From Eubacteriales bacterium (GTDB lineage: Bacteria > Bacillota > Clostridia > Oscillospirales > Oscillospiraceae): 64,000 bases of DNA. The notes below the pieces were generated by a model. The model was not told the DNA's origin, did no database searches, and was given only the letters and a program-made list of their open reading frames with translations. Shown piece by piece: positions 1-64,000 of the stretch. The position numbers were made by a program, and so were the translations under genes. Position 1 is the first letter of the stretch; every line of letters begins with the position of its first letter. The DNA is taken from NCBI GenBank assembly GCA_030536515.1, contig JAUNPV010000011.1, forward strand, positions 1-64,000, given 5' to 3'.

Positions 1-3
1 CAC

Positions 4-315
4 ATTTCACAAATCCCGAAGGGATTTATTTCACTGAATCCCTCATCCTCTGCCAGCAAAAACGCAGAGGATGAGGGATTCGAGTGCCGAATTTCCCTTC
101 CGTGGGACGGGAAATTCGTAAGGTGGTCGGCCGGTTTTGTGAAATATTTTGCTTGCCGCAAAATGTGAAATATCAGCTTGCGCTGATGTGAAATATTCTG
201 CTAAGGCAGAATGTGAAATGAAATAAATCCCCTCACGCCCGCAGGCATTTCACGCTGCACAGCAGCATTTCACGTGCGAAGCACATTTCACAAATCCCGA
301 AGGGATTTATTTCAC
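4..315. repeat. Array of different small hairpins separated by a constant 7-bp linker
   Basis: The linker ATTTCAC occurs at 4-10, 28-34, 247-253, 267-273, 285-291 and 309-315. Its complement GTGAAAT occurs at 139-145, 165-171, 188-194 and 213-219. Between neighbouring linkers lie short palindromes of different sequence: 11-27 and 292-308 (the same stem, AAATCCC/GGGATTT), 146-164, 172-187, 195-212, 254-266 and 274-284. A further hairpin lies at 89-117. Linkers in the left part read one way and those in the right part the other, so the array as a whole is inverted. No open reading frame is seen. It resembles a REP/BIME-like element. Its function is unknown. Confidence 0.75.
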
Positions 316-316
316 T

Positions 317-390
317 GAATCCCTCATCCTCTGCCATAAAAAAACGCCGCCCTAAAGGGCGGCTTTTTTATGGCAGAGGATGAGGGATTC
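317..390. repeat. Long palindrome mirroring the tRNA-Gln 3' end around its terminator
   Basis: The 20 bases at 317-336 are the exact reverse complement of 371-390, which are the CCA end, acceptor and T-arm of the adjacent tRNA-Gln gene. A terminator hairpin lies between them, so almost the whole 74 bp can fold on itself. A further inverted copy of the same 20-mer lies at 36-55, and a direct copy of most of it at 64-82. Copies of a tRNA 3' end can be footprints of integration, but no integrase gene lies nearby. Confidence 0.8.
341..370 (-). terminator. Bidirectional intrinsic terminator of the tRNA-Gln gene
   Basis: Stem GCCGCCC/GGGCGGC with loop TAAA at 346-363, flanked by an A run on the left and a T run on the right, so it can work on both strands. 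It lies just beyond the tRNA 3' end. Confidence 0.8.
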
Positions 391-444
391 GAACCCCCGC
401 AAACGGAGTCAGAGTCCGGTGTGCTACCGTTACACAAATCCTCT
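371..444 (-). tRNA. tRNA-Gln (anticodon CUG)
   Basis: On the minus strand the acceptor arms are AGAGGAT (444-438) and ATCCTCT (381-375), followed by discriminator G and an encoded CCA (373-371). The anticodon loop reads CTCTGAC, giving anticodon CTG (Gln). The T-loop motif GGTTCGAATCC is present. The first anticodon-stem pair is a C/T mismatch. The gene is 74 nt with CCA. A promoter lies directly upstream and a terminator directly downstream, so it appears to be a single-gene transcript. Confidence 0.92.
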
Positions 445-461
445 AAGTGCGGAACGGTTAT

Positions 462-489
462 ATTATAGCTGATTTTTTGGAAATGTCAA
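462..489 (-). promoter_or_regulatory. Sigma-A type promoter of tRNA-Gln
   Basis: Minus strand: TTGACA (489-484), 16-bp spacer, TATAAT (467-462). This places transcription start about 10 bp ahead of the mature tRNA 5' end. The rest of 445-567 shows no gene. Confidence 0.8.
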
Positions 490-567
490 GAAGTTTTTGG
501 AAAATTTATGGAGGTATTTTGAAAAACGGGGGCTGGCACGGCGGTTGGCCGTGCCAGCTGGGTTGTT

Positions 568-676
568 ATACGAATTTTTCATAAAACGACGTATGGTTTT
601 ATGCGGCGGAAAGCCCCGCCAGCCGTCCGGCTGGGCAATGAAAATCTTGTTAAAGATTTGAGTGAAGAAATCGTAT
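568..676. repeat. Hairpin-chain element, family C, short copy
   Basis: Bounded by complementary tips ATACGA (568-573) and TCGTAT (671-676). It contains the stems CAGCCGTCCGGCTG and AATCTTGTTAAAGATT, which recur in the copy at 62039-62248. The right end touches the stop codon of the DUF4179-like gene that ends at 676. It is shorter than the two other copies in the window (2530-2753 and 62039-62248) and lacks their left-hand hairpins. No coding potential is seen. Confidence 0.75.
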
Positions 677-1839
677 TATCGGATGGGGATTTCGATGTAG
701 TTATCCAGGTAGTGGCCGTTTTCGTCCATAAGATAGATTCCGTTTTCGGCGTTTTCGTCCTGAATATAGTTGTGGAACAGCACGGCCTCCACGTCCTCCA
801 CCTTGTACAGGCGGGAGGCTCCGGCGCGCATTTGATAAAGGGTTTTGGCTTCGTCCTGGTACCCGGCGGAGCCGCTGCCGCCGAGCAGGGTCATGGTGGT
901 GCCGTCCTTCATCCGCAGGCCGGCGATTCCTCTGGGGTAGTCTCCCAGGGCGGTCTCGCTGTCATAGCAATTCTTGGTCTGCACCACGGCCCCGATGGAC
1001 AGGGGAGTGATCTCGATTTCCTTCACCACATCGCCGCTGTCACCCAGGGGCGCGTCCAGGCTTACCTTGTAGGTCTCCTCGGAGCCGGTGATTTTCCAGC
1101 GCAGCCTCCACTTGCCCTGTGCATCATTCTCAATATCCGCTCTCCCGACGGAGTGACCAAAAGCATCGAAGCCCACCTCGATGACCTTTCCCAGATGCTC
1201 ACCCGGCTTTCCGAAGGAATACTCGAGAATGTATTCCATGCTGCCGTCCTGGGCCTGGTAATGTAAGATTGACTCGCCGTTGGCCTTTCTCTGAATGGGC
1301 GTTCCGTCCTCATAGACGAATTTTCCGTCGTTATTGAGCACTGTCCCGTCGTAGAACCAGCCGCTGCCGCCGTAGCCGCCTTCGATTGCTTCGTGCATGG
1401 GCACCCCGTCCATGGTCGCCTCTGCGGGGAAGGCAAAGGGCGGCATTCCCTCTGTGTATGGCAGGCCCTCAATGCGGAATACCATCTTCAAGTGATAGTT
1501 GTCGGCAATGGTCTGGACCGCCGTGACGGTGATGCCCTGGTCCGTCACACTGAGGATATCGCCGGACTGCTTTTCCTTTTCCAGCATGGAGGACAGGCCG
1601 ATATCCTGGGCCTGGGCCCGCTGCTCTTCGGATGCCTGGTACTGGCCGTCCATGCTTTTGGACCAGCGGGTGTACACCGCCGCCCCGGTCATGGTGGCCA
1701 GAATCAGAGTGGCCGCCAGGCCCAGGAGCACCGCCTTTTTCAGGCTCCGCCGGGGCCTGGGTTCCCGAGAGCGGACCGCCGAGAGGACATATTGGTCCTG
1801 CACCTGGCCGATGGCATCCAGAAGCTGATTTGCATTCAT
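676..1839 (-). CDS. Membrane-anchored partner of an ECF sigma factor (DUF4179-like)
   Basis: A 387-residue protein. A short cytoplasmic head beginning MNANQLLDAIGQ carries an Arg/Lys cluster before one transmembrane segment (about residues 50-68). A large extracytoplasmic beta-rich domain follows. This layout fits the DUF4179-type proteins that sit next to ECF sigma genes and probably act as membrane anti-sigma or signal-sensing partners. I see no zinc-binding HxxxCxxC motif, so it is not a ZAS-type anti-sigma factor. The start at 1839 has a good Shine-Dalgarno site (GGAGGAATTACA) and overlaps the sigma gene stop as ATGA, implying translational coupling. The anti-sigma role is inferred from context. 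The signal sensed is unknown. Confidence 0.7.
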   Translation of the reverse strand: MNANQLLDAIGQVQDQYVLSAVRSREPRPRRSLKKAVLLGLAATLILATMTGAAVYTRWSKSMDGQYQASEEQRAQAQDIGLSSMLEKEKQSGDILSVTDQGITVTAVQTIADNYHLKMVFRIEGLPYTEGMPPFAFPAEATMDGVPMHEAIEGGYGGSGWFYDGTVLNNDGKFVYEDGTPIQRKANGESILHYQAQDGSMEYILEYSFGKPGEHLGKVIEVGFDAFGHSVGRADIENDAQGKWRLRWKITGSEETYKVSLDAPLGDSGDVVKEIEITPLSIGAVVQTKNCYDSETALGDYPRGIAGLRMKDGTTMTLLGGSGSAGYQDEAKTLYQMRAGASRLYKVEDVEAVLFHNYIQDENAENGIYLMDENGHYLDNYIEIPIR

Positions 1840-2393
1840 TGTAATTCCTCCTTTTCCAGGGCTGTACGGAGCCGGGTTCTGGTCCGCAGCAGCATGGATT
1901 TGACCTTGCTTTCCGTAAAGCCGAAGCTCTCCGCAATGTCCTTGACACCGTCCAGCAGAAAATACCGCCGCAGGAACACGTCCCGCTCGGTCTTTGGCAG
2001 GGCGGCCAGGAAGCGGTTGAGGCAGCGGACGGTCTGCTTCAGCTGGAAGGTCCCCTCCACGTCCCGGGGGTCCGCCACGCAGCCGTCCAGCTCCTCCAGA
2101 GCCAGCAGCACCTGGCCGCCGCCCCGCTTCTGGCTGCTGCTGCGCCGCCAGCGGGAAATGGAAATCCGCCGGGTGAGCTTGCCCAGGAAGCTGCCCAGGC
2201 AGGCGGGCCGGTGGGGCGGAAGATTGTCCCAGGCCGCCAAATATGTATCGTTGACGCACTCCTGGGCGTCCTCCCGGCTGGAGAGCACATTGTAGGCCAC
2301 GCTGTAGCAGTAGCCGCCGTATTTTTCCTCGGTCTCAGAAATGGCCTGCTCCGAGCGCTGCCAGTACAGCTCCACAATCTGACTGTCGTCCAT
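1836..2393 (-). CDS. ECF-type RNA polymerase sigma factor
   Basis: A 185-residue sigma-70 family protein with region 2 in the first ~90 residues (DAQECVNDTYLAAW) and a region 4 helix-turn-helix near the end (LPKTERDVFLRRYFLL, then KDIAESFGFTESKVKSML). Length and motifs fit the short sigma factors of Clostridia that are paired with DUF4179-type membrane proteins. The start at 2393 follows AGGAGGTGTCTTA. The stop overlaps the next gene as ATGA. It probably directs RNA polymerase to promoters like the one just upstream (2433-2462), that is, autoregulation. A second operon of the same kind lies at 50810-52713. Confidence 0.9.
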   Translation of the reverse strand: MDDSQIVELYWQRSEQAISETEEKYGGYCYSVAYNVLSSREDAQECVNDTYLAAWDNLPPHRPACLGSFLGKLTRRISISRWRRSSSQKRGGGQVLLALEELDGCVADPRDVEGTFQLKQTVRCLNRFLAALPKTERDVFLRRYFLLDGVKDIAESFGFTESKVKSMLLRTRTRLRTALEKEELQ

Positions 2394-2432
2394 TAAGACA
2401 CCTCCTGTTGTTTTGAAAAGGCCTTTCACCTG

Positions 2433-2462
2433 TATACTCGCAAAAGCAGGGGTGCGGTTGCA
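2433..2462 (-). promoter_or_regulatory. Putative ECF promoter of the first sigma operon
   Basis: Minus strand: TGCAACC (2462-2456), 15-bp spacer, CGAGTATA (2440-2433), about 40 bp ahead of the sigma start codon. The AAC-containing -35 and CG-starting -10 are typical of ECF promoters. The second sigma operon has a near match (52746-52776). Confidence 0.55.
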
Positions 2463-2481
2463 TCCTTTTTGAAAAAAATGT

Positions 2482-2521
2482 AAAAAAGCCCCCGTACCGG
2501 TAGTATACCAGATACGGGGGG
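2482..2521 (-). terminator. Terminator downstream of the pst-phoU operon
   Basis: Stem CCCCCGTA (2489-2496) / TACGGGGG (2513-2520), followed on the minus strand by a run of six T (A run at 2482-2487). Transcription leaving phoU would cross the repeat at 2530-2753 and end here, just before the ECF promoter. Confidence 0.65.
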
Positions 2522-2529
2522 TATATGTC

Positions 2530-2753
2530 ATACTAATCCTAGATAAAAATATCGACAAAATCGATATTTTTATCGCACAGCGCCTATGCGCTGTGCGATT
2601 GCCGGAGGCAATCGAGGATGCAGTCAATACATTCCATGAGGGCGTTTCGGTGCATAAAAGCAAATTTATTTGTTTTTATGCTGGCGAAAAGCCCTGCACA
2701 TCCGTAGGATGTGCGTTCTAAACCATGTATATGGTTTAGAAATGGAATAGTAT
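2530..2753. repeat. Hairpin-chain element, family C, full copy 1
   Basis: Tips are ATACTA (2530-2535) and TAGTAT (2748-2753). The element is a chain of hairpins including GATAAAAATATCG/CGATATTTTTATC, GCACAGCGCCTATGCGCTGTGC, GCACATCCGTAGGATGTGC and TCTAAACC/GGTTTAGA. Linkers such as GCAGTCAATAC and GGCGTTTCGG match the copy at 62039-62248, while most stems differ in sequence. No coding potential is seen. It lies between the pst operon and its terminator. Confidence 0.8.
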
Positions 2754-2766
2754 CAAAAGGACGGTA

Positions 2767-3420
2767 TTATTCCCCGTCCTCCGGAGGCAGGTCGCCGGTG
2801 AGGGAGAAGTCCACCCATTCGGCGATGTTGGAGGCGTGGTCGCCGATGCGCTCGAAGTATTTGGCAATCATCAGCAGGTCCAGGGCGCACTCGCCGGCCT
2901 CGGGGTGGGCGGCGATGCGGCCGATGAGGTCGGCCTTGATTTGGCTGAAGTAGTTGTCCACCCCGTCGTCCATGGCGATGACCTGCCGGGCCAGGGCCAG
3001 GTCCCCCCGGATGAAGGCGTTCACGCCGCCGTTGACCATGGCAATGGCCGCCCGGCCCATGTCGGCCACCTGCTGGCAGCCGGACCGGTCACAGCCTGCC
3101 AGGAAGGGGATAATCTCGGCAATCTCCCGGCACTGATCGCCGATGCGCTCCATGTCGGTAATCATTTTCAGGGCGGCGGACACCTGGCGCAGGTCCCGGG
3201 CCACGGGCTGCTGCTTGAGCAGCAGCTTTAAGCACAGGGCCTCAATGTCCCGCTCCAGCTGGTCGATGCGGGCATCCAGGGGGGGCACCTTGGCGGCCAG
3301 GGTCTTGTCCCCCTCCGTCAGGGCCCGGACGGCCCAGTCCATGGCCTCCTGGCACAGGCCGCCCATGTTTTCCAGCTGCTCATGGAGCTGCTTCAGCTGG
3401 CCTTCAAATTCGCTTCTCAT
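2767..3420 (-). CDS. phoU: PhoU-family phosphate regulator
   Basis: A 217-residue all-helical protein with two PhoU repeats. The start ([16 protein letters not shown]) and the metal-binding type motif ERIGDQCREIAE, repeated as ERIGDHASNIAEW near the C-terminus, are diagnostic. PhoU proteins link Pst transporter activity to the PhoR kinase and dampen the phosphate-starvation response. It is the last gene of the pst operon. The start is one of two adjacent ATG codons (3423 or 3420) that overlap the pstB stop. I chose the second because its spacing from GGGAGG is better. Confidence 0.95.
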   Translation of the reverse strand: MRSEFEGQLKQLHEQLENMGGLCQEAMDWAVRALTEGDKTLAAKVPPLDARIDQLERDIEALCLKLLLKQQPVARDLRQVSAALKMITDMERIGDQCREIAEIIPFLAGCDRSGCQQVADMGRAAIAMVNGGVNAFIRGDLALARQVIAMDDGVDNYFSQIKADLIGRIAAHPEAGECALDLLMIAKYFERIGDHASNIAEWVDFSLTGDLPPEDGE

Positions 3421-4169
3421 CATCCAAACCTCCCGGTGATGTAATCTTCCGTCCGCTTGTCTCTGGGCTGGGCGAACAGAGCGTCGGTGCTGCCGTACTC
3501 CACCAGCTCGCCCAGCAGGAAGAAGGCGGTCTGGTCGGAAATGCGCACGGCCTGCTGCATATTGTGGGTGACCATGACGATGGTGTATTTCTTTTTCAGC
3601 TGGGTGGCCAGCTCCTCGATTTTTAAGGTGGAGATGGGGTCCAGGGCGGAGGTGGGCTCGTCCATCAGCAGCACCTGGGGCTCCACGGCCATGGCCCGGG
3701 CGATGCACAGCCGCTGCTGCTGGCCGCCGGACAGGCCCAGGGCGGACTTTTTCAGCCGGTCCTTCACCTCGTCCCAGAGGTTGGCCCCCCGGAGGGAGCC
3801 CTCCACGATTTCGTCCAGCTGCTGTCTGCCCCGGACGCCATGGGTCCGGGGGCCGTAGGCGATGTTGTCGTAAATGCTCATGGGGAAGGGGTTGGGCTTC
3901 TGGAACACCATGCCGATGTCCTTGCGCAGCTGGTAGGGCTCGGCTGTCATAATGTCCTGGCCCCGGTAGCGGATGTCGCCCTCGATGCGCACGCCGGGAA
4001 TCAGGTCGTTCATCCGGTTCAGGGTCTTGAGGAAGGTGGACTTGCCGCAGCCGGAGGGGCCGATGAGGGCGGTGATGGCATTTTCCGGGATGTCAATGTT
4101 GATATTTTTCAGGGCCTGGTTGGCACCGTACCACAGGCACAGGTCCTTGGCGGTAATGACCGGAATCAT
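3420..4169 (-). CDS. pstB: Phosphate ABC transporter ATP-binding protein PstB
   Basis: A 249-residue ABC ATPase. It has Walker [10 protein letters not shown] (about residues 33-41), signature LSGGQQQR and Walker [13 protein letters not shown], with the PstB-specific feature of a long Q-loop region rich in Pro ([15 protein letters not shown]). It powers phosphate uptake through PstC/PstA. The start at 4169 overlaps the pstA stop as ATGA and follows GGAGAACCTT. The length is normal for the family. Confidence 0.97.
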
Positions 4170-5011
4170 AAGGTTCTCCTTTTCGTAAAATGTTTCCCCA
4201 CCATACCGGCCAGCAGGTTCAGCAGCACCGTGAGGATCATCAAAATGGCGGCAATGGCGAAGGCCACGCCGAACTCGCCCTGCTCCTTGGCGTAGACATA
4301 CAGGGCAACGGTCAGGGTGGCTCCGGCGCTGTTCAGTCCCTTCCAGGGGCCGTTCAGCGCATGGGCAAAGCCGGCGGTGTACAGCAGGGCGGCGGACTCG
4401 CCCAGAATCCGGCCCACGGTGAGGATGCAGCCGGTGACAATGCCGTCCACGCAGTTGGGAAGCACCACCGTCCTGATCATCCGCCACTTTCCCGCGCCCA
4501 GGCCCAGGGCGCCCTCCCGGTAGGCCTGGGGAACGGTTTTCAGGCTCTCCTGGGTGGTGCGCATGATGGTGGGCAGGTTCATAATGGTCAGCGTCATAGC
4601 GCCGGCCAGCAGGGAGGTGCCGCCGCCGCAGAACACCAGCATACCCACCAGACCGTAGATGATGGAGGGAATGCCGGACAGGGTCTCGGCGGCGTTGCTG
4701 ATGAGGGAGGCCAGCCGCTGATTTTTGGCGTACTCCGTCAGATAAATGGCGGCCCCCACCCCCAGGGGCAGGACAATGGCCAATGTAGCCACGGTGATGT
4801 ACAGGGTGTTCAGAATATCAGGCAGAATGCCAATCTTGCCCGAGAGATAGCTGGGCTTGGTGGACAGCAGCTCCCAGCTGATGTTGGGCAGCCCCTTCCA
4901 CAGCACATAGCCGATGAGAAACAGGGTCAGGGCGCAGGTCAGCCCGGCGCACAGGCCCATCAGCACCCGCATGGTCAGAATATAGGCCCGGCGGCCTTTG
5001 GACAGCTTCAC
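4166..5011 (-). CDS. pstA: Phosphate ABC transporter permease PstA
   Basis: A 281-residue permease with about six transmembrane helices. The binding-protein-dependent transport EAA loop is seen in the [24 protein letters not shown] region. Motifs such as [12 protein letters not shown] are typical of PstA/PstC. It forms the membrane channel with PstC. It starts three bases beyond the pstC stop and overlaps pstB by four bases, so the genes are translationally coupled. Confidence 0.95.
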
Positions 5012-5014
5012 AGG

Positions 5015-5884
5015 TCAGCCCTCCTTTTCTCGTTTTAAAAAGAAATTCAGTGCTGCATTACACAGCATGATAAACAGATACAGCACCAGAGCGATGGAGA
5101 ACAGGGCCTCCCGCTGAAGGCTGCCCACCGGGGCGTAGGCCATTTCGCTGGACACGGCGGTGGTCAGGAACCGGACGCTCTGGAAGATGCTGGGCATATT
5201 GGCGGCGTTGCCTGCCACCATCATCACGGCCATGGTCTCGCCGATGGCCCGGCCCACGCCCAGCACCACAGCGGCGGCAATGCCGCTTTTGGCGGCGGGG
5301 ACGGACACCCGGAACCAGGTCTCCACCGGGGTGGCTCCCAGGGCCAGGGAGGCGTCCTCATACTCCTGGGGCACCGCCTCCAGGGCGGTGAGGGACACCT
5401 TCACAATGGAGGGCAGAATCATAATGGCCAGCACGATGATGGCGGCCAGCAGGCTGGCCCCGTCGGGGACCCCGAACAGCACCCGGATGCCCGGCACCAG
5501 CACCATCATGCCAACCAGGCCGTAGACCACCGAGGGAATGCCCGCCAGCAGGCTGACGGCCCCCTCCATCAGGCTTTTCACCCGGGCCGGCGCGGCCTTG
5601 GCCAGATACACGGCGGTGAAAAAGCCCACCGGCACCCCCACCAGAATGGCCCCGGCGGTGCCGTAGATGCTGGTGAGGATAAAGGGCAGGATTCCGTAGG
5701 CAGGCTGGGCGGCGGTGGAGGCCCAGGTGGTTCCGAACAGGAAGGGAATCAGCCCAATCTTCCCAATGGCCGGAATGCCGGAGATTACCAGATACACCGT
5801 AATCAGCAGCACACAGGCCACGGTGATGAGTCCCAGCAGAAGGAATATTCCGTGGACGAAATTTTCAAATCTTTGTTTAGTCAT
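5015..5884 (-). CDS. pstC: Phosphate ABC transporter permease PstC
   Basis: A 289-residue inner-membrane permease with six predicted helices and the conserved loop AGIPSVVYGLVGM. The EAA motif is in VPQEYEDASLALGATPVETWFRV. I took the ATG at 5884 (MTKQRFENFV) because AAGGTG lies seven bases upstream. An earlier in-frame ATG at 5899 has no such site. It is separated from pstS by 137 bp carrying hairpins (5912-6010). Confidence 0.95.
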   Translation of the reverse strand: MTKQRFENFVHGIFLLLGLITVACVLLITVYLVISGIPAIGKIGLIPFLFGTTWASTAAQPAYGILPFILTSIYGTAGAILVGVPVGFFTAVYLAKAAPARVKSLMEGAVSLLAGIPSVVYGLVGMMVLVPGIRVLFGVPDGASLLAAIIVLAIMILPSIVKVSLTALEAVPQEYEDASLALGATPVETWFRVSVPAAKSGIAAAVVLGVGRAIGETMAVMMVAGNAANMPSIFQSVRFLTTAVSSEMAYAPVGSLQREALFSIALVLYLFIMLCNAALNFFLKREKEG

Positions 5885-5911
5885 ATTACACCTTATCAAT
5901 CAGAACAGACA

Positions 5912-6010
5912 GCCTCGCAGAGTTTGCCGCCGCAGCGGCAAATCAAATTCAATCATGTTCGGCCGGGGCGTGTGTGTAAAATATGGCCGCCAGCGGCGGC
6001 CATATTTTAC
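5912..6010. repeat. Hairpin-bearing element between pstS and pstC
   Basis: The first part (5912-5970) contains TTTGCCGCCGCAGCGGCAAA and is closely repeated at 45229-45287. The second part is a 16-bp perfect stem (5976-5991 with 5995-6010, loop AGC). On the pst mRNA it follows the pstS stop. Such hairpins commonly protect the binding-protein message and reduce read-through into the permease genes. That role here is inferred. Confidence 0.65.
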
Positions 6011-6021
6011 GTTATTCGGTG

Positions 6022-6927
6022 TCAGGCGAGGGGCACAGCGCCTGCGGCGGAAATCAGCTCCTTGGCCTCGGCGGAGAGGGCGAAGTCGAAGAAGGCCTGG
6101 GCGGTCTCGGACAGCTCGCCCTTGGTCACCAGCACGAAGGGACGCTGCACAGCGTAGCTGCCATCCAGAACGGTGGCCTCGGAGGGGGTCACGCCGTCCA
6201 CGGTCAGGGCCTTCACGGTGTCCTTGATGGAGGCCAGGGAGGCGTAGCCGATGGCGTTGGGGTTGCCGGCCACGGTGGTGATGACGTCGCCGGTGGAGGT
6301 CAGCTCCTGACGGTAGGCGCACTTGTCCTTGGTGCCGGTGATGGACTCGAAGCCGTCCCGGGTGCCGGAGCCGGCCTCACGGCCAATCAGAACGATTTCG
6401 GCATCCTGGCCGCCCACCTGGACCCAGTTGGTGATTTCGCCGGTGTAAATCTTGGCGATGTTCTCCAGGGACAGGTCAGATACGGTGTTGGCGGGGTTGA
6501 CGATGATGGCGATGCCGTCCAGGGCAACGGTGGTGCCGGTGAGGCCCTTGGCGATTTCCTCATCCTTCAGAGCCCGGCTGGACAGGCCGATGTCGCAGCG
6601 GCCCTCCGCAGCGGCGGTGATGCCGGAGCCGGAGCCGGTGGGGTTATAGGTGAAGTTCACGCCGGAGTTGGCCTCCATGAAGGCCTCGCCCAGGGTGCCG
6701 ATGACCTTCTCCATGGAGGTGGAGCCGTCGGTGGCAACGGAGCCGGTGAGGCTGGCAGCGGGGGCCTCGGTAGCGGGAGCCTCAGTGGCAGGGGCCTGGG
6801 TGGCGGGAGCCTCGGTGGCAGGCGCCTGGGTAGCGGGGGCCTCAGTGGCAGCAGGGGTCTGGGCGCAGCCAGCCAGCATAGAGGCAGCCAGCACCACAGT
6901 CAGAAGGGTGCAGAGGATTCTTTTCAT
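6022..6927 (-). CDS. pstS: Phosphate-binding lipoprotein PstS
   Basis: A 301-residue lipoprotein with a signal peptide ending in the lipobox LAGC (Cys20). A low-complexity tether made of repeats of APATEAPATQ covers about residues 22-60. The PBP-like domain then has phosphate-contact motifs near GSTSMEKV, NPTGSGSGI and GREAGSGTRDGFE. It captures phosphate for PstCAB outside the membrane. It is the first gene of the operon, with Shine-Dalgarno AAAGGAG. The Thr/Pro/Ala linker resembles that of the sugar-binding lipoprotein at 24428-25465, suggesting a common surface-tether style in this organism. Confidence 0.96.
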   Translation of the reverse strand: MKRILCTLLTVVLAASMLAGCAQTPAATEAPATQAPATEAPATQAPATEAPATEAPAASLTGSVATDGSTSMEKVIGTLGEAFMEANSGVNFTYNPTGSGSGITAAAEGRCDIGLSSRALKDEEIAKGLTGTTVALDGIAIIVNPANTVSDLSLENIAKIYTGEITNWVQVGGQDAEIVLIGREAGSGTRDGFESITGTKDKCAYRQELTSTGDVITTVAGNPNAIGYASLASIKDTVKALTVDGVTPSEATVLDGSYAVQRPFVLVTKGELSETAQAFFDFALSAEAKELISAAGAVPLA

Positions 6928-6983
6928 TTCAAATTTCTCCTTTAATATTCAATATCGTATGGACTTTCGTTCCTACGCCTATC

Positions 6984-7012
6984 ATCATACCGGAGCCGTG
7001 TAAAATCTAAAA
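6984..7012 (-). promoter_or_regulatory. Candidate pst promoter with activator-type -35 region
   Basis: Minus strand: -10 TATGAT (6989-6984) with no consensus -35 at the right distance. Just upstream are T-rich direct repeats (TTTTAGA, TTTTACA) that resemble PhoP half-sites. Control by PhoP is inferred, and no phoPR genes lie in the window. 7013-7070 shows nothing else. Confidence 0.35.
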
Positions 7013-7070
7013 GAATCCTTTTGTCAAATTCCTGCAAAGAAATCAGGCACCAGGTAAAATCCCTGCGGCA

Positions 7071-7104
7071 TTAAAAAATGCCGCCTGCATTGCGTTCAGG
7101 CGGC
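7071..7104 (-). terminator. Terminator of the toxin-antitoxin operon
   Basis: Stem GCCGCCTG (7080-7087) / CAGGCGGC (7097-7104), followed on the minus strand by a T run (A run at 7073-7078). Confidence 0.75.
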
Positions 7105-7115
7105 AAAGGGTCGAA

Positions 7116-7445
7116 TTATGGAATTGGCTCCTCCGCATCACCGAACAGGACACGAAGATAATCCCGGCGGCCATAGAGCACCCGGTCAACGAATAGATTT
7201 TTTCCGCTTACCCGATAGAACACCATGTAGCTTCCACTGACGAGATAGCGGTAATCGCTGTCCACGTCCGCAGCAGCGCACAGGGGCGTTCCAATCAGGG
7301 CATGGTCCCGGAGAGAGCGAATGCTCTTTGTGATGTTCGCCACTGTGGAAAGCGCCGCCTGCGGGTTTTCCAAGTCCTCAGAAATATACGCCTTGAGCTC
7401 CGCCAGGTCAGAGAGAGCCTCGGGGGATAAATGCAGATTATTCAT
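7116..7445 (-). CDS. RelE/ParE-family toxin
   Basis: A 109-residue protein with the ParE/RelE fold pattern. It has an N-terminal helix pair (LSPEALSDLAELKAYISEDLENPQAALSTVANI), then Leu-rich and beta segments including YRYLVSGSYMVFYRVSGKNLFVDRVLYGRRDYLRVLF. The ending VLYGRRDYxxxL is typical of ParE/YoeB-like plasmid stabilisation toxins. Targets in the family are either DNA gyrase or ribosome-bound mRNA, and sequence alone does not decide which. ATG at 7445 overlaps the antitoxin stop by 8 bp. An in-frame TTG at 7451 is a possible alternative start. Confidence 0.88.
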   Translation of the reverse strand: MNNLHLSPEALSDLAELKAYISEDLENPQAALSTVANITKSIRSLRDHALIGTPLCAAADVDSDYRYLVSGSYMVFYRVSGKNLFVDRVLYGRRDYLRVLFGDAEEPIP

Positions 7446-7692
7446 GTGCAATTCCGAGACCTTCCTCTACGGCCTCCAGGGTCAGCCAGCCCTTTTCCTC
7501 GCCGGACTTGCGGCCCCTGGCAAGCTCGTTCATCAGCCGCAGCGTTGCCTGTGTTTTTTCGTAGTCGTGCATATCCACGATGGCATAACGCCCGCGCCCG
7601 TTCTTCGTCAGAAAGACAGGAGCGCCCACCGCCACATCACGCAGGACCTCGGTATAGTTGCGCAGGTCAGAAATGGGTTTGATGTTCGGCAT
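7438..7692 (-). CDS. Phd/YefM-family antitoxin
   Basis: An 84-residue protein starting MPNIKPISDLRNYTEVL, the standard Phd/YefM opening, followed by GAPVFLTKNGRGRYAIVDMHDYEK, the DNA-binding core. The acidic C-terminal tail would neutralise the toxin encoded immediately downstream. By analogy it also represses its own promoter, and inverted CAGCAAA repeats flank the -35 box. The Shine-Dalgarno AAAGGAG lies eight bases ahead of the ATG. Confidence 0.92.
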   Translation of the reverse strand: MPNIKPISDLRNYTEVLRDVAVGAPVFLTKNGRGRYAIVDMHDYEKTQATLRLMNELARGRKSGEEKGWLTLEAVEEGLGIAHE

Positions 7693-7716
7693 ATTCTATC
7701 AGCTCCTTTCACCTAT

Positions 7717-7763
7717 AGTATATCCCGCTTTGCTGTAAAAATCAACAGCAAATTTGCAGCAAA
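7717..7763 (-). promoter_or_regulatory. Promoter and operator of the toxin-antitoxin operon
   Basis: Minus strand: -35 TTGATT (7745-7740), 17-bp spacer, -10 TATACT (7722-7717). TTTGCTG at 7729-7735 and CAGCAAA at 7746-7752 form an inverted repeat around the -35 box, and a further CAGCAAA lies at 7757-7763. This is a likely antitoxin-binding region. Confidence 0.6.
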
Positions 7764-7806
7764 ATGATTGCCCCACGCTCCCGTTTTCCAGCCTTCCGGG
7801 CCTGAT

Positions 7807-7870
7807 TGACGAAACTGGTCCGGAAAATGACGAAATTGGATCAGCGGCCCCATTTTTTCTGTGATACAAT
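7807..7870 (+). promoter_or_regulatory. Direct repeats like a LytTR/VirR site ahead of an activator-dependent promoter
   Basis: TGACGAAACTGG (7807-7818) and TGACGAAATTGG (7828-7839) repeat with a 21-bp period. On the minus strand they read CCAGTTTCGTCA and CCAATTTCGTCA, close to the CCAGTTnnnCA form of LytTR-domain (VirR) sites. A -10 box TACAAT lies at 7865-7870 without a recognisable -35. No LytTR gene is in the window. The rest of 7764-7959 holds only the leader of the next gene. Confidence 0.45.
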
Positions 7871-7959
7871 AAATACATAGATTATATCCGGCACGGCAGA
7901 AGCACCATTCATCGTCAACCGCAATTCAGCGGAGAATTATAAAAAAGGAGAGAAAATCT

Positions 7960-9045
7960 ATGGAGAGAAAAATCAGTTGGGCTTCCGGCGTTTTTGATGA
8001 GATTGACCTCGTCTACGAGCGGGCGGAGAAAAATCCGCAAATCGCAGCCATCCTTTCGGAGCTGGAGGAGCGGGCCCTGCAGGAGGGCTTAGATAATTGT
8101 GAAACATTCCTGAAAGATAATGAACCTTTAACGAAAGAGATTTATAGCAATCTGGCATGGTATGACCGTGAGATGCTTCTGTACAGGCTAGCACAACGCG
8201 GTCTGGACCGCTTTGAGCCATCTGCGGAGGAGCCGATCATCACTGTGACATTTTCTGCCCGCATCCAGCAGGTTCTTGGCTGTACCATGTTCTTTCTTTT
8301 GAACAGACTGGAAAAGCTGGACGGCACATATAATGTCCTGCATTTTCCTAAGGCTACCTTGCATCTGCAGGTCCCGCTGGGCGGGAAAAAGGGTCTTATG
8401 AAGTATGAAATGCTCATCATGCAGCTTTATCCCTGGCTCTCTGTCCGTGAAACCTCCACAAACGAAATGGCAGAACTGCCGGAAGAAAAGGCTGCTCCCG
8501 CTGCCCCGCAGTCCAAAAGGGTGGAGGACCTGTTTCTGAAAGAAATGTTGCAAAAGCCTTCCTTTATTCGTGCTTTTGCTACGGCGGACGCCGAAATTGC
8601 AGTGGGAATCGAAACAGGCGTCCTCGAACTATCAAATGATACCGAAGGAACGCTGACGGCAGGGACTTGGCGTGCATTCTCTTTTGGAAGAAAATTTGAA
8701 CAGATTTTGGCGATAGGCCAACATGGGATTACGCCCAGCACATTGGTGTGCATTGATTATGTCGAAATTTTTCCATACTGTCTGGCAATTGCGCTGCTGT
8801 TCTATGCTTATTCAGGGAAAATTGAAAAGCAGCTGCTGGACACGGGTGAGGGTAGTGATATCAGCCGCTTCAAGCAGGCCATTGAGGAGCTTCGGCCCTG
8901 CTGGCCTCAGTGGAACTGCAAAATTCTTACCGACCATACGCCGGCAGCTCCCGCTCCCCAGGCTGAACCGAAGAAGCATTCACCCATGCGCTCCAAAATG
9001 AGCAGCTTCCTGCGGAAAATAGCAGACTCGCTGTCCAAAGGGTGA
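7960..9045 (+). CDS. Uncharacterised 361-residue protein
   Basis: I do not recognise this protein. It starts after AAAAAGGAGAGAAAATCT, a strong ribosome-binding site. It appears soluble, with no clear signal peptide. An N-terminal region is rich in Glu (residues 1-90). Two similar-length halves are joined by a Pro/Ala/Glu linker near residues 170-190 (EEKAAPAAPQSKR), and the C-terminal basic tail is Ala/Pro-rich (PAAPAPQAEPKKH). The hydrophobic stretch IFPYCLAIALLFYAYSG (about 278-294) may be buried or membrane-associated. The gene is visibly less GC-rich than its neighbours and is flanked by a LytTR-like site and a strong inverted repeat. This suggests an acquired, conditionally expressed gene. 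Confidence 0.7.
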   Translation: MERKISWASGVFDEIDLVYERAEKNPQIAAILSELEERALQEGLDNCETFLKDNEPLTKEIYSNLAWYDREMLLYRLAQRGLDRFEPSAEEPIITVTFSARIQQVLGCTMFFLLNRLEKLDGTYNVLHFPKATLHLQVPLGGKKGLMKYEMLIMQLYPWLSVRETSTNEMAELPEEKAAPAAPQSKRVEDLFLKEMLQKPSFIRAFATADAEIAVGIETGVLELSNDTEGTLTAGTWRAFSFGRKFEQILAIGQHGITPSTLVCIDYVEIFPYCLAIALLFYAYSGKIEKQLLDTGEGSDISRFKQAIEELRPCWPQWNCKILTDHTPAAPAPQAEPKKHSPMRSKMSSFLRKIADSLSKG

Positions 9046-9088
9046 GCGGATACCTTTTTATGCACTTTTCGGCTTGCGGCAGAAAAAA

Positions 9089-9130
9089 CCTGTCATTCTG
9101 AGGTGCCTGTCGGCACCCCAGAATGACAGG
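9089..9130. terminator. Perfect-stem inverted repeat after the uncharacterised gene
   Basis: CCTGTCATTCTG-GGTGCC pairs with GGCACCCCAGAATGACAGG across a four-base loop. There is no T run, so it may be a repeat of the GTCATTCTG palindrome type used as a 3' stabiliser rather than a true terminator. Confidence 0.5.
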
Positions 9131-9165
9131 CTGTGTTTCCCTGATAGCCATGCCGAAAATCGGCA

Positions 9166-9378
9166 TCAGTATATCTTTTCGATTTCGTCAATTCCATACA
9201 GCTCCATGAACGCATCCAAATCCTCCTGGGTGCGAATCAGGGTGACCTCCTGGAATTTGCCGGTGTGGATGTTTCGGAAGCCCGCCGTCTGCTCGCCGGT
9301 GCAGATGCTGCACCGAAGGGCCGGGCGGAGGCTTTCCCTGTCGTAGGTCCCGGTTTCCTTTTTCCGTCTGAACAGCAT
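9166..9378 (-). CDS. Small conserved Clostridia protein of unknown function
   Basis: A 70-residue basic-to-acidic protein. It has a Lys-rich start (MLFRRKKETGTYDRESLRP), then RCSICTGEQTAGFRNIHTGKFQEV and a helical end. The CSICTGE-(x)n-GKF pattern is one I associate with short unannotated proteins common in Clostridia. Cys23 and Cys26 are too few for a full zinc site. ATG at 9378 follows AAAGGAGGCGGGGCC, and a fair promoter (TTTACA-17-TATCAT) lies upstream, so it is probably expressed alone. Its function is unknown. Confidence 0.7.
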   Translation of the reverse strand: MLFRRKKETGTYDRESLRPALRCSICTGEQTAGFRNIHTGKFQEVTLIRTQEDLDAFMELYGIDEIEKIY

Positions 9379-9486
9379 GGCCCCGCCTCCTTTTTTTCTT
9401 TATGATAGCACCGCTTTTTCATTTTGTAAAGAACATTTGCATTTTGTCTGCTTTTCGGTTATAATGTTGGAAAAAGGGGGGATTGT

Positions 9487-10038
9487 ATGGACTTCTTTGC
9501 AGTGATTGATACCGAAACCAACTGGGAAAATCAGGTCATGTCCATCGGCACCGTCATTGCCGACTGCGGCACCTTCCGGCCTGTGGATGCAGCCTATCAC
9601 GTGCTGACACCGGAATACCAGGTGGGCGGGATGTACGAGGGGGTGCTGTTCCCCGGGGCGGGGCTGCCGCCCCGGCTGTGCACCCGGGGCGAGGCCATGG
9701 AGGAGCTGCTGGGCTGGCTGGGCCGGTACGGCGTGGCGGATATGTTCGCCTACAACGCCGCCTTCGACCGCAACCACCTGCCGGAGCTTGCCGGCCTGTG
9801 CTGGTACGACATCATCCGCATCGCCGCCTACCGCCAGCACAACCCCAAAATTCCCCCCACCGCCGACTGCTGCGCCACCGGCCGTCTGCGGCGAAGCTAC
9901 GGCGTCCAGCCCATGCTCCGGCTGCTCTCCGGGAACCGCACCTACTGCGAAACCCACAACGCCCTGCTGGATGCCATGGGCGAGCTGGAAATCATGCGCC
10001 TGCTGGCCCGCCAGCCCCAAAGCTATATCAGACTGTAA
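9487..10038 (+). CDS. DEDD-family 3'-5' exonuclease
   Basis: A 183-residue single-domain exonuclease of the DnaQ/RNase T type. Exo I is FFAVIDTETNWEN (Asp/Glu pair at residues 8 and 10). Exo II is MFAYNAAFDRNHL, and Exo III is THNALLDAMGEL (His/Asp). It would remove nucleotides from DNA or RNA 3' ends with two metal ions. The polymerase or partner is not apparent. A sigma-A promoter (TTGCAT 9437-9442, TATAAT 9460-9465, 17-bp spacer) precedes it and a bidirectional terminator follows, so it is a monocistron. Confidence 0.85.
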   Translation: MDFFAVIDTETNWENQVMSIGTVIADCGTFRPVDAAYHVLTPEYQVGGMYEGVLFPGAGLPPRLCTRGEAMEELLGWLGRYGVADMFAYNAAFDRNHLPELAGLCWYDIIRIAAYRQHNPKIPPTADCCATGRLRRSYGVQPMLRLLSGNRTYCETHNALLDAMGELEIMRLLARQPQSYIRL

Positions 10039-10057
10039 TCCTATTTCTTAACCAAAA

Positions 10058-10097
10058 GCATTCAGGCCGGACAGGGTTTCCTGTCCGGCCTGAATGC
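10058..10097. terminator. Bidirectional terminator between the exonuclease and oleate hydratase genes
   Basis: An 18-bp stem GCATTCAGGCCGGACAGG with its complement around a short loop, lying between two convergent genes. Confidence 0.8.
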
Positions 10098-10098
10098 T

Positions 10099-11874
10099 TC
10101 AGATGACCCGGTGCTTTTTCAGCAGCTTTTCGATGTCGGTGCCCTCGGTTTTTTTCAAAACCTCCTTCAGGGCCAGGCGCTCCAACAGATTCAGGTCCAT
10201 GTCGGTAATCGTTTTGCCGTCCCGGAGGGCCACGGCGGCGTTCAGCAGGTCCCGGATGTCGTAGACACTGCCCCAGACCTCCGGGACGCCCCGGTCCACG
10301 TTCAGCAGGGTGTACACCGCCTCCATGGCCGTGCGGATGGAATACTCGGTGGTGAACACCGTGTCTCTGGGGGTCTCGGCGAAGTTGCCGATGAAGGCGA
10401 AGTTGACAGACCCCTCCGGCACCACGGCGGGACGGTCGCCGGCCTGCCGGGGCTGGAAGTAGGCGCTGGCAAAGGGCATCATCACCGGCACCGTGTTGGC
10501 GCTGCTGCGGGCCAGGTCCTCGATTTCACACTCCGGCACGCCCAAATGGTACAGCCATTCCTCGCAGATTTCCATGCCGGTGCACTCCCGCATAGGCTTT
10601 TTCACATAGTCGCCGGGGCGGTCGGAGAACATTCCGTACAGCCACACCAGCACCTGGCCTGCCGGCTGGTTCCGGTACTGGGGCTGGCGGTTGATGGTCC
10701 AGCTGAGCAGCCAGCTGGAATCCCGCACGCTGACAATGCCGCCGGTGACCACGCCGCCGGACAGGGGGTCCCGCTGGCAGATGCTGCGGATATAGGGAAG
10801 TATCCTGTCGTCCAGGGTGTTGACGGTGGCGCTGACCCAGTTGCTGTCCTCCGGGTCGGTGCAGAATTTGTCGGGGCGGCCAAAGGCGGGGTCCTGGGCG
10901 GCGATTTTGCGCCACAGGTCAAAGGTGCCGCCCTCGTGGATTTCCCCGTCCATGCCGGTAGCTGTGGTCTGGCTGCCGTAGGTGGAGTTTTCCACGTTGC
11001 TGCCGTTGGTATAGAACACCAAATCGTCCTCGGTCAGGTCGATGGAATCGGCCTTCCCCTCCCGCTCCAGCACGATGGAGGCTGCCTGCTTTCTGCCGCC
11101 GTGGATGTCGAACAGCACGTTGAGGACCTTGGTGTTGTAGTGGAACTGAACGCCGTGGTCCTCCAGGTACTTCACCATCGGCAGCACCATGGACTCATAC
11201 TGGTTGTACTTGGTAAAGCGCAGGGCGGTGAAATCGGGCAGGCCGCCGATGTGGTGGATGTAGCGCTGCATATACCGCTTCATTTCCAGGGCGCTCTGGT
11301 CGTCCTTGAAGGCGAACATGGTCCGCCAGTAGAGCCAGAAATTGGAGGAAAACACCTCGTCGTCGAACAGCTCCGTCATTTTGACGTTTTCCAGCTGCTC
11401 ATCCGGCGTCATAAACAGCTTCATAATCTCCATGGCGCCCTTGTCGGACAGGCCGAACTTTTTGTCGGTGCGGGCATCCTGGCCCCGGTTTTCGGTGGCC
11501 CGGCACAGGGAGAAGTTGGGGTCGTGCTTGTTCAGCCAGTAGTATTCGTCCAGAACGCTGACCCCCTCGGTTTCGATGGAGGGAATGGACCTGAACAGGT
11601 CCCACATACACTCAAAGTGATTGTCCATCTCCCGGCCGCCCCGCATGACGTAGCCCACATTCGGAAGCTGGTCGCCATCCAGGGCGCCGCCGGGAATCGG
11701 GCCTTTCTCCAGAATATGGATGCGTGCGCCGGGCATCTGGGCATCCCGGACCAGGAAGCAGGCCGCCGCCAGAGAGGCCAGGCCGCTGCCGATGAGATAG
11801 GCCGACTTGTGCTCCACGCCCTCGGGCTTTTCGGGGCGGGCAAAGGCTTCATAGTTACCGCTGGAATAATACAT
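10099..11874 (-). CDS. ohyA: Oleate hydratase (myosin-cross-reactive antigen family)
   Basis: A 591-residue FAD enzyme that adds water to the cis-9 double bond of unsaturated fatty acids, making 10-hydroxystearic acid from oleate. It is a detoxification and membrane-adaptation activity common in gut Firmicutes. The nucleotide-binding motif GSGLASLAAACF is at residues 29-40. The family motif RGGREM follows at 78-83 and includes the position of the catalytic Glu. The conserved C-terminal region (GNFAETPRDTVFTTEYSIRTAMEAVY) is intact and the length is typical. The start follows GGAGGTAAAATTGT. It has its own promoter (TATACT about 50 bp upstream) after the terminator of the tetR gene at 12028-12588, which probably regulates it. 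Confidence 0.96.
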   Translation of the reverse strand: MYYSSGNYEAFARPEKPEGVEHKSAYLIGSGLASLAAACFLVRDAQMPGARIHILEKGPIPGGALDGDQLPNVGYVMRGGREMDNHFECMWDLFRSIPSIETEGVSVLDEYYWLNKHDPNFSLCRATENRGQDARTDKKFGLSDKGAMEIMKLFMTPDEQLENVKMTELFDDEVFSSNFWLYWRTMFAFKDDQSALEMKRYMQRYIHHIGGLPDFTALRFTKYNQYESMVLPMVKYLEDHGVQFHYNTKVLNVLFDIHGGRKQAASIVLEREGKADSIDLTEDDLVFYTNGSNVENSTYGSQTTATGMDGEIHEGGTFDLWRKIAAQDPAFGRPDKFCTDPEDSNWVSATVNTLDDRILPYIRSICQRDPLSGGVVTGGIVSVRDSSWLLSWTINRQPQYRNQPAGQVLVWLYGMFSDRPGDYVKKPMRECTGMEICEEWLYHLGVPECEIEDLARSSANTVPVMMPFASAYFQPRQAGDRPAVVPEGSVNFAFIGNFAETPRDTVFTTEYSIRTAMEAVYTLLNVDRGVPEVWGSVYDIRDLLNAAVALRDGKTITDMDLNLLERLALKEVLKKTEGTDIEKLLKKHRVI

Positions 11875-11944
11875 ACAATTTTACCTCCGTTGTTTTTGTT
11901 TTGTGCCCTCAGTATAGGAAAAAACCGAAGGAAAAACAATAAAC

Positions 11945-11987
11945 AGCTTCGCCCCGGTGATAAAGAATCTGTCACCGGGGCGAAGCT
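11945..11987 (-). terminator. Terminator of the first tetR gene
   Basis: A 16-bp perfect stem (11945-11960 with 11972-11987), followed on the minus strand by GTTTATTGTTTTT. It separates tetR from ohyA. Confidence 0.75.
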
Positions 11988-12027
11988 GTCAAAAATTTTA
12001 TCAAAGGCGGCGGTTTGATGGGAGCCG

Positions 12028-12588
12028 TCACCGGTCCGTGCGGTAGGCCTCCAGGGCGTGGGCGAAGCTGCCGTGCATCAGCGGGGCCAGGGTCCCCACG
12101 ATTTCCGCCGGGTCGCCCTTCATGTCGCTGCCAATCCATTCCAGCAGCAGGCCCACAAAGGCGTACTTGTAAAAATGGGCGATGAACTGCTTGTCCTCCT
12201 CCCGGACCTGCATCCCCCGGGCCTGGTCGTTGACCACGCCGATGAGCAAATCGTAGGTCAGCCGGTACAGATACTGCTCCACCTGCTCCCGGCTGACGCA
12301 GCGGTAGACGTTCATAATGAAGGGCTTGTTTTCCAGCACCGCCTGGAAAATCTGCAAGAGGCCCTGCTGCCAGGTGTCGTAGGTTTTCTTCCCCTCCAGG
12401 GCCTTCCGGGCGTCCTCCTGGCAGGCCCATTCGATGAGATCGTAGATGTCCCTGAAGTGATAGTAAAAGGTCATGCGGTTGATGCCGCAGTCCTCGGTGA
12501 TGTCGTTGATGGTGATTTTGTCCAGCGGCTTTTTCAGAAGCAGATTTTTCAAGGATGCCTCCAGCGCCCGCTTCGTAATCTGAGACAC
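12028..12588 (-). CDS. TetR-family regulator next to ohyA
   Basis: A 186-residue TetR/AcrR protein. Its N-terminal helix-turn-helix is ITINDITEDCGINRMTFYYHF (about residues 24-44), followed by an all-helical ligand domain of the DhaS-like type. It starts with GTG at 12588, eight bases after a GGGAGGGGG Shine-Dalgarno. It lies directly upstream of, and in line with, oleate hydratase, so a role in sensing fatty acids and controlling ohyA is plausible but inferred. A decayed copy of its first ~18 codons and upstream region lies at 15690-15815. Confidence 0.88.
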   Translation of the reverse strand: MSQITKRALEASLKNLLLKKPLDKITINDITEDCGINRMTFYYHFRDIYDLIEWACQEDARKALEGKKTYDTWQQGLLQIFQAVLENKPFIMNVYRCVSREQVEQYLYRLTYDLLIGVVNDQARGMQVREEDKQFIAHFYKYAFVGLLLEWIGSDMKGDPAEIVGTLAPLMHGSFAHALEAYRTDR

Positions 12589-12725
12589 AGCACTTTCCCC
12601 CTCCCGGTGTTTGCCCCTATGATACCGCAGACCGGAACGAAAAGAAAGGCTGTTCGTGGGAATTTACAGTATTTTTACGATTTCTGCCCCCACCGGCAAA
12701 GGCCCATGCCTTATCCGACGGTGGG

Positions 12726-13259
12726 TCACAGCCCGGCGGTCTGGAACAGGGCCGCTATTTCGTCCGCTGAATCCTGCATTCCTCTTTGAAACCAGGTTTC
12801 AATCCAGCCGTACAGGGCATAGGCCGCAAAGGCCTTGGAATAGGCCTCCGCCGGGCTGCTTTCGGGCTTCAGGCCCACCATGCTGACGATGGCATCCTTG
12901 AACAGGAAAATCAGGCCCCGTTTGTTCAGCAGCTCATAAAAGGGGCGGTTCTGCTCAAAATGGGAAATCAGAAGCCTCAGCCGCTGGCTCAGCGGTTCGT
13001 CGCTGCTCATGCCCGGCTCCCCGGCCCACTGGGTGAAATGGGCGTCAAAGCACTGTTTGACCACGTCCTCCCGGCTGGTGAAATTGCGGTAGAAGGAGGC
13101 CCGGCCCACCTGGGCCTTCTCCACCAGCTCACTGACGGAGATTTCCTCCATGGTTTTTTCCTCCAGCAGCGCCAGCATGGCCTTCGTGATATGCTCTATC
13201 ACATAGGCGTTGCGGCCCTTGTTGCTCATTGGTGATACATTTTGCTCGTTTTGTCTCAT
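12726..13259 (-). CDS. TetR-family regulator divergent from the esterase operon
   Basis: A 177-residue TetR protein. The helix-turn-helix is ISVSELVEKAQVGRASFYRNF (about residues 40-60), followed by a helical effector domain ending at an Asp/Glu-rich C-terminus. It is transcribed away from the small membrane protein/esterase/pectinacetylesterase operon that starts at 13385. The gap between them holds two copies of a 17-bp sequence and a palindrome (13233-13327), and one of these overlaps its own first codons. I infer autoregulation and repression of the divergent operon. The start codon is uncertain because the Shine-Dalgarno is weak. A second ATG lies ten codons in. Confidence 0.85.
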   Translation of the reverse strand: MRQNEQNVSPMSNKGRNAYVIEHITKAMLALLEEKTMEEISVSELVEKAQVGRASFYRNFTSREDVVKQCFDAHFTQWAGEPGMSSDEPLSQRLRLLISHFEQNRPFYELLNKRGLIFLFKDAIVSMVGLKPESSPAEAYSKAFAAYALYGWIETWFQRGMQDSADEIAALFQTAGL

Positions 13260-13327
13260 TTTTACTGCCCCGCTTGACTTTTTTTATTTTGCTGATACAA
13301 TTTACTCGTCGATACAAATGTATCAGC
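13233..13327. promoter_or_regulatory. Probable TetR operator region
   Basis: TGATACATTTTGCTCGT (13233-13249) and TGATACAATTTACTCGT (13293-13309) are 15/17 identical and 60 bp apart. The second is part of an inverted repeat, GCTGATACA (13291-13299) / TGTATCAGC (13319-13327), with an inner palindrome GATACAAATGTATC (13311-13324). Confidence 0.6.
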
Positions 13328-13384
13328 ATTATACCTCTGTACCAGACGAAAGTCAACACAGAATAGAAACATCGGAGGGAAAAA

Positions 13385-13519
13385 ATGACACTGACGAAAA
13401 AACGCATTCTGATTCTGGCAATCGTCATCCTTGCCGGTATCATTTTAGGCCGCCTCGCTGTGCGTGCCGTGATGAACCTGATGCTGGGCGGCAGCCTGTT
13501 TGGAGGGAATTTCCTGTGA
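13385..13519 (+). CDS. 44-residue single-span membrane peptide
   Basis: MTLTKKRILILAIVILAGII begins a short protein with one predicted membrane helix (about residues 7-24) after a basic N-terminus. Its C-terminus is Gly/Leu-rich and ends GGNFL. The start follows TCGGAGGGAAAAA, and the stop overlaps the GTG start of the next gene (GTGA). The strong ribosome-binding site and coupling support it as a real first gene of the operon. I do not recognise the family. Confidence 0.6.
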   Translation: MTLTKKRILILAIVILAGIILGRLAVRAVMNLMLGGSLFGGNFL

Positions 13520-14484
13520 GCAAAGTGAAAAAGAAGGGCAGAGCAATGTTTGTATTTATCTGTATTCTTGCATTTCTTGCTTCATTTTCCGGTTCCGCCA
13601 TGTTCAAAATGACCTATGTGTCGCCGGAAATGAAAAAGTATACGGTGGATTGGAGCGAAGAAATCGGTAAGACCTATACGAACCTCTCTTATGGGGAAAA
13701 GCCTGCCAACAGGTTTGACCTGTATGTTCCTGCCGACAGCACCAAAGAAACCTACGGCCTGATTGTCTATCTCCACGCAGGCGGCTTCACAAGCGGCGAT
13801 AAGGCCGACGATGCCAAAATGCTCCAGTGGCTCTGCTCTCTGGGCTATGTGACGGCGGGCATCAACTACACATTGTTTGGTGAAGCAAATCCCGACGCCA
13901 ATATCTACACCCAGTCCATGGAAATCAAGGAGAGTATCCCCTATGTGATTGACGAAGCCGCAAGGCTGGGCTACGCCATCGACCGCATGGCCGTGTCCGG
14001 CGGATCCGCCGGCGGCTGTCTGGCGCTGATTTATGCCTACCGGGACGCATCGGAGTCCCCTGTCCCCGTGAAAATGGTATTTGAGGGCGTGGGGCCCTCC
14101 AGCTTCTACCCCGAGGACTGGAAGTGCTACGGCCTGGACCAGAGCCGGGAGGCCGCCGCCGGGCTGTTCAGCGTGATGACCGGCAAGGCCATCCCCCCTG
14201 AGCTGTTCGGCACCCCCGAATACGACGAGCTGGTGAAGGACACCTCGGCCCTCTATTGGGTCAATGAAAACACCGTCCCCACCGTCATGGCCTACGGAAA
14301 ATACGACACCTTCCAGCCCTTTGAAGGCTCCGTCCGCCTGGACGAAAAGCTGACGGAATATCACGTTCCCCACGAATACATCGTGTTTGAGCACTCCGGC
14401 CACGGACTGCAAAACGACAATAAGCAGATGGTCGCGTACAGCGAGGCGATTTTGGAGTATCTGGACCGGTATATGGCCAATTAA
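13516..14484 (+). CDS. Membrane-anchored alpha/beta-hydrolase (HSL/BD-FAE-like esterase)
   Basis: A 322-residue protein. An N-terminal signal-anchor (about residues 11-30) is followed by an esterase domain. It has oxyanion-hole HAGG (87-90), nucleophile elbow GGSAGG (Ser164), a likely acid in GKYD (Asp264) and a base in HSGH (His296). These are the marks of hormone-sensitive-lipase/acetyl-esterase type enzymes that deacylate sugars or lipids outside the membrane. The GTG at 13516 is chosen because GGAGGG lies eight bases upstream and it overlaps the previous stop. A second acyl-esterase follows, suggesting joint removal of acetyl groups from plant polysaccharide. Confidence 0.8.
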   Translation: MSKVKKKGRAMFVFICILAFLASFSGSAMFKMTYVSPEMKKYTVDWSEEIGKTYTNLSYGEKPANRFDLYVPADSTKETYGLIVYLHAGGFTSGDKADDAKMLQWLCSLGYVTAGINYTLFGEANPDANIYTQSMEIKESIPYVIDEAARLGYAIDRMAVSGGSAGGCLALIYAYRDASESPVPVKMVFEGVGPSSFYPEDWKCYGLDQSREAAAGLFSVMTGKAIPPELFGTPEYDELVKDTSALYWVNENTVPTVMAYGKYDTFQPFEGSVRLDEKLTEYHVPHEYIVFEHSGHGLQNDNKQMVAYSEAILEYLDRYMAN

Positions 14485-14496
14485 GAGGACGTAATT

Positions 14497-15657
14497 ATGA
14501 AAAAAGCAGTTAAAATAATTTTGATTGTGATAATTTCTATCATAATTGTAGTTGCTGTTGCATCTGCAATTATGATTGGGATAACGAAAAAGCAAATGAA
14601 GGATTTGATGTATCGTAAAGAAATTCCGGCGAATCCGAAAATTGGCCAATGGTATCGGATTACCCCGGATGGTGCACGCAGCTCGGACGGCTCCCAGTGG
14701 CACGGCTTAATCAAATTAGGCGACGAGGATAAAGTAGCCGTGTATTTCTATGGCGGCGGTGTCAGCGTAGATGAACATTCGGCTGCCTGGCCGCAGGGAA
14801 CAGGAGACGGCAGAGGCTTTTATACACCGAATGTAACAAACGATGGCTTGGAAATTATGGGCTTTGGTAACCCCAGTGAGGAAAATCCCTTCCGGGATTG
14901 GACAATGCTGGTTCTGCCATATTCCACCGCTGACTTCCACTGCGGCACCGGCGATTATCCTTACACGTCAAAGGACGGAACGCAAAAGGTTCTGTATCAT
15001 CACGGATATACGAACATGGCCCTGTTTATGGAGAAAGCCATGCAGTATGTGGACGAACCGGATACGGTTTTGATTACCGGTTTCTCCGCCGGTTCCTTCG
15101 GAACATCCCTGCTGGCAAATGATATCCTGACGGATTATTTTCCGAATGCCCAAAATACAACCATATTTGCGGATTCCTCCCTGTTGCTGAATGACCACTG
15201 GAAAGAGATTGCTCAAAATGTGTGGCAGGCTCCCGCATCTATTGTCAGCCGCCTTCATTCAAACAATCTTGTTTTGGACAGCTTGCAGGCATTGTCAAAA
15301 GACCATCCAAATACAAAAATATTGTTTAGCTGCTCCGTACGGGACAGCGCATTGACGGCCGTTCAGAATTACTTTGATATGGGTGATGATATCGCAACAG
15401 AAGAAAGCGGGGTAAAGTTCCAGTCCAGCTTAAAGGAGATGGTAAGCGCCATAAAAGAACTGCCCAATTCCGGCGTTCTCATTTGGGATGCCTACCGTGA
15501 CACGACAATACCGAGTCTGACCGGGCACACCATTATGATGCTGCCGACCTTCTTCGATGAGGGCATTGTCCCGGGCATTACCGCAGCCGATTGGGTCATG
15601 GACGGCGTGAACGGAAACATTCAGGATTATGGTCTGGAATTACTTGACCAGCCATAA
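14497..15657 (+). CDS. Membrane-anchored pectinacetylesterase-like hydrolase
   Basis: A 386-residue protein with a long N-terminal transmembrane anchor (residues 5-28). The domain resembles the pectinacetylesterase/NOTUM family: GLIKLGDEDKVAVYFYGGG, a Cys in ADFHCGTGDYPY, the nucleophile elbow GFSAGS (Ser198) and an Asp/His pair near the C-terminus (AYRDTTIPSLTGH). It would remove acetyl esters from pectin or related glycans. It follows the esterase by 12 bp with its own AGGACG site. The base composition is lower in GC than the flanking genes, consistent with acquisition. The substrate is not proven. Confidence 0.75.
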   Translation: MKKAVKIILIVIISIIIVVAVASAIMIGITKKQMKDLMYRKEIPANPKIGQWYRITPDGARSSDGSQWHGLIKLGDEDKVAVYFYGGGVSVDEHSAAWPQGTGDGRGFYTPNVTNDGLEIMGFGNPSEENPFRDWTMLVLPYSTADFHCGTGDYPYTSKDGTQKVLYHHGYTNMALFMEKAMQYVDEPDTVLITGFSAGSFGTSLLANDILTDYFPNAQNTTIFADSSLLLNDHWKEIAQNVWQAPASIVSRLHSNNLVLDSLQALSKDHPNTKILFSCSVRDSALTAVQNYFDMGDDIATEESGVKFQSSLKEMVSAIKELPNSGVLIWDAYRDTTIPSLTGHTIMMLPTFFDEGIVPGITAADWVMDGVNGNIQDYGLELLDQP

Positions 15658-15689
15658 ACAGTAACGGCATGGGCAGCGCATTTCGTATG

Positions 15690-15815
15690 CAGATTTTTTA
15701 AGGATGCATCCAGCGTCCGCTTCATAATCAGAGGCACAGCACGTTCCCCCTCCCGGCGTGCTTGCCCTTATGATGCCACAGGATACAAAAAAGGCTGTCT
15801 GGAAGAATTTACAGC
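15690..15815 (-). pseudogene. Decayed duplicate of the first tetR gene's 5' end and promoter
   Basis: The stretch aligns throughout with 12541-12669, the first codons and upstream region of the tetR gene at 12028-12588. The GGGAGGGGG Shine-Dalgarno, GTG start and first ~16 codons are still readable (V-P-L-I-M-K-R-T-L-D-A-S-L-K-N-L), but the rest of the gene is missing. The two copies bracket the 3-kb tetR2/esterase block. This suggests either an ancestral tandem duplication later replaced, or insertion of the block with target duplication. Confidence 0.75.
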
Positions 15816-15819
15816 AATC

Positions 15820-16605
15820 TCACCCCAGGGCCACGTCCAGGACCATCATCAGGGCGAAGCCCAGGGCGGTGGCCAGGGTGCCGATGTTGGTGTGGGGGGC
15901 GGCCTGGGATTCGGGGATCAGCTCCTCGATGACCACGTAGAGCATGGCTCCGGCGGCGAAGGAGAGAATGTAGGGCAGCACCGGGGTCACGAAGGCGGTC
16001 AGCGCAATGGTCACCAGGGCGCTGATGGGCTCCACCACCCCGGACAGGAAGCCCGCCCGGAAGGCCCGGCCCCGGCTCAGGCCCGTGCCCACCAGGGGCA
16101 TGGAAATCACCGCCCCCTCGGGGAAATTCTGAATGGCAATGCCCAGAGCCAGGACCAGGGCGCTGGCGGCGGACATCATCTCCCCGGACAGCGCCCCCGC
16201 CAGCACCACCCCCACGGCCATGCCCTCGGGGATGTTGTGCAGGGTCACCGCCAGCACCAGCATGGACGACCGGCCCAGGGAGCAGGGCGCACCCTCCGGG
16301 CAGGAATCGTTCAGGTGGAGGTGGGGGATGACGGTATCCAGCACCAGCAGGAAGGCCACGCCCCCCAGAAAGCCCACCACCGCCGGCACCCAGGCCACCG
16401 TCCCGGCGGCCCCGGCCATGTCAATGGCGGGAATCAGCAATGACCACACCGAGGCGGCAATCATCACCCCGGCAGCAAAGCCCAGCAGGGCCTTCTGGAC
16501 CCCGGATTTCAGCTCCTCCCGGAGAAAAAACACCATCCCGGCTCCCAGGGTGGTCCCCACCAGCGGCAGCAGCAGCCCCGGCAGAATTTTCATAACGTTT
16601 TGCAT
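15820..16605 (-). CDS. ZIP-family metal transporter (GufA/ZupT type)
   Basis: A 261-residue protein with eight predicted membrane helices. The ZIP signature helices are LAVTLHNIPEGMAVG and GIAIQNFPEGAVIS, containing the metal-binding His/Asn/Pro/Glu residues. A short His-containing loop (PHLHLNDSC) lies before them. It imports zinc or other divalent metals. The start at 16605 follows AAAGGGG by seven bases. A second ZIP paralogue lies at 58627-59334, so this organism has at least two such carriers here. Confidence 0.9.
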   Translation of the reverse strand: MQNVMKILPGLLLPLVGTTLGAGMVFFLREELKSGVQKALLGFAAGVMIAASVWSLLIPAIDMAGAAGTVAWVPAVVGFLGGVAFLLVLDTVIPHLHLNDSCPEGAPCSLGRSSMLVLAVTLHNIPEGMAVGVVLAGALSGEMMSAASALVLALGIAIQNFPEGAVISMPLVGTGLSRGRAFRAGFLSGVVEPISALVTIALTAFVTPVLPYILSFAAGAMLYVVIEELIPESQAAPHTNIGTLATALGFALMMVLDVALG

Positions 16606-16697
16606 AAGCATTCCCCTTTCCGTTTCTGCTTTCATTATAGTGGATGCCGGTGAAAAGTCAAGGCAGCTGGGTGGGCTGTTTTCCCATCTTTTCAGGT

Positions 16698-16760
16698 AGA
16701 AAACATGGGTGGCGGCCTGAGGGCAGGCCGCCCTACAGTTTTTGCTGAGCATAAGCACAT
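16698..16760. repeat. Solo end of the CTGAG-ATAAGCACA element
   Basis: Contains GGCGGCCTGAGGGCAGGCCGCCCTACAG and then CTGAG-CATAAGCACA, matching the right part of the element at 62384-62591. Only one end is present here. Confidence 0.6.
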
Positions 16761-16765
16761 TGACT

Positions 16766-16814
16766 TAAAAAAGCACCCATTGGCAGCATCCGAAGGTTCT
16801 GTCAATGGGTGTTT
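16766..16814 (-). terminator. Terminator of the arabinose operon
   Basis: ACACCCATTGACAG pairs with the CTG-CAATGGGTGC arm, and on the minus strand a T run follows (A run at 16767-16772). It lies directly after araD. Confidence 0.75.
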
Positions 16815-16822
16815 TGGGTCTG

Positions 16823-17521
16823 TCAGCCCTGGCCGTAGTAGGCGTTTTTTCCGTGCTTGCGCAGGTAGTGCTTGTCCAGCAGCTCCTGCTGCATCCGGCC
16901 CTGGGCGGGGTTCAGGCTCATGGCGTGGTAGTCCATGAAGGCGACCTCCTCCAGGACCACGGCGTTGTGGACGGCCTCCATGGCATCTTTGCCCCAGGCG
17001 AAGGGGCCGTGGGACTGGACCAGAACGGCGGGAATCTGGGCCGGGTCAATGCCCCGGACCCTGAAGGTCTCAATGATGACGTTGCCGGTCTCCCGCTCGT
17101 AGTCCACGGCAATCTCCCGGGGGGTCATCAGCCGGGTGCAGGGGATGTCTCCGTAGAAATAGTCCCCCTGGGTAGTGCCCATGGCCGGCACGTCCATGCC
17201 CGCCTGGGCAAAGGAGGTGGCCCACCGGGAGTGGGTGTGGACAATGCCCCCCAGGGCGGGGAAGGCGTTGTACAGGGCCACATGGGTGTCGGTGTCCGAG
17301 GAGGGCTTCCACTTTCCCTCCACTTTTTTCCCGGTGGCCAGACTCACCACCACCATGTCCTCGGCGGTCATATCGTCATAGCTGACACCGCTGGGCTTGA
17401 TGACCATGAGGCCGGATTCCCGGTCCACCTGGGACACATTGCCCCAGGTGAAGGTGACCATGCCGTATTTGGGCAGCAGCAGATTGGCTTGCAGTACCTT
17501 TTCTTTCAGTTCTTCTAACAT
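16823..17521 (-). CDS. araD: L-ribulose-5-phosphate 4-epimerase
   Basis: A 232-residue class II aldolase-family enzyme converting L-ribulose 5-phosphate to D-xylulose 5-phosphate, the last step feeding arabinose into the pentose phosphate pathway. Motifs: TWGNVS (about 26-31), KPSG (42-45), [11 protein letters not shown] and [14 protein letters not shown], with the metal-binding His pair. It is the last gene of the operon, separated from araA by a palindromic repeat (17551-17633). The length is normal. Confidence 0.96.
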
Positions 17522-17550
17522 ATCCGTTTCCTCACTGTGTCGTGTGCCTT

Positions 17551-17633
17551 GTAGGGGAGGGTCACTGACCCTCCCGTTTTTTAATTGGTGTGCCGGGCTG
17601 TCATCTGCGGGAGGGTCGGTGACCCTCCCCTAC
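17551..17633. repeat. GTAGGGGAGGGTC palindromic element between araA and araD
   Basis: GTAGGGGAGGGTCACTGACC at the left and its near complement ending CCCTCCCCTAC at 17633 form inverted ends, each of which also folds into its own small hairpin (GGAGGGTCactGACCCTCC). Related units occur at 41366-41860, 43313-43411 and 50404-50492. Confidence 0.75.
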
Positions 17634-17657
17634 AGATTGCATTCTTTCCCGGTTGGA

Positions 17658-19124
17658 TTACTTTAATTTCCAGGCCAAATCGTTCAGGAACAGCTCCTGC
17701 TCCAGCTTTTCCGGGGTGGTGTCCCGGCCGATGTGGACGAATTCAATGTCCATCATTCTTGCCCAGTCCCGCATCTGCTCCGCCGTCACGTCGTAGCTGA
17801 GCACCGTGTGGTGGGCGCCGCCGGCCATAATCCAGCACTCCACGCCGGTGGTGAGGCTGGGCTCCGCCTGCCACATGACTCTTGCCACCGGCAGGTTGGG
17901 CATGGGCATAATGGGCTTGACGCAGTGGATGTCCTGGCAGATCAGCCGCAGGCGGCCGCCCACGTCGATGAGGGAGACCACGATGGCGTCCCCTTCCTTG
18001 CCCTCGAACACCAGCCGGGCCGGGTCCTTTTCGTTCATGCCGATGCCTAAGGGATGGGTCTCAATCCGGGGCCGTCCGGCGGCCAGGCTGGGGCAGACCT
18101 CCAGCATATGGGCGCCCAGGGAGTATTCCCGGCCCTCCACCAGATGGTAGGTGTAGTCCTCCATGAAGGCGGAGGCGCCGTTGCCGTTTTCGCCCATGGC
18201 CTTCATAATGGCGGTCATGGCGCTGACCTTCCAGTCGCCCTCGCCGCCGTAGCCGTAGCCCTGGGCCATCAGGTGCTGGGAGGCCAGGCCCGGCAGCTGC
18301 TCCATGCCGTACAGGTCCTGGAAGGTGTTGGAGAAGGCCATGCAGCCCTCGGCCTCCAGCATCTTCTTCATGGCAATTTCTTCCCTGGCCTGATAGCGGA
18401 CAGCCTCAGTGTTCCCGGTGGCGATGTCATAGTCGGCGGTGTACTGGGCGACCAAGGCATCGATTTCCGCCTCGGTGACGGCGTTCATCTCTTTGACCAG
18501 GTCGCCCACGGCCCAGGTGTTCACCTGCCAGCCCAGCTTCATCTGGACCTCCACCTTGTCGCCCTCGGTGACGGCCACCTCCCGCATATTGTCGCCAAAG
18601 CGCATGACCTTCATGTCCCTGGACACGGCCACGCCAACGGCGGCCTTCATCCAGGCGGCAATCCGGGCCTGAACGTCCTCATTTTCCCAGTAACCGGCGA
18701 TGACCTTCCGGGGGGCTCTGAGCCGGGCACCGATGAAGCCGTGCTCCCGGTCGCCGTGGGCGGCCTGGTTCAGGTTCATAAAGTCCATGTCGATGTCCTC
18801 GTTGGGAATCTCCCGGTTATACTGGGTGGCAAAGTGGCACCAGGGCTTCTGGAGGCTGGCCAGGCCGTTGATCCACATTTTGCTGGGGGAGAAGGTGTGG
18901 CACCAGGTGACGATGCCGGCGCAGCTGTCGTCGTAGTTGGCCTCCCGGATAATCCGGGTAATCTGGGCATTGCTCATGGCGGTGACCTTGTAGACCAGGG
19001 GGAAGGGCAGATTTGCGCTCATCTTCCGGGCCATTTCGGCAGCCCGCTGGGCAACGGTCTCCAGAACCTCAGGGCCGTACAGGGACTGGGAGCCGACGAC
19101 AAACCAAAATTCGTACTTTTTCAT
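17658..19124 (-). CDS. araA: L-arabinose isomerase
   Basis: A 488-residue isomerase converting L-arabinose to L-ribulose. It opens with KKYEFWFVVGSQSLYGPEVL, the standard AraA start. Active-site regions include SNTFQDLYGMEQLPGLASQH, AFMEDYTYHL and GAHHTVLSY, which carry the Glu and His residues binding Mn2+. I chose ATG 19124 because AGGAAAA precedes it. An in-frame ATG five codons earlier overlaps the kinase stop as TAATG but lacks a Shine-Dalgarno. Confidence 0.97.
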   Translation of the reverse strand: MKKYEFWFVVGSQSLYGPEVLETVAQRAAEMARKMSANLPFPLVYKVTAMSNAQITRIIREANYDDSCAGIVTWCHTFSPSKMWINGLASLQKPWCHFATQYNREIPNEDIDMDFMNLNQAAHGDREHGFIGARLRAPRKVIAGYWENEDVQARIAAWMKAAVGVAVSRDMKVMRFGDNMREVAVTEGDKVEVQMKLGWQVNTWAVGDLVKEMNAVTEAEIDALVAQYTADYDIATGNTEAVRYQAREEIAMKKMLEAEGCMAFSNTFQDLYGMEQLPGLASQHLMAQGYGYGGEGDWKVSAMTAIMKAMGENGNGASAFMEDYTYHLVEGREYSLGAHMLEVCPSLAAGRPRIETHPLGIGMNEKDPARLVFEGKEGDAIVVSLIDVGGRLRLICQDIHCVKPIMPMPNLPVARVMWQAEPSLTTGVECWIMAGGAHHTVLSYDVTAEQMRDWARMMDIEFVHIGRDTTPEKLEQELFLNDLAWKLK

Positions 19125-19138
19125 AGCATTTTTCCTCA

Positions 19139-20656
19139 TTAAATGGATTCTACGGCGGTGCGCTGGGCGGCCAGGCCGTTTTTGTAGCGGGTCAGGTAGG
19201 CGTTGAATCCGGCGGCATCCTCCGGCTCCGGGGCCAGGGTCACGCTCTTGGTGGAGGCAAAGACCCGGCTGCTCAGGAACTGCTCCAGGGTCATGCCGTT
19301 TTTCTCGGCCATGTAGGCGGCCAGCAGGGCCATGCCGTAGGGGCCGCCCTCTCCGGCGGTCTCCATGACGGTGACCGGGGCGTTGCAGGCGGCGGCCATG
19401 TACTTCTGGCCCACCACCGGGGTCTTGAACAGGCCGCCGTGGCCGGTGAGACTGTCAATGGCCACGCCCTCGTCGGCCAGGATGTCCATGCCGATTTTCA
19501 GGGTGGACATGGTGGCGTAGAGCTGGGACCGGAGGAAATTGGCCAGGGTGAAGGCGCTGTCCGGGCGGCGGACCACCATGGGGCGGCCCTCGTCCAGGTG
19601 GGTGACACCCTCGCCTGCCAGATAATTGTAGGTCAGCACGCCGCCGCAGTCCGGCTCGCCCAGCAGGGAGTACTGGTACAGCCGGGTGTAGAGCTCGTTG
19701 GTGGTGGGCTGGGCCCCAAAGAGGTTGGCAACCTCCTTCAAAACACCCACCCAGGCGTTCATGTCATTGGTGCAGTTGTTGCAGTGGACCATGGCCACGG
19801 CCTTGCCGGTGGGGGTGGTCACCAGGTCGATTTCGGGATAGACCCTTTTCAGCGGCCGCTCCAGCACCACCATGGAGAAAATGGAGGTACCGGCGGACAC
19901 GTTGCCGGTCCGGGGGGCCACGGCGTTGGTGGCCGTCATGCCGGTGCCTGCATCGCCCTCGGCGGGGGCAAAGGGGATGCCGGGGGCCAGCAGGTTATCC
20001 AGCAGGGCTGCGCCCCGGTCGCTGAGCACACCGGCAAACTCACCGGCCACCAGCACCTGGGGCAGCAGCTCCCGGATGCTCCAGCGCTGGTCCGCTGTGA
20101 GGGCCTCGAATTTGCGGAGCATTTCCTCGTCATAGTCGTTGGTTTCCGAGTCGATGGGGAACATACCGCTGGCCTCGCCCACGCCGATGGCGTTGACCCC
20201 GGTGAGCATGAAGTGGACGTAGCCTGCCAGGGTGGTGATGTGGGCGATGCGGGGCACATGGTCCTCCCCGTTCAGCACCGCCTGGTACAGGTGGGCAATG
20301 GACCAGCGCTGGGGGATGTTGAAGCCGAATTCGGCGGTCAGGCGCTGGGCGGCCTGGGCGGTGATGGTGTTCTGCCAGGTCCGGAAGGGAGTCAGCAGGT
20401 TCCAGTTTTCGTCAAAGGCCAGGTAGCCGTGCATCATGGCGGACACGCCCATGGCGGCCACGGTCTCCCGGTTCTGGAGGCCCGACAGGGCGGCCTTCAG
20501 GCCGGTCCAGACCTCGTCCAGAGAATAGGTCCAGATGCCGTTTTCGTAGGTGCTCTTCCAGGTATAGTCCCCGGAGGAGGCGGGGGCCAGCTGCTCGTCC
20601 ACCGCCACCGCCTTGATGCGGGTGGAGCCCAGCTCGATGCCAAGATAGGTTTTCAT
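19139..20656 (-). CDS. FGGY-family sugar kinase, probable L-ribulokinase
   Basis: A 505-residue carbohydrate kinase of the FGGY family, with an N-terminal phosphate-binding motif ([15 protein letters not shown]), the middle region [12 protein letters not shown] and a C-terminal [15 protein letters not shown]. By sequence it looks like the xylulokinase-like subgroup rather than classical AraB. Its position between araA and the sugar importer in one operon makes phosphorylation of L-ribulose the likely role. Shine-Dalgarno AAAGGAGAGAGCC. It overlaps araA by one base when the upstream araA ATG is considered. Confidence 0.88.
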
Positions 20657-20669
20657 AGGCTCTCTCCTT

Positions 20670-21713
20670 TTATTTGCTCTTGCCCTTGCGGCGCAGGACC
20701 AGGCTCTGAATCACCAGGAACAGGCAGATCATGGCCGCCACGGTGATGTTGGTCCACCAGGCCTCATCCAGGCCCAGGGAGGCCACGATATTCTTGATGG
20801 TGCTCAGAGACAGCACGCCGAAGAAGGTGCCAACGATATTGCCGACACCGCCGGTGAGCATGGTGCCGCCGATGATGGAGGAGGCAATGGCGTTCATTTC
20901 AGCGCCTGCGGCGTGGGAGGGCGAGCCGGAGCCCACGTGGAGGAAGTAGACAAAGCCGCCGATACCGGCCAGCACGCTGCACAGCACATGGGCCAGGAAC
21001 CGGGTCCGGCGCACGTTGATGCCCAGCATATTGGCGCTCTGGGCGTTGCCGCCCACGGCGTAGAAATTCCGGCCCAGCTTGGTCCAGCGCAGGAGGATAA
21101 ACAGGACAATCACCGTGACGATGGCCACAATCACGCCGATTTCCACATAGGCGGGGACGTATTTGCCCAGCTTGTTGATGGAGCCAAGGCCGGGAACGTA
21201 GATGCGGGTGGCCTTCAGAGCCTGGAAGCCCTCGTGCTCTACGTTGAACTGGGTGGCGTTGACGATGGTGGTCATGCCCTTGGCGAAGAACATACCCGCC
21301 AGGGTGACGATGAAGGGCTGAATCTCCAGGTAGGCCACCAGGAAGCCCTGGACCAGGCCGAACAGCAGTCCGATGCCCAGAGCCATGACCACAGCGGTGG
21401 CCACGCTGCCGCCGCTGTAGTCCAGATGAACGGCGCAGCTCATGCACACCAGGGCCGTCAGGGTGCCAACGGAGATATCGATGCCGCCGGTAATCATCAC
21501 CAGGCTCATGCCGCAGGCCAGGATGATGAGGCTGGCGTTTTCGTTGAGGATGTTGAAGAAGGTCTGGGGCTTCAGGAAGCCTGCACCCAGAAACACCACC
21601 GCCGCCGCATACATAGCGAAAAACACGCACACGGTGATGATGAGCAGCAGGTTGGTATCGGACATACTGCCCCGGGGCTTCAGACGCTTGGTTTGGGCAT
21701 TCAGCTCAGGCAT
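20670..21713 (-). CDS. Sugar ABC transporter permease (YjfF/RbsC type)
   Basis: A 347-residue permease of the ribose/galactofuranose class with about ten membrane helices. It has the conserved [19 protein letters not shown] and the loop [19 protein letters not shown]. It pairs with the permease encoded one base upstream to form a heterodimeric channel, as in the E. coli YtfQRT-YjfF and Shewanella arabinose (AraUVWZ) systems. L-arabinose or a small oligosaccharide is the likely cargo, from its operon with araA and araD. Confidence 0.9.
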
Positions 21714-21714
21714 A

Positions 21715-22817
21715 TCAGGCCGCCTCCTTCTTAATCTTGGGATTGTGGGTCAGTTCCTTCCAGGCGGCCGCCATTTTCTCGCGGAACACCGGGGCGCTGA
21801 GCACCACCAGGATGATGACCACCACCGCCTTGTAGGCAGGCAGGGCGCTGGACACCACGTTGAATTTATACAGGGTGGTGGTGAGGAACTGGATGACATA
21901 GGCGCCCAGGATGGAGGCGGTCATGTTGAACTTGCCGCCGCTGAGGGCGTTGCCGCCCAGGGCCACCGCCAGAATGGCGTCCATTTCGATGTCCTTGGCC
22001 ACCACGGAGTAGTTGATGCTGGAAAAGCGGCTGACCTTGATGAAGCCGGCCACGGCCACGCACAGGCCCAGAATCACATAGGTCACCAGCTTCACCACGG
22101 CGGGGTCCATGCCGTTGAGCCGGGAGGCGTGGGGGTTGATGCCCACGGCCTGGGTATACAGGCCCAGGGTGGTGAATTTCAGGGCCAGGGCAATGAGAAT
22201 CATGCAGGCCACCGCAATGAACACCGGGGTGGGAATGGGGATGCCGGGGATGAAGTTGCCGAAGTAGCCGAAGACGGCATCGCTGATGATGGGCAGCTCG
22301 TTGTTGTTAATCCAGGCGGCGATGGAGCGGCCTGCGGTGAACATAATGAGGGTTGCCACCATGGGCTGAATCTTGAAGTAGGCAACCAATGTGCCGTTGA
22401 AGGCACCAAAGAGCATGGACACCACGCAGCACACCAGGAAGGCCACCCAGATGGGGGCCTGGAGCATCTCAGGCCGGGACTCGGTGCCGCACAGCACCCG
22501 CAGCACCACGCTGCCTGCAATGGCGATGGTTGCGCCCACGGAGATATCCTGTCCGCCGGAGGCAGCGGTGACCAGGGTCATGCCGATGGCGAGGATTGCC
22601 AGCTCCGAGGCGTTGTCCAGAATGGTGATGAGATAGCCGGACAGCACCGGGTCGCCGGCGGCGCTGTAGCCCAATTCGATTGCGAAGAAGGAGGGGTCTG
22701 CGATCAGGTTGAAAACCACCAAAATCAGCAGTGCCGCCAGGGGAATGAAAATCTGCTTGCGGACCAGGGCCTTCAGGGCCGATCCGGTTTTCTGATGCAG
22801 GGGCGTTTTGGTCTGGG

Positions 22818-22821
<4 letters not shown>
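21715..22821 (-). CDS. Sugar ABC transporter permease (YtfT type)
   Basis: A 368-residue RbsC-class permease. It has AASGGQDISVGATIAIAGSVVLR and the loop TTLGLYTQAVGINPHASRLNG, and is longer than its partner by an N-terminal basic head. It overlaps the ATPase gene as ATGA, with a GGAGGTGACAAATC ribosome-binding site inside the ATPase end. It belongs to the arabinose importer. Confidence 0.9.
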
Positions 22822-24335
<1,514 letters not shown>

Positions 24336-24365
24336 GATAGTCGCCTCCATTCGTATTTTGCTGCA

Positions 24366-24414
24366 AGAAAAAAGGCAGGCGGTGCGGATATGCGGATATA
24401 TCCGTACCGCCTGC
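24366..24414 (-). terminator. Intra-operon terminator/attenuator after the sugar-binding protein gene
   Basis: GCAGGCGGTGCGGATAT pairs with ATATCCGTACCGCCTGC (24375-24414), and on the minus strand a T-rich run follows (24366-24373). It probably lets the binding-protein message exceed that of the downstream transporter and enzyme genes. Confidence 0.75.
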
Positions 24415-24427
24415 TGGTTAGATTAAA

Positions 24428-25465
24428 TTAGATGCCGTAGTTATCCACGTCTTCCTGGGTGATAGTGGAAGCGTCGAAGCCCTTCTCGTCCATAACGACG
24501 ACCTTCTCAGCAGGCGCATTGCCGGCCTCCAGGCCCATGATGATGTCGTGGATGTAGGAAGCCTGGAAGGGGTTGCACTGGCCGTCGTAGTTCCAGTTGC
24601 CAGCCAGCAGCTCCTCCAGAGCCCACTTGTTGCAGTCAAAGCCCATGACGATCACATCGCCGTCCACACCGTGGGAGATGTTGGCCTTGTCCAGAGCAGC
24701 CACAGCGCCCTTGGCCATGTCGTCGTTCTCTGCGTAGATGACGTTGAACTCCTTGCCGGAGTCGATGACGGCCTGGACAATCTGCTGAGCGGTCTCAGCG
24801 TTCCACTCGGCGGTCTGCTGGGTGACCATGTTCCAGTTGTCGTTGGCGGCGACCATCTCGTCCAGAGCGCCGGTACGGCCGATCTGAGCAGCGGAGCCCA
24901 TCACACCCTGGATGTGGATGACGTTGTAGACGTCCTTGTTCTGGGAAGCCAGCCAGTCAACGGCGGTCTGGCCTTCCTTGGCCATGTCGGAAACGATGGA
25001 GGCAACGTACAGGCTCTCGTCAGCGTCGATGGTACGGTCGAACAGGATGACCTGGATGCCGGCATCCTGAGCGTCGCGCAGAACGGAATCCCAGCCGGAG
25101 GTGCCGGCGGCGGACAGCAGCAGGTAGTCAACCTCGTCCTGGATGAACTTCTGGGCGGCGGCAATCTGCTCGTCGTTCTTCAGGCTGTAAGCGAAGGAGG
25201 CCTCGTAGCCGTTCTCGGCGGTGAAGGTGTTCTTCATGTCTCTGTCGTTGGCGGTACGGTAGCCGGACTCGTTGGGGTCGTTGTTGATGATGCCGACCTT
25301 GATGAGCTCAGCGGGAGCCTCGGGGGCCTCGGTAGCAGCGGGGGCTTCGGTGGCGGGGGCGTCGGCCTTGGGGGCCTCGGTGGCGGGGGCGGCAGCGGGA
25401 GCGCCGCAGGCGGCCAGGCTCATAACCAGCATCAGGGCCAGGAGCATCGCAATCAGTTTCTTCAT
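24428..25465 (-). CDS. Sugar-binding lipoprotein of the arabinose importer (YtfQ type)
   Basis: A 345-residue lipoprotein with signal peptide and lipobox LAAC (Cys20), then an Ala/Pro/Thr/Glu tether (about 21-53). The type I periplasmic-binding domain has KVGIINNDPNESGYR, GWDSVLRDAQDAGIQVILFD and VIHIQGVMGSAAQIGRTGAL. It is closest in style to YtfQ/AraU binding proteins for pentoses or galactofuranose. It is the first gene of the operon, with Shine-Dalgarno GAGGAAA. A shorter paralogue belonging to a sensor operon lies at 27678-28649. Confidence 0.93.
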   Translation of the reverse strand: MKKLIAMLLALMLVMSLAACGAPAAAPATEAPKADAPATEAPAATEAPEAPAELIKVGIINNDPNESGYRTANDRDMKNTFTAENGYEASFAYSLKNDEQIAAAQKFIQDEVDYLLLSAAGTSGWDSVLRDAQDAGIQVILFDRTIDADESLYVASIVSDMAKEGQTAVDWLASQNKDVYNVIHIQGVMGSAAQIGRTGALDEMVAANDNWNMVTQQTAEWNAETAQQIVQAVIDSGKEFNVIYAENDDMAKGAVAALDKANISHGVDGDVIVMGFDCNKWALEELLAGNWNYDGQCNPFQASYIHDIIMGLEAGNAPAEKVVVMDEKGFDASTITQEDVDNYGI

Positions 25466-25515
25466 TGTTTTTTCCTCACTTTCAAATTTTCCCGGGGGAC
25501 TGCGTCCCTGCGGGG

Positions 25516-25555
25516 TTTGTACCTGTATTATGGAGCGAAACGGCGGGAAAGTCAA
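25516..25555 (-). promoter_or_regulatory. Promoter of the arabinose operon with overlapping AraR-like site
   Basis: Minus strand: TTGACT (25555-25550), 17-bp spacer, CATAAT (25532-25527). TTTGTACCTGTATTAT (25516-25531), which resembles the AraR box ATTTGTACGTACAAAT, covers the -10. A second partial match (AATATACAATACAAATT) lies at 25579-25595. The rest of 25556-25929 is AT-rich regulatory DNA without a gene, ending in the araR -10 box TATAAT (25895-25900). Confidence 0.6.
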
Positions 25556-25929
25556 CGGCGGACGGACGGTTTCGCTTGAATATACAATACAAATTTTAGC
25601 CGCTTTTTCGTGATGCGTACCAATTTTCAGTTTCCCCCTTCCGGTTGTTTGATATTTTACGATTTTTACGAAAATTTGTTGAATATTTTACAATTCAGTC
25701 CCCCTTTGGTCCGGCTGCGGCCTTGTGAAAACGCAGAGCCGGACCAATCTTCTTTGAAATTTTTCCTGGAAAGTGGGAAAATTTCCGAAAAAACTTTTGG
25801 CTTCCCGGGGTATATTTTCACTTTTTCCGTACACAATTCGAAACACCTTAAGTATCTCAACCAAATTTTACTCCACATTAGCCCCGCTTTCTGCTATAAT
25901 ATACAAAACAAGCGAAGGAGGCGGCGAGT

Positions 25930-26997
25930 ATGGCGCTTAAATACCGGGTTCTGGCCCAGCTGCTGCGGGAGGGGATTGCCACCCACGAAAACGAACGGGG
26001 CTACCGGCTGCCCACCGAGCGGGAGCTCAGCGAGCGGTATCACATGAGCCGCCAGACCGTCCGCCACGCTCTGGAGCTGCTGGCCCAGGAGGGTCTCATC
26101 CAGAAGCGCCAGGGCAGCGGGGCCTACATCACCGGCCGCCAGTCTCCGGCCGCCATGGAAATCGCCGTGATTACCACCTTTGTGGACGAGTACATCTTCC
26201 CCAGCCTGCTGCACGACATGGAATCGGTGCTCCAGCACCACGGCTACCGGCTCCGGGTCCACGTGACCCTGAACCAGGTGTCGGCGGAGCGGGAGATTCT
26301 CCGGTCCCTTCTGGAGCGGCCGGTGGGAGGCATTCTGGTGGAGGGCTCCAAAACCGCCCTGCCCACCCCCAACGCCGATTTGTACCAGAAGCTCCACCGG
26401 ATGCACATTCCCATCGTCTTTTTCCAGGGCAGCTACGGGAGCCTCTCCCACATCCCCGCCGTCACCGACGACAACTACGCCGGCGGCTGCCGCCTGGCCC
26501 AGTACCTCATGGAAAAGGGCCACCGGGCCATCGGCGGCATTTTCAAAAGCGACGACGCCCAGGGCCCGGAGCGCTACAGCGGCGCTGTGTGCGCCCTCCG
26601 GGATGCGGGGCTTCCTCTGCCGGACCACCGAATCTGCTGGTACGACACCGACCAGCGCAGGCAGATTGTGGACGAAAAAAACACCGCCCTGCTGGCCGGG
26701 TTCCTGTCCCAGCGGCTGGCCGGTGTCACGGGCATCATCTGCTACAACGACGAAATTGCCTTCCACCTGATTCAGGTGCTGCTGGCCCAGGGCCTCCGGG
26801 TGCCCCGGGACGTGGCGGTGGTCAGCTTTGACAACAGCTACTACAGCCAAATCAGCCCCGTGTCCATCACCTCCCTGGGCCACCAGGGCTGCCGCATGGG
26901 CGCCGAGGCCGCCCGGGCCCTGCTGCTCCAGCTCCAGGGCCGCCCCAGCCGCTCAGCGGTCCTCCCCTGGGAGCTGATGGTCCGGGACAGCGGCTGA
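25930..26997 (+). CDS. araR: AraR-type arabinose repressor (GntR HTH plus LacI-like domain)
   Basis: A 355-residue chimeric regulator. A GntR-type winged helix occupies residues 5-70 (RLPTERELSERYHMSRQTVRHALELL, then GSGAYIT), fused to a LacI/periplasmic-binding-like effector domain ending ISPVSITSLGHQGCRMGAEAA. This domain order is the hallmark of AraR, which releases DNA when it binds L-arabinose. It is transcribed divergently from the arabinose operon and AraR-like half sites lie between them. It begins after GGAGGCGGCGAGT. Identity as AraR rests on domain layout and context. Confidence 0.9.
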   Translation: MALKYRVLAQLLREGIATHENERGYRLPTERELSERYHMSRQTVRHALELLAQEGLIQKRQGSGAYITGRQSPAAMEIAVITTFVDEYIFPSLLHDMESVLQHHGYRLRVHVTLNQVSAEREILRSLLERPVGGILVEGSKTALPTPNADLYQKLHRMHIPIVFFQGSYGSLSHIPAVTDDNYAGGCRLAQYLMEKGHRAIGGIFKSDDAQGPERYSGAVCALRDAGLPLPDHRICWYDTDQRRQIVDEKNTALLAGFLSQRLAGVTGIICYNDEIAFHLIQVLLAQGLRVPRDVAVVSFDNSYYSQISPVSITSLGHQGCRMGAEAARALLLQLQGRPSRSAVLPWELMVRDSG

Positions 26998-27012
26998 TTC
27001 CCCGCAATACGG

Positions 27013-27049
27013 AAATCCCCCTTTGACCGCTGGCCAAAGAGGGATTTTT
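27013..27049 (+). terminator. Terminator of araR
   Basis: AAATCCCCCTTTG pairs with CAAAGAGGGATTT and is followed by T residues (27044-27049). Confidence 0.8.
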
Positions 27050-27061
27050 CTTCGCATTTTG

Positions 27062-27090
27062 TTGACAATTTCTGTCAGATTTGGTACGAT
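27062..27090 (+). promoter_or_regulatory. Promoter of the type I toxin mRNA
   Basis: TTGACA (27062-27067), 17-bp spacer, TACGAT (27085-27090). Transcription would start near 27097, giving a leader of about 100 nt with strong hairpins before the toxin start codon. Confidence 0.7.
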
Positions 27091-27199
27091 AACACCGGTC
27101 CCATCGGGACCCAGGGTGCTGTCTTAGATTCAGGCGGTCATGCCCCCATCTTCGGGGGCGCTTCTTTGCCCCCAGTTCGCAGGAAAGGGGGGCTGTCCC

Positions 27200-27283
27200 A
27201 TGAGTACATCCGAAGTTTTAGAGCTTTGTCTTGTAATCATCGGCATTGTCAACCTGGTTTACCAGATTACAAAAAAGAAGTAA
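27200..27283 (+). CDS. 27-residue membrane toxin of a type I toxin-antitoxin locus
   Basis: The peptide MSTSEVLELCLVIIGIVNLV followed by YQITKKK has one predicted membrane helix and a lysine tail, the form of Fst/Ldr and holin-like type I toxins. AGGAAAGGGGGG precedes the ATG. The mRNA has its own promoter and a structured leader. An antisense RNA is transcribed toward it from the other strand, and the two share a terminator region. The leader sequence at 27112-27147 is repeated in inverted orientation at 27322-27357, so both RNAs carry related 5' segments, as in the par (fst) locus of enterococci. Toxicity is inferred, not shown. Confidence 0.72.
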   Translation: MSTSEVLELCLVIIGIVNLVYQITKKK

Positions 27284-27361
27284 CCGCCCCAGTCCCACCT
27301 GTGCGGTTACTTCCTTAACCAAGCATGGGGGCTGACCGTCTATGGGCAGCACCCTGTTTCT
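27271..27361 (-). ncRNA. Antisense antitoxin RNA of the type I locus
   Basis: Minus strand promoter TTGACT (27396-27391), 17-bp spacer, TATAAT (27373-27368). The predicted RNA of about 90 nt starts near 27361. It contains a segment related to the toxin leader (CAGGGTGCTG...GGTCA-GCCCCCAT) and ends in the stem GGAAGTAACCGC/GCGGTTACTTC followed by TTTTTT. It is complementary to the 3' part of the toxin mRNA. The promoter lies over the last codons of the small gene at 27393-27665. Confidence 0.7.
27278..27312. terminator. Shared terminator of the convergent toxin and antisense RNAs
   Basis: Stem arms AGTAACCGC (27279-27287) and GCGGTTACT (27303-27311). The minus strand has a good T run. The plus strand has only scattered T. 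The toxin stop codon lies inside the left arm. Confidence 0.7.
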
Positions 27362-27392
27362 ATGCTTATTATAGTCCAGCCGGAGGAAAAAG

Positions 27393-27665
27393 TCAAGGGG
27401 CGGCGTCGTCGAAGACAATCATTTTCCCACACCGCCCGCAATGGCCGGCGGTGGGCTTTGACCAGTACAGGCCCCGGAATACGGTGCCGCAGTAGGGGCA
27501 GCGGTTGGCACTCAGCAGCAGCACCCCGGCGGCGGCAATCAGCCCCAGCACCAGCGCCAGGGCCAGCCAGCCCCTGGGCAGCAGCAGCGCCAGCGCCGCC
27601 GAGGCAATCAGCAGCACCAGGGCCGCCCGGTTTTTTGCTCTGCTTCCGTTCGGCATGGTTTTCAT
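27393..27665 (-). CDS. Small membrane protein with zinc ribbon
   Basis: A 90-residue protein with two adjacent hydrophobic segments (about residues 14-29 and 32-52). They are followed by a compact CxxC...CxxC motif (RCPYCGTVF and GHCGRCGKM), a likely zinc ribbon facing the cytoplasm. It is the last gene after the sensor operon, 12 bp downstream of the binding-protein gene, and may be co-transcribed. I know no function for it. Confidence 0.7.
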   Translation of the reverse strand: MKTMPNGSRAKNRAALVLLIASAALALLLPRGWLALALVLGLIAAAGVLLLSANRCPYCGTVFRGLYWSKPTAGHCGRCGKMIVFDDAAP

Positions 27666-27677
27666 AGATAAATCCTC

Positions 27678-28649
27678 CTAATACTCTCTGGTTCCCAGCA
27701 GCTCGTCGGTGATGTCCCCGGGCAGGAACACCTGCTCGTCCACATAGTAGTTTTTCTCCGGGGTCTGGCCTGCTTCCAGGCTGCGGATCACCGACTCCGC
27801 CAGGGGGCCCAGCAGGGGGTTGCACTCCACCTCCAGGGCGATTTTCCCCTCCCGGCAGTACAGCAGAGCGTCGATGGCGGCATCAAAGGAAATCACCGCC
27901 ACCCCCTCCGGGCCGCAGATGTAGCCGTTTTCCTCCAGAGCCTCGATGGCTCCGTAGGCCTCGTTGTCGTTTTCGCAGTAGACCACGTCGATTTTGGGCC
28001 GGACCGGAAACTGGCTGAGATAGTCGCTCATCAGCTCGTAGGATTTGGCCTGGGTGTAGTCCCCGTCCAGCTGGGCCAGAAGCTCCCAGCTCTCGTTCCG
28101 GGCCAGCCCCTCCTCCAGAGCCGCCGTCCGGCCCAGCTGGGAGGTGGCCCCCAGGGTGCCCTGGATGTGGACAATGCGGATGGGCTCTGCGCCGAAGGTC
28201 TGCTCCATCCAGGCCACCGCCTTCCGGCCCTCGCCGTAAAAATCCGCGCCCACCCGGGCGGCGATGAGGCTCTCGTCCTCCACATCCACCGTCCGGTCCA
28301 CCAAAATCACCGGAATGCCCGCCTTTTTGGCCTCCTGAAGCACGGAGTCCCAGCCGGTCTCCCCGATGGGCATGACCACAATATAGTCCACCCGCTGCTG
28401 GATAAACCGGCGGATAGCGCTGATTTGGTTTTCCTGCTTCTGGCGGGCATCCTCGAACAGCAGGCGGTAGCCCTTTTCCTCGGTAAACTCCCGGCGCATG
28501 GACTCGGTGTTGGCCACCCGCCAGTCGGACTCCGCCCCCACCTGGGACATTCCCACCACAATCAGCTCCTCCTCCGGCTCCGCCGCCTGCCGGGCGCAGC
28601 CCGTCATGGTCAGCAGCAGCGCAAGAAGGACGCACAGCACTTTTTTCAC
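27678..28649 (-). CDS. Sugar-binding lipoprotein of a three-component sensor (AraP-like)
   Basis: A 323-residue lipoprotein with lipobox MTGC and a type I binding-protein domain. It is clearly paralogous to the importer's binding protein at 24428-25465: both have TGWDSVL, DRTVD/DRTID, HIQGTLG/HIQGVMG, GRTAALE/GRTGALD and a C-terminal CNPL/CNPF region. It is encoded two bases after a YesM-type kinase and an AraC-type response regulator, and has no permease of its own. It therefore probably presents sugar to the kinase, as AraP does in the Geobacillus AraPST system. GTG at 28649 is preferred over TTG at 28655 on Shine-Dalgarno spacing. Confidence 0.88.
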   Translation of the reverse strand: MKKVLCVLLALLLTMTGCARQAAEPEEELIVVGMSQVGAESDWRVANTESMRREFTEEKGYRLLFEDARQKQENQISAIRRFIQQRVDYIVVMPIGETGWDSVLQEAKKAGIPVILVDRTVDVEDESLIAARVGADFYGEGRKAVAWMEQTFGAEPIRIVHIQGTLGATSQLGRTAALEEGLARNESWELLAQLDGDYTQAKSYELMSDYLSQFPVRPKIDVVYCENDNEAYGAIEALEENGYICGPEGVAVISFDAAIDALLYCREGKIALEVECNPLLGPLAESVIRSLEAGQTPEKNYYVDEQVFLPGDITDELLGTREY

Positions 28650-28651
28650 GG

Positions 28652-30058
28652 TCAAATCTCCTTTCCCAGGGGAATCCGGGCGGTAATCACCGTTCCCAGG
28701 CCCTCCCGGCTCTCCACCTCCAGGCCGTAGTCCGGCCCGAAGAACAGCTTCAGCCGCTCGTGGACGGTGGACAGGCCGAAGCCCACCCGCTCTCCCCGGT
28801 CCATGGCGCTGCGAAGCTCTGCAAGCCGCTCCCGGGACATTCCCACGCCGTCGTCCCGGACCTGGAGCAGGGCCTCCCCCTTTTCCAGCCGGCCGGTGAC
28901 GGCAATCACGCCCTTGGCCCGCTTCAGCTTGATGCCGTGGTACAGGGCGTTTTCCACCAGGGGCTGCAAGGTCAGCTTGGGCAGCCGCACCTCCCGGAGC
29001 TCCGGGGCAATGTCGATGGTGTAGGTCAGAATGTCCTTGTAGCGGACCTGCTGAATCTGCAGATAGCTCCTGACCTGGCCCGCCTCCTGGTCCACGGTGA
29101 TGACATCCTCCCCCTTGCTGAGGGAGTGGCGGAAGAAGCTGGAAAGGTTGGACACCATCTCCACCGCCTCCTCATTTTTCTCCGCCTCCATGAGCCAGAT
29201 AATGGTGTCCATGGTGTTGTACAGGAAGTGGGGGTTAATCTGGGCCTGGAGCAGGGCCAGCTCCATCCGGCGCAGGCTCTGCTGCTTTTCGGTGGTCTCC
29301 TGAATCAGCTGGCCCATCCGCTGGGCCATTTGCTCCACGCCCTCGCTCAGGGTGCTGACCTCCCGGACATCCGAGGCCACCGGGGTGTGGACCTCCAGGT
29401 CCCCGCCGCCAATCTGCTGGACCCGGCGGCTGAGATGGACAATGGGCTGGGCAATGGACTGGCCCAGCCGCAGGGCATGGCGGGTCAGCAGAGCGAACAC
29501 CGCCCCGGCTCCCAGGGCCAGCAGCACCATTTCCAGCAGCAGCTGGCGGCCCATCTGCTGCTGCAGGGTGTTGAGCTGGACCGCCTCGCTGTAGAGGTAG
29601 TTGGACATATACTCCCGAATCAAATCGGTGATGACATAGACGTTGTTTTCCAGCTGAATCTGCCGCTGGTCGTAGCTTTCGGTGTCCCGAATCTGACAGA
29701 CCTCCGCCTCCAGGTTTTCGCTGAGGTCCAGCACGCTGGTGATGGCCTGCAGGCTCTCCCGGTGGGTGGTGCTGGCGCGCAGCTCCCGGGCCAGGGCCTG
29801 GGCCGCCCGAATCTCCGTCAGAGGCAGGCCCTCGGAGTAGCGGCTTTCCACCACGAAGTAGTACATTTTCAAATCCACATCGGTTTTGAAGTCCTGGTTA
29901 AATTCCGACGCCGTGGTCAGATTGTGCAGAATCCCCCGGTAGCGGGTCTGGTAAATCAGCAAAGTGGCCGCCGCAATCAGCAGCACCGCCGCCGTCAGGG
30001 CCGAGAAGGCATACACCAGCCGCCGCATCTGCCGGGAAATGGAGGCAGGCTTTTTCAT
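28652..30058 (-). CDS. YesM-type sensor histidine kinase (AraS-like)
   Basis: A 468-residue kinase with transmembrane helices near residues 15-37 and 170-192 enclosing an extracytoplasmic helical sensor. A HAMP segment (AQPIVHLSRRVQQIGGGDLEV) follows, then a His_kinase domain with the phospho-acceptor in QAQINPHFLYNTMD. The HATPase domain has N box QPLVENALYHGIK, G1 DDGVGM and G2 GFGLSTVHERL. These kinases usually control carbohydrate uptake genes. It overlaps the regulator gene as ATGA. Sensing through the adjacent binding lipoprotein is inferred. Confidence 0.93.
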   Translation of the reverse strand: MKKPASISRQMRRLVYAFSALTAAVLLIAAATLLIYQTRYRGILHNLTTASEFNQDFKTDVDLKMYYFVVESRYSEGLPLTEIRAAQALARELRASTTHRESLQAITSVLDLSENLEAEVCQIRDTESYDQRQIQLENNVYVITDLIREYMSNYLYSEAVQLNTLQQQMGRQLLLEMVLLALGAGAVFALLTRHALRLGQSIAQPIVHLSRRVQQIGGGDLEVHTPVASDVREVSTLSEGVEQMAQRMGQLIQETTEKQQSLRRMELALLQAQINPHFLYNTMDTIIWLMEAEKNEEAVEMVSNLSSFFRHSLSKGEDVITVDQEAGQVRSYLQIQQVRYKDILTYTIDIAPELREVRLPKLTLQPLVENALYHGIKLKRAKGVIAVTGRLEKGEALLQVRDDGVGMSRERLAELRSAMDRGERVGFGLSTVHERLKLFFGPDYGLEVESREGLGTVITARIPLGKEI

Positions 30059-31656
30059 CGCTTCCCTCCTGCCCGGTAGTCCCGGGGCGTGCAGCCGTGG
30101 GTTTTCTTAAAGAGGAAGCTGAAATAGTGGGGGTCCTTGTACCCCACCTCCATGGCCACCTCGCCGGAGCGCTTGTCGGTGGTGCGCAGCAGCTCCCGGG
30201 CCCGGGCCATCCGCTTGCCGGTGACGTATTCAATGAAGGTGCACTCCATCTCCTGGCTGAACACCGCCGAGAGATAGTTGGCGCTGATGTTGACCTCCCG
30301 GGCCACCTGGTTCAGGGACAGCCGTTCGTCGGCATAGTGGCTGTCGATATAGGCCACCGCCTGGCCCAGCAGGTCCCGGTACTGATTGGTGGAGCTTCTG
30401 TCCCGGAGCTTTACCGCCCGGATGAGCATTTCCACCAGATACCGCCCCAGGTCCCCCTCGCCCACAGGCCGGCCCACCATGTCCAGATGCTCCAGACCTG
30501 CCAGCAGCTCCTCCTGGGACACCCCCAGGGACTGCACGTACTCCGTGGCCGTAAACCGGGCGCTGAGCATCAGATACTGGCAGAAGGGCTTGGACCGGAG
30601 GGCCTCCTGGACCCCGTGGAGAAATTCCCCCACAAAGCTGGGAATCTCCTCCACCGTGGCGTTCTGCATAACCCCCAGCAAAATGGTGGGGTTGAATTTC
30701 GCCACATCCAGCCGAGACAGGCTGGCCTCCGGCTGATTTTCCGGCACGGCCCCCACGGTCTCCGCCGTGAGGATGTGGCTCTGGGGCTGGATATAGCGGT
30801 AGGCCCACAGCCGGGACACCTCCTCAAAGCAGCCCGGCAGAGCGCTGAGCCGCCGGGTGGGCTTTCCCACCGCCAGGTACCACTTCTGCTCCTGGTCCAG
30901 GCCGCTGTAGCAGCTCTGGACCGCTGCGGTGCAGCGCTGGAGGTAGCCCTCCATTTTGTCGGCGTCCCCCTTCAGCAGCACCATGTAGGTGGTCAGGTTC
31001 CAGCGCAGCAGCAGGTACTCCGGGTGCTTCATAAAATGGCCCAGCAGAGCCTCCCGGACCTGGGCGTCGGACTCGGAGTAGGTCTCCCCCAGCACCGAAA
31101 ACAGGGCCAGGCAGTAGCTCTGGGCCCGCAGGTCCAGCCCCAGCTTCCCCGCCTCCTCGTAAATCTGCTGGACCGACAGCCGCCCCGCCACCACCCGCTC
31201 CATGAAGCTGTGGCGGGCGTACTGCTCGTATTCCTGGGAGTCCTGCTGGAACTGGGCCTGGTAGCTCTGCTGGGCCCGCTCCTGCTCGATTTTCTCCCGG
31301 ACCTCCCGGAGGACGTTCATCAGGCTGGCCTTGGTGACGGGCTTGAGCAGATACTGCTCCACACCAATCCGGATGGCCTGGCGGGCGTATTCGAAATCGT
31401 CGTAGCCGGAGATGATGATGATTTTCACCTCCGGAAGCTCCTCCAGCACCAGCCGGCTCATGGCCAGCCCGTCCATAAAGGGCATCCGGATGTCGGTGAT
31501 GATCACGTCCGGCCGGGCCTTGCGAATCAGGGGCAGGGCCATCTCCCCATCGGAGGCCTCCCCCACAAAGGTATACCCGCACCGGGCCCAGGGCATGGTA
31601 TCACGCAGAGTCTCCCGGATGACGCTCTCATCCTCCACCAAAAAAACACGCAGCAT
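30055..31656 (-). CDS. AraC-type response regulator (AraT-like)
   Basis: A 533-residue YesN-like regulator. The receiver domain (residues 1-120) has the acidic pair VEDE, phospho-acceptor Asp in IITDIRMPFMDG, Thr/Ser in IIISGYDDFEYA and Lys in YLLKPVTK. A long middle domain follows, and a C-terminal AraC/XylS double helix-turn-helix (about 430-530, ISANYLSAVFSQEMECTFIEYV and DPHYFSFLFKKTHGCTPRDYR). It probably activates the arabinose importer or another transport operon when phosphorylated. It is the first gene of the three-component operon, with Shine-Dalgarno GGGGGGAAC. Confidence 0.94.
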   Translation of the reverse strand: MLRVFLVEDESVIRETLRDTMPWARCGYTFVGEASDGEMALPLIRKARPDVIITDIRMPFMDGLAMSRLVLEELPEVKIIIISGYDDFEYARQAIRIGVEQYLLKPVTKASLMNVLREVREKIEQERAQQSYQAQFQQDSQEYEQYARHSFMERVVAGRLSVQQIYEEAGKLGLDLRAQSYCLALFSVLGETYSESDAQVREALLGHFMKHPEYLLLRWNLTTYMVLLKGDADKMEGYLQRCTAAVQSCYSGLDQEQKWYLAVGKPTRRLSALPGCFEEVSRLWAYRYIQPQSHILTAETVGAVPENQPEASLSRLDVAKFNPTILLGVMQNATVEEIPSFVGEFLHGVQEALRSKPFCQYLMLSARFTATEYVQSLGVSQEELLAGLEHLDMVGRPVGEGDLGRYLVEMLIRAVKLRDRSSTNQYRDLLGQAVAYIDSHYADERLSLNQVAREVNISANYLSAVFSQEMECTFIEYVTGKRMARARELLRTTDKRSGEVAMEVGYKDPHYFSFLFKKTHGCTPRDYRAGGKR

Positions 31657-31682
31657 AGCCTGTTCCCCCCTTTTTTTCTTTC

Positions 31683-31711
31683 ATTATAAAAGCCCGGAAA
31701 GGGATTGTCAA
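31683..31711 (-). promoter_or_regulatory. Strong promoter of the three-component sensor operon
   Basis: Minus strand: TTGACA (31711-31706), exact 17-bp spacer, TATAAT (31688-31683). Consensus at all twelve positions. Confidence 0.85.
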
Positions 31712-31838
31712 CGAAAACTGCCCGAAAAGCCCCATTTCCCGGATTGCAAATTCGCCCCGGATATGGTAAGCTAGTAGAAAGCACCGGCCCGGCAGCGGGC
31801 TAGGCCGGAAATCCCATCAACACGCCGGAGGTGAGACT

Positions 31839-32216
31839 GTGAAAATTCAAAGGTCTGCGGAGGACTATCTGGAGGCGATTTTGCAGCTGCGGGAGCAGCT
31901 GGGGGCGGTGCGCTCCATTGACATTGCCCGGCATCTGGACTACTCCAAGCCCAGCGTCAGCGTGGCCATGAAAAATCTCCGGGCCGAGGGCTACATCGAA
32001 ATGGACCCCGACGGCTTCATCACCCTGCTGCCCGCCGGTCAGGTCATTGCCGAGCACATCTACGAGCTCCACCGGCTGCTGCGGGACTTCTTTCTCTCCC
32101 TGGGAGTCAGCCCGGAAAACGCCGAGGCCGATGCCTGCAAAATCGAGCACGACCTGAGCCAGGAGACCTGCCAAAGGCTCATGGAGCACATCCGGGCCCA
32201 GCAGCATAAAATGTAA
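31839..32216 (+). CDS. DtxR/MntR-family metal-dependent regulator
   Basis: A 125-residue regulator. An N-terminal winged helix (SAEDYLEAILQLREQLGAVRSIDIARHLDYSKPSVSVAMKNL) is followed by the dimerisation/metal-binding domain (HIYELHRLLRDFFLSLGVSPENAEADACKIEHDLS), where the His, Glu and Cys ligands of the DtxR family lie. It lacks the SH3-like third domain, as in MntR-type proteins. It has its own promoter (TTGCAA 31744-31749, TAAGCT 31767-31772) and GTG start after GGAGGTGAGACT. It faces the feo operon, whose promoter carries two DtxR-like boxes, so iron-dependent repression of feo is likely. Confidence 0.9.
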   Translation: MKIQRSAEDYLEAILQLREQLGAVRSIDIARHLDYSKPSVSVAMKNLRAEGYIEMDPDGFITLLPAGQVIAEHIYELHRLLRDFFLSLGVSPENAEADACKIEHDLSQETCQRLMEHIRAQQHKM

Positions 32217-32271
32217 CTCCCCTGTCACTGCGGGCGCACCGGCCTGCAGTGACATTTTTTTCATTTTCTGC

Positions 32272-32323
32272 TTGACAAATGCAGTTAGTCATGGTAAACT
32301 TCTGTCAGTTAGTTATTCCTAAC
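32272..32323 (+). promoter_or_regulatory. feo promoter with two tandem DtxR-like boxes
   Basis: TTGACA (32272-32277), 17-bp spacer, TAAACT (32295-32300). GTTAGTCATGGTAAAC (32284-32299) overlaps the -10, and GTTAGTTATTCCTAAC (32308-32323), with inverted arms GTTAG/CTAAC, covers the start site. The two are similar to each other. Confidence 0.7.
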
Positions 32324-32340
32324 CAGAAGGAGCGATGCAT

Positions 32341-32568
32341 ATGACATTAGACAATCTTCCGCTGAACCGGGACGCTGTCATCCGGACCGTAGGCGGCGAG
32401 GGGGCTCTGCGGTGCCGGCTGCTGGACATGGGGCTGATTCCCAAAACCATTGTCCGGGTAGTAAAGGTGGCCCCCCTGGGGGACCCCATGGAGCTGCGGG
32501 TCCGGGGCTACGCCCTGTCCATCCGCAAGGACGATGCCCACCAGATTGAAGTGGAGGCGGCAGTATGA
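32341..32568 (+). CDS. feoA: Ferrous iron transport protein FeoA
   Basis: A 75-residue SH3-like protein (RCRLLDMGLIPKTIVRVVKVAPLGDPMELRVRGYALSIR) that assists FeoB. The ATG at 32341 is used because AAGGAG lies eight bases upstream. An ATG two codons earlier is too close. It overlaps feoB as ATGA. Confidence 0.95.
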   Translation: MTLDNLPLNRDAVIRTVGGEGALRCRLLDMGLIPKTIVRVVKVAPLGDPMELRVRGYALSIRKDDAHQIEVEAAV

Positions 32569-34571
32569 TTTTTGCACTGGCAGGCAACCAGAACTGCGGC
32601 AAAACCACCCTGTTCAACCAGCTCACCGGCTCCAACCAGCACGTGGGCAACTTCCCCGGGGTCACCGTGGACCAGAAGTCCGGCCTCATCCGGGGCCAGA
32701 AGGACTGCACCGTGGTGGACCTTCCGGGTATTTACTCCATCCGGCCCTACACCCCCGAGGAGATTGTCACCCGGGACTTTATTCTGAACCAACGGCCCGA
32801 CTGCATCATCAACATCACCGATGCCACCAACATCGAGCGAAACCTCTACCTGACCTTACAGCTGCTGGAAATGCGGCTGCCCATGGTGCTGGCCCTGAAC
32901 ATGATGGACGAGCTCCGCTCCGGCGGCGGCACTGTTGACATTCAGGGGCTGTCCCAGGCCCTGGGCATCCCGGTGGTGCCCATTTCCGCCGTGAAAAACG
33001 AGGGCGTGGACGAGCTGATTCGCATTGCCGTGGCCACGGCCAGAAGCCGCACCCTGCCCGCCGTCTTTGACTTCTGCACCCCCGGCCCCGTCCACCGGTG
33101 CATCCACGCCGTGGCCCACCAGATTGAGGACCACGCCCAGGCCGCCCGGATTCCCCTGCGCTTTGCCGCCACCAAGCTCATCGAGGGCGACGGGGACATT
33201 GTCTCCCGGCTGGAGCTCAGCGAAAACGAGCTGGAGCTGGTGGAGCACAGCGTCCGGGAGATGGAGCACGACCACGGCATGGACCGCAACGCCGCCCTGG
33301 CGGATATGCGCTATGCCTTCATTAAATCCGTCTGCAATGCCACGGTGGTCAAGGGCGGCGAATCCCGGGAGCGGCGGCGCAGCGAGGCCATCGACCGGGT
33401 GGTCACCAACCGGTATCTGGCCCTGCCTCTGTTTTTCTCGGTGATGCTGGCCATTTTCTACCTGACCTTCAACGTCATCGGCTCTTTTCTCTCGGACCTG
33501 CTGGCCATGGGCATCGACGCGCTGACCGCCTGGGTGGACGCCGGTCTGACGGCCTATGGCCTGAACCCGGTGGTCCAGAGTCTGGTGGTGGACGGGGTTT
33601 TCGCCGGGGTGGGCAGCGTGCTGAGCTTTCTGCCCATTATCGTGGTGCTGTTTTTCTTCCTGTCCATTCTGGAGGACACGGGGTATATGGCCCGGGTGGC
33701 CTTCGTCATGGACCAGCTGCTGCGGAAAATCGGCCTGTCCGGCCGGAGCATCGTGCCTCTGCTCATCGGCTTCGGCTGCTCGGTGCCCGCCATCATGGCC
33801 ACCCGGACCCTGGCATCCCAGCGGGACCGGCGGCTGACCATTCTGCTGACCCCCTTTATGAGCTGCTCTGCAAAAATTCCCATTTACGCCGTGTTCACCG
33901 CCGCCTTTTTCCCGAAATACGGGGCGCTGGTGATGATTGGCCTGTACATTTCCGGCATTCTGGTGGGCATTCTGGCCGCCAGGGTCCTGGGGGCCACCGC
34001 CTACAGGGGCAATCCCGTGCCCTTCGTCATGGAGCTGCCGGCCTACCGGTTCCCCTCCCTGAAAAGCACCGGCCAGCTGTGCTGGGACAAGGCCAGGGAT
34101 TTTCTCACCCGGGCCTTCACCGTCATCTTCGTGGCCACCATTCTCGTCTGGTTCCTGCAATCCTTTGACCTCCGGCTGAACCTGGTGGAAACCGGCGCAG
34201 ACAGCCTGCTGGCCTCCGCCGGGAGCCTGCTGACGCCCCTGTTCGCCCCGCTGGGCTTCGGCGACTGGAGGGTGGTGACGGCCCTCATCACCGGCTTCAT
34301 CGCCAAGGAATCGGTGGTCTCCACCCTGGGCATCCTCACCGCCTCCGGGTCCGAGGTCACCGCCGCCGCCCTGGGGACCCTGTTCACCCCGGTCACCGCC
34401 GTGAGCTTTCTCATCTTCACCCTGCTGTACACCCCCTGCGTGGCGGCCATCTCCGCCGTCAAGCGGGAGCTGGGCTCCGGCCGAAGGGCCGCCGGCGTGG
34501 CCCTGGGCCAATGCGCCGTCGCCTGGGCCGTGTCCTTCGCTGTATACCGCATTCTGCTGCTGATTGTTTGA
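32565..34571 (+). CDS. feoB: Ferrous iron transporter FeoB
   Basis: A 668-residue protein. The N-terminal G domain has G1 GNQNCGKTT, G2 Thr in FPGVTVDQK, G3 DLPGIYS and G4 NMMD. A GDI helical domain follows, then a polytopic membrane domain with two Gate motifs (LIGFGCSVPAIMATR and LLYTPCVAAISAVK) whose Cys residues line the Fe2+ path. It imports ferrous iron, the dominant form in anaerobic habitats. The length is normal for Firmicutes. Confidence 0.97.
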   Translation: MIFALAGNQNCGKTTLFNQLTGSNQHVGNFPGVTVDQKSGLIRGQKDCTVVDLPGIYSIRPYTPEEIVTRDFILNQRPDCIINITDATNIERNLYLTLQLLEMRLPMVLALNMMDELRSGGGTVDIQGLSQALGIPVVPISAVKNEGVDELIRIAVATARSRTLPAVFDFCTPGPVHRCIHAVAHQIEDHAQAARIPLRFAATKLIEGDGDIVSRLELSENELELVEHSVREMEHDHGMDRNAALADMRYAFIKSVCNATVVKGGESRERRRSEAIDRVVTNRYLALPLFFSVMLAIFYLTFNVIGSFLSDLLAMGIDALTAWVDAGLTAYGLNPVVQSLVVDGVFAGVGSVLSFLPIIVVLFFFLSILEDTGYMARVAFVMDQLLRKIGLSGRSIVPLLIGFGCSVPAIMATRTLASQRDRRLTILLTPFMSCSAKIPIYAVFTAAFFPKYGALVMIGLYISGILVGILAARVLGATAYRGNPVPFVMELPAYRFPSLKSTGQLCWDKARDFLTRAFTVIFVATILVWFLQSFDLRLNLVETGADSLLASAGSLLTPLFAPLGFGDWRVVTALITGFIAKESVVSTLGILTASGSEVTAAALGTLFTPVTAVSFLIFTLLYTPCVAAISAVKRELGSGRRAAGVALGQCAVAWAVSFAVYRILLLIV

Positions 34572-34602
34572 TTCCATTTTTCAAATTCGAAAAGGAGCTT
34601 CT

Positions 34603-34719
34603 ATGGAACTTCTGATTCTGTCCCTCCTGGCCGCCTGGCTCATCCTGGCCCTGCGCACCTGCCGCCGCAAAAAAGGCACCTGCTGCGGAAACTGCTCAAA
34701 ATGCAGGGGATGCAAATGA
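34603..34719 (+). CDS. FeoB-associated Cys-rich membrane peptide
   Basis: 38 residues. One membrane helix (about residues 3-17) is followed by a basic, cysteine-rich tail (TCCGNCSKCRGC). Short proteins of this form follow feoB in many Firmicutes (FeoB-associated Cys-rich family) and may help deliver or hold iron. Shine-Dalgarno AAAGGAGCTTCT. 31 bp after feoB and before a terminator. Confidence 0.85.
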   Translation: MELLILSLLAAWLILALRTCRRKKGTCCGNCSKCRGCK

Positions 34720-34725
34720 ACATTG

Positions 34726-34760
34726 ATTCCCCCCGGCCTTATTGGTCGGGGGGAATTTTT
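34726..34760. terminator. Bidirectional terminator between feo and the Crp/Fnr gene
   Basis: TTCCCCCCGGCC pairs with GGTCGGGGGGAA. A T run follows on the plus strand (34756-34760). Confidence 0.85.
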
Positions 34761-35440
34761 GTGCTTTGGGCCTGCTGCGGGGTGTGGAGGGTGAATTCGT
34801 TTTTGCGGTATTGGAGAAGGCCCTCTCTTTGGAGCTGGGACAGGGCCACGGACATGGCGGCCCGCTCTACGCACAGGTAGTCCGCCAGCTGCTGGCGGTT
34901 ATAGGGGATGGTGAAGGTGAGGCTGCCGCTGCGCTCGGCCTGGGCGGAGAGGTAGCTCAGCAGCTTTTCCCGGGTGGTGCGTCTGCTCATGTGGTTCAGC
35001 TTCTCCTGGATGCGCAGGGTTTTGCTGGCAATCACGTGGACCAGGTTCCGGATGAGCTGGGCGTGGTGGGCGCAGGTGTTGGGGCAGGTGGACAGCAGCC
35101 GCCCCACGTTCAGCAGCAGCACCTGGCAGTCGGCCTCCGCCACCACGCTGACGCTCAGGCAGCTGCCCATGGAGGCGGCGAAGACCTCCCCGAAGGAGTC
35201 CCCGGGGGTGAGGTTGTCCAGAATGCTCCGGCGGCCCCACACGTCCTCCTGGAGAATCAGGGCCCGGCCGGTCAGGAGGATGCCCATGGCCTCGGTGCTG
35301 CTGCCTGCACGGAGGATGAAGCTGCCCTTCGGCCGGAACACCGCCGACGCTCCCATGCACCCCAGCACCGACAGCACCTCGCCGTCGGACATGGCTCTGA
35401 AAAAGGGGGTGGTTTTCAAAATGCCAAGATATGCCTCCAT
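34739..35440 (-). CDS. Crp/Fnr-family regulator next to hcp
   Basis: A 233-residue protein. A cyclic-nucleotide-binding-type beta-barrel covers residues 10-125 (PKGSFILRAGSSTEAMGILLTGRALI), then a long dimer helix, and a C-terminal winged helix (IPYNRQQLADYLCVERAAMSVALSQLQREGLL). The cysteines are not arranged as the N-terminal cluster of Fnr. It is transcribed divergently from the ferredoxin-hcp operon, as the HcpR-type regulators of hcp in other anaerobes are, so response to nitric oxide or redox stress is likely. The start is at 35440 after GGAGAAAAAAC. Confidence 0.88.
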   Translation of the reverse strand: MEAYLGILKTTPFFRAMSDGEVLSVLGCMGASAVFRPKGSFILRAGSSTEAMGILLTGRALILQEDVWGRRSILDNLTPGDSFGEVFAASMGSCLSVSVVAEADCQVLLLNVGRLLSTCPNTCAHHAQLIRNLVHVIASKTLRIQEKLNHMSRRTTREKLLSYLSAQAERSGSLTFTIPYNRQQLADYLCVERAAMSVALSQLQREGLLQYRKNEFTLHTPQQAQSTKIPPDQ

Positions 35441-35538
35441 GTTTTTTCTCCTTCCGTTTGAATTCAAACCGACTTGTGGCTTTTATTATAGTATAATTCC
35501 AGTACGGTGTCAATCCGAACCGAAATGGAGGAATTCTT

Positions 35539-36132
35539 ATGATTCGCAGAATCATTCAAATCAATCCCGCCGCCTGCACCGGCTGCGGCCTTTGCGTCAG
35601 CGCCTGCCACGAGGGGGCCATTGGCATGAGAAACGGGAAGGCCGTTCTCCTGCGGGACGACCACTGCGACGGCCTGGGGGACTGCCTTCCGGCCTGTCCG
35701 GCGGGGGCCATTACCTTTGTGGAGCGGGAGGCGGCGGCCTACGACCGGTCCGCCGTGGCCGAGGCCGCCAGCCAGTGGCCGGTCCAGCTCAAGCTGGTCC
35801 CCGCCAAGGCCCCCTATTTCCAGGGCGCTTCCCTGCTCATCGCCGCCAGCTGCACGGCCTTTGCCTGCGCCGCCTTCCACCGGGAGCTTTTGGCCGGGCG
35901 GGCGCTCGTCATGGGCTGCCCCAAGCTGGACGGGGTGGACTATTCGGAAAAGCTCAGCCAAATTCTCCTGGAAAACCAAATCCGGGACATTCTGGTGGCA
36001 CGGATGGAGGTGCCCTGCTGCGGCGGCCTGGAGCGGGCCGTGGCCAAGGCCCTGGCCGCCAGCGGCAAGGAAATCCCCTGCCGGACCGTTATCCTCACAA
36101 CCGACGGGAAAATCAAATCATTTTTGAATTAA
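35539..36132 (+). CDS. Hcp-associated 4Fe-4S ferredoxin-like protein
   Basis: A 197-residue protein. The N-terminal bis-cluster motif reads CTGCGLCVSACHEGAI and CDGLGDCLPACPAGAI (the second spacing is C-x5-C-x3-C). A C-terminal domain has further conserved Cys (SCTAFACAAF, MGCPKLDGVDY, VPCCGG). Such proteins accompany hcp in Clostridia and probably supply electrons to it. The start follows AAATGGAGGAATTCTT. 23 bp separate it from hcp. Confidence 0.88.
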   Translation: MIRRIIQINPAACTGCGLCVSACHEGAIGMRNGKAVLLRDDHCDGLGDCLPACPAGAITFVEREAAAYDRSAVAEAASQWPVQLKLVPAKAPYFQGASLLIAASCTAFACAAFHRELLAGRALVMGCPKLDGVDYSEKLSQILLENQIRDILVARMEVPCCGGLERAVAKALAASGKEIPCRTVILTTDGKIKSFLN

Positions 36133-36155
36133 CAACACTACAAAGGAGCGATTCT

Positions 36156-37742
36156 ATGGAAAATCAAATGTTTTGCTTTCAGTGCGAGCAGACCGCCGGA
36201 TGCACCGGCTGCACGGGGAAGGCCGGGGTCTGCGGCAAGTCCGCCGCCACCGCCGCCCTCCAGGACCGGCTGACCGGGGCCCTCATCGGCCTGGCCCGGG
36301 CCATGGACGGCGGCATCACCGGCGGCGGGAATGCGGAGCTGGTCCAGCAGAGCCTGTTCGCCACCCTGACCAACGTCAACTTTGACGACGAGGCCCTGGC
36401 CTCCCTCATCGACCGGGTCCACGCCCAGCGGGCACTGCTGGTCCCCGGCTGCGCCGCCTGCGCCAGCGCCTGCGGCCGCACCGCCGACTACGACATGGAG
36501 CTCCTCTGGACCGCCCCCGAGGACATCCGCTCCCTCAAGTCCCTGATTCTCTTTGGCATCCGGGGCGTGGCCGCCTATGCCTGGCACGCACGCATTCTGG
36601 GCTGCCAGGACGAGGCCGTCAACCGCTTCCTCTATAAGGCCCTGTTCGCCCTGGGGGAGGACTGGGGCGTAGAGGAGCTGCTGCCCATTGTTTTGGAGGT
36701 GGGCAAGCACAACCTCACCGCCATGGCCCTGCTGGACCGGGCCAACACCGGGGCCTACGGCATCCCCGCCCCGGTCACCGTGCCTCTGACCATCGAAAAG
36801 GGCCCCTTCATCGTCATCACCGGCCATGACCTCCACGATTTGAAGCTGCTGCTGGAGCAGACGGCGGGCAAGGGCATCAACGTCTACACCCACGGGGAAA
36901 TGCTCCCGGCCCACGCCTACCCGGCGCTGCGCCAGTACCCCCATCTGAAGGGCAATTTCGGCACCGCCTGGCAGAACCAGCAGCGGGAGTTTGCAAGCCT
37001 CCCCGCCCCCGTCGTCTACACCACCAACTGCCTCATGCCCCCCAGAGAAAGCTATTTTGACCGGGTGTTCACCACCGGCGTGGTGTCCTTCCCCGGTGCA
37101 CGCCACATAGACCGGGACTTCACCCCCGTCATCGAGAAGGCCCTGGCCCTGGGCGGCTATCCCGATGACCGGCCCATGACCGGCATCAACGGCGGCGCCA
37201 CGGTGATGACCGGCTTTGCCCGGGGCGCCGTTCTGGGGGTGGCCGACCGGGTCATCCAGGCGGTGAAGGACGGGGCCATCCGCCACTTCTTCCTGGTGGG
37301 CGGCTGCGACGGCAGCCGGTCCGGCCGGGACTACTACACCGAGTTTGTGAAGAAAACCCCGGCCGACACCCTGGTGCTGACCCTGGGCTGCGGCAAGTAC
37401 CGGTTCAACGACCTGGACCTGGGCACCGTGGGCGGCCTGCCCCGGCTCATGGACATGGGCCAGTGCAACGATGCCTACAGCGCCATTCAGGTGGCTCTGG
37501 CCCTGGCGGAGGCCTTCGGCTGCGGGGTCAACGAGCTGCCATTGTCCCTGGTGCTCTCCTGGTACGAGCAGAAGGCGGTGAGCATTCTGCTGACCCTGCT
37601 GCACCTGGGAATCCGGAACATCCGCCTGGGCCCCACCCTGCCCGCCTTTGTTTCCCCCAACGTGCTGTCCCTGCTGGTCAAGCAGTACGCCATCGCCCCC
37701 ATCACCACCCCCGACGAGGATTTGAAGGCCATCCTGGGATAA
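36156..37742 (+). CDS. hcp: Hydroxylamine reductase / hybrid-cluster protein
   Basis: A 528-residue hybrid-cluster (prismane) protein. The N-terminal 4Fe-4S ligands are in FCFQCEQTAGCTGC and GVCGKS. Hybrid-cluster ligands appear in GHDLHDL, HGEMLPAH, TTNCLMPP, GGCDGSRSGRDYY and LGCGKYRF. It reduces NO or hydroxylamine and can act as a nitrosylase in other bacteria. Downstream of its ferredoxin and divergent from a Crp/Fnr regulator, it forms a nitrosative-stress unit. A strong terminator follows. Confidence 0.97.
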   Translation: MENQMFCFQCEQTAGCTGCTGKAGVCGKSAATAALQDRLTGALIGLARAMDGGITGGGNAELVQQSLFATLTNVNFDDEALASLIDRVHAQRALLVPGCAACASACGRTADYDMELLWTAPEDIRSLKSLILFGIRGVAAYAWHARILGCQDEAVNRFLYKALFALGEDWGVEELLPIVLEVGKHNLTAMALLDRANTGAYGIPAPVTVPLTIEKGPFIVITGHDLHDLKLLLEQTAGKGINVYTHGEMLPAHAYPALRQYPHLKGNFGTAWQNQQREFASLPAPVVYTTNCLMPPRESYFDRVFTTGVVSFPGARHIDRDFTPVIEKALALGGYPDDRPMTGINGGATVMTGFARGAVLGVADRVIQAVKDGAIRHFFLVGGCDGSRSGRDYYTEFVKKTPADTLVLTLGCGKYRFNDLDLGTVGGLPRLMDMGQCNDAYSAIQVALALAEAFGCGVNELPLSLVLSWYEQKAVSILLTLLHLGIRNIRLGPTLPAFVSPNVLSLLVKQYAIAPITTPDEDLKAILG

Positions 37743-37749
37743 AAAACGT

Positions 37750-37784
37750 CCGCCTGTACGGCCCTCGTACAGGCGGCATTTTTT
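37750..37784 (+). terminator. Terminator of the hcp operon
   Basis: CCGCCTGTACG pairs with CGTACAGGCGG around GCCCT, with a T run at 37779-37784. Confidence 0.88.
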
Positions 37785-37855
37785 GCCGCCGGGGCGGCAG
37801 GCTCTGCACCGATGTCCTCCTTTCAAAAATGGCAGACTTTTCCTCTGGACTTTTT

Positions 37856-37891
37856 CGAACATATGTTGTATAATATAAGAACAAACATTCG
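37856..37891 (+). promoter_or_regulatory. SOS promoter with two LexA boxes
   Basis: CGAACATATGTTGT (37856-37869) and AGAACAAACATTCG (37878-37891) match the Bacillus LexA box CGAACRNRYGTTCG, and a -10 TATAAT lies between and over them (37869-37874). LexA bound here would block the polymerase/YolD operon. Confidence 0.8.
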
Positions 37892-37904
37892 AAAGGAACT
37901 TCTG

Positions 37905-38024
37905 ATGAAATCGGCAAGCGCTGGCAGCGAGGGATTTTGGCCCGCTGTCCAGCCGCAGACGCTTGCTTCAGAGGTTCCGAAAGGAGGCTGCCGCTGTGAC
38001 GGAGCGTTGGTATGTTGCCATTGA
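37905..38024 (+). other. Possible leader reading frame overlapping the polymerase start
   Basis: ATG after AAAGGAACTTCTG opens a 39-codon frame that ends inside the polymerase gene. Its DNA also contains nested inverted repeats (GCAAGCG/CGCTTGC and CTGGCAGCG/CGCTGTCCAG). It may be a translated leader that opens or hides the polymerase ribosome-binding site, or merely a chance frame over an RNA hairpin. Confidence 0.3.
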
Positions 38025-39489
38025 TTTGAAATCCTTTTATGCCTCGGTGGAGTGCATTCTTCGGGGGCTGGACCCCCTTTCCACCCATCTGGTGGTGGCC
38101 GACAGCAGCCGGACGGAGAAAACCATCTGTCTGGCGGTGTCCCCCTCCCTGAAGGCCCTGGGGATTCCCGGGCGGCCCCGGCTGTTCGAGGTGGTCCAGA
38201 AGGTGGGGGAAATCAACGCCCTGCGGCGGTGCGCCGCCCCCGGGCGGGAGTTTTCCGGGAAGTCCCACTTTCCGGAGGAGCTGAAAGCCCACCCCCAGCT
38301 GGCGGTGGACTACATCGTGGCCCCGCCCCGGATGGCCGCCTACATTGACTACAGCACCCGGATTTACAATGTCTACCTCAAATACATCGCCCCGGAGGAC
38401 ATCCACGTCTACTCCATCGACGAGGTGATGATGGATGTCACCGCCTACCTGCGCACCTACGGCCTGACCCCCCGGCAGCTGGCGGGGAAAATCATGCTGG
38501 ACATTCTGGAAACCACCGGCATCACCGCCACCGCCGGCATCGGCACCAATCTGTACCTGTGCAAGGTGGCCATGGACATTCTGGCCAAGCACGCCGACCC
38601 CGACGAGCACGGCGTGCGCATTGCCGAGCTGACGGAAGGCGGCTACCGGCGGCTGCTGTGGACCCACCGGCCTCTGACGGACTTCTGGCGCATCGGCCGG
38701 GGCTACGCCAAAAAGCTGGAGGGAGTGGGCCTGCGGACCATGGGGGACGTGGCCCGGTGCTCCCTCGGAGGGCCTGAGGAGTTTCACAACGAGGAGCTGC
38801 TGTACAAGCTCTTCGGTGTCAACGCCCAGCTGCTCATCGACCACGCCTGGGGCTTTGAAAGCTGCACCATGGCGGACATCAAGGCCTACCGGCCCAGCGT
38901 CCACTCCTTAAGCTCCGGCCAGGTGCTGTCCCAGCCCTACCGGCCGGACCGGGCCAGGCTGGTGGTCCGGGAAATGGCCGATGCCCTGTCCCTGGACCTG
39001 GTAGGCAAGGGCCTTGTGGCGGACCAGCTCACTCTGACCATCGGCTACGACATGGAAAGCCTGAAGCAGGGCCGGTATGCCGGCCCCCTGGTCCGGGACC
39101 CCTACGGCCGGGCCATCCCCCGCCACGCCCACGGAAGTGAGAATTTAGGCGGCCATACCGCCTCCACCGCCCGGCTTTTGCAGGCGGTCTCCCAGCTGTA
39201 CGACCGGATTGTGGACCCCGGGCTGCTGGTGCGGCGCATCACCGTCACAGCCTGTCATGTAATCCCGGCGGGAGCGGTGGACACCGCCTGCCAGCAGCTG
39301 GACCTGTTCGCCGACCCTGCCGCCCAGCAGGCCGACCGCCTCCGGGAGGACCGGGAGCGCCGCCGCCAGGGGGCCATTCTCACCATCCGGGGCAAATACG
39401 GCAAAAACGCCATCGTCCGGGCCATGAGCCTGGAGCAGGACGCCACCGCCATAGCCCGCAACGCTCAGATTGGAGGTCACAAGGCATGA
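37996..39489 (+). CDS. SOS-inducible Y-family DNA polymerase (UvrX/UmuC type)
   Basis: A 497-residue translesion polymerase. The palm motifs are VAIDLKSFYASVEC (first catalytic Asp) and HVYSIDEVMMDVT (catalytic Asp-Glu), with thumb/finger region TAGIGTNLYLCKVAMDI. A C-terminal little-finger domain follows, and the sequence QLDLF near the end is a beta-clamp-binding motif. GTG at 37996 lies eight bases after AGGAGG. Two LexA boxes precede it and yolD-like follows, the usual Firmicutes arrangement. Confidence 0.92.
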   Translation: MTERWYVAIDLKSFYASVECILRGLDPLSTHLVVADSSRTEKTICLAVSPSLKALGIPGRPRLFEVVQKVGEINALRRCAAPGREFSGKSHFPEELKAHPQLAVDYIVAPPRMAAYIDYSTRIYNVYLKYIAPEDIHVYSIDEVMMDVTAYLRTYGLTPRQLAGKIMLDILETTGITATAGIGTNLYLCKVAMDILAKHADPDEHGVRIAELTEGGYRRLLWTHRPLTDFWRIGRGYAKKLEGVGLRTMGDVARCSLGGPEEFHNEELLYKLFGVNAQLLIDHAWGFESCTMADIKAYRPSVHSLSSGQVLSQPYRPDRARLVVREMADALSLDLVGKGLVADQLTLTIGYDMESLKQGRYAGPLVRDPYGRAIPRHAHGSENLGGHTASTARLLQAVSQLYDRIVDPGLLVRRITVTACHVIPAGAVDTACQQLDLFADPAAQQADRLREDRERRRQGAILTIRGKYGKNAIVRAMSLEQDATAIARNAQIGGHKA

Positions 39490-39971
39490 GCTTTCCCTAT
39501 GAGGACATTGTCCGCCTTCCCCACCCCATTTCCACCCGCCACGCCCGGATGAGCGATGCCGACCGGGCGGCCCAGTTTTCCCCCTTTGCCGCTCTGAACG
39601 GCCACGAGGAGGCCATTGCGGAAACCGCCCGTCTGACGGACCGGCGGCCCCAGCTGGCCGAGGACGGGGCGGCGGAATTAAACGAGACCCTCTGCGCCCT
39701 GGCCGCCCAGCTGGATGAGCAGCCGGAGGTTGCCGTCACCTGCTTCGTCCAGGACGAAAAAAAGCCCGGCGGGTCCCACAGGACCGTCACCGGGCGGATG
39801 GAGAAGCTGGATTTATGCAACCAGCGCCTGCTGGTAGCCGGAACCTGGGTGCCCCTGGGGGATGTTATTGCGGTACGGAAACTCGACGCGGCCTGCCCTA
39901 CGGCTTTCCATCCGGGGCATATTCCAGAATATCCCCGGGCTGGCAGTCCAGGGCCTGGCAGATGGCGTTGA
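39486..39971 (+). CDS. YolD-like protein
   Basis: A 161-residue protein beginning MSFPYEDIVRLPHPISTRHA, with the RMSDADRAAQFSPFAAL motif, then helical and beta segments (VTCFVQDEKKPGGSHRTVTGRMEKLD). This is the YolD-like family that follows Y-family polymerases. It overlaps the polymerase gene as ATGA. After about residue 130 the tail looks unlike the family and runs over the end of the convergent HTH gene, so the reading frame may have lost its original stop. Confidence 0.85.
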   Translation: MSFPYEDIVRLPHPISTRHARMSDADRAAQFSPFAALNGHEEAIAETARLTDRRPQLAEDGAAELNETLCALAAQLDEQPEVAVTCFVQDEKKPGGSHRTVTGRMEKLDLCNQRLLVAGTWVPLGDVIAVRKLDAACPTAFHPGHIPEYPRAGSPGPGRWR

Positions 39972-40113
39972 GGGTAGAAAAGCGGATGGCGCTGATTTTG
40001 CCGGTTTTGATTTTGGACAGGTTCACGTTGGCAATGCCCACCTGGGCCGCCAGGTCGTTGAGGGAAATCTTCCGGTCCGCCATCACACGGTCCAGTCGTA
40101 AAATAATCGCCAT
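39898..40113 (-). CDS. YozG-like Cro/C1-type HTH regulator
   Basis: A 71-residue single helix-turn-helix protein (MAIILRLDRVMADRKISLND, then GIANVNLSKIKTGK, ending DCQPGDILEY). This type accompanies DUF2975 membrane proteins. It starts at 40113 after GAGGTGG. A GTG at 40125 overlapping the previous stop is an alternative. It is the last gene of a three-gene operon and probably controls that operon's promoter. Confidence 0.9.
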   Translation of the reverse strand: MAIILRLDRVMADRKISLNDLAAQVGIANVNLSKIKTGKISAIRFSTLNAICQALDCQPGDILEYAPDGKP

Positions 40114-40121
40114 AGGCCACC

Positions 40122-40682
40122 TCACAGCGTTTCGTCAGACTCCTGCTGGAGCTGACAGCCATAGCGAAAAATGCTGAGGCTGCACTCCACCAGTGCCAGG
40201 GCGGCCACCCAGCCAAGGCTGATCTGAAGCCGATAGCCCGCCACCCCCGCCGCCATGGGGCCTTCGAAGCCATTTTTCACGATATCCACCAGGAACAAAG
40301 CCAGGGCCAGATAAAAAACCCGCCACAGAGGCCGGACGTGGCTGAGCGCAAAGGGGGTCCCACTGCGGCTGACGCTGCGGAACACCTTCGCCAACTGGGC
40401 CACGGCCAGGACCAGAAGCACCTGGCGGACAGCCCCCAGGCCCAGGCACAGAAACAGCACCGGCTGCAATTTCTTCTCAGCAGGCACCGCCGACACCATT
40501 CGCTCCAGCACCGGCCCCAGGGCCTCCATAGCCTCCACCTGATTTCGGCTGTAAGCATCCCCATACAGCAGGGACGTCACCACCAGCTCCACCAGCCCCA
40601 CCGCCAGAAGCACGGCCAGCACATTCAGCATCCAATAGGCAAAGCGGCTGGTCTTTTGAATTTTCAGCTTGGTATCTGCCAT
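40122..40682 (-). CDS. DUF2975 membrane protein, second copy
   Basis: A 186-residue protein with four predicted membrane helices and a DUF2975 layout (a cytoplasmic stretch SRSGTPFALSHVRPLWRV between helices 2 and 3). Its C-terminal 13 residues (YGCQLQQESDETL) are almost identical to those of the paralogue just upstream, indicating a tandem duplication. Its function is unknown. Proteins of this family are paired with a small HTH regulator, possibly as a membrane sensor. Confidence 0.85.
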   Translation of the reverse strand: MADTKLKIQKTSRFAYWMLNVLAVLLAVGLVELVVTSLLYGDAYSRNQVEAMEALGPVLERMVSAVPAEKKLQPVLFLCLGLGAVRQVLLVLAVAQLAKVFRSVSRSGTPFALSHVRPLWRVFYLALALFLVDIVKNGFEGPMAAGVAGYRLQISLGWVAALALVECSLSIFRYGCQLQQESDETL

Positions 40683-40693
40683 GTTTTCCTCCT

Positions 40694-41227
40694 TTACAGC
40701 GTTTCGTCAGACTCCTGCTGCAATTTACAGCCGTACTCGAACACGTAGGCCAGGCAGTAGATGATGGCCGCAAAGAGCAGGGCGGCCATGTCCAGCTCCA
40801 GCAGCACCAGCCGCTCCCCGGTGAGCAGGGCGGCCTCCAGATTGTCCGCCACGCTGACCATCACCGACAGGGCCAGAGCCAGCCAGGCCACACGCTTGAT
40901 GCAGCTGACGTGGGCGGGGTTGAAGGGGGTGCCGTCCTCGCCGATGCCCCGGAACACCTGCTCCAGCAGATGGCACAGGGCGGCGGCCACCAGCAGCGCT
41001 GCCATGGTGGCGACAATCATCATGGGCAGCAGAACATCAGCGCCCGGGGCCTGGGCATATTTCTCCACGCCCATGAACCACCCCTGGATGTCCGGCCGCC
41101 CAATCAGGCCGCACACCAGCCCGGCCCCCGCCAGCACAATGCCCACAATGGACGAGATTTTGCCGATGGAAAGAAAGACCGCAATGGTCCGGCTGGTTTT
41201 CCTGAGTTTGGTTTGTGTATCGTTCAT
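40694..41227 (-). CDS. DUF2975 membrane protein, first copy
   Basis: A 177-residue paralogue of the preceding protein. It has four membrane helices, the middle motif GEDGTPFNPAHVSCIKRVA and the ending YGCKLQQESDETL. It is first in the operon and has a consensus promoter upstream. The two copies differ strongly in the extracytoplasmic loop between helices 1 and 2, so they may form a heteromeric membrane complex or sense different things. Confidence 0.85.
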   Translation of the reverse strand: MNDTQTKLRKTSRTIAVFLSIGKISSIVGIVLAGAGLVCGLIGRPDIQGWFMGVEKYAQAPGADVLLPMMIVATMAALLVAAALCHLLEQVFRGIGEDGTPFNPAHVSCIKRVAWLALALSVMVSVADNLEAALLTGERLVLLELDMAALLFAAIIYCLAYVFEYGCKLQQESDETL

Positions 41228-41256
41228 AGCGTCCCCTCCTTGTATTTGGTACTTCC

Positions 41257-41285
41257 GTTATACCACAGGAGAGAACGTTTGTCAA
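41257..41285 (-). promoter_or_regulatory. Promoter and operator of the DUF2975/HTH operon
   Basis: Minus strand: TTGACA (41285-41280), 17-bp spacer, TATAAC (41262-41257). AACGTTT (41274-41280) and AAACGTT (41301-41307) form an inverted repeat around the -35 box, the likely site of the HTH protein. Confidence 0.75.
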
Positions 41286-41365
41286 CTATTATTTAATGAT
41301 AAACGTTAATTATTTTACGTTCTGTAAAGGCAATCCGCACACTCGGAGGAAGGCTTTGCACCCGC

Positions 41366-41860
41366 AGTAGGGGCGGGTTATTAACCCGCCCGTCGGCCCC
41401 CGCCGAGGGGGCCGCAATCGGCTTTCCGCCTGGAAAGCCGATTCAGCCAGGTAGGCACGTCCGGGAGGCTGTGCCCTGCGTTGCAGTCGTTTTGGCAAGT
41501 GGAGGCACGAACCGATACAACAGTTGAGATTCCCGCCCGCATTCCTCATCCGCCCCAGTGTGCGCACTGGGGCACCTTCTCCCCGCAAGGGGGACGCCGC
41601 ATCCGTAAGCCGCTGAAGCGGCAACGGCTGCGCGGCCCCCGGGGGAAGGTATTGGGGTGCGGGGGAAGGCTTTGGGCCCGCCGTAGGGGCGGGTTATTAA
41701 CCCGCCCGTCGGCCCCCGGCGAGGGGGCCGCTTCCCGGTGTTGCGGCTTGCGCCGCCTGATTTGCCGGGGGGGCAAATCAGCGGGAGGGTCAGTGACCCT
41801 CCCCTACAGGGCGGTCCCGTAAGGCTTTTCCTGTGGGGGGGCAGCGGCGAAGGGAGGGTC
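41366..41860. repeat. Cluster of palindromic elements (GTAGGGG and CCTTC families)
   Basis: The 0.6-kb gap 41330-41880 holds no gene. It contains two copies of GTAGGGGCGGGTTATTAACC plus complement (41366 and 41683 onward), each followed by GTCGGCCCCC/GGGGGCCG hairpins. A CCGCCCGCATTCCTCATCCG segment with GCCCCAGTG/CACTGGGGC follows, then GCGGCTTGCGCCGCC and GATTTGCC/GGCAAATC stems, and terminal GGGAGGGTC/GACCCTCCC units. The same modules recur at 17551, 43313, 44690, 47378 and 50168-50694. Confidence 0.75.
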
Positions 41861-41882
41861 AACGACCCTCCCTAAGCTGTGA

Positions 41883-42500
41883 TTATCGAATAAAGTTGGT
41901 CCGGGCGGGGGGTTCCTTTTCCGGCAGGCCGTAGGTCTGCTTGCCCAGGGCGATGGACTTCATCAAAAAGGCCATGTTTCTTGCCAGGGTGCGCATGGTC
42001 TGCATTCCCTCGGCATCCTCCGAGGCCTCGCCGGGGGCGCCGCCGTGGACCCCGTTCCAATACTGGCTGGAGGCCACGGGCATTCCGCAGATGGTGAAAT
42101 ACTTGTTCAGCTCGTCCATAGTGGCAGTCAGGCCGCCACGGCGGGCGGCGGCGATGGCGGCTCCCACCTTCATCCGCTTGTCGGACTTGTCAGAGCGGAA
42201 CAGCCGGTCCAGGAAGGCCACCAGGGTGGCGTTGGCGGAGGCGTAGTACACCGGGCTGCCCACCACCAGGCCGTCGCACTGCGAAAGCAGGGCCGCTCCC
42301 TCGTTGACGGCATCGTCAAAAACGCATTTGCCAAGCTGGCCGCACTGGCCGCAGGCGATGCAGCCCCGAATGGCCTGGTGACCGATGTGCATGGTCACCG
42401 TTTCGATGCCCTCCTCATGGAAGACCTTCTCCATCTCCGCCAGGGCCAGGGCGGTGTTGCCCTGGGCGTGGGGGCTGCCGTTTACCAATAATACCTTCAT
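41883..42500 (-). CDS. Flavodoxin-fold NAD(P)H-dependent oxidoreductase
   Basis: A 205-residue protein with the FMN-binding start KVLLVNGSPHAQGNT and a Cys-rich loop (GCIACGQCGQLGKCVFDD) that could hold an Fe-S centre, as in iron-sulfur flavoproteins. The second FMN loop is VGSPVYYASANATLVAFLDR. It probably reduces quinones or other small acceptors. It overlaps the upstream amidohydrolase as ATGA, so the two may act on related substrates. Confidence 0.87.
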   Translation of the reverse strand: MKVLLVNGSPHAQGNTALALAEMEKVFHEEGIETVTMHIGHQAIRGCIACGQCGQLGKCVFDDAVNEGAALLSQCDGLVVGSPVYYASANATLVAFLDRLFRSDKSDKRMKVGAAIAAARRGGLTATMDELNKYFTICGMPVASSQYWNGVHGGAPGEASEDAEGMQTMRTLARNMAFLMKSIALGKQTYGLPEKEPPARTNFIR

Positions 42501-43291
42501 TTTGCTCCTCCTAAAAAAAGTTTTTCAAAATTGCCGAATAAAATCCGGTCCCGGGTGGTTTCGTCCAGGCCCAGGTCCAGAAAGCGCTGTACCTCCTCCT
42601 TCGGGGTCCACATGGGAAAGTCGGTGCCGAACAGGAACCGGTGGGCTCCCGCCCGGTCGAGAAAATCCAGGGCCCGCTCCTTTCCCAGGTACATCAGGGA
42701 GCTGGAGGTGTCATAGAACACGTTTTCCGGCTGGATGTGGGCATAGGACCGGTCCCAGGCCCGCCAGCCGCCGAAGTGGGCGGCAATGGCGATGAGGTCC
42801 GGCACCTGGCGGATGAGGTTCGTCAGCCGCTCCGGGGCGGAATAATCATAGCGGTCGTCCCCCATGTGAAACAGCACCGGAAGCCCCGCCCGGGCAATGG
42901 CCCGGTACATGGGCACGGCGGCAGGCTCGTCGATGGGGATGTTCTGAAAATCCGGGTGGATTTTAATGCCCTTCAGGCCCAGGGCTTGGATGCGCTCCAG
43001 CTCCGGCTCCCAGTCCTCCATGGTGGGATACAGCGAGCCCATGCCCACCAGCTGGGGGTCCTGGAGGACCACCGTGGCGATGTAGCCGTTGACTGAGGCC
43101 GCCTGTTTGGGCGAAGTCGCCGCGCTGGAGGCCAGGCACCAGCTGATGCCCGCCTGGGCCTCCTGCCGGACCAGCTCCTGATAGGCGGCGGCATGGTGGG
43201 TGGTCATATCGTAAAAATCCCCGATGGACACCGCCGCCTTGTGGGCCAGCTTGTCCGGAAATATATGGGCGTGTACGTCTGCGATTGTCAT
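42497..43291 (-). CDS. Amidohydrolase-2 family TIM-barrel hydrolase
   Basis: A 264-residue metal-dependent hydrolase/decarboxylase. The N-terminal metal motif is DVHAHIFP, with further His in IKIHPDFQ, AAHFGGW and the active-site Asp in FGTDFPMW. Family members decarboxylate or hydrolyse aromatic and other acids. The substrate is not evident here. It forms a two-gene unit with the flavoprotein. A palindromic element lies just upstream. Confidence 0.85.
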   Translation of the reverse strand: MTIADVHAHIFPDKLAHKAAVSIGDFYDMTTHHAAAYQELVRQEAQAGISWCLASSAATSPKQAASVNGYIATVVLQDPQLVGMGSLYPTMEDWEPELERIQALGLKGIKIHPDFQNIPIDEPAAVPMYRAIARAGLPVLFHMGDDRYDYSAPERLTNLIRQVPDLIAIAAHFGGWRAWDRSYAHIQPENVFYDTSSSLMYLGKERALDFLDRAGAHRFLFGTDFPMWTPKEEVQRFLDLGLDETTRDRILFGNFEKLFLGGAK

Positions 43292-43312
43292 AGGTCAACC
43301 TTCTTTGTTTCT

Positions 43313-43411
43313 GTAGGGAACGGATTTATCCGTTCCATTTCCCACCGCTGCGGCTTGCGCCGCCAGATTTGCCGGGGGCAAATCTGCGGAACGGATGAAT
43401 CCGTTCCCTAC
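43313..43411. repeat. GTAGGGAACGG palindromic element
   Basis: GTAGGGAACGGATTTATCCG at the left pairs with the right end GAACGGATGAATCCGTTCCC-TAC. The stems GCGGCTTGCGCCGCC and GATTTGCCGGGGGCAAATC lie between and match those at about 41745-41780. Confidence 0.8.
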
Positions 43412-43430
43412 GAATATATGGGGGGGAAAA

Positions 43431-44003
43431 TCAGGCCAGAACCCCCAGATGCTCCAGGAGGATTTTCAGGCCCAGGAGAATTAAAATCACGCCGCCGGCC
43501 ACCTGCGCCTTTTTTTCGAACTTGTCGCCGAAAATGCTGCCCACCTTCACGCCGAAGGCCGACAGGCAGAAGGTGGTGATGCCGATGAGCACCACCGCCG
43601 CCCAGATGTTCACATCGCCGGCCATGGCCAGGGAAATGCCCACGGCCAGAGCGTCGATGGAGGTGGCCACCGCCATGATGAACATGGTTTTGACGCTGAG
43701 GTCAGCGCTGCCGCAGCTGTCGCAGTCGCCGCCGGACAGGGCATCCTTCAGCATATTCAGGCCGATGATGGCCAGCAGGCCAAAGGCAATCCAGTGGTCC
43801 AGCACCTCAATGGCCTCGGCAAAGAGGCTGCCCAGGCCGAAGCCAATCAGGGGCATCAGCCCCTGGAACCCGCCGAACCAGGCCCCGCAGATGCACATTC
43901 CCTTCGCATCGGCCCGGGGCATGGCCAGGCCCTTGCAGATGGACACGGCGAAGGCGTCCATGCTCAGGCCCACGGCCAGAGCAAACAGGGTAAAAAACGA
44001 CAT
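43431..44003 (-). CDS. mntP: Manganese efflux pump MntP
   Basis: A 190-residue protein with six membrane helices and the family motifs SMDAFAVSICKGL (helix 1) and ATSIDALAVGISLA (helix 4), whose Asp residues bind Mn2+. A CDSC motif lies in the central loop. It exports excess manganese. The start at 44003 follows GGGAGG. A promoter and a ~118-nt structured leader resembling a yybP-ykoY riboswitch precede it. Confidence 0.95.
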   Translation of the reverse strand: MSFFTLFALAVGLSMDAFAVSICKGLAMPRADAKGMCICGAWFGGFQGLMPLIGFGLGSLFAEAIEVLDHWIAFGLLAIIGLNMLKDALSGGDCDSCGSADLSVKTMFIMAVATSIDALAVGISLAMAGDVNIWAAVVLIGITTFCLSAFGVKVGSIFGDKFEKKAQVAGGVILILLGLKILLEHLGVLA

Positions 44004-44009
44004 AAAAAA

Positions 44010-44121
44010 CCTCCCAGTCAGCTGACAAGCATCGACTCGGAGATTCCATATCCAATATACAGGCCGAGCCCCGCTCCATGCAGGCCTCGGAAATTCCGTG
44101 CTCCGGGCGACGACTCCCTTT
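44010..44121 (-). ncRNA. Probable yybP-ykoY manganese riboswitch
   Basis: The mntP leader begins near 44121 and opens with GAAAAGGGAGTCGTCGCC, close to the conserved GGGGAGUA segment of the yybP-ykoY class. Paired regions follow (ACGGAATTTCCG, CGAGGCCTG...CTCGG). Length and position ahead of mntP fit a Mn2+-activated switch. I have not confirmed the second conserved internal loop. Confidence 0.5.
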
Positions 44122-44127
44122 TCAAAA

Positions 44128-44156
44128 AGTTTACCATATCCCCCAGGAAAAGTCAA
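44128..44156 (-). promoter_or_regulatory. mntP promoter
   Basis: Minus strand: TTGACT (44156-44151), 17-bp spacer, TAAACT (44133-44128). Confidence 0.7.
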
Positions 44157-44314
44157 CCGGGAACCCAACAGATTCAGCATACCACGTTCCCGGGCGGCTG
44201 TCAATAAAATTCTGATGCAATCCAGGGATTTCTCCCATTTGCACTGTTTGGGGCCAACTTTCTTATGGAAAATTCCATCTTGAAAAATCACCGGATGCAG
44301 CGTATCATATAGGT

Positions 44315-44578
44315 ACAAAGAGGTGATACCAATGTACTAGTTCACCCCGATTCCTATGAAAAAGGGAATCAAGGACGTGTTTCCCCTTTGGCTTCCGATT
44401 ATATAGATTTTCGTACCAACAAAAATTGAATTAACACGGAAGGAATTCACGATTTTTGGGAAACAGCGTTCAGTCAGCAGAAACGGAGGTAACCATTGAT
44501 GCTAGAGCCCGACAACTGCATGAAATAACCCTCGACGTTCACAGTGAGTAGGTGAATGGTCGGGGGTTATTTCTTTTT
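44315..44578 (+). ncRNA. Candidate small RNA of about 260 nt
   Basis: A promoter TTGAAA (44280-44285) with 17-bp spacer and TATCAT (44303-44308) is followed 215 bp later by a clear terminator: AAATAACCCTCGAC pairs with GTCGGGGGTTATTT, then CTTTTT. No long frame lies between. AGAGGTGATACCA precedes ATGTACTAG, a two-codon frame, and a 16-codon frame starts at 44355. It may be a regulatory RNA or a decayed small-toxin locus. Confidence 0.45.
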
Positions 44579-44775
44579 ATGCTTATCGGGTTGGCTCAGC
44601 ACAGACCGTAGGGCGGCCAATTAATTATGGTATGATTGCCCCCGGCAATCATAGATATTTCTAATCTGCTGCGCAGAGCACCACCCCAGGCCGCCGCCCG
44701 TGTTTTCCCATGGGAACACCCCTCATCCGCCCCAGTGCTGCGGCACTGGGGCACCTTCCCCCTGGGGGGAAGGCA
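44579..44775. repeat. Repeat fragments between the candidate RNA and def
   Basis: ATGCTTATCGGGTTGGCTCAG (44579-44599) matches the left end of the element at 62384-62591. From about 44690 a CCTTC-family module follows: TGTTTTCCCATGGGAACA, GCCCCAGTGCTGCGGCACTGGGGC and ACCTTCCCCCTGGGGGGAAGG. No gene is seen. Confidence 0.65.
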
Positions 44776-44776
44776 A

Positions 44777-45190
44777 TTAGATGAGCACGCCGTTGCAGTG
44801 GTCGATTTCGTGCTGGATGATTTGGGCAGTGAAATCCGTGAAGGTTTTGATTCGCACCTGGAACTCGGTATTTTGGTAGCGGACCTTGATTTTGCGGAAG
44901 CGTTTGGTTTTTCGGGGGCCGCCCAGCAGGGACAGGCAGCTCTCCTCGGTGTCGTAGGACTCAGAGCCCTTCAATATCTCCGGGTTCAGCATCAGCATAG
45001 GCTCCCCGCCGTTATCGAACACGATGATTCGCCGCAGCACGCCAATCATGTTCCCCGCCATGCCCACACAGGTCTCCCGGTGGGCGTTCAGGGTATCCAG
45101 CAGGTCCAAGGCCGCGCTTAGGTCCTCCGCCGCAGCCGGGGAAGACGGCCGGGCCAATAAAAAAGGGTCGTGAATCAGGTCTTTTACCAT
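44777..45190 (-). CDS. def: Peptide deformylase
   Basis: A 137-residue deformylase removing the N-formyl group from new proteins. Motif 3 HEIDH is intact and motif 2 is ESCLSL (zinc/iron Cys). Motif 1 reads CVGMAGNMIG where most enzymes have GxGLAAxQ, so the usual Gln is replaced by Met. The protein is shorter than classical Def. This form is seen in a subgroup of Clostridia, but activity of the variant cannot be judged from sequence. ATG at 45190 follows GGAGAAAACC. Confidence 0.85.
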   Translation of the reverse strand: MVKDLIHDPFLLARPSSPAAAEDLSAALDLLDTLNAHRETCVGMAGNMIGVLRRIIVFDNGGEPMLMLNPEILKGSESYDTEESCLSLLGGPRKTKRFRKIKVRYQNTEFQVRIKTFTDFTAQIIQHEIDHCNGVLI

Positions 45191-45228
45191 GGTTTTCTCC
45201 TTTAGCAACAACTCAGGGCGTCGAAAAA

Positions 45229-45462
45229 GCCTCGCAGAGTTTGCCGCCGCAGCGGCAAATAAATTCTAAATCATTTTCGGCCGGGGCCTGTACCTGGACG
45301 AAAATACATCTCAGACTGCAAGTGTGGAATTTGTACGCCATAGGCGTACAAATTATGCACGCAGCAGGCTGCATCCCTTCTGTCGGAAAGCCCCGAAGGG
45401 GGTTTTCGACAGACTGAACTGTCATTGCGAACCGGCGCTCACGCTGGTTCGCAATGACAGTT
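45229..45462. repeat. Composite palindromic element including a GTCATTGCGA hairpin
   Basis: 45229-45287 repeats the element between pstS and pstC (5912-5970). Hairpins TTTGTACGCC/GGCGTACAAA, GCACGCAGCAGGCTGC and TCGGAAAGCC...GGTTTTCGACAG follow. Last comes a near-perfect stem CTGTCATTGCGAACC / GGTTCGCAATGACAG at 45419-45460. Confidence 0.7.
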
Positions 45463-45465
45463 TCC

Positions 45466-45981
45466 TTATAGATTTTCCAGCGCCCAGGCGGCGATTTCCT
45501 CCCGGCTGTCCCTGGCCTTGTGGCCCTGGATGGCCAGGCCCGGGGCTGTCTGGGCGCCCTTGCAGGCTTTTTCCAGGTCCCGGACGGAGTTTGCCAGGCC
45601 GCTGCCCTCGTGGGTGCACAGGGGTGCCACCTTTTTCCCGGTCCAGTCAAAGCATTCCAGGAAGGTAAACACCGGCATGGGGGCGGTGCCGCACCAGATG
45701 GGGTAGCAGACGAACACCGTGTCGTAGCCGGACACATCGGGGAGGGGCCCCTTGATTTCCGGCCGGGCGTGGGCGGTCATCTCCGCCACGGCGGCCAGGC
45801 AGCAGGCCTTGTAGCCCGCCGGGTAGGGCTTCACGGTGTCAATTTCAAAGATATCGCCCTCCACAGCCTCCCGGATATACCGGGCGGCGTAGGCGGTGTT
45901 GCCGGTCTCCAGGACCTGGATGCCGCCGGGCATATGGTTTTCCCCTCTCCGGGAGTAGTAGACCACCAGTGCTTTTTTCAT
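45466..45981 (-). CDS. Flavodoxin family protein
   Basis: A 171-residue flavodoxin with FMN-binding loop VVYYSRRGENH (long-loop 'flavodoxin_4' type), then IFEIDTVKPYPAGY, VFVCYPIWCGTAPMPVFTFLE and CTHEGSGLANS. It is a small electron carrier or oxidoreductase. It lies just downstream of hisS on the same strand (4 bp), so it may be co-transcribed, though the link is not functional in any obvious way. Confidence 0.88.
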   Translation of the reverse strand: MKKALVVYYSRRGENHMPGGIQVLETGNTAYAARYIREAVEGDIFEIDTVKPYPAGYKACCLAAVAEMTAHARPEIKGPLPDVSGYDTVFVCYPIWCGTAPMPVFTFLECFDWTGKKVAPLCTHEGSGLANSVRDLEKACKGAQTAPGLAIQGHKARDSREEIAAWALENL

Positions 45982-45985
45982 ACTC

Positions 45986-47338
45986 TTACTCCAAAATAAT
46001 CGGGCAGTTTCCTGCGTTTAAGTGGTTTTTCATATACTCCGCCGCCTCATCCGGAGCCAGCTTCACCTGCTCGCCGGTGGTCATGTTCTTCACGGAGCAC
46101 TTGCCCTCGGCAATCTCGTCCTCCCCCAGGAGCACGGCGAAGGGAACGCCCAGCTTGTTGGCGTAGGCCATTTTCTGCTTGAATTTCTTCTGCTCGCCGT
46201 AGAGCTGGACCCGCAGACCGGCGCAGCGCAGCTGCTCCGCCAGGGCAATGGCGGCGGCGGGGCTGTCGGTCATGGGCAGCACCAGCGCGTCGGCGGGGCT
46301 GCTGGGTAGGGCAGGGTTCAGCAGGCCCTGCTCGTCCAGCACGTAAAACAGCCTCGTCAGGCCGATGGAAATGCCCACGCCGGGCAGCTGCTTTTCGATA
46401 TAGTAGCCCGCCAGGTTGTCATACCGGCCGCCGGAGCAGACGGAGCCAATCTCCGGATGGTCCAGCAATGTGGTTTCGTAAACGGTGCCGGTGTAGTAGT
46501 CCAGGCCCCGGGCGATGGTCAGGTCCACGGCAAAGTTCTCCTCCGCCACGCCGAAGGCGGCCAGATTGCCGGTGACGGCCTTCAGCTCGGCCACGCCCTG
46601 GTCGAACAGCTCATTTTTCCCGGCGTAGCCCTCCAGAGCGGCGATGACCTCGGCGTTGGAGCCACGGATGGCGATGAATTTGAGAATTTCATCGGCCTGG
46701 TCCCCGGTGAGGCCGCAGTCCTCCAGGAGGATGGTTTTGACCTTGTCGGGGCCGATTTTGTCCAGCTTGTCCACGGTGCGCATAATGTCGCCGCTTTTTT
46801 CCGCCAGGTCCAGCATGGCGTAGAAGCCGGACAGGATTTTCCGGTTGTTCACCCGGACCTGGAACCGGGTCAGGCCGAAGGCCCGGAAAATTTTGCAGAT
46901 AATGGCGGGAATCTCCGCCTCGTTGAGGATGTCCAGCTTGCCGTCGCCGATGATGTCGATGTCCGCCTGGTAAAACTCCCGGAACCGGCCCCGCTGGGCC
47001 CGCTCGCCCCGGTAGACCTTGCTGATCTGGAACCGGCGGAAGGGGAAGGCCAGGTCGTTGCAGTGCAGGGCCACGTACTTGGCCAGGGGGACCGTCAGGT
47101 CGAACCGCAGGGCCAGGTCGCTGTCCCCCTTCTGGAAGCGGTAAATCTGCTTTTCCGTCTCGCCGCCGCCCTTGGCCAGGAGAATCTGAGCGTCCTCGAT
47201 GGCGGGAGTGTCCAGAGGGGCAAAGCCGTAGGAGGCGTAGGTGGTGCGCAGAATCTCCACCATCCGCTCAAAACGAATCTGCGCCGGAGGCAGCAGCTCC
47301 ATAAAACCGGACAGCGTCCGGGGTTTGATAATGTCCAT
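45986..47338 (-). CDS. hisS: Histidyl-tRNA synthetase
   Basis: A 450-residue class II synthetase. Motif 2 is YRGERAQRGRFREFYQADID, the His-binding motifs are ARGLDYYTGTVYE and SGGRYDNL, and motif 3 is GVGISIGLTRL. A C-terminal anticodon-binding domain (about 350-430) follows. It charges tRNA-His. It starts after AAAGGAATATTGTAA. No T-box leader is visible in the 40 bp before a repeat element. Confidence 0.97.
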   Translation of the reverse strand: MDIIKPRTLSGFMELLPPAQIRFERMVEILRTTYASYGFAPLDTPAIEDAQILLAKGGGETEKQIYRFQKGDSDLALRFDLTVPLAKYVALHCNDLAFPFRRFQISKVYRGERAQRGRFREFYQADIDIIGDGKLDILNEAEIPAIICKIFRAFGLTRFQVRVNNRKILSGFYAMLDLAEKSGDIMRTVDKLDKIGPDKVKTILLEDCGLTGDQADEILKFIAIRGSNAEVIAALEGYAGKNELFDQGVAELKAVTGNLAAFGVAEENFAVDLTIARGLDYYTGTVYETTLLDHPEIGSVCSGGRYDNLAGYYIEKQLPGVGISIGLTRLFYVLDEQGLLNPALPSSPADALVLPMTDSPAAAIALAEQLRCAGLRVQLYGEQKKFKQKMAYANKLGVPFAVLLGEDEIAEGKCSVKNMTTGEQVKLAPDEAAEYMKNHLNAGNCPIILE

Positions 47339-47377
47339 TTACAATATTCCTTTCAAAATGTGATGGCATCGTAAAAA

Positions 47378-47603
47378 ACCTTCCCCCGGGGGCTGCACAG
47401 CCGTTGCAGCTTTAGCTGCTTACGGATGTGGCGTACCCCTTGCGGGTGGAAGGTGGCCGAGCGTAAGCGAGGTCGGAAGAGGAACGGCGAACTGTACCGA
47501 TGAGCAGGCACTTACGGATACAGCATCCAGCATAACTGCCCGCATTCCTCTTCCGTCAAAGTCCCCTGACGGGGCCTTTGCCACCTTCCCCCCGGGGGAA
47601 GGT
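47378..47603. repeat. ACCTTCCCCC-family palindromic element
   Basis: Begins ACCTTCCCCCGGGGG and ends CCACCTTCCCCCCGGGGGAAGGT. The middle has GGTGGCCGAGCGTAAGCGAGGTCGG, GGAAGAGGAA/CCCGCATTCCTCTTCC and TCCCCTGACGGGG modules. It has no coding potential. It lies between mgsA and hisS. Confidence 0.75.
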
Positions 47604-47627
47604 TTTTTCGCTCTATCTGACGCTGAA

Positions 47628-48041
47628 TTAAAACCGTGTTCTCGTGCGCAGGGTTTCTCTCCAGTCCAGGTCGCCTCTTTGCAGGCCCATGATGAGCATT
47701 TCGGCGGAGGCCAGGTTGGTGGCGATGGGGACGTTGTGCTTGTCGCAGTAGCGGATGGTTTCCATCATCTGGCTGTCGTCCCAGGGCTCGGTGGTGTTGG
47801 GGTCCGTGAACAGCAGCACCAGGTCAATCTCGTTGTAGGCGATGCGGGCGTTAATCTGCTGGTGGCCGCCCTGCTTGTGGGACAGCAGCAGGGTAATGGG
47901 CAGACCGGTATTGTCTGCAATCAAGCGGCCGGTGGTGGCTGTGGCGAACAGACTGTGCTTCATCAAGACGCTCTTGTAGGCGGTGCAGAACTGCACCATC
48001 AGTTCCTTCTTTTTGTCGTGGGCCAGAAATGCGATATTCAC
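47628..48041 (-). CDS. mgsA: Methylglyoxal synthase
   Basis: A 137-residue enzyme making methylglyoxal from dihydroxyacetone phosphate, a bypass used when phosphate is short or sugar flux is high. Motifs: IAFLAHDKKKELMVQF, TTGRLI, LSHKQGGHQQINARIA, LVLLFTDPNTTEPWDDS and HNVPIATNLASAE. I use GTG at 48041, eight bases after AAAGGAG. A GTG three codons upstream is less well spaced. Confidence 0.96.
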   Translation of the reverse strand: MNIAFLAHDKKKELMVQFCTAYKSVLMKHSLFATATTGRLIADNTGLPITLLLSHKQGGHQQINARIAYNEIDLVLLFTDPNTTEPWDDSQMMETIRYCDKHNVPIATNLASAEMLIMGLQRGDLDWRETLRTRTRF

Positions 48042-48083
48042 AGCGGTCACTCCTTTTATGGTATCTGAAATGGAATTATATGA

Positions 48084-48824
48084 TTATTTGAATTGAATGG
48101 GCTGATGAAGGCCCTGGATTCGTTTGGCAATGTTGCGGTAGGCTCTGGCGGCGGCGCAGCGGGGGGCAAATTGGAGCACCGGCCGGGAAAAGGCGGCGGC
48201 CAGGGGCACATGGCTGTCCTCCAGCACCACCCCCAGCAGGGGAAGGCCCGCCGTGTCCATCACGTCGTCGATGGTCAGCCGGACGGTGGCCAGCATGGAC
48301 CGGTCCACCCGGTTCACCACCAGTCGGACGTCCTGCCTGCCCATCAGCTCCAGCAGGTCCGCCACCCGGGCGGCATCCCGGACGGCGGCGGGACCGGCCC
48401 CCGTCACCAGCAGGAACCGCTCGGCGGCCCCGGCCACCAGCCGGAACCCGGCGTCCACCCCGGCGGGGGCGTCCAGGAAGATGTAGTCAAAGTTTTTCCG
48501 GGCCTGGCGGAGCATTTCCCGGAAGGGCTCCTCCGCCACGTCCTCCGCCCGGCAGTTCACCGGGGCCGTCAGGAAGGAGAGCTCCCGGTATACCGGATGA
48601 CAGGCGGCCTGGGACAGGCTGTAGCCCCCGGTTGCCACGTCCAGAAAGGACAGGGCCCCGCTGTCGGACAGCCCCAGGGAGATATCCAGATTCCGCAGGC
48701 CCACATCGCAGTCGATGCACAGCACCCGTTTTCCGGCTGCCGCCAGGGCCGTGGCCACACCGGCGCAGACCGAGGTTTTCCCCGTTCCGCCCTTGCCGGA
48801 CAGGACTGCAATCAGTTCGCCCAT
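48084..48824 (-). CDS. MinD/ParA-like ATPase
   Basis: A 246-residue deviant Walker ATPase with P-loop GKGGTGKTS (signature Lys), DCDVGLRNLDISLG, switch region FDYIFLDAPAGVD and VVNRVD. It matches MinD in general form. It ends QPIQFK and has no visible amphipathic membrane helix, and no minC or minE neighbour is present. It could position division or another surface structure. It has AGGAGGAGACGG ahead of the ATG. Confidence 0.85.
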   Translation of the reverse strand: MGELIAVLSGKGGTGKTSVCAGVATALAAAGKRVLCIDCDVGLRNLDISLGLSDSGALSFLDVATGGYSLSQAACHPVYRELSFLTAPVNCRAEDVAEEPFREMLRQARKNFDYIFLDAPAGVDAGFRLVAGAAERFLLVTGAGPAAVRDAARVADLLELMGRQDVRLVVNRVDRSMLATVRLTIDDVMDTAGLPLLGVVLEDSHVPLAAAFSRPVLQFAPRCAAARAYRNIAKRIQGLHQPIQFK

Positions 48825-49008
48825 GCGCCGTCTCCTCCTGTCAATACTTTCCTCCATTATAAAGCAATATCGCACAAAAGGCAAGAGGAAATTCGGCGAT
48901 TTCGAAATGTTTTTCATCAGATTCACCAAAACCGCAATCGTTTAAGCCCCTCTGCCCCGGGTCCCAGGCGGAAAAAAGCAGAAATTGCCCATTTGCGCAA
49001 GAAAGGGG

Positions 49009-49037
49009 TTGCACCTTGGGGCGGATTGGAGTATAAT
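49009..49037 (+). promoter_or_regulatory. pta promoter
   Basis: TTGCAC (49009-49014), 17-bp spacer, TATAAT (49032-49037). Confidence 0.8.
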
Positions 49038-49087
49038 TAGGGTGTAAAAAAACGGGTACACACCCGATAATTGGAGGAATGATTCCC

Positions 49088-50086
49088 ATGTTCAATGCTA
49101 TGATTGAGACTCTGAAGGCCAACCCCAGAAAAATCGTGTTCACCGAGGGCCACGATGCCCGTATCCTGGAGGCCACTGCCCGCCTGAAGCAGGGCGGCTT
49201 CCTGACCCCCGTGCTGGTGGGCAATGTGGAGACGGTCAAGGCCAACGCCGCCAAGGGCGGCTTCGACATTGAGGGTGTCGAGATTCTGGACCCCGCCACC
49301 TACGAAGGCATGGATGCCATGGTGGAAAAGATGGTGGAGCTGCGCAAGGGCAAGATGTCCGCTGACGACTGCCGGGCCGCTCTTTCCAAGGGCAACTACT
49401 TCGGCACCATGCTGGTGAAGATGGGCTACGCCGACTCCCTGCTGGGCGGCGCCACCTACTCCACCGCCGACACCGTCCGTCCCGCTCTGCAGCTGGTCAA
49501 GACCCGGAAGGGCGCTCACCTGGTGTCCTCCTGCTTCATCATGGTCCGTGGCGAGGAAAAGCTGGCTATGGGCGACTGCGCCATCAACCTGAGCTACGAG
49601 GACAGCGTGGACAAGGAGGGCAACGTGACCCTGTCCGCTGCCCAGAAGCTGGCCGAGGTGGCCATTGAGACCGCGGGCACCGCCAAGGTCTTCGGCATCG
49701 ACCCCAAGGTCGCCATGCTGAGCTTCTCCACCAACGGCTCCGGCAAGGGCGGCACCGTCAAGCTGAGCCACGATGCCACCGCCGTGGCCAAGGAAATGGC
49801 CCCCGAACTGGCCATTGACGGCGAGATGCAGTTCGACGCAGCCGTGGCTCCCGAGGTGGGCCAGCTGAAGTTCCCCGGCTCTCCCGTGGCCGGCTACGCC
49901 AACACCTTCATCTTCCCCACCATTGAGGCCGGCAACATCGGCTACAAGATTGCCCAGCGCCTGGGCGGCTTCGAGGCCTACGGCCCCATTCTCCAGGGCC
50001 TGGCCGCTCCCATCAACGACCTGTCCCGCGGCTGCAACGCCGACGAGGTCTACAAAATGGCCATCATCACCGCCGCCATGGTGTAA
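49088..50086 (+). CDS. pta: Phosphate acetyltransferase
   Basis: A 332-residue enzyme interconverting acetyl-CoA and acetyl phosphate, the first half of acetate/ATP production by fermentation. Conserved regions: KIVFTEGHDARILEA, GATYSTADTVRPALQLVKT, SSCFIM, MLSFSTNGSGKG and FPTIEAGNIGYKIAQRLGG. ATG at 49088 is preferred because the ATG at 49079 touches the Shine-Dalgarno GGAGGA. No ackA follows. A terminator follows directly. Codon use looks strongly biased, typical of high expression. Confidence 0.97.
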   Translation: MFNAMIETLKANPRKIVFTEGHDARILEATARLKQGGFLTPVLVGNVETVKANAAKGGFDIEGVEILDPATYEGMDAMVEKMVELRKGKMSADDCRAALSKGNYFGTMLVKMGYADSLLGGATYSTADTVRPALQLVKTRKGAHLVSSCFIMVRGEEKLAMGDCAINLSYEDSVDKEGNVTLSAAQKLAEVAIETAGTAKVFGIDPKVAMLSFSTNGSGKGGTVKLSHDATAVAKEMAPELAIDGEMQFDAAVAPEVGQLKFPGSPVAGYANTFIFPTIEAGNIGYKIAQRLGGFEAYGPILQGLAAPINDLSRGCNADEVYKMAIITAAMV

Positions 50087-50108
50087 TTCAGTTCCATACT
50101 CAAAACAG

Positions 50109-50138
50109 CCCCGGCATCAAAAGATGCCGGGACTTTTT
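50109..50138 (+). terminator. Terminator of pta
   Basis: CCCCGGCATC pairs with GATGCCGGGA around AAAA, with a T run at 50134-50138. Confidence 0.88.
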
Positions 50139-50167
50139 GCCGAATTCAAGACCTTCCCCCGCCCAAT

Positions 50168-50694
50168 ACCTTCCCCCGGGGGGAAGGTGCCCCAGTGCGC
50201 ACACTGGGGCGGATGAGGAATGCGGGCGGTAATGTAACGTGCGGTACAGGTTCGTGCCTGCTGGCTGGTATCGTTGCCCACCAGGAGGCACGGGCATTTC
50301 CATTATCCAACCTGGCCGCCCGCATTCCTCATCCGTCACGGCTACGCCGTGCCACCTTCCCCCCGGGGGAAGGTATTTGGTGCGCCGCTCATTTGCACCC
50401 GCCGTAGGGGAGGGTTATCAACCCTCCCGTCGGCCTCCGCCAAGGAGGCCGCAACCGGCTTTCCTCCTGGAAAGCCGGTTCATTGCAGATGCCCCAATTT
50501 CTAAATGCCCCCGGCGGCGCACCCCAATACCTTCCCCCGGGGGGAAGGTGCCCCAGTTCGCAAACTGGGGCGGATGAGGGATGGCGGCAGGTCGGACACG
50601 GTATGCACTATCGTCAGATGCTGCAAGCCATAACTGCACGCCATCCCTCATCCGACCTCGCTTACGCTCGGCCACCTTCCCCCCGGGGGAAGGT
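50168..50694. repeat. Two ACCTTCCCCC elements around a GTAGGGG three-hairpin unit
   Basis: Element one (50168-50374) starts ACCTTCCCCCGGGGGGAAGG and ends CCTTCCCCCCGGGGGAAGGT. It contains GCCCCAGTG/CACTGGGGC and CGGATGAGGAATGCGGGCGG with its complement CCGCCCGCATTCCTCATCCG. 50404-50492 is a three-hairpin chain matching 41366 onward with paired changes. Element two (50529-50694) repeats the first layout with different inner stems. The 0.7-kb gap 50139-50809 has no gene. Confidence 0.8.
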
Positions 50695-50809
50695 ATTATA
50701 GGTGCGACGCAAATTCTGCACCACCCCGTAGGGTCCGGCATCCCTGGCGGGCCGCTGGCGGAACTATTTTTGATTTTTGGGTTTTGTTACAGCCCCTTTT
50801 GGGTCTGGG

Positions 50810-52162
50810 TTACGGTATGGGAATCTCAAACTGCCATGTGCCCACTGCTATTACTTTCTCTACAGCATCTGGATGCCACCAGAAAGAATTGACCAGATTT
50901 TCAAGGCTGAGATTCCAGATGGTATCAGCGGCTCCGTCCCGGATTTCAGCCGTGATGACAATGTCCTGTGTATTGTCCAGACCGTCGCCGTCCTCACTGA
51001 CACCCACGGAGCCGCTGTCCGAGTTGGAGGGCAAATTCCAATTTTCCGGTGCAATGCGGAATGACTTGCCCTTCCGGGTATCGTGACTGATGTCCTCCCC
51101 CTCCGGGGCAGTGACACCAATGGTGACCGTGATTTGTGTGCCGTCCATCTCCACGGACTTCAGCACCAGAGTATAGCCGTCCTGGGTGGCCTCCTGGGGT
51201 GTTTCCGGCTGGCTTTGCACATCCTCCCGGCTTACCTTGCGGGGCTGAACGCTGGAATCAAGAGCGTCGGCGGTCTGCTCCATCTGCCGGTCTGTAATCT
51301 GCACCCGATTGTCAATTCTCACAGAAAGGATGCCTTCGGGCCGGTCACAGAGAATCCAGGCGGCGGCTTCCCCTTCCTTTTCCGTGCGCATCATCAGCAC
51401 CTGATTCCCGGAAGAAGTGGTATAGTTCCACTGCTTCCAGTCCTCCATGTTCGCAACCAGAAAGGTCTGCGGGTCGAGGACTTCCTTTCGGTTCCAGTGG
51501 AGAACACCCCAGGCATTGGTGGCTTCGCTTTCCGAATCCTCCGGCAGACTGACATCAAAATCCAGGCGGAAATTTCCGCTTTCCCAGCAAATCCCGTTGC
51601 CGTATTTGACGGTTGCTTCACTGCCTGTTGTCAGCATTTGTTCAATACCCAGGGCAGAGCACATGGCTTTGGTGGAGCCAAATTCCAGCGGCACACCCAT
51701 CAGCTTCAAATTGTACTTTGCGAGAATACCGTCCAGCGCATCCTTCTTTTCCTGGGAATCCACGAGATACCAGTGATATTCCTCTGGAAATGTTGGATGG
51801 ACTTCCTGTTCTTCTGTATTGCCCGGCTGATAGCTTTCTTCAAATTCAAACCATTCCTGAGCGGCCTGATAGGCAGGACTCCCCTGAAAACCGGCAAAGG
51901 TAATTGCCTGGTAGGAGGTTTCCCCGAAGCCTGCAAGATTTCCGGCATCGGTTTCATAATCTCCCAGCTTTAAGTCCTGCAGACCCATGGCATATACCAC
52001 CGCACATCCCGCCAGCATCAGCACCATGGCAATGACGGCGGCCAGCAGCAGGGGGCGTTTCAGTGTGTGGATTTTCGACCGGGGGAACTGGCCGTGCTCG
52101 GCCTCCTCCACAAATTTCCGGTCGATGTGCCCCAATCCGATAAAAATGTCCTTTCCGTTCAT
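50810..52162 (-). CDS. Membrane partner of the second ECF sigma factor
   Basis: A 450-residue protein. A short cytoplasmic head (MNGKDIFIGLGHIDRKFVEE) is followed by one membrane segment (about residues 37-60) and a large extracytoplasmic domain. The layout parallels the protein at 676-1839, though the sequence is very different. It overlaps the sigma gene as ATGA and is probably an anti-sigma or sensor. The GC content of the C-terminal half is lower than that of its neighbours. A repeat cluster lies just past its stop. Confidence 0.65.
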   Translation of the reverse strand: MNGKDIFIGLGHIDRKFVEEAEHGQFPRSKIHTLKRPLLLAAVIAMVLMLAGCAVVYAMGLQDLKLGDYETDAGNLAGFGETSYQAITFAGFQGSPAYQAAQEWFEFEESYQPGNTEEQEVHPTFPEEYHWYLVDSQEKKDALDGILAKYNLKLMGVPLEFGSTKAMCSALGIEQMLTTGSEATVKYGNGICWESGNFRLDFDVSLPEDSESEATNAWGVLHWNRKEVLDPQTFLVANMEDWKQWNYTTSSGNQVLMMRTEKEGEAAAWILCDRPEGILSVRIDNRVQITDRQMEQTADALDSSVQPRKVSREDVQSQPETPQEATQDGYTLVLKSVEMDGTQITVTIGVTAPEGEDISHDTRKGKSFRIAPENWNLPSNSDSGSVGVSEDGDGLDNTQDIVITAEIRDGAADTIWNLSLENLVNSFWWHPDAVEKVIAVGTWQFEIPIP

Positions 52163-52713
52163 ACTGCAATCCTCTCCTGCATTAAAAAAGCCTCCAATTT
52201 CTTTCTCGTCCGGTGGAGCTGGGTCTTGACCTTACTTTCGGTCATGGCGTAGCGCCGGGCAATCTCAGCCACGGTGTCCACGTACCAGTACCGCCGCAGG
52301 AAAATCATCCGGCTGTCCGCCGGAAGGCCCTCCAGAAATTCGTTCAGAAGCCGCCCCAGCGCCCGGGCCTCCAGCTGCCGCTCCCGGGACCTGTCCGGGA
52401 TGCAGCTCTCCATCTCCGCCGTCAGTGCCACCACATCCGCCTGACGCTTGGCGGCGGTGCGCCAGTCCAGCCGGTCCATGGCGGTGAAGCGGCAGATTTG
52501 GGCCAGGAAGCCGTAAAAATGCCGGGGCCGCTGGGGCGGGATGGCGTTCCAGGTTTTGAAATAGGTGTCGCTGACGCTCTCCTCAGCGTCCTCCCGGCTG
52601 GACAAAAGCCGGTTGGCCAGCCCAAAAAGCCGCTTCCCGTAGGCAGCATCGGTCTGCGCAATGGCATCCTCGCTCCGGGAAAAATAAAGTTCGAGAATCT
52701 TTTCGTCTGTCAC
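52159..52713 (-). CDS. ECF-type RNA polymerase sigma factor, second copy
   Basis: A 184-residue sigma factor. Region 2 contains REDAEESVSDTYFKTWNAIP and FTAMDRLDWRTA. Region 4 is LPADSRMIFLRRYWYVDTVAEIARRYAMTESKVKTQLHRTR. It is a paralogue of the factor at 1836-2393, with the same gene order and a similar upstream promoter motif. Its start at 52713 is an ATG preceded by a GGAGGGACCC site. Confidence 0.9.
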   Translation of the reverse strand: MTDEKILELYFSRSEDAIAQTDAAYGKRLFGLANRLLSSREDAEESVSDTYFKTWNAIPPQRPRHFYGFLAQICRFTAMDRLDWRTAAKRQADVVALTAEMESCIPDRSRERQLEARALGRLLNEFLEGLPADSRMIFLRRYWYVDTVAEIARRYAMTESKVKTQLHRTRKKLEAFLMQERIAV

Positions 52714-52745
52714 ATGGGTCCCTCCGTTTCATTTGTTCTCACCCC

Positions 52746-52776
52746 TATAGTCGGAGCAGCCCCCGGAAAGGTTACA
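52746..52776 (-). promoter_or_regulatory. Putative ECF promoter of the second sigma operon
   Basis: Minus strand: TGTAACC (52776-52770), 16-bp spacer, CGACTATA (52753-52746). Compare TGCAACC-15-CGAGTATA at 2433-2462. Confidence 0.55.
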
Positions 52777-52872
52777 CGGATGATAGCATTTTTTGAAAAA
52801 TTTTACCAGTACCCAAAGGGGACGGGGGCCTTCGTCGGCGTTGCCTCTCTGGATGGCACCTGCGTTGAAGCG

Positions 52873-52910
52873 CAAAAAGTCCCGGCACCATCGGTGCCGG
52901 GATGCTTTTT
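52873..52910. terminator. Bidirectional terminator after the uracil/xanthine permease gene
   Basis: AAAAAGTCCCGGCACC pairs with GGTGCCGGGATGCTTTTT. Confidence 0.85.
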
Positions 52911-52917
52911 AAGTAAC

Positions 52918-54276
52918 TTACTGATGGCGGGTGCCGAAGTTGACGGAGGTGTCGCCCTGCTCGTTGGTGCCGAACTCGTAGTCCTTGCCGGGGAGGATGG
53001 CGTTCATGAAGATGCCAACCAGAGCGGCCACGGCCAGGCCGGAGAGGCTGATGGTGATGGAGCCCACGGGGATGACGATGGAGCCGTTGTAGCTGACGCC
53101 CACGGCCAGGCCCATAATCATGGCGGCGATGAGCACGTTGCGGCTCTTGGTGAAGTCCACCTGGTTTTCAACCACGTTGCGCACGCCCACGGCGGAAATC
53201 ATGCCGTAGAGCACCAGGCTGACGCCGCCCATGGTGGCAGCGGGCATGGCCACAATCAAGGCCGCAAACTTGGGGCAGAAGGACAGAATCACGGCGAACA
53301 CAGCGGCAAGTCTGACCACCTTGGGGTCGTAGACCTTGCTCAGCGCCAGCACGCCGGTGTTCTCACCGTAGGTGGTGTTGGCGGGAGCGCCGAAGATGGC
53401 GGCCACGGCGGTGGCCAGGCCGTCGCCGGTGAGGGTCCGGTGGAGACCCGGGTCGGCCACGAAATTCTTGCCCACCGTGGAGGAAATGGCGCACATATCG
53501 CCGATGTGCTCGACAATGGCGGCCAGGGCGATGGGGGCGATGGTGACGATGGAGGTCAGAAGCAGGCCGCCGTCAAAGCCCTCGCCGAAGATGCTCATGG
53601 CAGTGTTCTCCCAGATGATGGGCAGGCCGAACCAACTGGCGTTTGCCACGGTCTCAGCCACATGAGCCCGGGCGGCAGGGTCCACAATCATGGCAAAGAC
53701 ATAGGAGCCCACCACGCCCAGCAGGATGGGCACAATTTTCACCATGCCCTTGCCAAAGATGTTGGCGAGAACCACGATCAGGATGGCGACGACTGCAATC
53801 AGCCAGCTGCTGCGGCAGTTACTGACGGCGGAGCCCGCCAGGGACAGGCCGATGCAGATGATGATGGGGCCGGTGACGATGGGGGGGAAGTAACGCATGA
53901 CCTTGGAAGCGCCGAACTTCTTGAAGAAGCCCGCCAGCACCAGGTACACCAGGCCCGCCACGACCACGCCGGCGCAGGCATAGGGCAGCATGGCGCTGTT
54001 GGGTGCGCCGTCAATCATGGGGGCGATGGCCGCATAGCCGCCCAGGAAGGCGAAGGAGGAGCCCAGGAAGGCGGGGACCTTCCGGCCGGTGATGAGGTGG
54101 AACAGCAGGGTGCCGAGACCGGCGAACAGCAGGGTTGTGGACACGTTCAGGCCGGTGAGGGCGGGGACCAGCACCGTTGCGCCGAACATGGCGAACAGAT
54201 GCTGGAGGCCCAGAACCAGGGTCTTGCCGGTGCCCAGGGTTCTGACGTCATAGACGGCTTCGTTGTTATTTTCCAT
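52918..54276 (-). CDS. Uracil/xanthine permease family transporter
   Basis: A 452-residue NCS2-family protein with about 14 helices. Signature regions: GLQHLFAMFGATVLVPALTG, PAFLGSSFAFLGG, AIVEHIGDMCAISS, FGAPANTTYGENTGVLALSKVYDP and NQVDFTKSRNVLIAA. The QH motif and GAPANTTYGENTG are typical of uracil permeases (UraA type), so uracil is the best guess, xanthine second. Promoter TTGAAA (54345-54340), 17 bp, TATACT (54322-54317). No pyrimidine-gene neighbours. Confidence 0.93.
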   Translation of the reverse strand: MENNNEAVYDVRTLGTGKTLVLGLQHLFAMFGATVLVPALTGLNVSTTLLFAGLGTLLFHLITGRKVPAFLGSSFAFLGGYAAIAPMIDGAPNSAMLPYACAGVVVAGLVYLVLAGFFKKFGASKVMRYFPPIVTGPIIICIGLSLAGSAVSNCRSSWLIAVVAILIVVLANIFGKGMVKIVPILLGVVGSYVFAMIVDPAARAHVAETVANASWFGLPIIWENTAMSIFGEGFDGGLLLTSIVTIAPIALAAIVEHIGDMCAISSTVGKNFVADPGLHRTLTGDGLATAVAAIFGAPANTTYGENTGVLALSKVYDPKVVRLAAVFAVILSFCPKFAALIVAMPAATMGGVSLVLYGMISAVGVRNVVENQVDFTKSRNVLIAAMIMGLAVGVSYNGSIVIPVGSITISLSGLAVAALVGIFMNAILPGKDYEFGTNEQGDTSVNFGTRHQ

Positions 54277-54316
54277 AGAAACATTCCTTTCGTTTACAAA
54301 AAATTCATACGGCGTT

Positions 54317-54345
54317 AGTATACCGCCTTTGGGCCGCTTTTTCAA
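54317..54345 (-). promoter_or_regulatory. Promoter of the uracil/xanthine permease
   Basis: Minus strand: TTGAAA (54345-54340), 17-bp spacer, TATACT (54322-54317). The leader is short (about 30 nt), leaving no room for a PyrR attenuator. Confidence 0.75.
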
Positions 54346-54392
54346 GAGATATCCCGCATAAATCGTCAATTTTTTTACGGCCCTTTTCCGTT

Positions 54393-54435
54393 ATCCTGAG
54401 CAAAGGGAAGGACCCCGGGGTTCTTCTCTTTGCTC
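54393..54435. repeat. Inverted repeat in the permease/MATE gap
   Basis: TGAGCAAAGGGAAGGACCCC pairs imperfectly with GGGGTTCTTCTCTTTGCTCA. It may serve as a minor bidirectional insulator between divergent promoters. Confidence 0.5.
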
Positions 54436-54458
54436 ACATTGACAGGAAGCCTCCCCTA

Positions 54459-54487
54459 TTGACATTTGCGCCAATCTGGGCGATAAT
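54459..54487 (+). promoter_or_regulatory. Promoter of the MATE exporter
   Basis: TTGACA (54459-54464), 17-bp spacer, GATAAT (54482-54487), about 30 bp ahead of the start codon. Confidence 0.75.
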
Positions 54488-54517
54488 TAACAGAAAACCA
54501 AAAGGAAGTGCATTTCG

Positions 54518-55876
54518 TTGAATCCCCACAGCAATGACCTCACCCAGGGGTCCATTTGGAAAAAGATGATTTTGTTTGCCCTGCCGGTGCTGCTGGGCAA
54601 CCTGTTTCAGCAGTTTTACAGCGCCTTCGACTCCTGGGCCGTGGGCAATTTTCTGGGCAAGGACGCTCTGGCCGCCGTCAGCTCCTCGGCCAGCCTGATT
54701 ATTATGATGGTGGGCTTCTTCAACGGCGTGGCCATGGGGGCCGGCGTGATGATTGCCCGGTACTACGGTGCCCGGGACCACGCCGCCATGAAGCGGGCCA
54801 TTCACACCGACGTCGCCTTCGGCCTGGTGGCCGGGGCGGTGCTGACGGTGGTGGGCGTGGCCTTCACCCCCACCATTCTGCGGTGGATGGGCACCCCGGA
54901 AAACGTGCTGCCCCAGTCCATCGACTACTTCCGGTGGTACTTCCTGGGGGCCATTTTCACGGTGATGTACAACATTTTCGTGGGCATTCTCCACGCCGTG
55001 GGGGACTCCCGGCACCCGCTGTACTATCTGATGATTTCGTCGGCGGTGAATGTGGTGCTGGACCTGCTGTTCATCGGCGGCTTTCACCTGGGGGTGGGGG
55101 CGGCGGCCCTGGCCACCACCATCTCCCAGGGCATCAGCGCCCTGCTGTGCTGCATCCGGCTGCTGCGGGTCAACGAGGCCTACCGGCTGGAGCTGGGGGA
55201 AATCCGGTTCCACTGGCCCTCCTTCCGGCAGATTATCCGCTTCGGCCTGCCCTCCGGAGTCCAGAACTCCGTCATCGCCCTGGCCAATCTGGTGGTCCAG
55301 AGCAGCATCAACTCCTTTGGCGACGCCGCCATGGCCGGCTGCGGCTCCTATTCCAAAATCGAGGGCTTCGCCTTTCTGCCCATCACCTGCTTCGTCCAGG
55401 CCCTGGCCACCTTCGTGGGCCAGAATCTGGGAGCGGAAAAGTACGACCGGGTGAAAAAGGGCGTGGGCTTCGGCATCGTCTGCTCCATGGTGCTGGCGGA
55501 GCTGGTGGGCGTGGCCTCCTGGCTGCTGGCCCCGCAGCTGATTTCCATTTTCAACGGCGAGGCGGACGTGGTGGACTTCGGCGTCCGGCATATGCGGACC
55601 ATCGCCCTGTTTTACTGCCTGCTGGCCTTCTCCCACTGCATCGCCGGAATCCTCCGGGGGGCCGGCAAGGCCACGGTGCCCATGCTGACCATGCTGGGCT
55701 GCTGGTGCGTGCTGCGGGTCAGCTACATCACTGTGGCGCTGGGGTTCCTGCCCCGGCTGGAAACCATTTCCTGGGCCTACCCCATCACCTGGGTCGGCAG
55801 CTCGGTGATTTTCCTGATTTACTTCCTCCGGGCCGACTGGATGCACACCTTCCAGCGGGAGGGCGCACGGGCCTAG
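54518..55876 (+). CDS. MATE family multidrug/toxin exporter
   Basis: A 452-residue protein with twelve predicted helices in two homologous halves. Start region: LTQGSIWKKMILFALPVLLGNLFQQFYSAFDSWAVGNFLG. The second-half counterpart is FGLPSGVQNSVIALANLVVQ. It belongs to the NorM/DinF-like MATE class using Na+ or H+ gradients to expel cationic compounds. The start is TTG with AAGGAAG upstream. Followed by a palindromic repeat and an MBL-fold gene on the same strand. Confidence 0.94.
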   Translation: MNPHSNDLTQGSIWKKMILFALPVLLGNLFQQFYSAFDSWAVGNFLGKDALAAVSSSASLIIMMVGFFNGVAMGAGVMIARYYGARDHAAMKRAIHTDVAFGLVAGAVLTVVGVAFTPTILRWMGTPENVLPQSIDYFRWYFLGAIFTVMYNIFVGILHAVGDSRHPLYYLMISSAVNVVLDLLFIGGFHLGVGAAALATTISQGISALLCCIRLLRVNEAYRLELGEIRFHWPSFRQIIRFGLPSGVQNSVIALANLVVQSSINSFGDAAMAGCGSYSKIEGFAFLPITCFVQALATFVGQNLGAEKYDRVKKGVGFGIVCSMVLAELVGVASWLLAPQLISIFNGEADVVDFGVRHMRTIALFYCLLAFSHCIAGILRGAGKATVPMLTMLGCWCVLRVSYITVALGFLPRLETISWAYPITWVGSSVIFLIYFLRADWMHTFQREGARA

Positions 55877-55961
55877 TCATTGCGAGCCAGGGCGCACCCT
55901 GGCGTGGCAATCAGTGGGAATGCGGATTGCCACACCATCCTGCGGGATGGTTCGCAATGAC
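55876..55961. repeat. GTCATTGCGA palindromic element
   Basis: GTCATTGCGAGCCAGGGCGC opens an 86-bp palindromic element ending GGTTCGCAATGAC, with GGATTGCCACACC and CGTGGCAATC in the arms. Related copies lie at 45419-45460 and 58375-58518. Confidence 0.8.
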
Positions 55962-56000
55962 AATGACTACATATCTGCCGTTCAAAAAGGAGCAATTCCT

Positions 56001-56753
56001 GTGAAAATTTCGGTTTTGATGGAAAATACCGCCCGGCCCGGGTTTGCCGCCGAGCATGGGCTGAGCCTGCTGGTGGAAACCAGAGGGCAAACGGTTCTGT
56101 TCGACATGGGACAGACCGGGGCCTTTGCGGGCAACGCCCAGCTTCTGGGCATTGACCTAGCAGCGGTGGACCTGGCGGTGGTGTCCCACGGCCACTATGA
56201 CCACGGCGGCGGGCTGGAAACCTTCCTGGCCCGGAACCGCCATGCCCCGGTGTACGTCCGCCGGGAGGCCTTCCGGCCCCACTTTCACGGGGCAAAATTC
56301 ATCGGCCTGGACCCCCGGCTGGCGGACCACCCCCGGCTGGTGCTGACGGAGGGGGACCTGGTTTTGCCCGGCGGGCTGTCCCTGGTGCAGGGACAGAAGC
56401 ATCAAATTGACCGGACGCTGTGCGTAAGCGGCGGCCAGCCCGACGATTTTTGCCACGAGCAGCACCTGCTGGTGGCGGAGGGAGGCCGAAAAATCCTGTT
56501 CAGCGGCTGCTCTCACCGGGGGATTTTGAACATTGTGGACCAGTTCCGGCCCGATGTGCTGGTGGGCGGCTTTCATTTGAAGGAGGTCACGGACCGGGAA
56601 GCCCTGGAGGGCACCGCCCGGGCCCTGCTGGCCTATCCCACCCAATACTACACCTGCCACTGCACCGGGTCCGCCCAGGTCCGGGTGATGCAGGAGATTC
56701 TGGGCGACCGGCTGGGCTGTCTCTCAGCCGGGGACATTCTGCTTGAGGTGTAA
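56001..56753 (+). CDS. Metallo-beta-lactamase-fold hydrolase
   Basis: A 250-residue MBL-fold protein. The metal motif is VSHGHYDHGGG (residues about 58-68), with further His in FSGCSHRGILNI, and the C-terminal end is CHCTGSAQ. It is the type annotated as 7,8-dihydropterin-6-methyl-4-(beta-D-ribofuranosyl)-aminobenzene-phosphate synthase-like in archaea and Clostridia. The true substrate is unknown. GTG start after AAAAGGAGCAATTCCT. Three bases before the next gene. Confidence 0.85.
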   Translation: MKISVLMENTARPGFAAEHGLSLLVETRGQTVLFDMGQTGAFAGNAQLLGIDLAAVDLAVVSHGHYDHGGGLETFLARNRHAPVYVRREAFRPHFHGAKFIGLDPRLADHPRLVLTEGDLVLPGGLSLVQGQKHQIDRTLCVSGGQPDDFCHEQHLLVAEGGRKILFSGCSHRGILNIVDQFRPDVLVGGFHLKEVTDREALEGTARALLAYPTQYYTCHCTGSAQVRVMQEILGDRLGCLSAGDILLEV

Positions 56754-56756
56754 GCC

Positions 56757-58367
56757 ATGTGTGAACTGAAGCTGGTATCCTCCCTCCAAAAGGTATTTCC
56801 CGAAACCCGGCTGCCCCGGCGGGGGTTCCGGGGCTTTTCCATGCTGCAAAATGAGCGCTCCGCCTTCCAGGCGGCCTACCGGGTGGCGGCCGACACCCCG
56901 GCGGAGCTGCGCATCGACTCCCCTCTGGCGGCCTTTGTCCGGGCCTACCAGGTGGCGCTGATTCCCGGGTCCGTGGCGGCCCCCAGGGTCAGCGACGGCT
57001 ACTATCTGACCAAGGCCGGAGGCCTGTTTCCCGACCTGCTGCAGCCGGTGGAGGCCGGGCAGGTGACGCTTTTCTCCGGCGGCAGCCACGCCCTGTGGCT
57101 GGAGGTTTCCGGGGACCTGCCTGCCGGGGAGTTCCCTATGACGGTTTCCCTGGCGGCCCGGGGCCGGGTGCTGGCCTCCGCCAGTCTGACCGTGTCCGTC
57201 ATTGGCGCACAGCTGCCGGAGCAGCAGCTGATTTTCACCAACTGGCTCCACACGGACTGCCTGGCGGTCCGCTACGGGGTGGAGGTGTTCTCCGAGCCGT
57301 ATTGGCAGCTTGTGGAAAGCTACCTTCGCCGGGCCTGCGAATTCGGCATGAACATGGTGCTGACCCCCCTGTTCACCCCGCCCCTGGACACTGAGGTGGG
57401 GGGTGAGCGCCCCACGGTGCAGCTGGTGGACGTGACCGTCACCGGTCCCGGGAAATACGGCTTTTCCTTTGAAAAGCTCCGCCGCTGGGTGGCGCTTGCC
57501 CAGCAATGCGGAATCAAATATTTTGAAATTGCCCATTTCTTCACCCAGTGGGGGGCCGAGCACGCCCCCAAGGTCATGGCGGACGGAAAGCAGATATTCG
57601 GCTGGGACACCGATGCCCGGGGGCCGGAGTACGCCGCCTTTCTGGGCCAGCTTGCCGACGCTCTGATTCCCCAGCTGGACCGGCTGGGCATCCGGGACCG
57701 GTGCTTTTTCCACGTTTCCGACGAGCCGGAGGCGGCCCACATCCCCGCCTACCAGGCGGCCAGCGCCCTGATTCACCGGTGCTTTCCCGGCTTTCCCGTC
57801 ATCGACGCTCTGTCCGACTTCGATTTTTACCGCCGGGGCCTGGTGGACACCCCCATTCCCGCCAACGACCATATCGGCCCGTTTATCGGGAATGTCCCCC
57901 GGCTGTGGACGTATTACTGCTGCGCCCAGGGGGCCCATCACGTGTCCAACCGGTTTTTCGCCATGCCCTCCCAGCGAAACCGGGTGCTGGGGTTCCAGCT
58001 TTATAAGTACCGGGCCACGGGCTTTCTCCACTGGGCCTTCAACTTCTGGTTTTCCCAGTTCTCCCGCCGCCCCGTTGACCCCTTCACGGAGACCGATGCC
58101 GGCGGCGGCTTCCCGGCGGGGGATGCCTTTGTGGTCTACCCCGGCCCCGACGGGACGCCTCTGGACTCCCTGCGGCTGCACGTGTTTTACGACGGCCTCC
58201 AGGACCTGGGGGCCTGTCGGCTGCTGGAAAGCAAAATCGGCCGGGCGAAAACCCTGGCCCTGGTCCAGCGCTGGGGCCCCATCACCTTCTCCCACTATCC
58301 CCACAGCAGCCGCTGGCAGCTGCGCACCCGGGAGCGCATCAACCGGGCCATTGCCAAAAATCTGTAA
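56757..58367 (+). CDS. GH123-like (DUF4091) glycoside hydrolase
   Basis: A 536-residue protein with an N-terminal beta-sandwich (residues 1-155) and a TIM-barrel DUF4091 catalytic domain. Motifs include FTNWLHTDCLAV, MNMVLTPLFTPPLDTE, FEIAHFFTQWGAEHAPKV, FFHVSDEPE (probable acid Glu next to the stabilising Asp) and RATGFLHWAFNFW. The Asp-Glu pair fits the substrate-assisted mechanism of GH123 beta-N-acetylgalactosaminidases. No signal peptide is visible, so it would act inside the cell. Coupled to the upstream MBL gene. The substrate is not proven. Confidence 0.82.
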   Translation: MCELKLVSSLQKVFPETRLPRRGFRGFSMLQNERSAFQAAYRVAADTPAELRIDSPLAAFVRAYQVALIPGSVAAPRVSDGYYLTKAGGLFPDLLQPVEAGQVTLFSGGSHALWLEVSGDLPAGEFPMTVSLAARGRVLASASLTVSVIGAQLPEQQLIFTNWLHTDCLAVRYGVEVFSEPYWQLVESYLRRACEFGMNMVLTPLFTPPLDTEVGGERPTVQLVDVTVTGPGKYGFSFEKLRRWVALAQQCGIKYFEIAHFFTQWGAEHAPKVMADGKQIFGWDTDARGPEYAAFLGQLADALIPQLDRLGIRDRCFFHVSDEPEAAHIPAYQAASALIHRCFPGFPVIDALSDFDFYRRGLVDTPIPANDHIGPFIGNVPRLWTYYCCAQGAHHVSNRFFAMPSQRNRVLGFQLYKYRATGFLHWAFNFWFSQFSRRPVDPFTETDAGGGFPAGDAFVVYPGPDGTPLDSLRLHVFYDGLQDLGACRLLESKIGRAKTLALVQRWGPITFSHYPHSSRWQLRTRERINRAIAKNL

Positions 58368-58374
58368 AACTCAT

Positions 58375-58518
58375 GTCATTGCGAGCCGGTCTGAGGGCTG
58401 GCGTGGCAATCCACATCCCCTCTGCTTGGTGCATAGCACCAAGCAGTTCCTTTTTCCTTTGGAAAAAGAAACAAAGAGAACGGATTGCCACAGGTCTGCG
58501 GCACTGGTTCGCAATGAC
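58375..58518. repeat. GTCATTGCGA palindromic element, longer copy
   Basis: A 144-bp copy from GTCATTGCGAGCCGG to GGTTCGCAATGAC, with an inner CTGCTTGGTGC/GCACCAAGCAG stem that the 86-bp copy at 55876 lacks. It occupies most of the gap between two genes. Confidence 0.8.
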
Positions 58519-58626
58519 ATTTTATTTTCTTTGAGCCGCCGGTCCCCTGGGTCCTGTTTTTTTCGTCACCCTTTTCCCCACGCTTCATACACTGATAACA
58601 GGAAACTGCGACATGGAGTGTGACAT

Positions 58627-59334
58627 ATGGAATTTCTGCTTGGGCTGTTCATGCCCTTTTTCGGCACGACCCTGGGGGCGGCCACGGTGTTTTTTCTCAA
58701 GGGCGGCCTCCATGAGGGGGTGCAGCGGGCGCTGCTGGGGTTTGCCGCCGGGGTGATGATGGCGGCATCGGTGTGGTCGCTGCTGCTGCCCGCCGCCGAG
58801 CTGGCCGCCGGGCCCGGGTGGGTCCCCTGTCTGACGGGATTTCTGGCGGGGGTGGCCTTTTTGCTGGGGGTGGAGCGTCTGGCGGACACCGGCGGACTGC
58901 TGGCCTTCGCCGTGACGCTGCACAACGTGCCCGAGGGCATGGCGGTGGGGGTGGCCCTGGCGGGGATGGGCAGCGGGCTGTCCGCCGCCTCGGCCCTTGC
59001 CCTGTCCTTTGGCATTGCAGTGCAGAACATCCCCGAGGGAGCGGTGATTTCCCTGCCTCTGGGGGCCGGGGGCATGAAAAAGGCCCGGGCCTTCGGCCGG
59101 GGCGTTCTGTCCGGGGCGGTGGAGCCTGTCGCCTCGATTTTCACGGCGGCTCTGGTGTCCTTCGTCCGGCCGGTGCTGCCCTACATTCTCTCCTTCGCCG
59201 CCGGGGCCATGATTTACGTGGTGGTGGAGGAGCTGATTCCCCAGGCCCAGTCCGGCGCCCTCACCAAATCCGCCACCCTGGGCGCCGCTTTGGGGTTTGC
59301 CGTGATGATGACGCTGGATATCGCCCTGGGGTGA
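58627..59334 (+). CDS. ZIP-family metal transporter, second copy
   Basis: A 235-residue paralogue of the ZIP protein at 15820-16605. Both share the start (GLFMPFFGTTLGAATVFFLK against GLLLPLVGTTLGAGMVFFLR), the signature helices LHNVPEGMAVG and IAVQNIPEGAVIS, and the ending FAVMMTLDIALG. This copy lacks the His-containing loop before helix 4, so metal affinity or choice may differ. It lies alone between a repeat and a terminator. Confidence 0.9.
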   Translation: MEFLLGLFMPFFGTTLGAATVFFLKGGLHEGVQRALLGFAAGVMMAASVWSLLLPAAELAAGPGWVPCLTGFLAGVAFLLGVERLADTGGLLAFAVTLHNVPEGMAVGVALAGMGSGLSAASALALSFGIAVQNIPEGAVISLPLGAGGMKKARAFGRGVLSGAVEPVASIFTAALVSFVRPVLPYILSFAAGAMIYVVVEELIPQAQSGALTKSATLGAALGFAVMMTLDIALG

Positions 59335-59383
59335 CCAGCGACCGCCATCCCCGGACAGCCGCAAGGGCTGTCCCTACGCAGCT

Positions 59384-59420
59384 AAACAGGCCGGGGAACT
59401 GCCTTCCCCGGCCTGTTTTT
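59384..59420. terminator. Bidirectional terminator between ZIP and ABC exporter genes
   Basis: AAACAGGCCGGGGAA pairs with TTCCCCGGCCTGTTTTT. Confidence 0.88.
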
Positions 59421-61051
59421 CAGCCCCTCAGCTCCCGCAGCCGTCCGTTTTCCATTTCGATGACCCGGTTGAAGCCTTGCAGGGACCCGGGGGCGGTGTC
59501 GTGGGTCGCTGCCACCAGAATGTCGCATTGTAAATTGTGAATGGTGTCCTCCACCTGCTGTTTGGACTGGCCGTCCAGGCCCGTGGTGGGCTCGTCCAGC
59601 AGCACCAGTCCAGCCCGCTGGTGCAGGACCCTGGCCAGGTCCAGCCGCCGCTCCTCTCCGCCGGACAGAGCCTCCCGCTCCCTTCCCACGGCCATTTCCG
59701 GGCGGCCGCCCCGGCCCTGATACCAGGGCATCAGGTTGGCAGCTTTCAAAACCCGCTCCAACTCCTCCGGGTCCGGCTCTCCCCGGAACAGGCTGACGTT
59801 CTCCCACAGGGAGCCGTCAAACACAAAGGTTTTCTGTTCCAGCAGCGCCGCCCTTTCCCGGAAGGCCCCATAGCCATATTCGTGCAGGGGCAGCCCGTTG
59901 ATGCGGCAGCTCCCCTCCCCCTCCCACAGCCCCGCCAGGGCCTTCAAAAGGGTGGATTTTCCGGAGCCGCTTTTGCCCACCAGAGCCACACGGTCCCCCC
60001 GGTGCAGGGTCAGGCAAATATCGTCCAGCAGTCGCCTTTCCCCTGGGCTGTAGGACAGGTGCTCCAGGGAAATTTCGTCAATCTGCCCCAGGCCCCGGCT
60101 TCCCCACCGGGTCTGCTCCTCCGGCTGCCCGTCCAGGAAGTCCAGCAGCCGCTTGCACACGGCCTGGGCCCCGATGGTGGCAGAATACCGCTCGCTGATA
60201 ATCTGGGCCGGTCCGGCCACGAAGGTCATCAGCTGGGAAAAGGTAATCAGCAGCGGCAGGGTGAGCAGCTGTTTCTGGACAAAAAACAGCCCCACCACCC
60301 AGGTTCCCAGGAAAACCAGATTCCCGCAGCCGTAGGCCCCGGCATACAGCAGGCTCTGCATCCGGCTGTAGCGAATTTCCTTGGTGCACAGGGCCTCATT
60401 GCGCTGGCGGTGTTCCCGGTTTCTGTGGGAAAAGCGGTGGAAAATCTTCAATGTGGTGTAGCCGTTCAGAATTTGGTCCACGCTGGAAAGATAGGCCGCC
60501 TTCGCCTGCTGGGCCTCCTCCTTGGCGTGCTGCAATTTTCCTTCCGTCAGCTTGGGAAAGGCCACCAGGAGGATACTGACCCCGCTGATAAGCACCGTCA
60601 TCACCGGCTGAATGCGCAGTGAGCACGCCAGCGCCAGGGCCAGACAGCACAGCTGAAAATGGATGGCCCCCAGGGAATCCAGATATTCCCGCTCCACCGT
60701 GCCGGTGTCGTTGTAAATGAGGGAGGTATACCAGCCGTTGTCATGGCGGCACTTCGTTTCCAGCGGGAGCGCTTCGATTTTGCAAATCAGGTCCATTCGG
60801 ATATCCCGCCCGATTTTCTGCACCGCCGCATCCCGGGTATATTGGAGCAGAAAATCCAGCAGGGTTTGGATGCCCACATAGCACACCGCGCCCCCCGCCA
60901 TGCGCCACACCCGCTGGGCGCTCCCCGCAAAGGCCGCATTCGCAAAGTTCCCCAGCAGAAGCGACAGATACACCGAGGACGCCGCCGCCAGAAGGTTGGA
61001 AATCCCCAGCGCAACCAGGGCCTTCGCCGATTTTCGATAATACCGCCTCAT
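59420..61051 (-). CDS. ABC transporter with fused membrane and ATPase domains
   Basis: A 543-residue type IV exporter-like half-transporter. About six membrane helices fill residues 1-300. The ATPase has Walker A GKSGSGKST, signature LSGGEERRLDLARV and Walker B LVLLDEPTTGLD. It could form a homodimer. ATG at 61051 overlaps the regulator gene as ATGA, with GGAGG in that gene's last codons. Context with an AraC/GyrI-type regulator suggests a drug or peptide exporter induced by its cargo. Confidence 0.9.
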   Translation of the reverse strand: MRRYYRKSAKALVALGISNLLAAASSVYLSLLLGNFANAAFAGSAQRVWRMAGGAVCYVGIQTLLDFLLQYTRDAAVQKIGRDIRMDLICKIEALPLETKCRHDNGWYTSLIYNDTGTVEREYLDSLGAIHFQLCCLALALACSLRIQPVMTVLISGVSILLVAFPKLTEGKLQHAKEEAQQAKAAYLSSVDQILNGYTTLKIFHRFSHRNREHRQRNEALCTKEIRYSRMQSLLYAGAYGCGNLVFLGTWVVGLFFVQKQLLTLPLLITFSQLMTFVAGPAQIISERYSATIGAQAVCKRLLDFLDGQPEEQTRWGSRGLGQIDEISLEHLSYSPGERRLLDDICLTLHRGDRVALVGKSGSGKSTLLKALAGLWEGEGSCRINGLPLHEYGYGAFRERAALLEQKTFVFDGSLWENVSLFRGEPDPEELERVLKAANLMPWYQGRGGRPEMAVGREREALSGGEERRLDLARVLHQRAGLVLLDEPTTGLDGQSKQQVEDTIHNLQCDILVAATHDTAPGSLQGFNRVIEMENGRLRELRG

Positions 61052-61953
61052 GTCGCTGCCTCCACCGGCAGCCACAGCTCCACATAGTGGGAATGAGCCG
61101 CCGCCTCATTGCCCTTTTCGAAGGGCCAGTGGACAATGGCAAGCTCCGGGGCCTGGGCCAGGCGATAGCCCGAGCCGGGCAGCCACTGGGTCACCACCCT
61201 GTACCGCAATTCATCCTGGAGGTCGCAGGGCCACTGGCAGCGGGGTGTCTCGCAGACCAGGTAGGTCTGGGGCGGAATTTCGATTTCCTCAAACCGCTCT
61301 GCCTCCGGCCCCAGGTCCTCCCTGCACACGTCCCAGTAGTCCACCTTGGCGGCATAACAGAAGTCGTAGCCATCGGGGCCGATGTTCTGCACCACCTCGT
61401 AGGTGGTAAAGCAGTCCCCGGCCATGCCGTGAAGGAGGTACTGCTCCAGCCGGCTCTCGCAGGCGAAAATATGCTCCTGCATCCACCGCTCGTCCCCATC
61501 GGGCGTGCCGGTGAACCGCCGCCGGATGCCCACAAGGGTCATGGCGGGGCTTTTTACAATTCTGTGTTCCGTGGTGCTTCCGCCTTCCAGAGATACCTTC
61601 ACGGACAGGCGGGAAAAGGATTTCAGTCTGGCCCCCGGCTCCCGGGCGGCCGAGGGGGTGATGCCGTGGAATTTGGCGAAGGCCTTGGCGAAGCTGTCGG
61701 GGCTGTCGTAGCCGTATTCCATAGCCGCCTCGATGACCTTGGTATTCCCCTCCGCCAGCTCCCGGCCCGCCAGGGTCAGCCGCCGCAGGCGGATGTACTC
61801 CCCCAGGGTGTAGCCGCAGAGGATGGAGAACACCCGCTGAAAATGATAGGGCGAGGAATAGCTGATGCGTCCCAGCTCCTCATAGTCGATGTCCTCGCAG
61901 ATGTGGTCCTCGATATAGTCCAGGGCCCGCTGAATTCCTGTTATCCAATCCAT
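61048..61953 (-). CDS. AraC-family regulator with GyrI-like effector domain
   Basis: A 301-residue protein. An N-terminal AraC/XylS double helix-turn-helix (residues 1-105, DYEELGRISYSSPYHFQRVFSI and KVIEAAMEYGYDSPDSFAKAF) is fused to a C-terminal GyrI-like small-molecule binding domain (about 130-300). This SoxS/Rob/BmrR-like architecture is common in multidrug-sensing regulators. It is first in a two-gene operon with the ABC exporter, which it probably activates. Confidence 0.92.
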   Translation of the reverse strand: MDWITGIQRALDYIEDHICEDIDYEELGRISYSSPYHFQRVFSILCGYTLGEYIRLRRLTLAGRELAEGNTKVIEAAMEYGYDSPDSFAKAFAKFHGITPSAAREPGARLKSFSRLSVKVSLEGGSTTEHRIVKSPAMTLVGIRRRFTGTPDGDERWMQEHIFACESRLEQYLLHGMAGDCFTTYEVVQNIGPDGYDFCYAAKVDYWDVCREDLGPEAERFEEIEIPPQTYLVCETPRCQWPCDLQDELRYRVVTQWLPGSGYRLAQAPELAIVHWPFEKGNEAAAHSHYVELWLPVEAAT

Positions 61954-62038
61954 GTTTCCGCCTCCTGTCTGGGGTTATCTTATCACATCGGAATCCACAC
62001 TGCCCGACTTTTCGTGCGAAGATGTGTCGGACTTTTTT

Positions 62039-62248
62039 ATACTAATTTTTAATAAAACGATTTATCGTTTTATTGGGCGGCAGAATGCCGCCTAATCGCC
62101 GCAGGCGATTAAAAATGCAGTCAATACGTTTCTTTGGGGCGTTTCGGAGGAATAAGAAAAACTTGTTTTTCTTATTTCGGCGGAAAGCCCCCAGCCGTCA
62201 GGCTGGCTAATAAAAATCTTGTTAAAGATTTTTATTAAGAAATAGTAT
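62039..62248. repeat. Hairpin-chain element, family C, full copy 2
   Basis: Tips ATACTA (62039-62044) and TAGTAT (62243-62248). Chain of stems: AAACGATTTATCGTTT, GGCGGCAGAATGCCGCC, AATCGCCGCAGGCGATT, GAATAAGAAAAAC/GTTTTTCTTATT, CAGCCGTCAGGCTG and AAAATCTTGTTAAAGATTTT. Linkers GCAGTCAATAC and GGCGTTTCGG are shared with 2530-2753. The last 70 bp closely match 568-676. Confidence 0.8.
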
Positions 62249-62297
62249 TATATTATCATTGTTTTTGAAAATTGTCATGGGGTTTTAGGCAGCAGAA

Positions 62298-62339
62298 CAC
62301 CCCGCCCCATTTGTTGAAAATGGGGCGGGGTGCGTTTTT
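62298..62339 (+). terminator. Strong plus-strand terminator without an assigned gene
   Basis: CACCCCGCCCCATTT pairs with AAATGGGGCGGGGTG, followed by CGTTTTT. No plus-strand gene lies between 59335 and here, so either an unseen small RNA ends here or it blocks read-through. Confidence 0.6.
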
Positions 62340-62383
62340 GGGCGGAGTTCTTCGCCGTCTCTGACTTTCTGCGAATACCCTTT

Positions 62384-62591
62384 TGTGCTTATCGGCTTGA
62401 CTCAGCTTGTCATTGCGAGCCCAGTGGTGCTGGCCGCAGGGATTCAAAATCTCTATTTTTGCCAGTGGCAGGTATCACGCAATGCAGCGCAGACCTGTGG
62501 CAGTCCGTTTCCCATGCTTTCCTATGGAAAGCATGGGCGGCGGCCTGGGGGCAGGCCGCCCTACAGTCTTTACTGAGTCATCATAAGCACA
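62384..62591. repeat. MITE-like element with inverted ends TGTGCTTAT...ATAAGCACA
   Basis: The left end TGTGCTTATCGGCTTGACTCAG and right end CTGAGTCATCATAAGCACA are inverted repeats with a short central mismatch. Inside are part of a GTCATTGCGA unit, CCCATGCTTTCC/GGAAAGCATGGG and GGCGGCCTGGGGGCAGGCCGCC. It ends three bases from the stop codon of the sugar transferase. Solo ends lie at 16698-16760 and 44579-44599. No coding potential is seen. Confidence 0.75.
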
Positions 62592-62593
62592 TT

Positions 62594-64000
62594 TTACATG
62601 GCACCCTTGCGGCCCAGGACTACCTTGATTGTCTCAAAGAGGATGCGGAAGTCCAGGCCGATGTCCCAATTGCTGATGTAGCGCATATCCAGCTTGACCA
62701 CGTCCTCGAAGTTGGTGATTTCGCTGCGGCCGCTGACCTGCCACATTCCGGTGATGCCCGGGCGGAAGGCCATTCTGGCCCGGTGGTGGAGCTGGTATTT
62801 TTCCCACTCGTCCAGCGTGGGGGGCCGGGTGCCCACCAGGGACATATCGCCCTTGAGGACGTTGAAGAACTGGGGCAGCTCATCAATGCTCCAGTCCCGG
62901 ATGTAGTTGCCGATGCCCTTTTTCACCGTGCCGTCGGGGAGCAGCTTGCTGCCGATAATCCGGGGGTCAAAGTCCAGCTTGAACATCATGCCATCGGAGA
63001 CACGGTTCTGCTCCATCAGCTCTTTTTTCCGCTTTTCCGCGTCCATGACCATGGAGCGCATTTTGTAAATGGTGAAAATCTTGCCGTTGCGGCCCACCCG
63101 CTTCTGCTTGAAGATGATGGGGCCCGGGGACTGAATGTAAATCATGGGCCCCACGATTGCCAGGGCCACGCCGCAAATCAGGCAGCCCACCAGGCCGCCG
63201 GCAATGTCAATGGCCCGCTTCAGCACCGCCTGGCGCAGGGACACAATTTTCAGGGAGTCGGTGAGCACCGTGTATCCGGCGAACCTCTCCACCAGCTGGT
63301 TCCGGCCGGAGTTTTGCAGCCCCAGGCCGATGACCCGGTGGACCACCACGCCGGCGCTGGCAATCTGCTCCAGCTGCTGGCTGAAGCCGTCGCTGCCGCC
63401 GTAGACCAGGTGCTCCTCGCCCACCACCAGCAGCTCGTCCACCCAGTTGGTACAGATGTAGTCCGCCACGGTCCTGCTGTCCGCCACCACGGGGATGCCG
63501 CCGACGGATTTGTCATCGCAGGCATCCAGCATCACCAGCCCCGTCACCCGGGGCAGGCCGTAGGCGTTGCTGCACAGCTGGGCCAGCACCGCCTCCGCAT
63601 CCGCCCGGTTGACGGCCACCAGCATAGCGTCGCTGCCCCGGGCGCCGCTGCTGGTTTTCAGCAGCCGCTTCCACAGGCAGCGCACCAGGAAATTCAGCAC
63701 CAGGTAGATTACGCCGGTCAGGCCCATGACGATGCGGGAAAAATCATCGCCGCTCTGGAGCACGAACAGGTAAAAGGTGGCCGCCAGGGTCACCAGGACA
63801 GCGCTTTCGCAGCAGCTGCGAAGCTCCCGCCAGTAGCCCCGGTGCAGCACCCCCTTGAGCAGGCTCGACATCATCAAAAGCAGCGCGTCCGCCCCCATCA
63901 GCACCAGGGCGATGCTGCGGTAAACCATGCCGTTGTAGGGATTGCTGAGCCAGCCATGCCGGAGCCAATACGCCAGGACGAAGCTAAGCTGTAAGGTCAG
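62594..64000 (-). CDS. Polyprenyl-phosphate sugar-1-phosphate transferase (5' end beyond window)
   Basis: At least 468 residues. The frame stays open to the window edge, 24 codons beyond the first internal Met at 63928, so the true start is outside. Layout: N-terminal membrane helices, a nucleotide-binding-like central region (CoA-binding-type, about 85-215) and the C-terminal bacterial sugar transferase domain (KRAIDIAGGLVGCLICG, KQKRVGRNGKIFTIYKMRSM, RDWSIDELPQFFNVLKGDMSLVGTRPP, RPGITGMWQVSGRS). It moves a hexose-1-phosphate onto undecaprenyl phosphate to start exopolysaccharide or capsule synthesis (WbaP/EpsL-like). The rest of the locus must lie to the right. Confidence 0.93.
   Translation of the reverse strand: MTLQLSFVLAYWLRHGWLSNPYNGMVYRSIALVLMGADALLLMMSSLLKGVLHRGYWRELRSCCESAVLVTLAATFYLFVLQSGDDFSRIVMGLTGVIYLVLNFLVRCLWKRLLKTSSGARGSDAMLVAVNRADAEAVLAQLCSNAYGLPRVTGLVMLDACDDKSVGGIPVVADSRTVADYICTNWVDELLVVGEEHLVYGGSDGFSQQLEQIASAGVVVHRVIGLGLQNSGRNQLVERFAGYTVLTDSLKIVSLRQAVLKRAIDIAGGLVGCLICGVALAIVGPMIYIQSPGPIIFKQKRVGRNGKIFTIYKMRSMVMDAEKRKKELMEQNRVSDGMMFKLDFDPRIIGSKLLPDGTVKKGIGNYIRDWSIDELPQFFNVLKGDMSLVGTRPPTLDEWEKYQLHHRARMAFRPGITGMWQVSGRSEITNFEDVVKLDMRYISNWDIGLDFRILFETIKVVLGRKGAM

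What the first reader, a model, noticed from the sequence alone, without database searches (positions are those of the whole stretch)
27062..27396. Fst/par-like type I toxin with convergent antisense RNA inside the arabinose region
A 27-residue single-span peptide with a lysine tail has its own consensus-spaced promoter (TTGACA-17-TACGAT). An opposing promoter (TTGACT-17-TATAAT) reads an RNA of about 90 nt back into the toxin gene, and the two share a terminator stem. The toxin leader at 27112-27147 is related in inverted orientation to 27322-27357, so both RNAs begin with similar segments, as DRa/DRb do in the enterococcal par (fst) locus. That layout is seen directly. The toxin and antitoxin roles follow from knowledge of the par family. 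It is encoded on the chromosome between AraR and the sensor operon, and the antitoxin promoter is buried in the coding end of a neighbouring zinc-ribbon gene.
Basis: partly seen in the sequence, partly recalled or inferred. Interest (0 to 1): 0.82.

Follow-up and report, generated by a model that had tools for sequence, protein, structure and literature searches.

The report
Modular toxin–antisense RNA cassette in Clostridia
A gut bacterium carries a tiny membrane-peptide gene apparently held in check by an opposing RNA; the RNA control parts recur in many related Clostridia with very different peptides, so this looks like a widespread family of RNA-controlled toxin switches.

Summary
A 27-aa single-span peptide (27200-27283) has its own promoter, and a near-consensus opposing promoter would make a ~90-nt RNA overlapping the toxin's 3' end. 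Related units are widespread: covariance models of the antisense RNA match 41 of 136 genus, 72 of 300 family, 89 of 295 order and 102 of 391 class genomes (overlapping samples), often in tandem. Rfam has no match.

It is most likely a type I toxin-antitoxin cassette, but not an Fst/par member: the repeats are inverted, so the two RNAs share a 5' sequence instead of being complementary there; the peptide lacks the Fst motif; 27 of 80 family peptides match Pfam Hol_Tox.

New here: (i) one RNA chassis carries 80 distinct peptides; (ii) the two RNAs' 5' ends co-vary, so the toxin leader could pair with the toxin's own 3' UTR; (iii) toxin lysine codons encode the antisense terminator's U-tract; (iv) between tandem copies with ~98% identical toxin genes, terminator loop and linker are only ~70% identical, suggesting specificity barcodes.

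Transcripts, toxicity and fold-back are inferred. The cassette is accessory: 10 of 13 relatives with araR and the sensor gene in line lack 546-679 bp here.

The parts
27062..27090 (+). toxin promoter, TTGACA-17-TACGAT
   Evidence: in relatives 49 of 81 have a match of at least 9 of 12 in the 70 nt upstream of the leader (mean 9.0 against 7.3 shuffled)
27097..27111 (+). hairpin at the predicted 5' end of the toxin mRNA (GGTCCC-ATC-GGGACC)
   Evidence: folds; relatives often carry GGTTCC..GGAACC-like hairpins here
27115..27123 (+). toxin-leader 5' word GGTGCTGTC, which can pair with the 3' UTR at 27345-27353
   Evidence: co-variation with the antisense 5' word; pairing predicted in 72 of 72 elements folded, assuming the mRNA reaches T2
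27142..27193 (+). leader hairpin (27142-27147 with 27154-27159), conserved CTTCTT (27161-27166) and anti-SD GCCCCC (27168-27173) pairing with SD bases 27188-27193
   Evidence: folds; leader alignment; SD mostly paired in predicted folds
27184..27192 (+). Shine-Dalgarno AAAGGGGGG
   Evidence: sequence; similar in relatives
27200..27283 (+). toxin ORF, 27 aa, one hydrophobic span and KKK tail
   Evidence: in 64 related pairs 437 synonymous against 431 non-synonymous codon differences (24% synonymous expected for random changes)
27275..27315 (.). bidirectional terminator stem T1: arms 27275-27287 and 27303-27315; on the - strand its U-tract is the complement of the toxin's Lys codons
   Evidence: antisense tail 6.5 T in 8 on average in 79 relatives
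27288..27302 (.). T1 loop, hypervariable between tandem copies; proposed recognition loop
27316..27326 (.). linker between T1 and the antisense 5' domain, hypervariable
27327..27353 (-). antisense 5' domain GGTGCTGCCCATAGACGGTCAGCCCCC; its complement is a possible second toxin terminator (T2)
27270..27361 (-). predicted antisense RNA (antitoxin), about 90 nt
   Evidence: model R1, 84.3 bits over 27269-27353 (this copy was one of the 32 sequences the model was built from); 5' and 3' ends inferred
27368..27396 (-). antisense promoter TTGACT-17-TATAAT
   Evidence: 104 of 106 related loci score at least 9 of 12 (mean 11.2 against 7.1 shuffled)

Best explanation
This is a chromosomal type I toxin-antitoxin cassette. 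The toxin mRNA encodes a 27-aa membrane peptide. A stronger promoter on the other strand makes a ~90-nt antisense RNA that ends at a shared terminator, with the complement of the toxin's lysine codons as its U-tract. The antisense is complementary to the toxin's 3' end; contact probably starts between the variable terminator loops and zips into a duplex that blocks translation and exposes the mRNA to RNase III. Backup silencing lies in the toxin mRNA: its SD is held by a C-run just upstream and, if transcription runs through T1 to T2, its 5' leader pairs with its own 3' UTR. The antisense 5' domain has the sequence of the toxin leader, so it would compete for that 3' UTR. Peptides are exchanged on this RNA chassis, and loop and linker diversify so that copies stay specific to their partners. 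Shown: sequence layout, conservation, co-variation, decay pattern, loop divergence. Inferred: transcription, toxicity, pairing, RNase III, fold-back, specificity.
For: Two promoters and ORF. Wide conservation: genus 41 of 136 genomes, family 72 of 300, order 89 of 295, class 102 of 391; the class-level model found nothing better than 19.1 bits, E 0.055, in 656 kb of 80 related named loci. Coding constraint. Antisense promoter much stronger than the toxin's. 93.6% of helix cells paired against 26-53% when slid; compensatory changes in 4 of 20 pairs. Leader and antisense 5' words co-vary: 0.50 mismatches per element against 1.58 +/- 0.09 permuted, 0 of 10,000 as low; 26 of the 33 mismatches leave a G-U pair in the fold-back. 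Fold-back predicted in 72 of 72 elements if the mRNA reaches T2. Of 85 genus antisense loci kept, 14 lack an intact toxin by my reading; of 70 leaders, 1 has an intact toxin with its antisense 5' domain replaced. Loop and linker diverge between tandem copies.
Against: No transcript or toxicity data. The window peptide matches no Pfam family and only ComI at 12.7 bits against a cut-off of 55. Whether the toxin mRNA reaches T2 is unknown: T1 has a partial U-tract on the + strand (4.4 T in 8, n = 85) and T2 a similar one (4.8 in 8, n = 107). The fold-back does not hide the SD better: mean unpaired probability of the SD is 0.16 in the full-length folds and 0.06 in those ended at T1. Within single genomes the 5'-word permutation (n = 15) was not significant (2531 of 10,000), and mutual information between the two arms also exceeds permutation at positions 10-13, where they are not identical, so shared ancestry contributes. 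The number of further pair types in the antisense helices is no higher than in shuffles (14 against 14.5). Of the 14 toxin-less antisense copies, 5 score under 53 bits and may be remnants or chance.
Confidence: 0.66

Rival explanations
1. A true member of the Fst/par family: antisense and toxin RNA pair at the terminator and at DRa/DRb-like repeats covering the start site.
For: Convergent promoters, shared bidirectional terminator, SD-sequestering leader and charged C-terminus are as described for par (PMC7472228 passages).
Against: Repeats are inverted, not direct. The Fst motif is absent here and found in 1 of 80 relatives by pattern only. No Fst family in the Pfam or NCBIfam scans; Hol_Tox 27 of 80, PepG1 12 of 80.
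Confidence: 0.05
2. The matching 5' segments are only the ends of a mobile or duplicated element, or are kept alike by gene conversion and descent, without a fold-back or mimicry role.
For: Arms are inverted repeats at the borders of the transcribed unit; units are multi-copy and in tandem; the interval is missing in relatives. Mutual information at positions 10-13 and the non-significant within-genome test show that descent contributes. The fold-back does not change SD pairing in the predicted way.
Against: Identity between the arms stops at about position 9 (0.84-1.00 at positions 1-9, 0.25-0.64 at 10-13), short for gene conversion. 26 of 33 mismatches at positions 2-9 leave a G-U pair. No match in phage or plasmid records or by exact pattern in viral contigs.
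Confidence: 0.22
3. The peptide is a harmless small membrane protein regulated by an antisense RNA, not a toxin.
For: No growth data exist; peptides vary greatly (mean column identity 26%).
Against: Antisense loci outlive their toxin more often than the reverse; many relatives match families named as toxins (Hol_Tox, PepG1); the antisense promoter is the strong one.
Confidence: 0.12

Closest known systems
BsrG/SR4 and TxpA/RatA (Bacillus subtilis), SprG1/SprF1 (Staphylococcus aureus)
   Same: Antisense overlapping the toxin mRNA 3' end, short hydrophobic peptide with charged C-terminus, SD sequestration and RNase III for BsrG/SR4; SprG1 was identified by homology with TxpA/RatA (PMC8309996 passages). 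12 of 80 peptides match PepG1 at E <= 0.01.
   Different: The antisense here is short with a conserved hairpin 5' domain that copies the toxin leader, and one RNA chassis carries many peptides. Relation of the antisense RNAs themselves was not tested.
par / Fst (Enterococcus pAD1)
   Same: Convergent promoters, shared bidirectional terminator, SD held in a leader stem (PMC7472228 passages).
   Different: Inverted instead of direct repeats; no Fst motif or family match.
hok/Sok and aapA/IsoA
   Same: Toxin mRNA predicted to close by a 5'-3' long-distance pairing (PMC6733600 passages).
   Different: Here the SD is held locally whether or not the ends pair, and the antisense 5' end has the sequence of the toxin 5' end. 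No sequence relation tested.
Clostridioides difficile type I modules (CD2517.1-RCd8 and others)
   Same: Convergent overlapping pair, hydrophobic peptide with lysine-rich end, several modules per genome (PMC6563280 passages).
   Different: Reported largely on prophages (same passages); no sequence comparison made here. This family had no match in the phage, plasmid or viral collections searched.
Pfam Hol_Tox PF16935 peptides
   Same: 27 of 80 family peptides match at E <= 0.01; in a separate scan 2 of 10 passed the gathering score.
   Different: The window peptide itself does not match.

Membership tests
Type I toxin-antitoxin | short hydrophobic peptide gene with own promoter and SD | tested here: met
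Type I toxin-antitoxin | antisense RNA encoded opposite the toxin mRNA | tested here: met
   by sequence only: promoter, terminator, overlap and conservation; no transcript data
Type I toxin-antitoxin | peptide is toxic and the RNA silences it | not testable with these tools
   only the indirect decay pattern
par / Fst | direct repeats DRa/DRb giving RNA-RNA complementarity | tested here: not met
   repeats are inverted and give the same sequence in both RNAs (definition from PMC7472228)
par / Fst | bidirectional terminator shared by convergent RNAs | tested here: met
   stem shared by both strands; termination itself not tested
par / Fst | Fst peptide motif P-x-x-x-G or family match | tested here: not met
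   absent in the window peptide; pattern in 1 of 80 relatives; no Fst family
Hol_Tox (PF16935) | Pfam match above gathering score | tested here: inconclusive
   window peptide none; 2 of 10 relatives above it, 27 of 80 at E <= 0.01
TxpA/SprG (PepG1) group | NCBIfam PepG1 match above cut-off | tested here: not met
   window peptide has no PepG1 match; 12 of 80 relatives match at E <= 0.01, the two whose scores I saw at 24.3 and 19.4 bits against a cut-off of 70
TxpA/RatA, BsrG/SR4 | antitoxin RNA related to RatA or SR4 | not tested
   the phage record I asked for was not in the collection
Any Rfam family | match at gathering score | tested here: not met
   window, 27000-27450 at relaxed threshold, ten related loci: no family over the cassette; best sub-threshold hit there 14.6 bits

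The most novel reading that the evidence does not exclude
A class-wide family of type I cassettes, absent from Rfam, with an RNA chassis into which different membrane peptides are plugged. The antisense RNA is a mimic of the toxin mRNA's own 5' end and competes with it for one 3' UTR site, while a fast-changing terminator loop and linker act as a barcode so that tandem duplicates become independent antitoxin pairs almost at once. The toxin's lysine tail is partly dictated by the need for a U-tract on the other strand.
Probability: 0.33. Interest if true: 0.8.

Novelty: new variant of a known kind. Interest (0 to 1): 0.62.

Why it matters
It would give anaerobic gut Clostridia a large toxin-antitoxin family with up to 19 model matches in one genome, not in Rfam and easily missed because the peptides are mostly 20-40 aa. 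The tandem copies offer a natural experiment on how antisense pairs become specific: same toxin, same stem, different loop. The lysine-codon/U-tract overlap is a clean case of one DNA stretch constrained as protein on one strand and as terminator on the other.

Tried and rejected
Fst/par membership: rejected on repeat orientation and family scans. Phage, plasmid or viral carriage: one exact pattern in viral contigs, blastn in phages and plasmids, tblastn with one short relative in phages and another in plasmids: no match; such short queries make the last two weak. Rfam: no relevant match. The idea that the antisense 5' end co-varies with the SD (CAGCCCCC against GGGGGCTG) did not hold by eye in relatives with AAAGGGGGTG and was dropped without a formal test. 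Gut-1 RNA as part of the system: rejected; it is a palindromic repeat that has landed in some units. Solo antisense copies as a separate regulatory class: not pursued. Structure prediction not run (peptide below the 30-aa minimum). No shuffled-genome decoy was run for the covariance models; E-values are rough, and the palindromic stem gives weak opposite-strand matches (about 28-43 bits) inside true units.

Rows dropped and parts used: model R1 used 32 of 34 elements; R3 used 36 of 51 leaders. One search covered 91 of the loci then held. Of its 121 matches I dropped 14 (12 opposite-strand ones, one place seen twice as L025/L140, one unit with the toxin replaced, L031:1104), leaving 107. Model R2 was nevertheless built from all 121 rows, opposite-strand ones included. 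81 of the 107 entered the 5'-word comparison; 9 were dropped, mostly miscalled leaders, and 6 collapsed as duplicates, leaving 66; one search collapsed differently (64). In the genus pairing I kept the 85 best of 106 antisense matches (E <= 3.2e-5; 34 genomes). In one search, 38 of 83 units in multi-unit loci were skipped because my script could not delimit stem and loop (my count). One search used first-match pairing and was redone with nearest-match. The weaker control results (mutual information at positions 10-13, SD pairing) led me to lower the main confidence from 0.68 to 0.66 and the novel case from 0.35 to 0.33, and to raise the descent/gene-conversion rival from 0.20 to 0.22.

Full report
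What is there. Positions 27062-27396 hold a 27-codon ORF (27200-27283) with a strong SD, a consensus-like promoter and a structured leader; on the other strand a near-consensus promoter (27396-27368) reads toward it. Both directions share one stem (27275-27287 with 27303-27315). The antisense folds into a 5' hairpin and this terminator stem (z -3.2 against shuffles), the toxin RNA to T1 folds with z -5.2, its leader alone with z -2.4.

It is a family. The same genome has two more places: C17, intact with another peptide, and C25, where the antisense is intact but leader and toxin are broken. DNA search found matches in 23 of 101 genus genomes, own included. A covariance model of 32 antisense RNAs matched 41 of 136 genus genomes (34 of them at E <= 3.2e-5), 72 of 300 in the family and 89 of 295 in the order, all at E <= 0.001. 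A broader model matched 102 of 391 in the class and 26 of 299 in a phylum sample at E <= 1e-4. The samples overlap and include the window's genome. As a control the broader model gave nothing better than 19.1 bits (E 0.055) in 656 kb of 80 named related loci. Among 22 genomes reached through named loci, 9 matched, among them Flintibacter muris, Oscillibacter sp. 1-3, Bacterium 1XD42-1 (19 matches) and Candidatus Faecousia faecavium; 13 had none, including the three Ruminiclostridium, Pseudobacteroides and Alicyclobacillus; Clostridium sp. Cult2 had one weak match. I read intact units in the first three. The Ca. Faecousia locus is identical to L026 of same-genus genome G093 over the 300 bp compared, at the same place, so the window's genus is probably that of Ca. 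Faecousia. Rfam has no match.

Distant members. Of six class-level loci printed, L227 and L232 show a toxin-like frame by eye and L228-L231 do not. Of the eleven class- or phylum-level units printed, eight carry a peptide frame, one (L254, second) is cut by the contig end, and two (L256, L257 second) have none I would accept.

The peptide. Of 107 antisense loci, 91 passed my SD and hydrophobicity filter, 83 of them with the stop at the same offset from the antisense end; they give 80 distinct peptides. Of the 16 that failed, 4 (L139, L167, L179:1501, L190) still show a peptide-like frame. All 80 have K or R in the last three residues and 56 end KKK. Mean column identity is 26%. Hol_Tox matches 27 of 80, PepG1 12 and ComI 12 at E <= 0.01; the window peptide matches none at that level. 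Codon differences between related pairs are 437 synonymous to 431 non-synonymous, 24% synonymous being expected for random changes; the pairs are not independent. AAGAAG-(T/C)AACCGCC stays where the ORF stops earlier (L008, L031 second unit) and where the toxin is lost (L003, L015, L033), so it is kept for the RNA.

Antisense side. Its promoter scores 11.2 of 12 on average (104 of 106 at 9 or more), the toxin's 9.0 (49 of 81). The terminator helix keeps 94.9% of cells paired with changes on both sides in 3 of 11 pairs; the 5' hairpin 92.0% with 1 of 9. The covariation score exceeds all 500 shuffles, pairs changed on both sides are reached by 19 of 500, and further pair types are no more than in shuffles.

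The inverted repeat. par uses direct repeats so that the RNAs are complementary (PMC7472228, passages). Here the repeats are inverted and both RNAs begin alike. Across 66 unique elements the two 9-mers co-vary (position 3: C-C 32, T-T 29, 5 mismatches; position 7: G-G 49, A-A 14, 3 mismatches). Mean mismatches are 0.50 against 1.58 permuted over all and 1.50 within sampling groups, 0 of 10,000 in both; within single genomes (n = 15) there was no significance. Mutual information on matched positions 1-9 averages 0.21 against 0.012 off the diagonal (largest 0.12); positions 10-13, where the arms are mostly not identical, also exceed permutation (0.20-0.27 against 0.06-0.10), so descent plays a part. 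26 of 33 mismatches at positions 2-9 are of the kind that leaves a G-U pair. The consequence is that the toxin leader is complementary to the toxin's own 3' UTR; if the mRNA extends to T2 this pairing is predicted in 72 of 72 elements, but the SD is paired in either form (unpaired 0.16 full-length, 0.06 at T1), so the fold-back would act on stability or antisense access more than on the SD. 5'-3' closures are known from hok and aapA (PMC6733600, passages).

Roles. With leader and antisense models on the same 136 genomes, 67 of 70 leaders have an antisense downstream and 18 of 85 antisense lack a leader. Read by eye, 5 of the 18 still have a peptide, 13 have none, and one more (L021) is interrupted; 5 of these 14 score under 53 bits and are otherwise unremarkable. 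Of the 3 lone leaders, L251 has an antisense by eye, L250 is degenerate and L023 has an intact toxin with a palindrome in place of the antisense 5' domain. The excess of antitoxin-only copies is what a toxin would leave.

Barcodes. Among 17 tandem pairs (10 loci) with ORFs at least 90% identical, mean identities are ORF 0.98, stem arm 0.99, antisense 5' domain 0.94, leader 0.91, antisense promoter 0.87, but loop 0.70 and linker 0.69 (random loops 0.58 +/- 0.09); the loop is less conserved than the ORF in 15 of 17, the other 2 pairs being (near-)identical copies. Six of the 17 pairs come from one array, so they are not independent. Selection for insulation is the simplest reading; homogenisation of the ORF by gene conversion is another.

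Setting. In L034 and L036 araR is followed within about 60 bp by the sensor gene. Of 80 araR loci, 13 have an alignable sensor gene downstream: in 10 the interval is 546-679 bp shorter than in the window, in L040 394 bp, in L100 1386 bp (its sensor match starts further in), in L074 it is longer. None of the 80 has an antisense match. So the cassette, with the neighbouring 90-aa ORF (found in 4 of 136 genus genomes including this one, two of them weakly), is accessory and not part of arabinose control.

Literature. Eight searches were answered. Their listed top rows (8 to 20 papers each, on Gut-1, returned none) showed no description of this family; the library is open-licence PMC papers only and most hits were not listed, so this is weak evidence of absence. 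For the papers cited I saw passages only, for PMC10537873 the start of the abstract (C-terminal Lys-Arg needed for AapA1 toxicity). The link of the RNase III step to this cassette is by analogy with BsrG/SR4 (PMC8309996, passages).

Noticed in passing
window 137-317; G000 genome-wide: Rfam Gut-1 (RF01706) matches 30 places in this genome (23 over cut-off), many in head-to-head pairs about 17-18 bp apart, so it looks like half of a palindromic interspersed repeat and not a free small RNA gene.
   Followed up: partly
L031:849-1183; L239: In one unit of a tandem array the toxin is replaced by a stretch holding two Gut-1 matches while both RNA 5' domains remain; in L239 similar repeat sequence stands where the leader would be.
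   Followed up: partly
L246, L247, L251: The same chassis carries a different, less hydrophobic peptide beginning MPITLTFHILNWTVTIRV (my reading of the sequences).
   Followed up: no
L252, L253, L257, L258 (class- and phylum-level relatives): Peptides of another type (...FSLGYMFGRHDSKTQK...CFSLGYTLGKDLNKQK) sit on the same antisense chassis.
   Followed up: no
window 27393-27665 (-): 90-aa ORF with a hydrophobic stretch and CxxC pairs, rare in the genus (4 of 136 genomes), shares the accessory interval with the cassette.
   Followed up: partly
L023 downstream of 1669: An intact toxin whose antisense 5' domain is replaced by a palindrome, with the antisense promoter and the stretch opposite the toxin end kept.
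   Followed up: no
alignment A1, antisense terminator loop: Within the hypervariable loop a U and, two bases on, a G are at least 90% conserved in the antisense (T57, G59 of the first sequence), a possible kissing motif.
   Followed up: no
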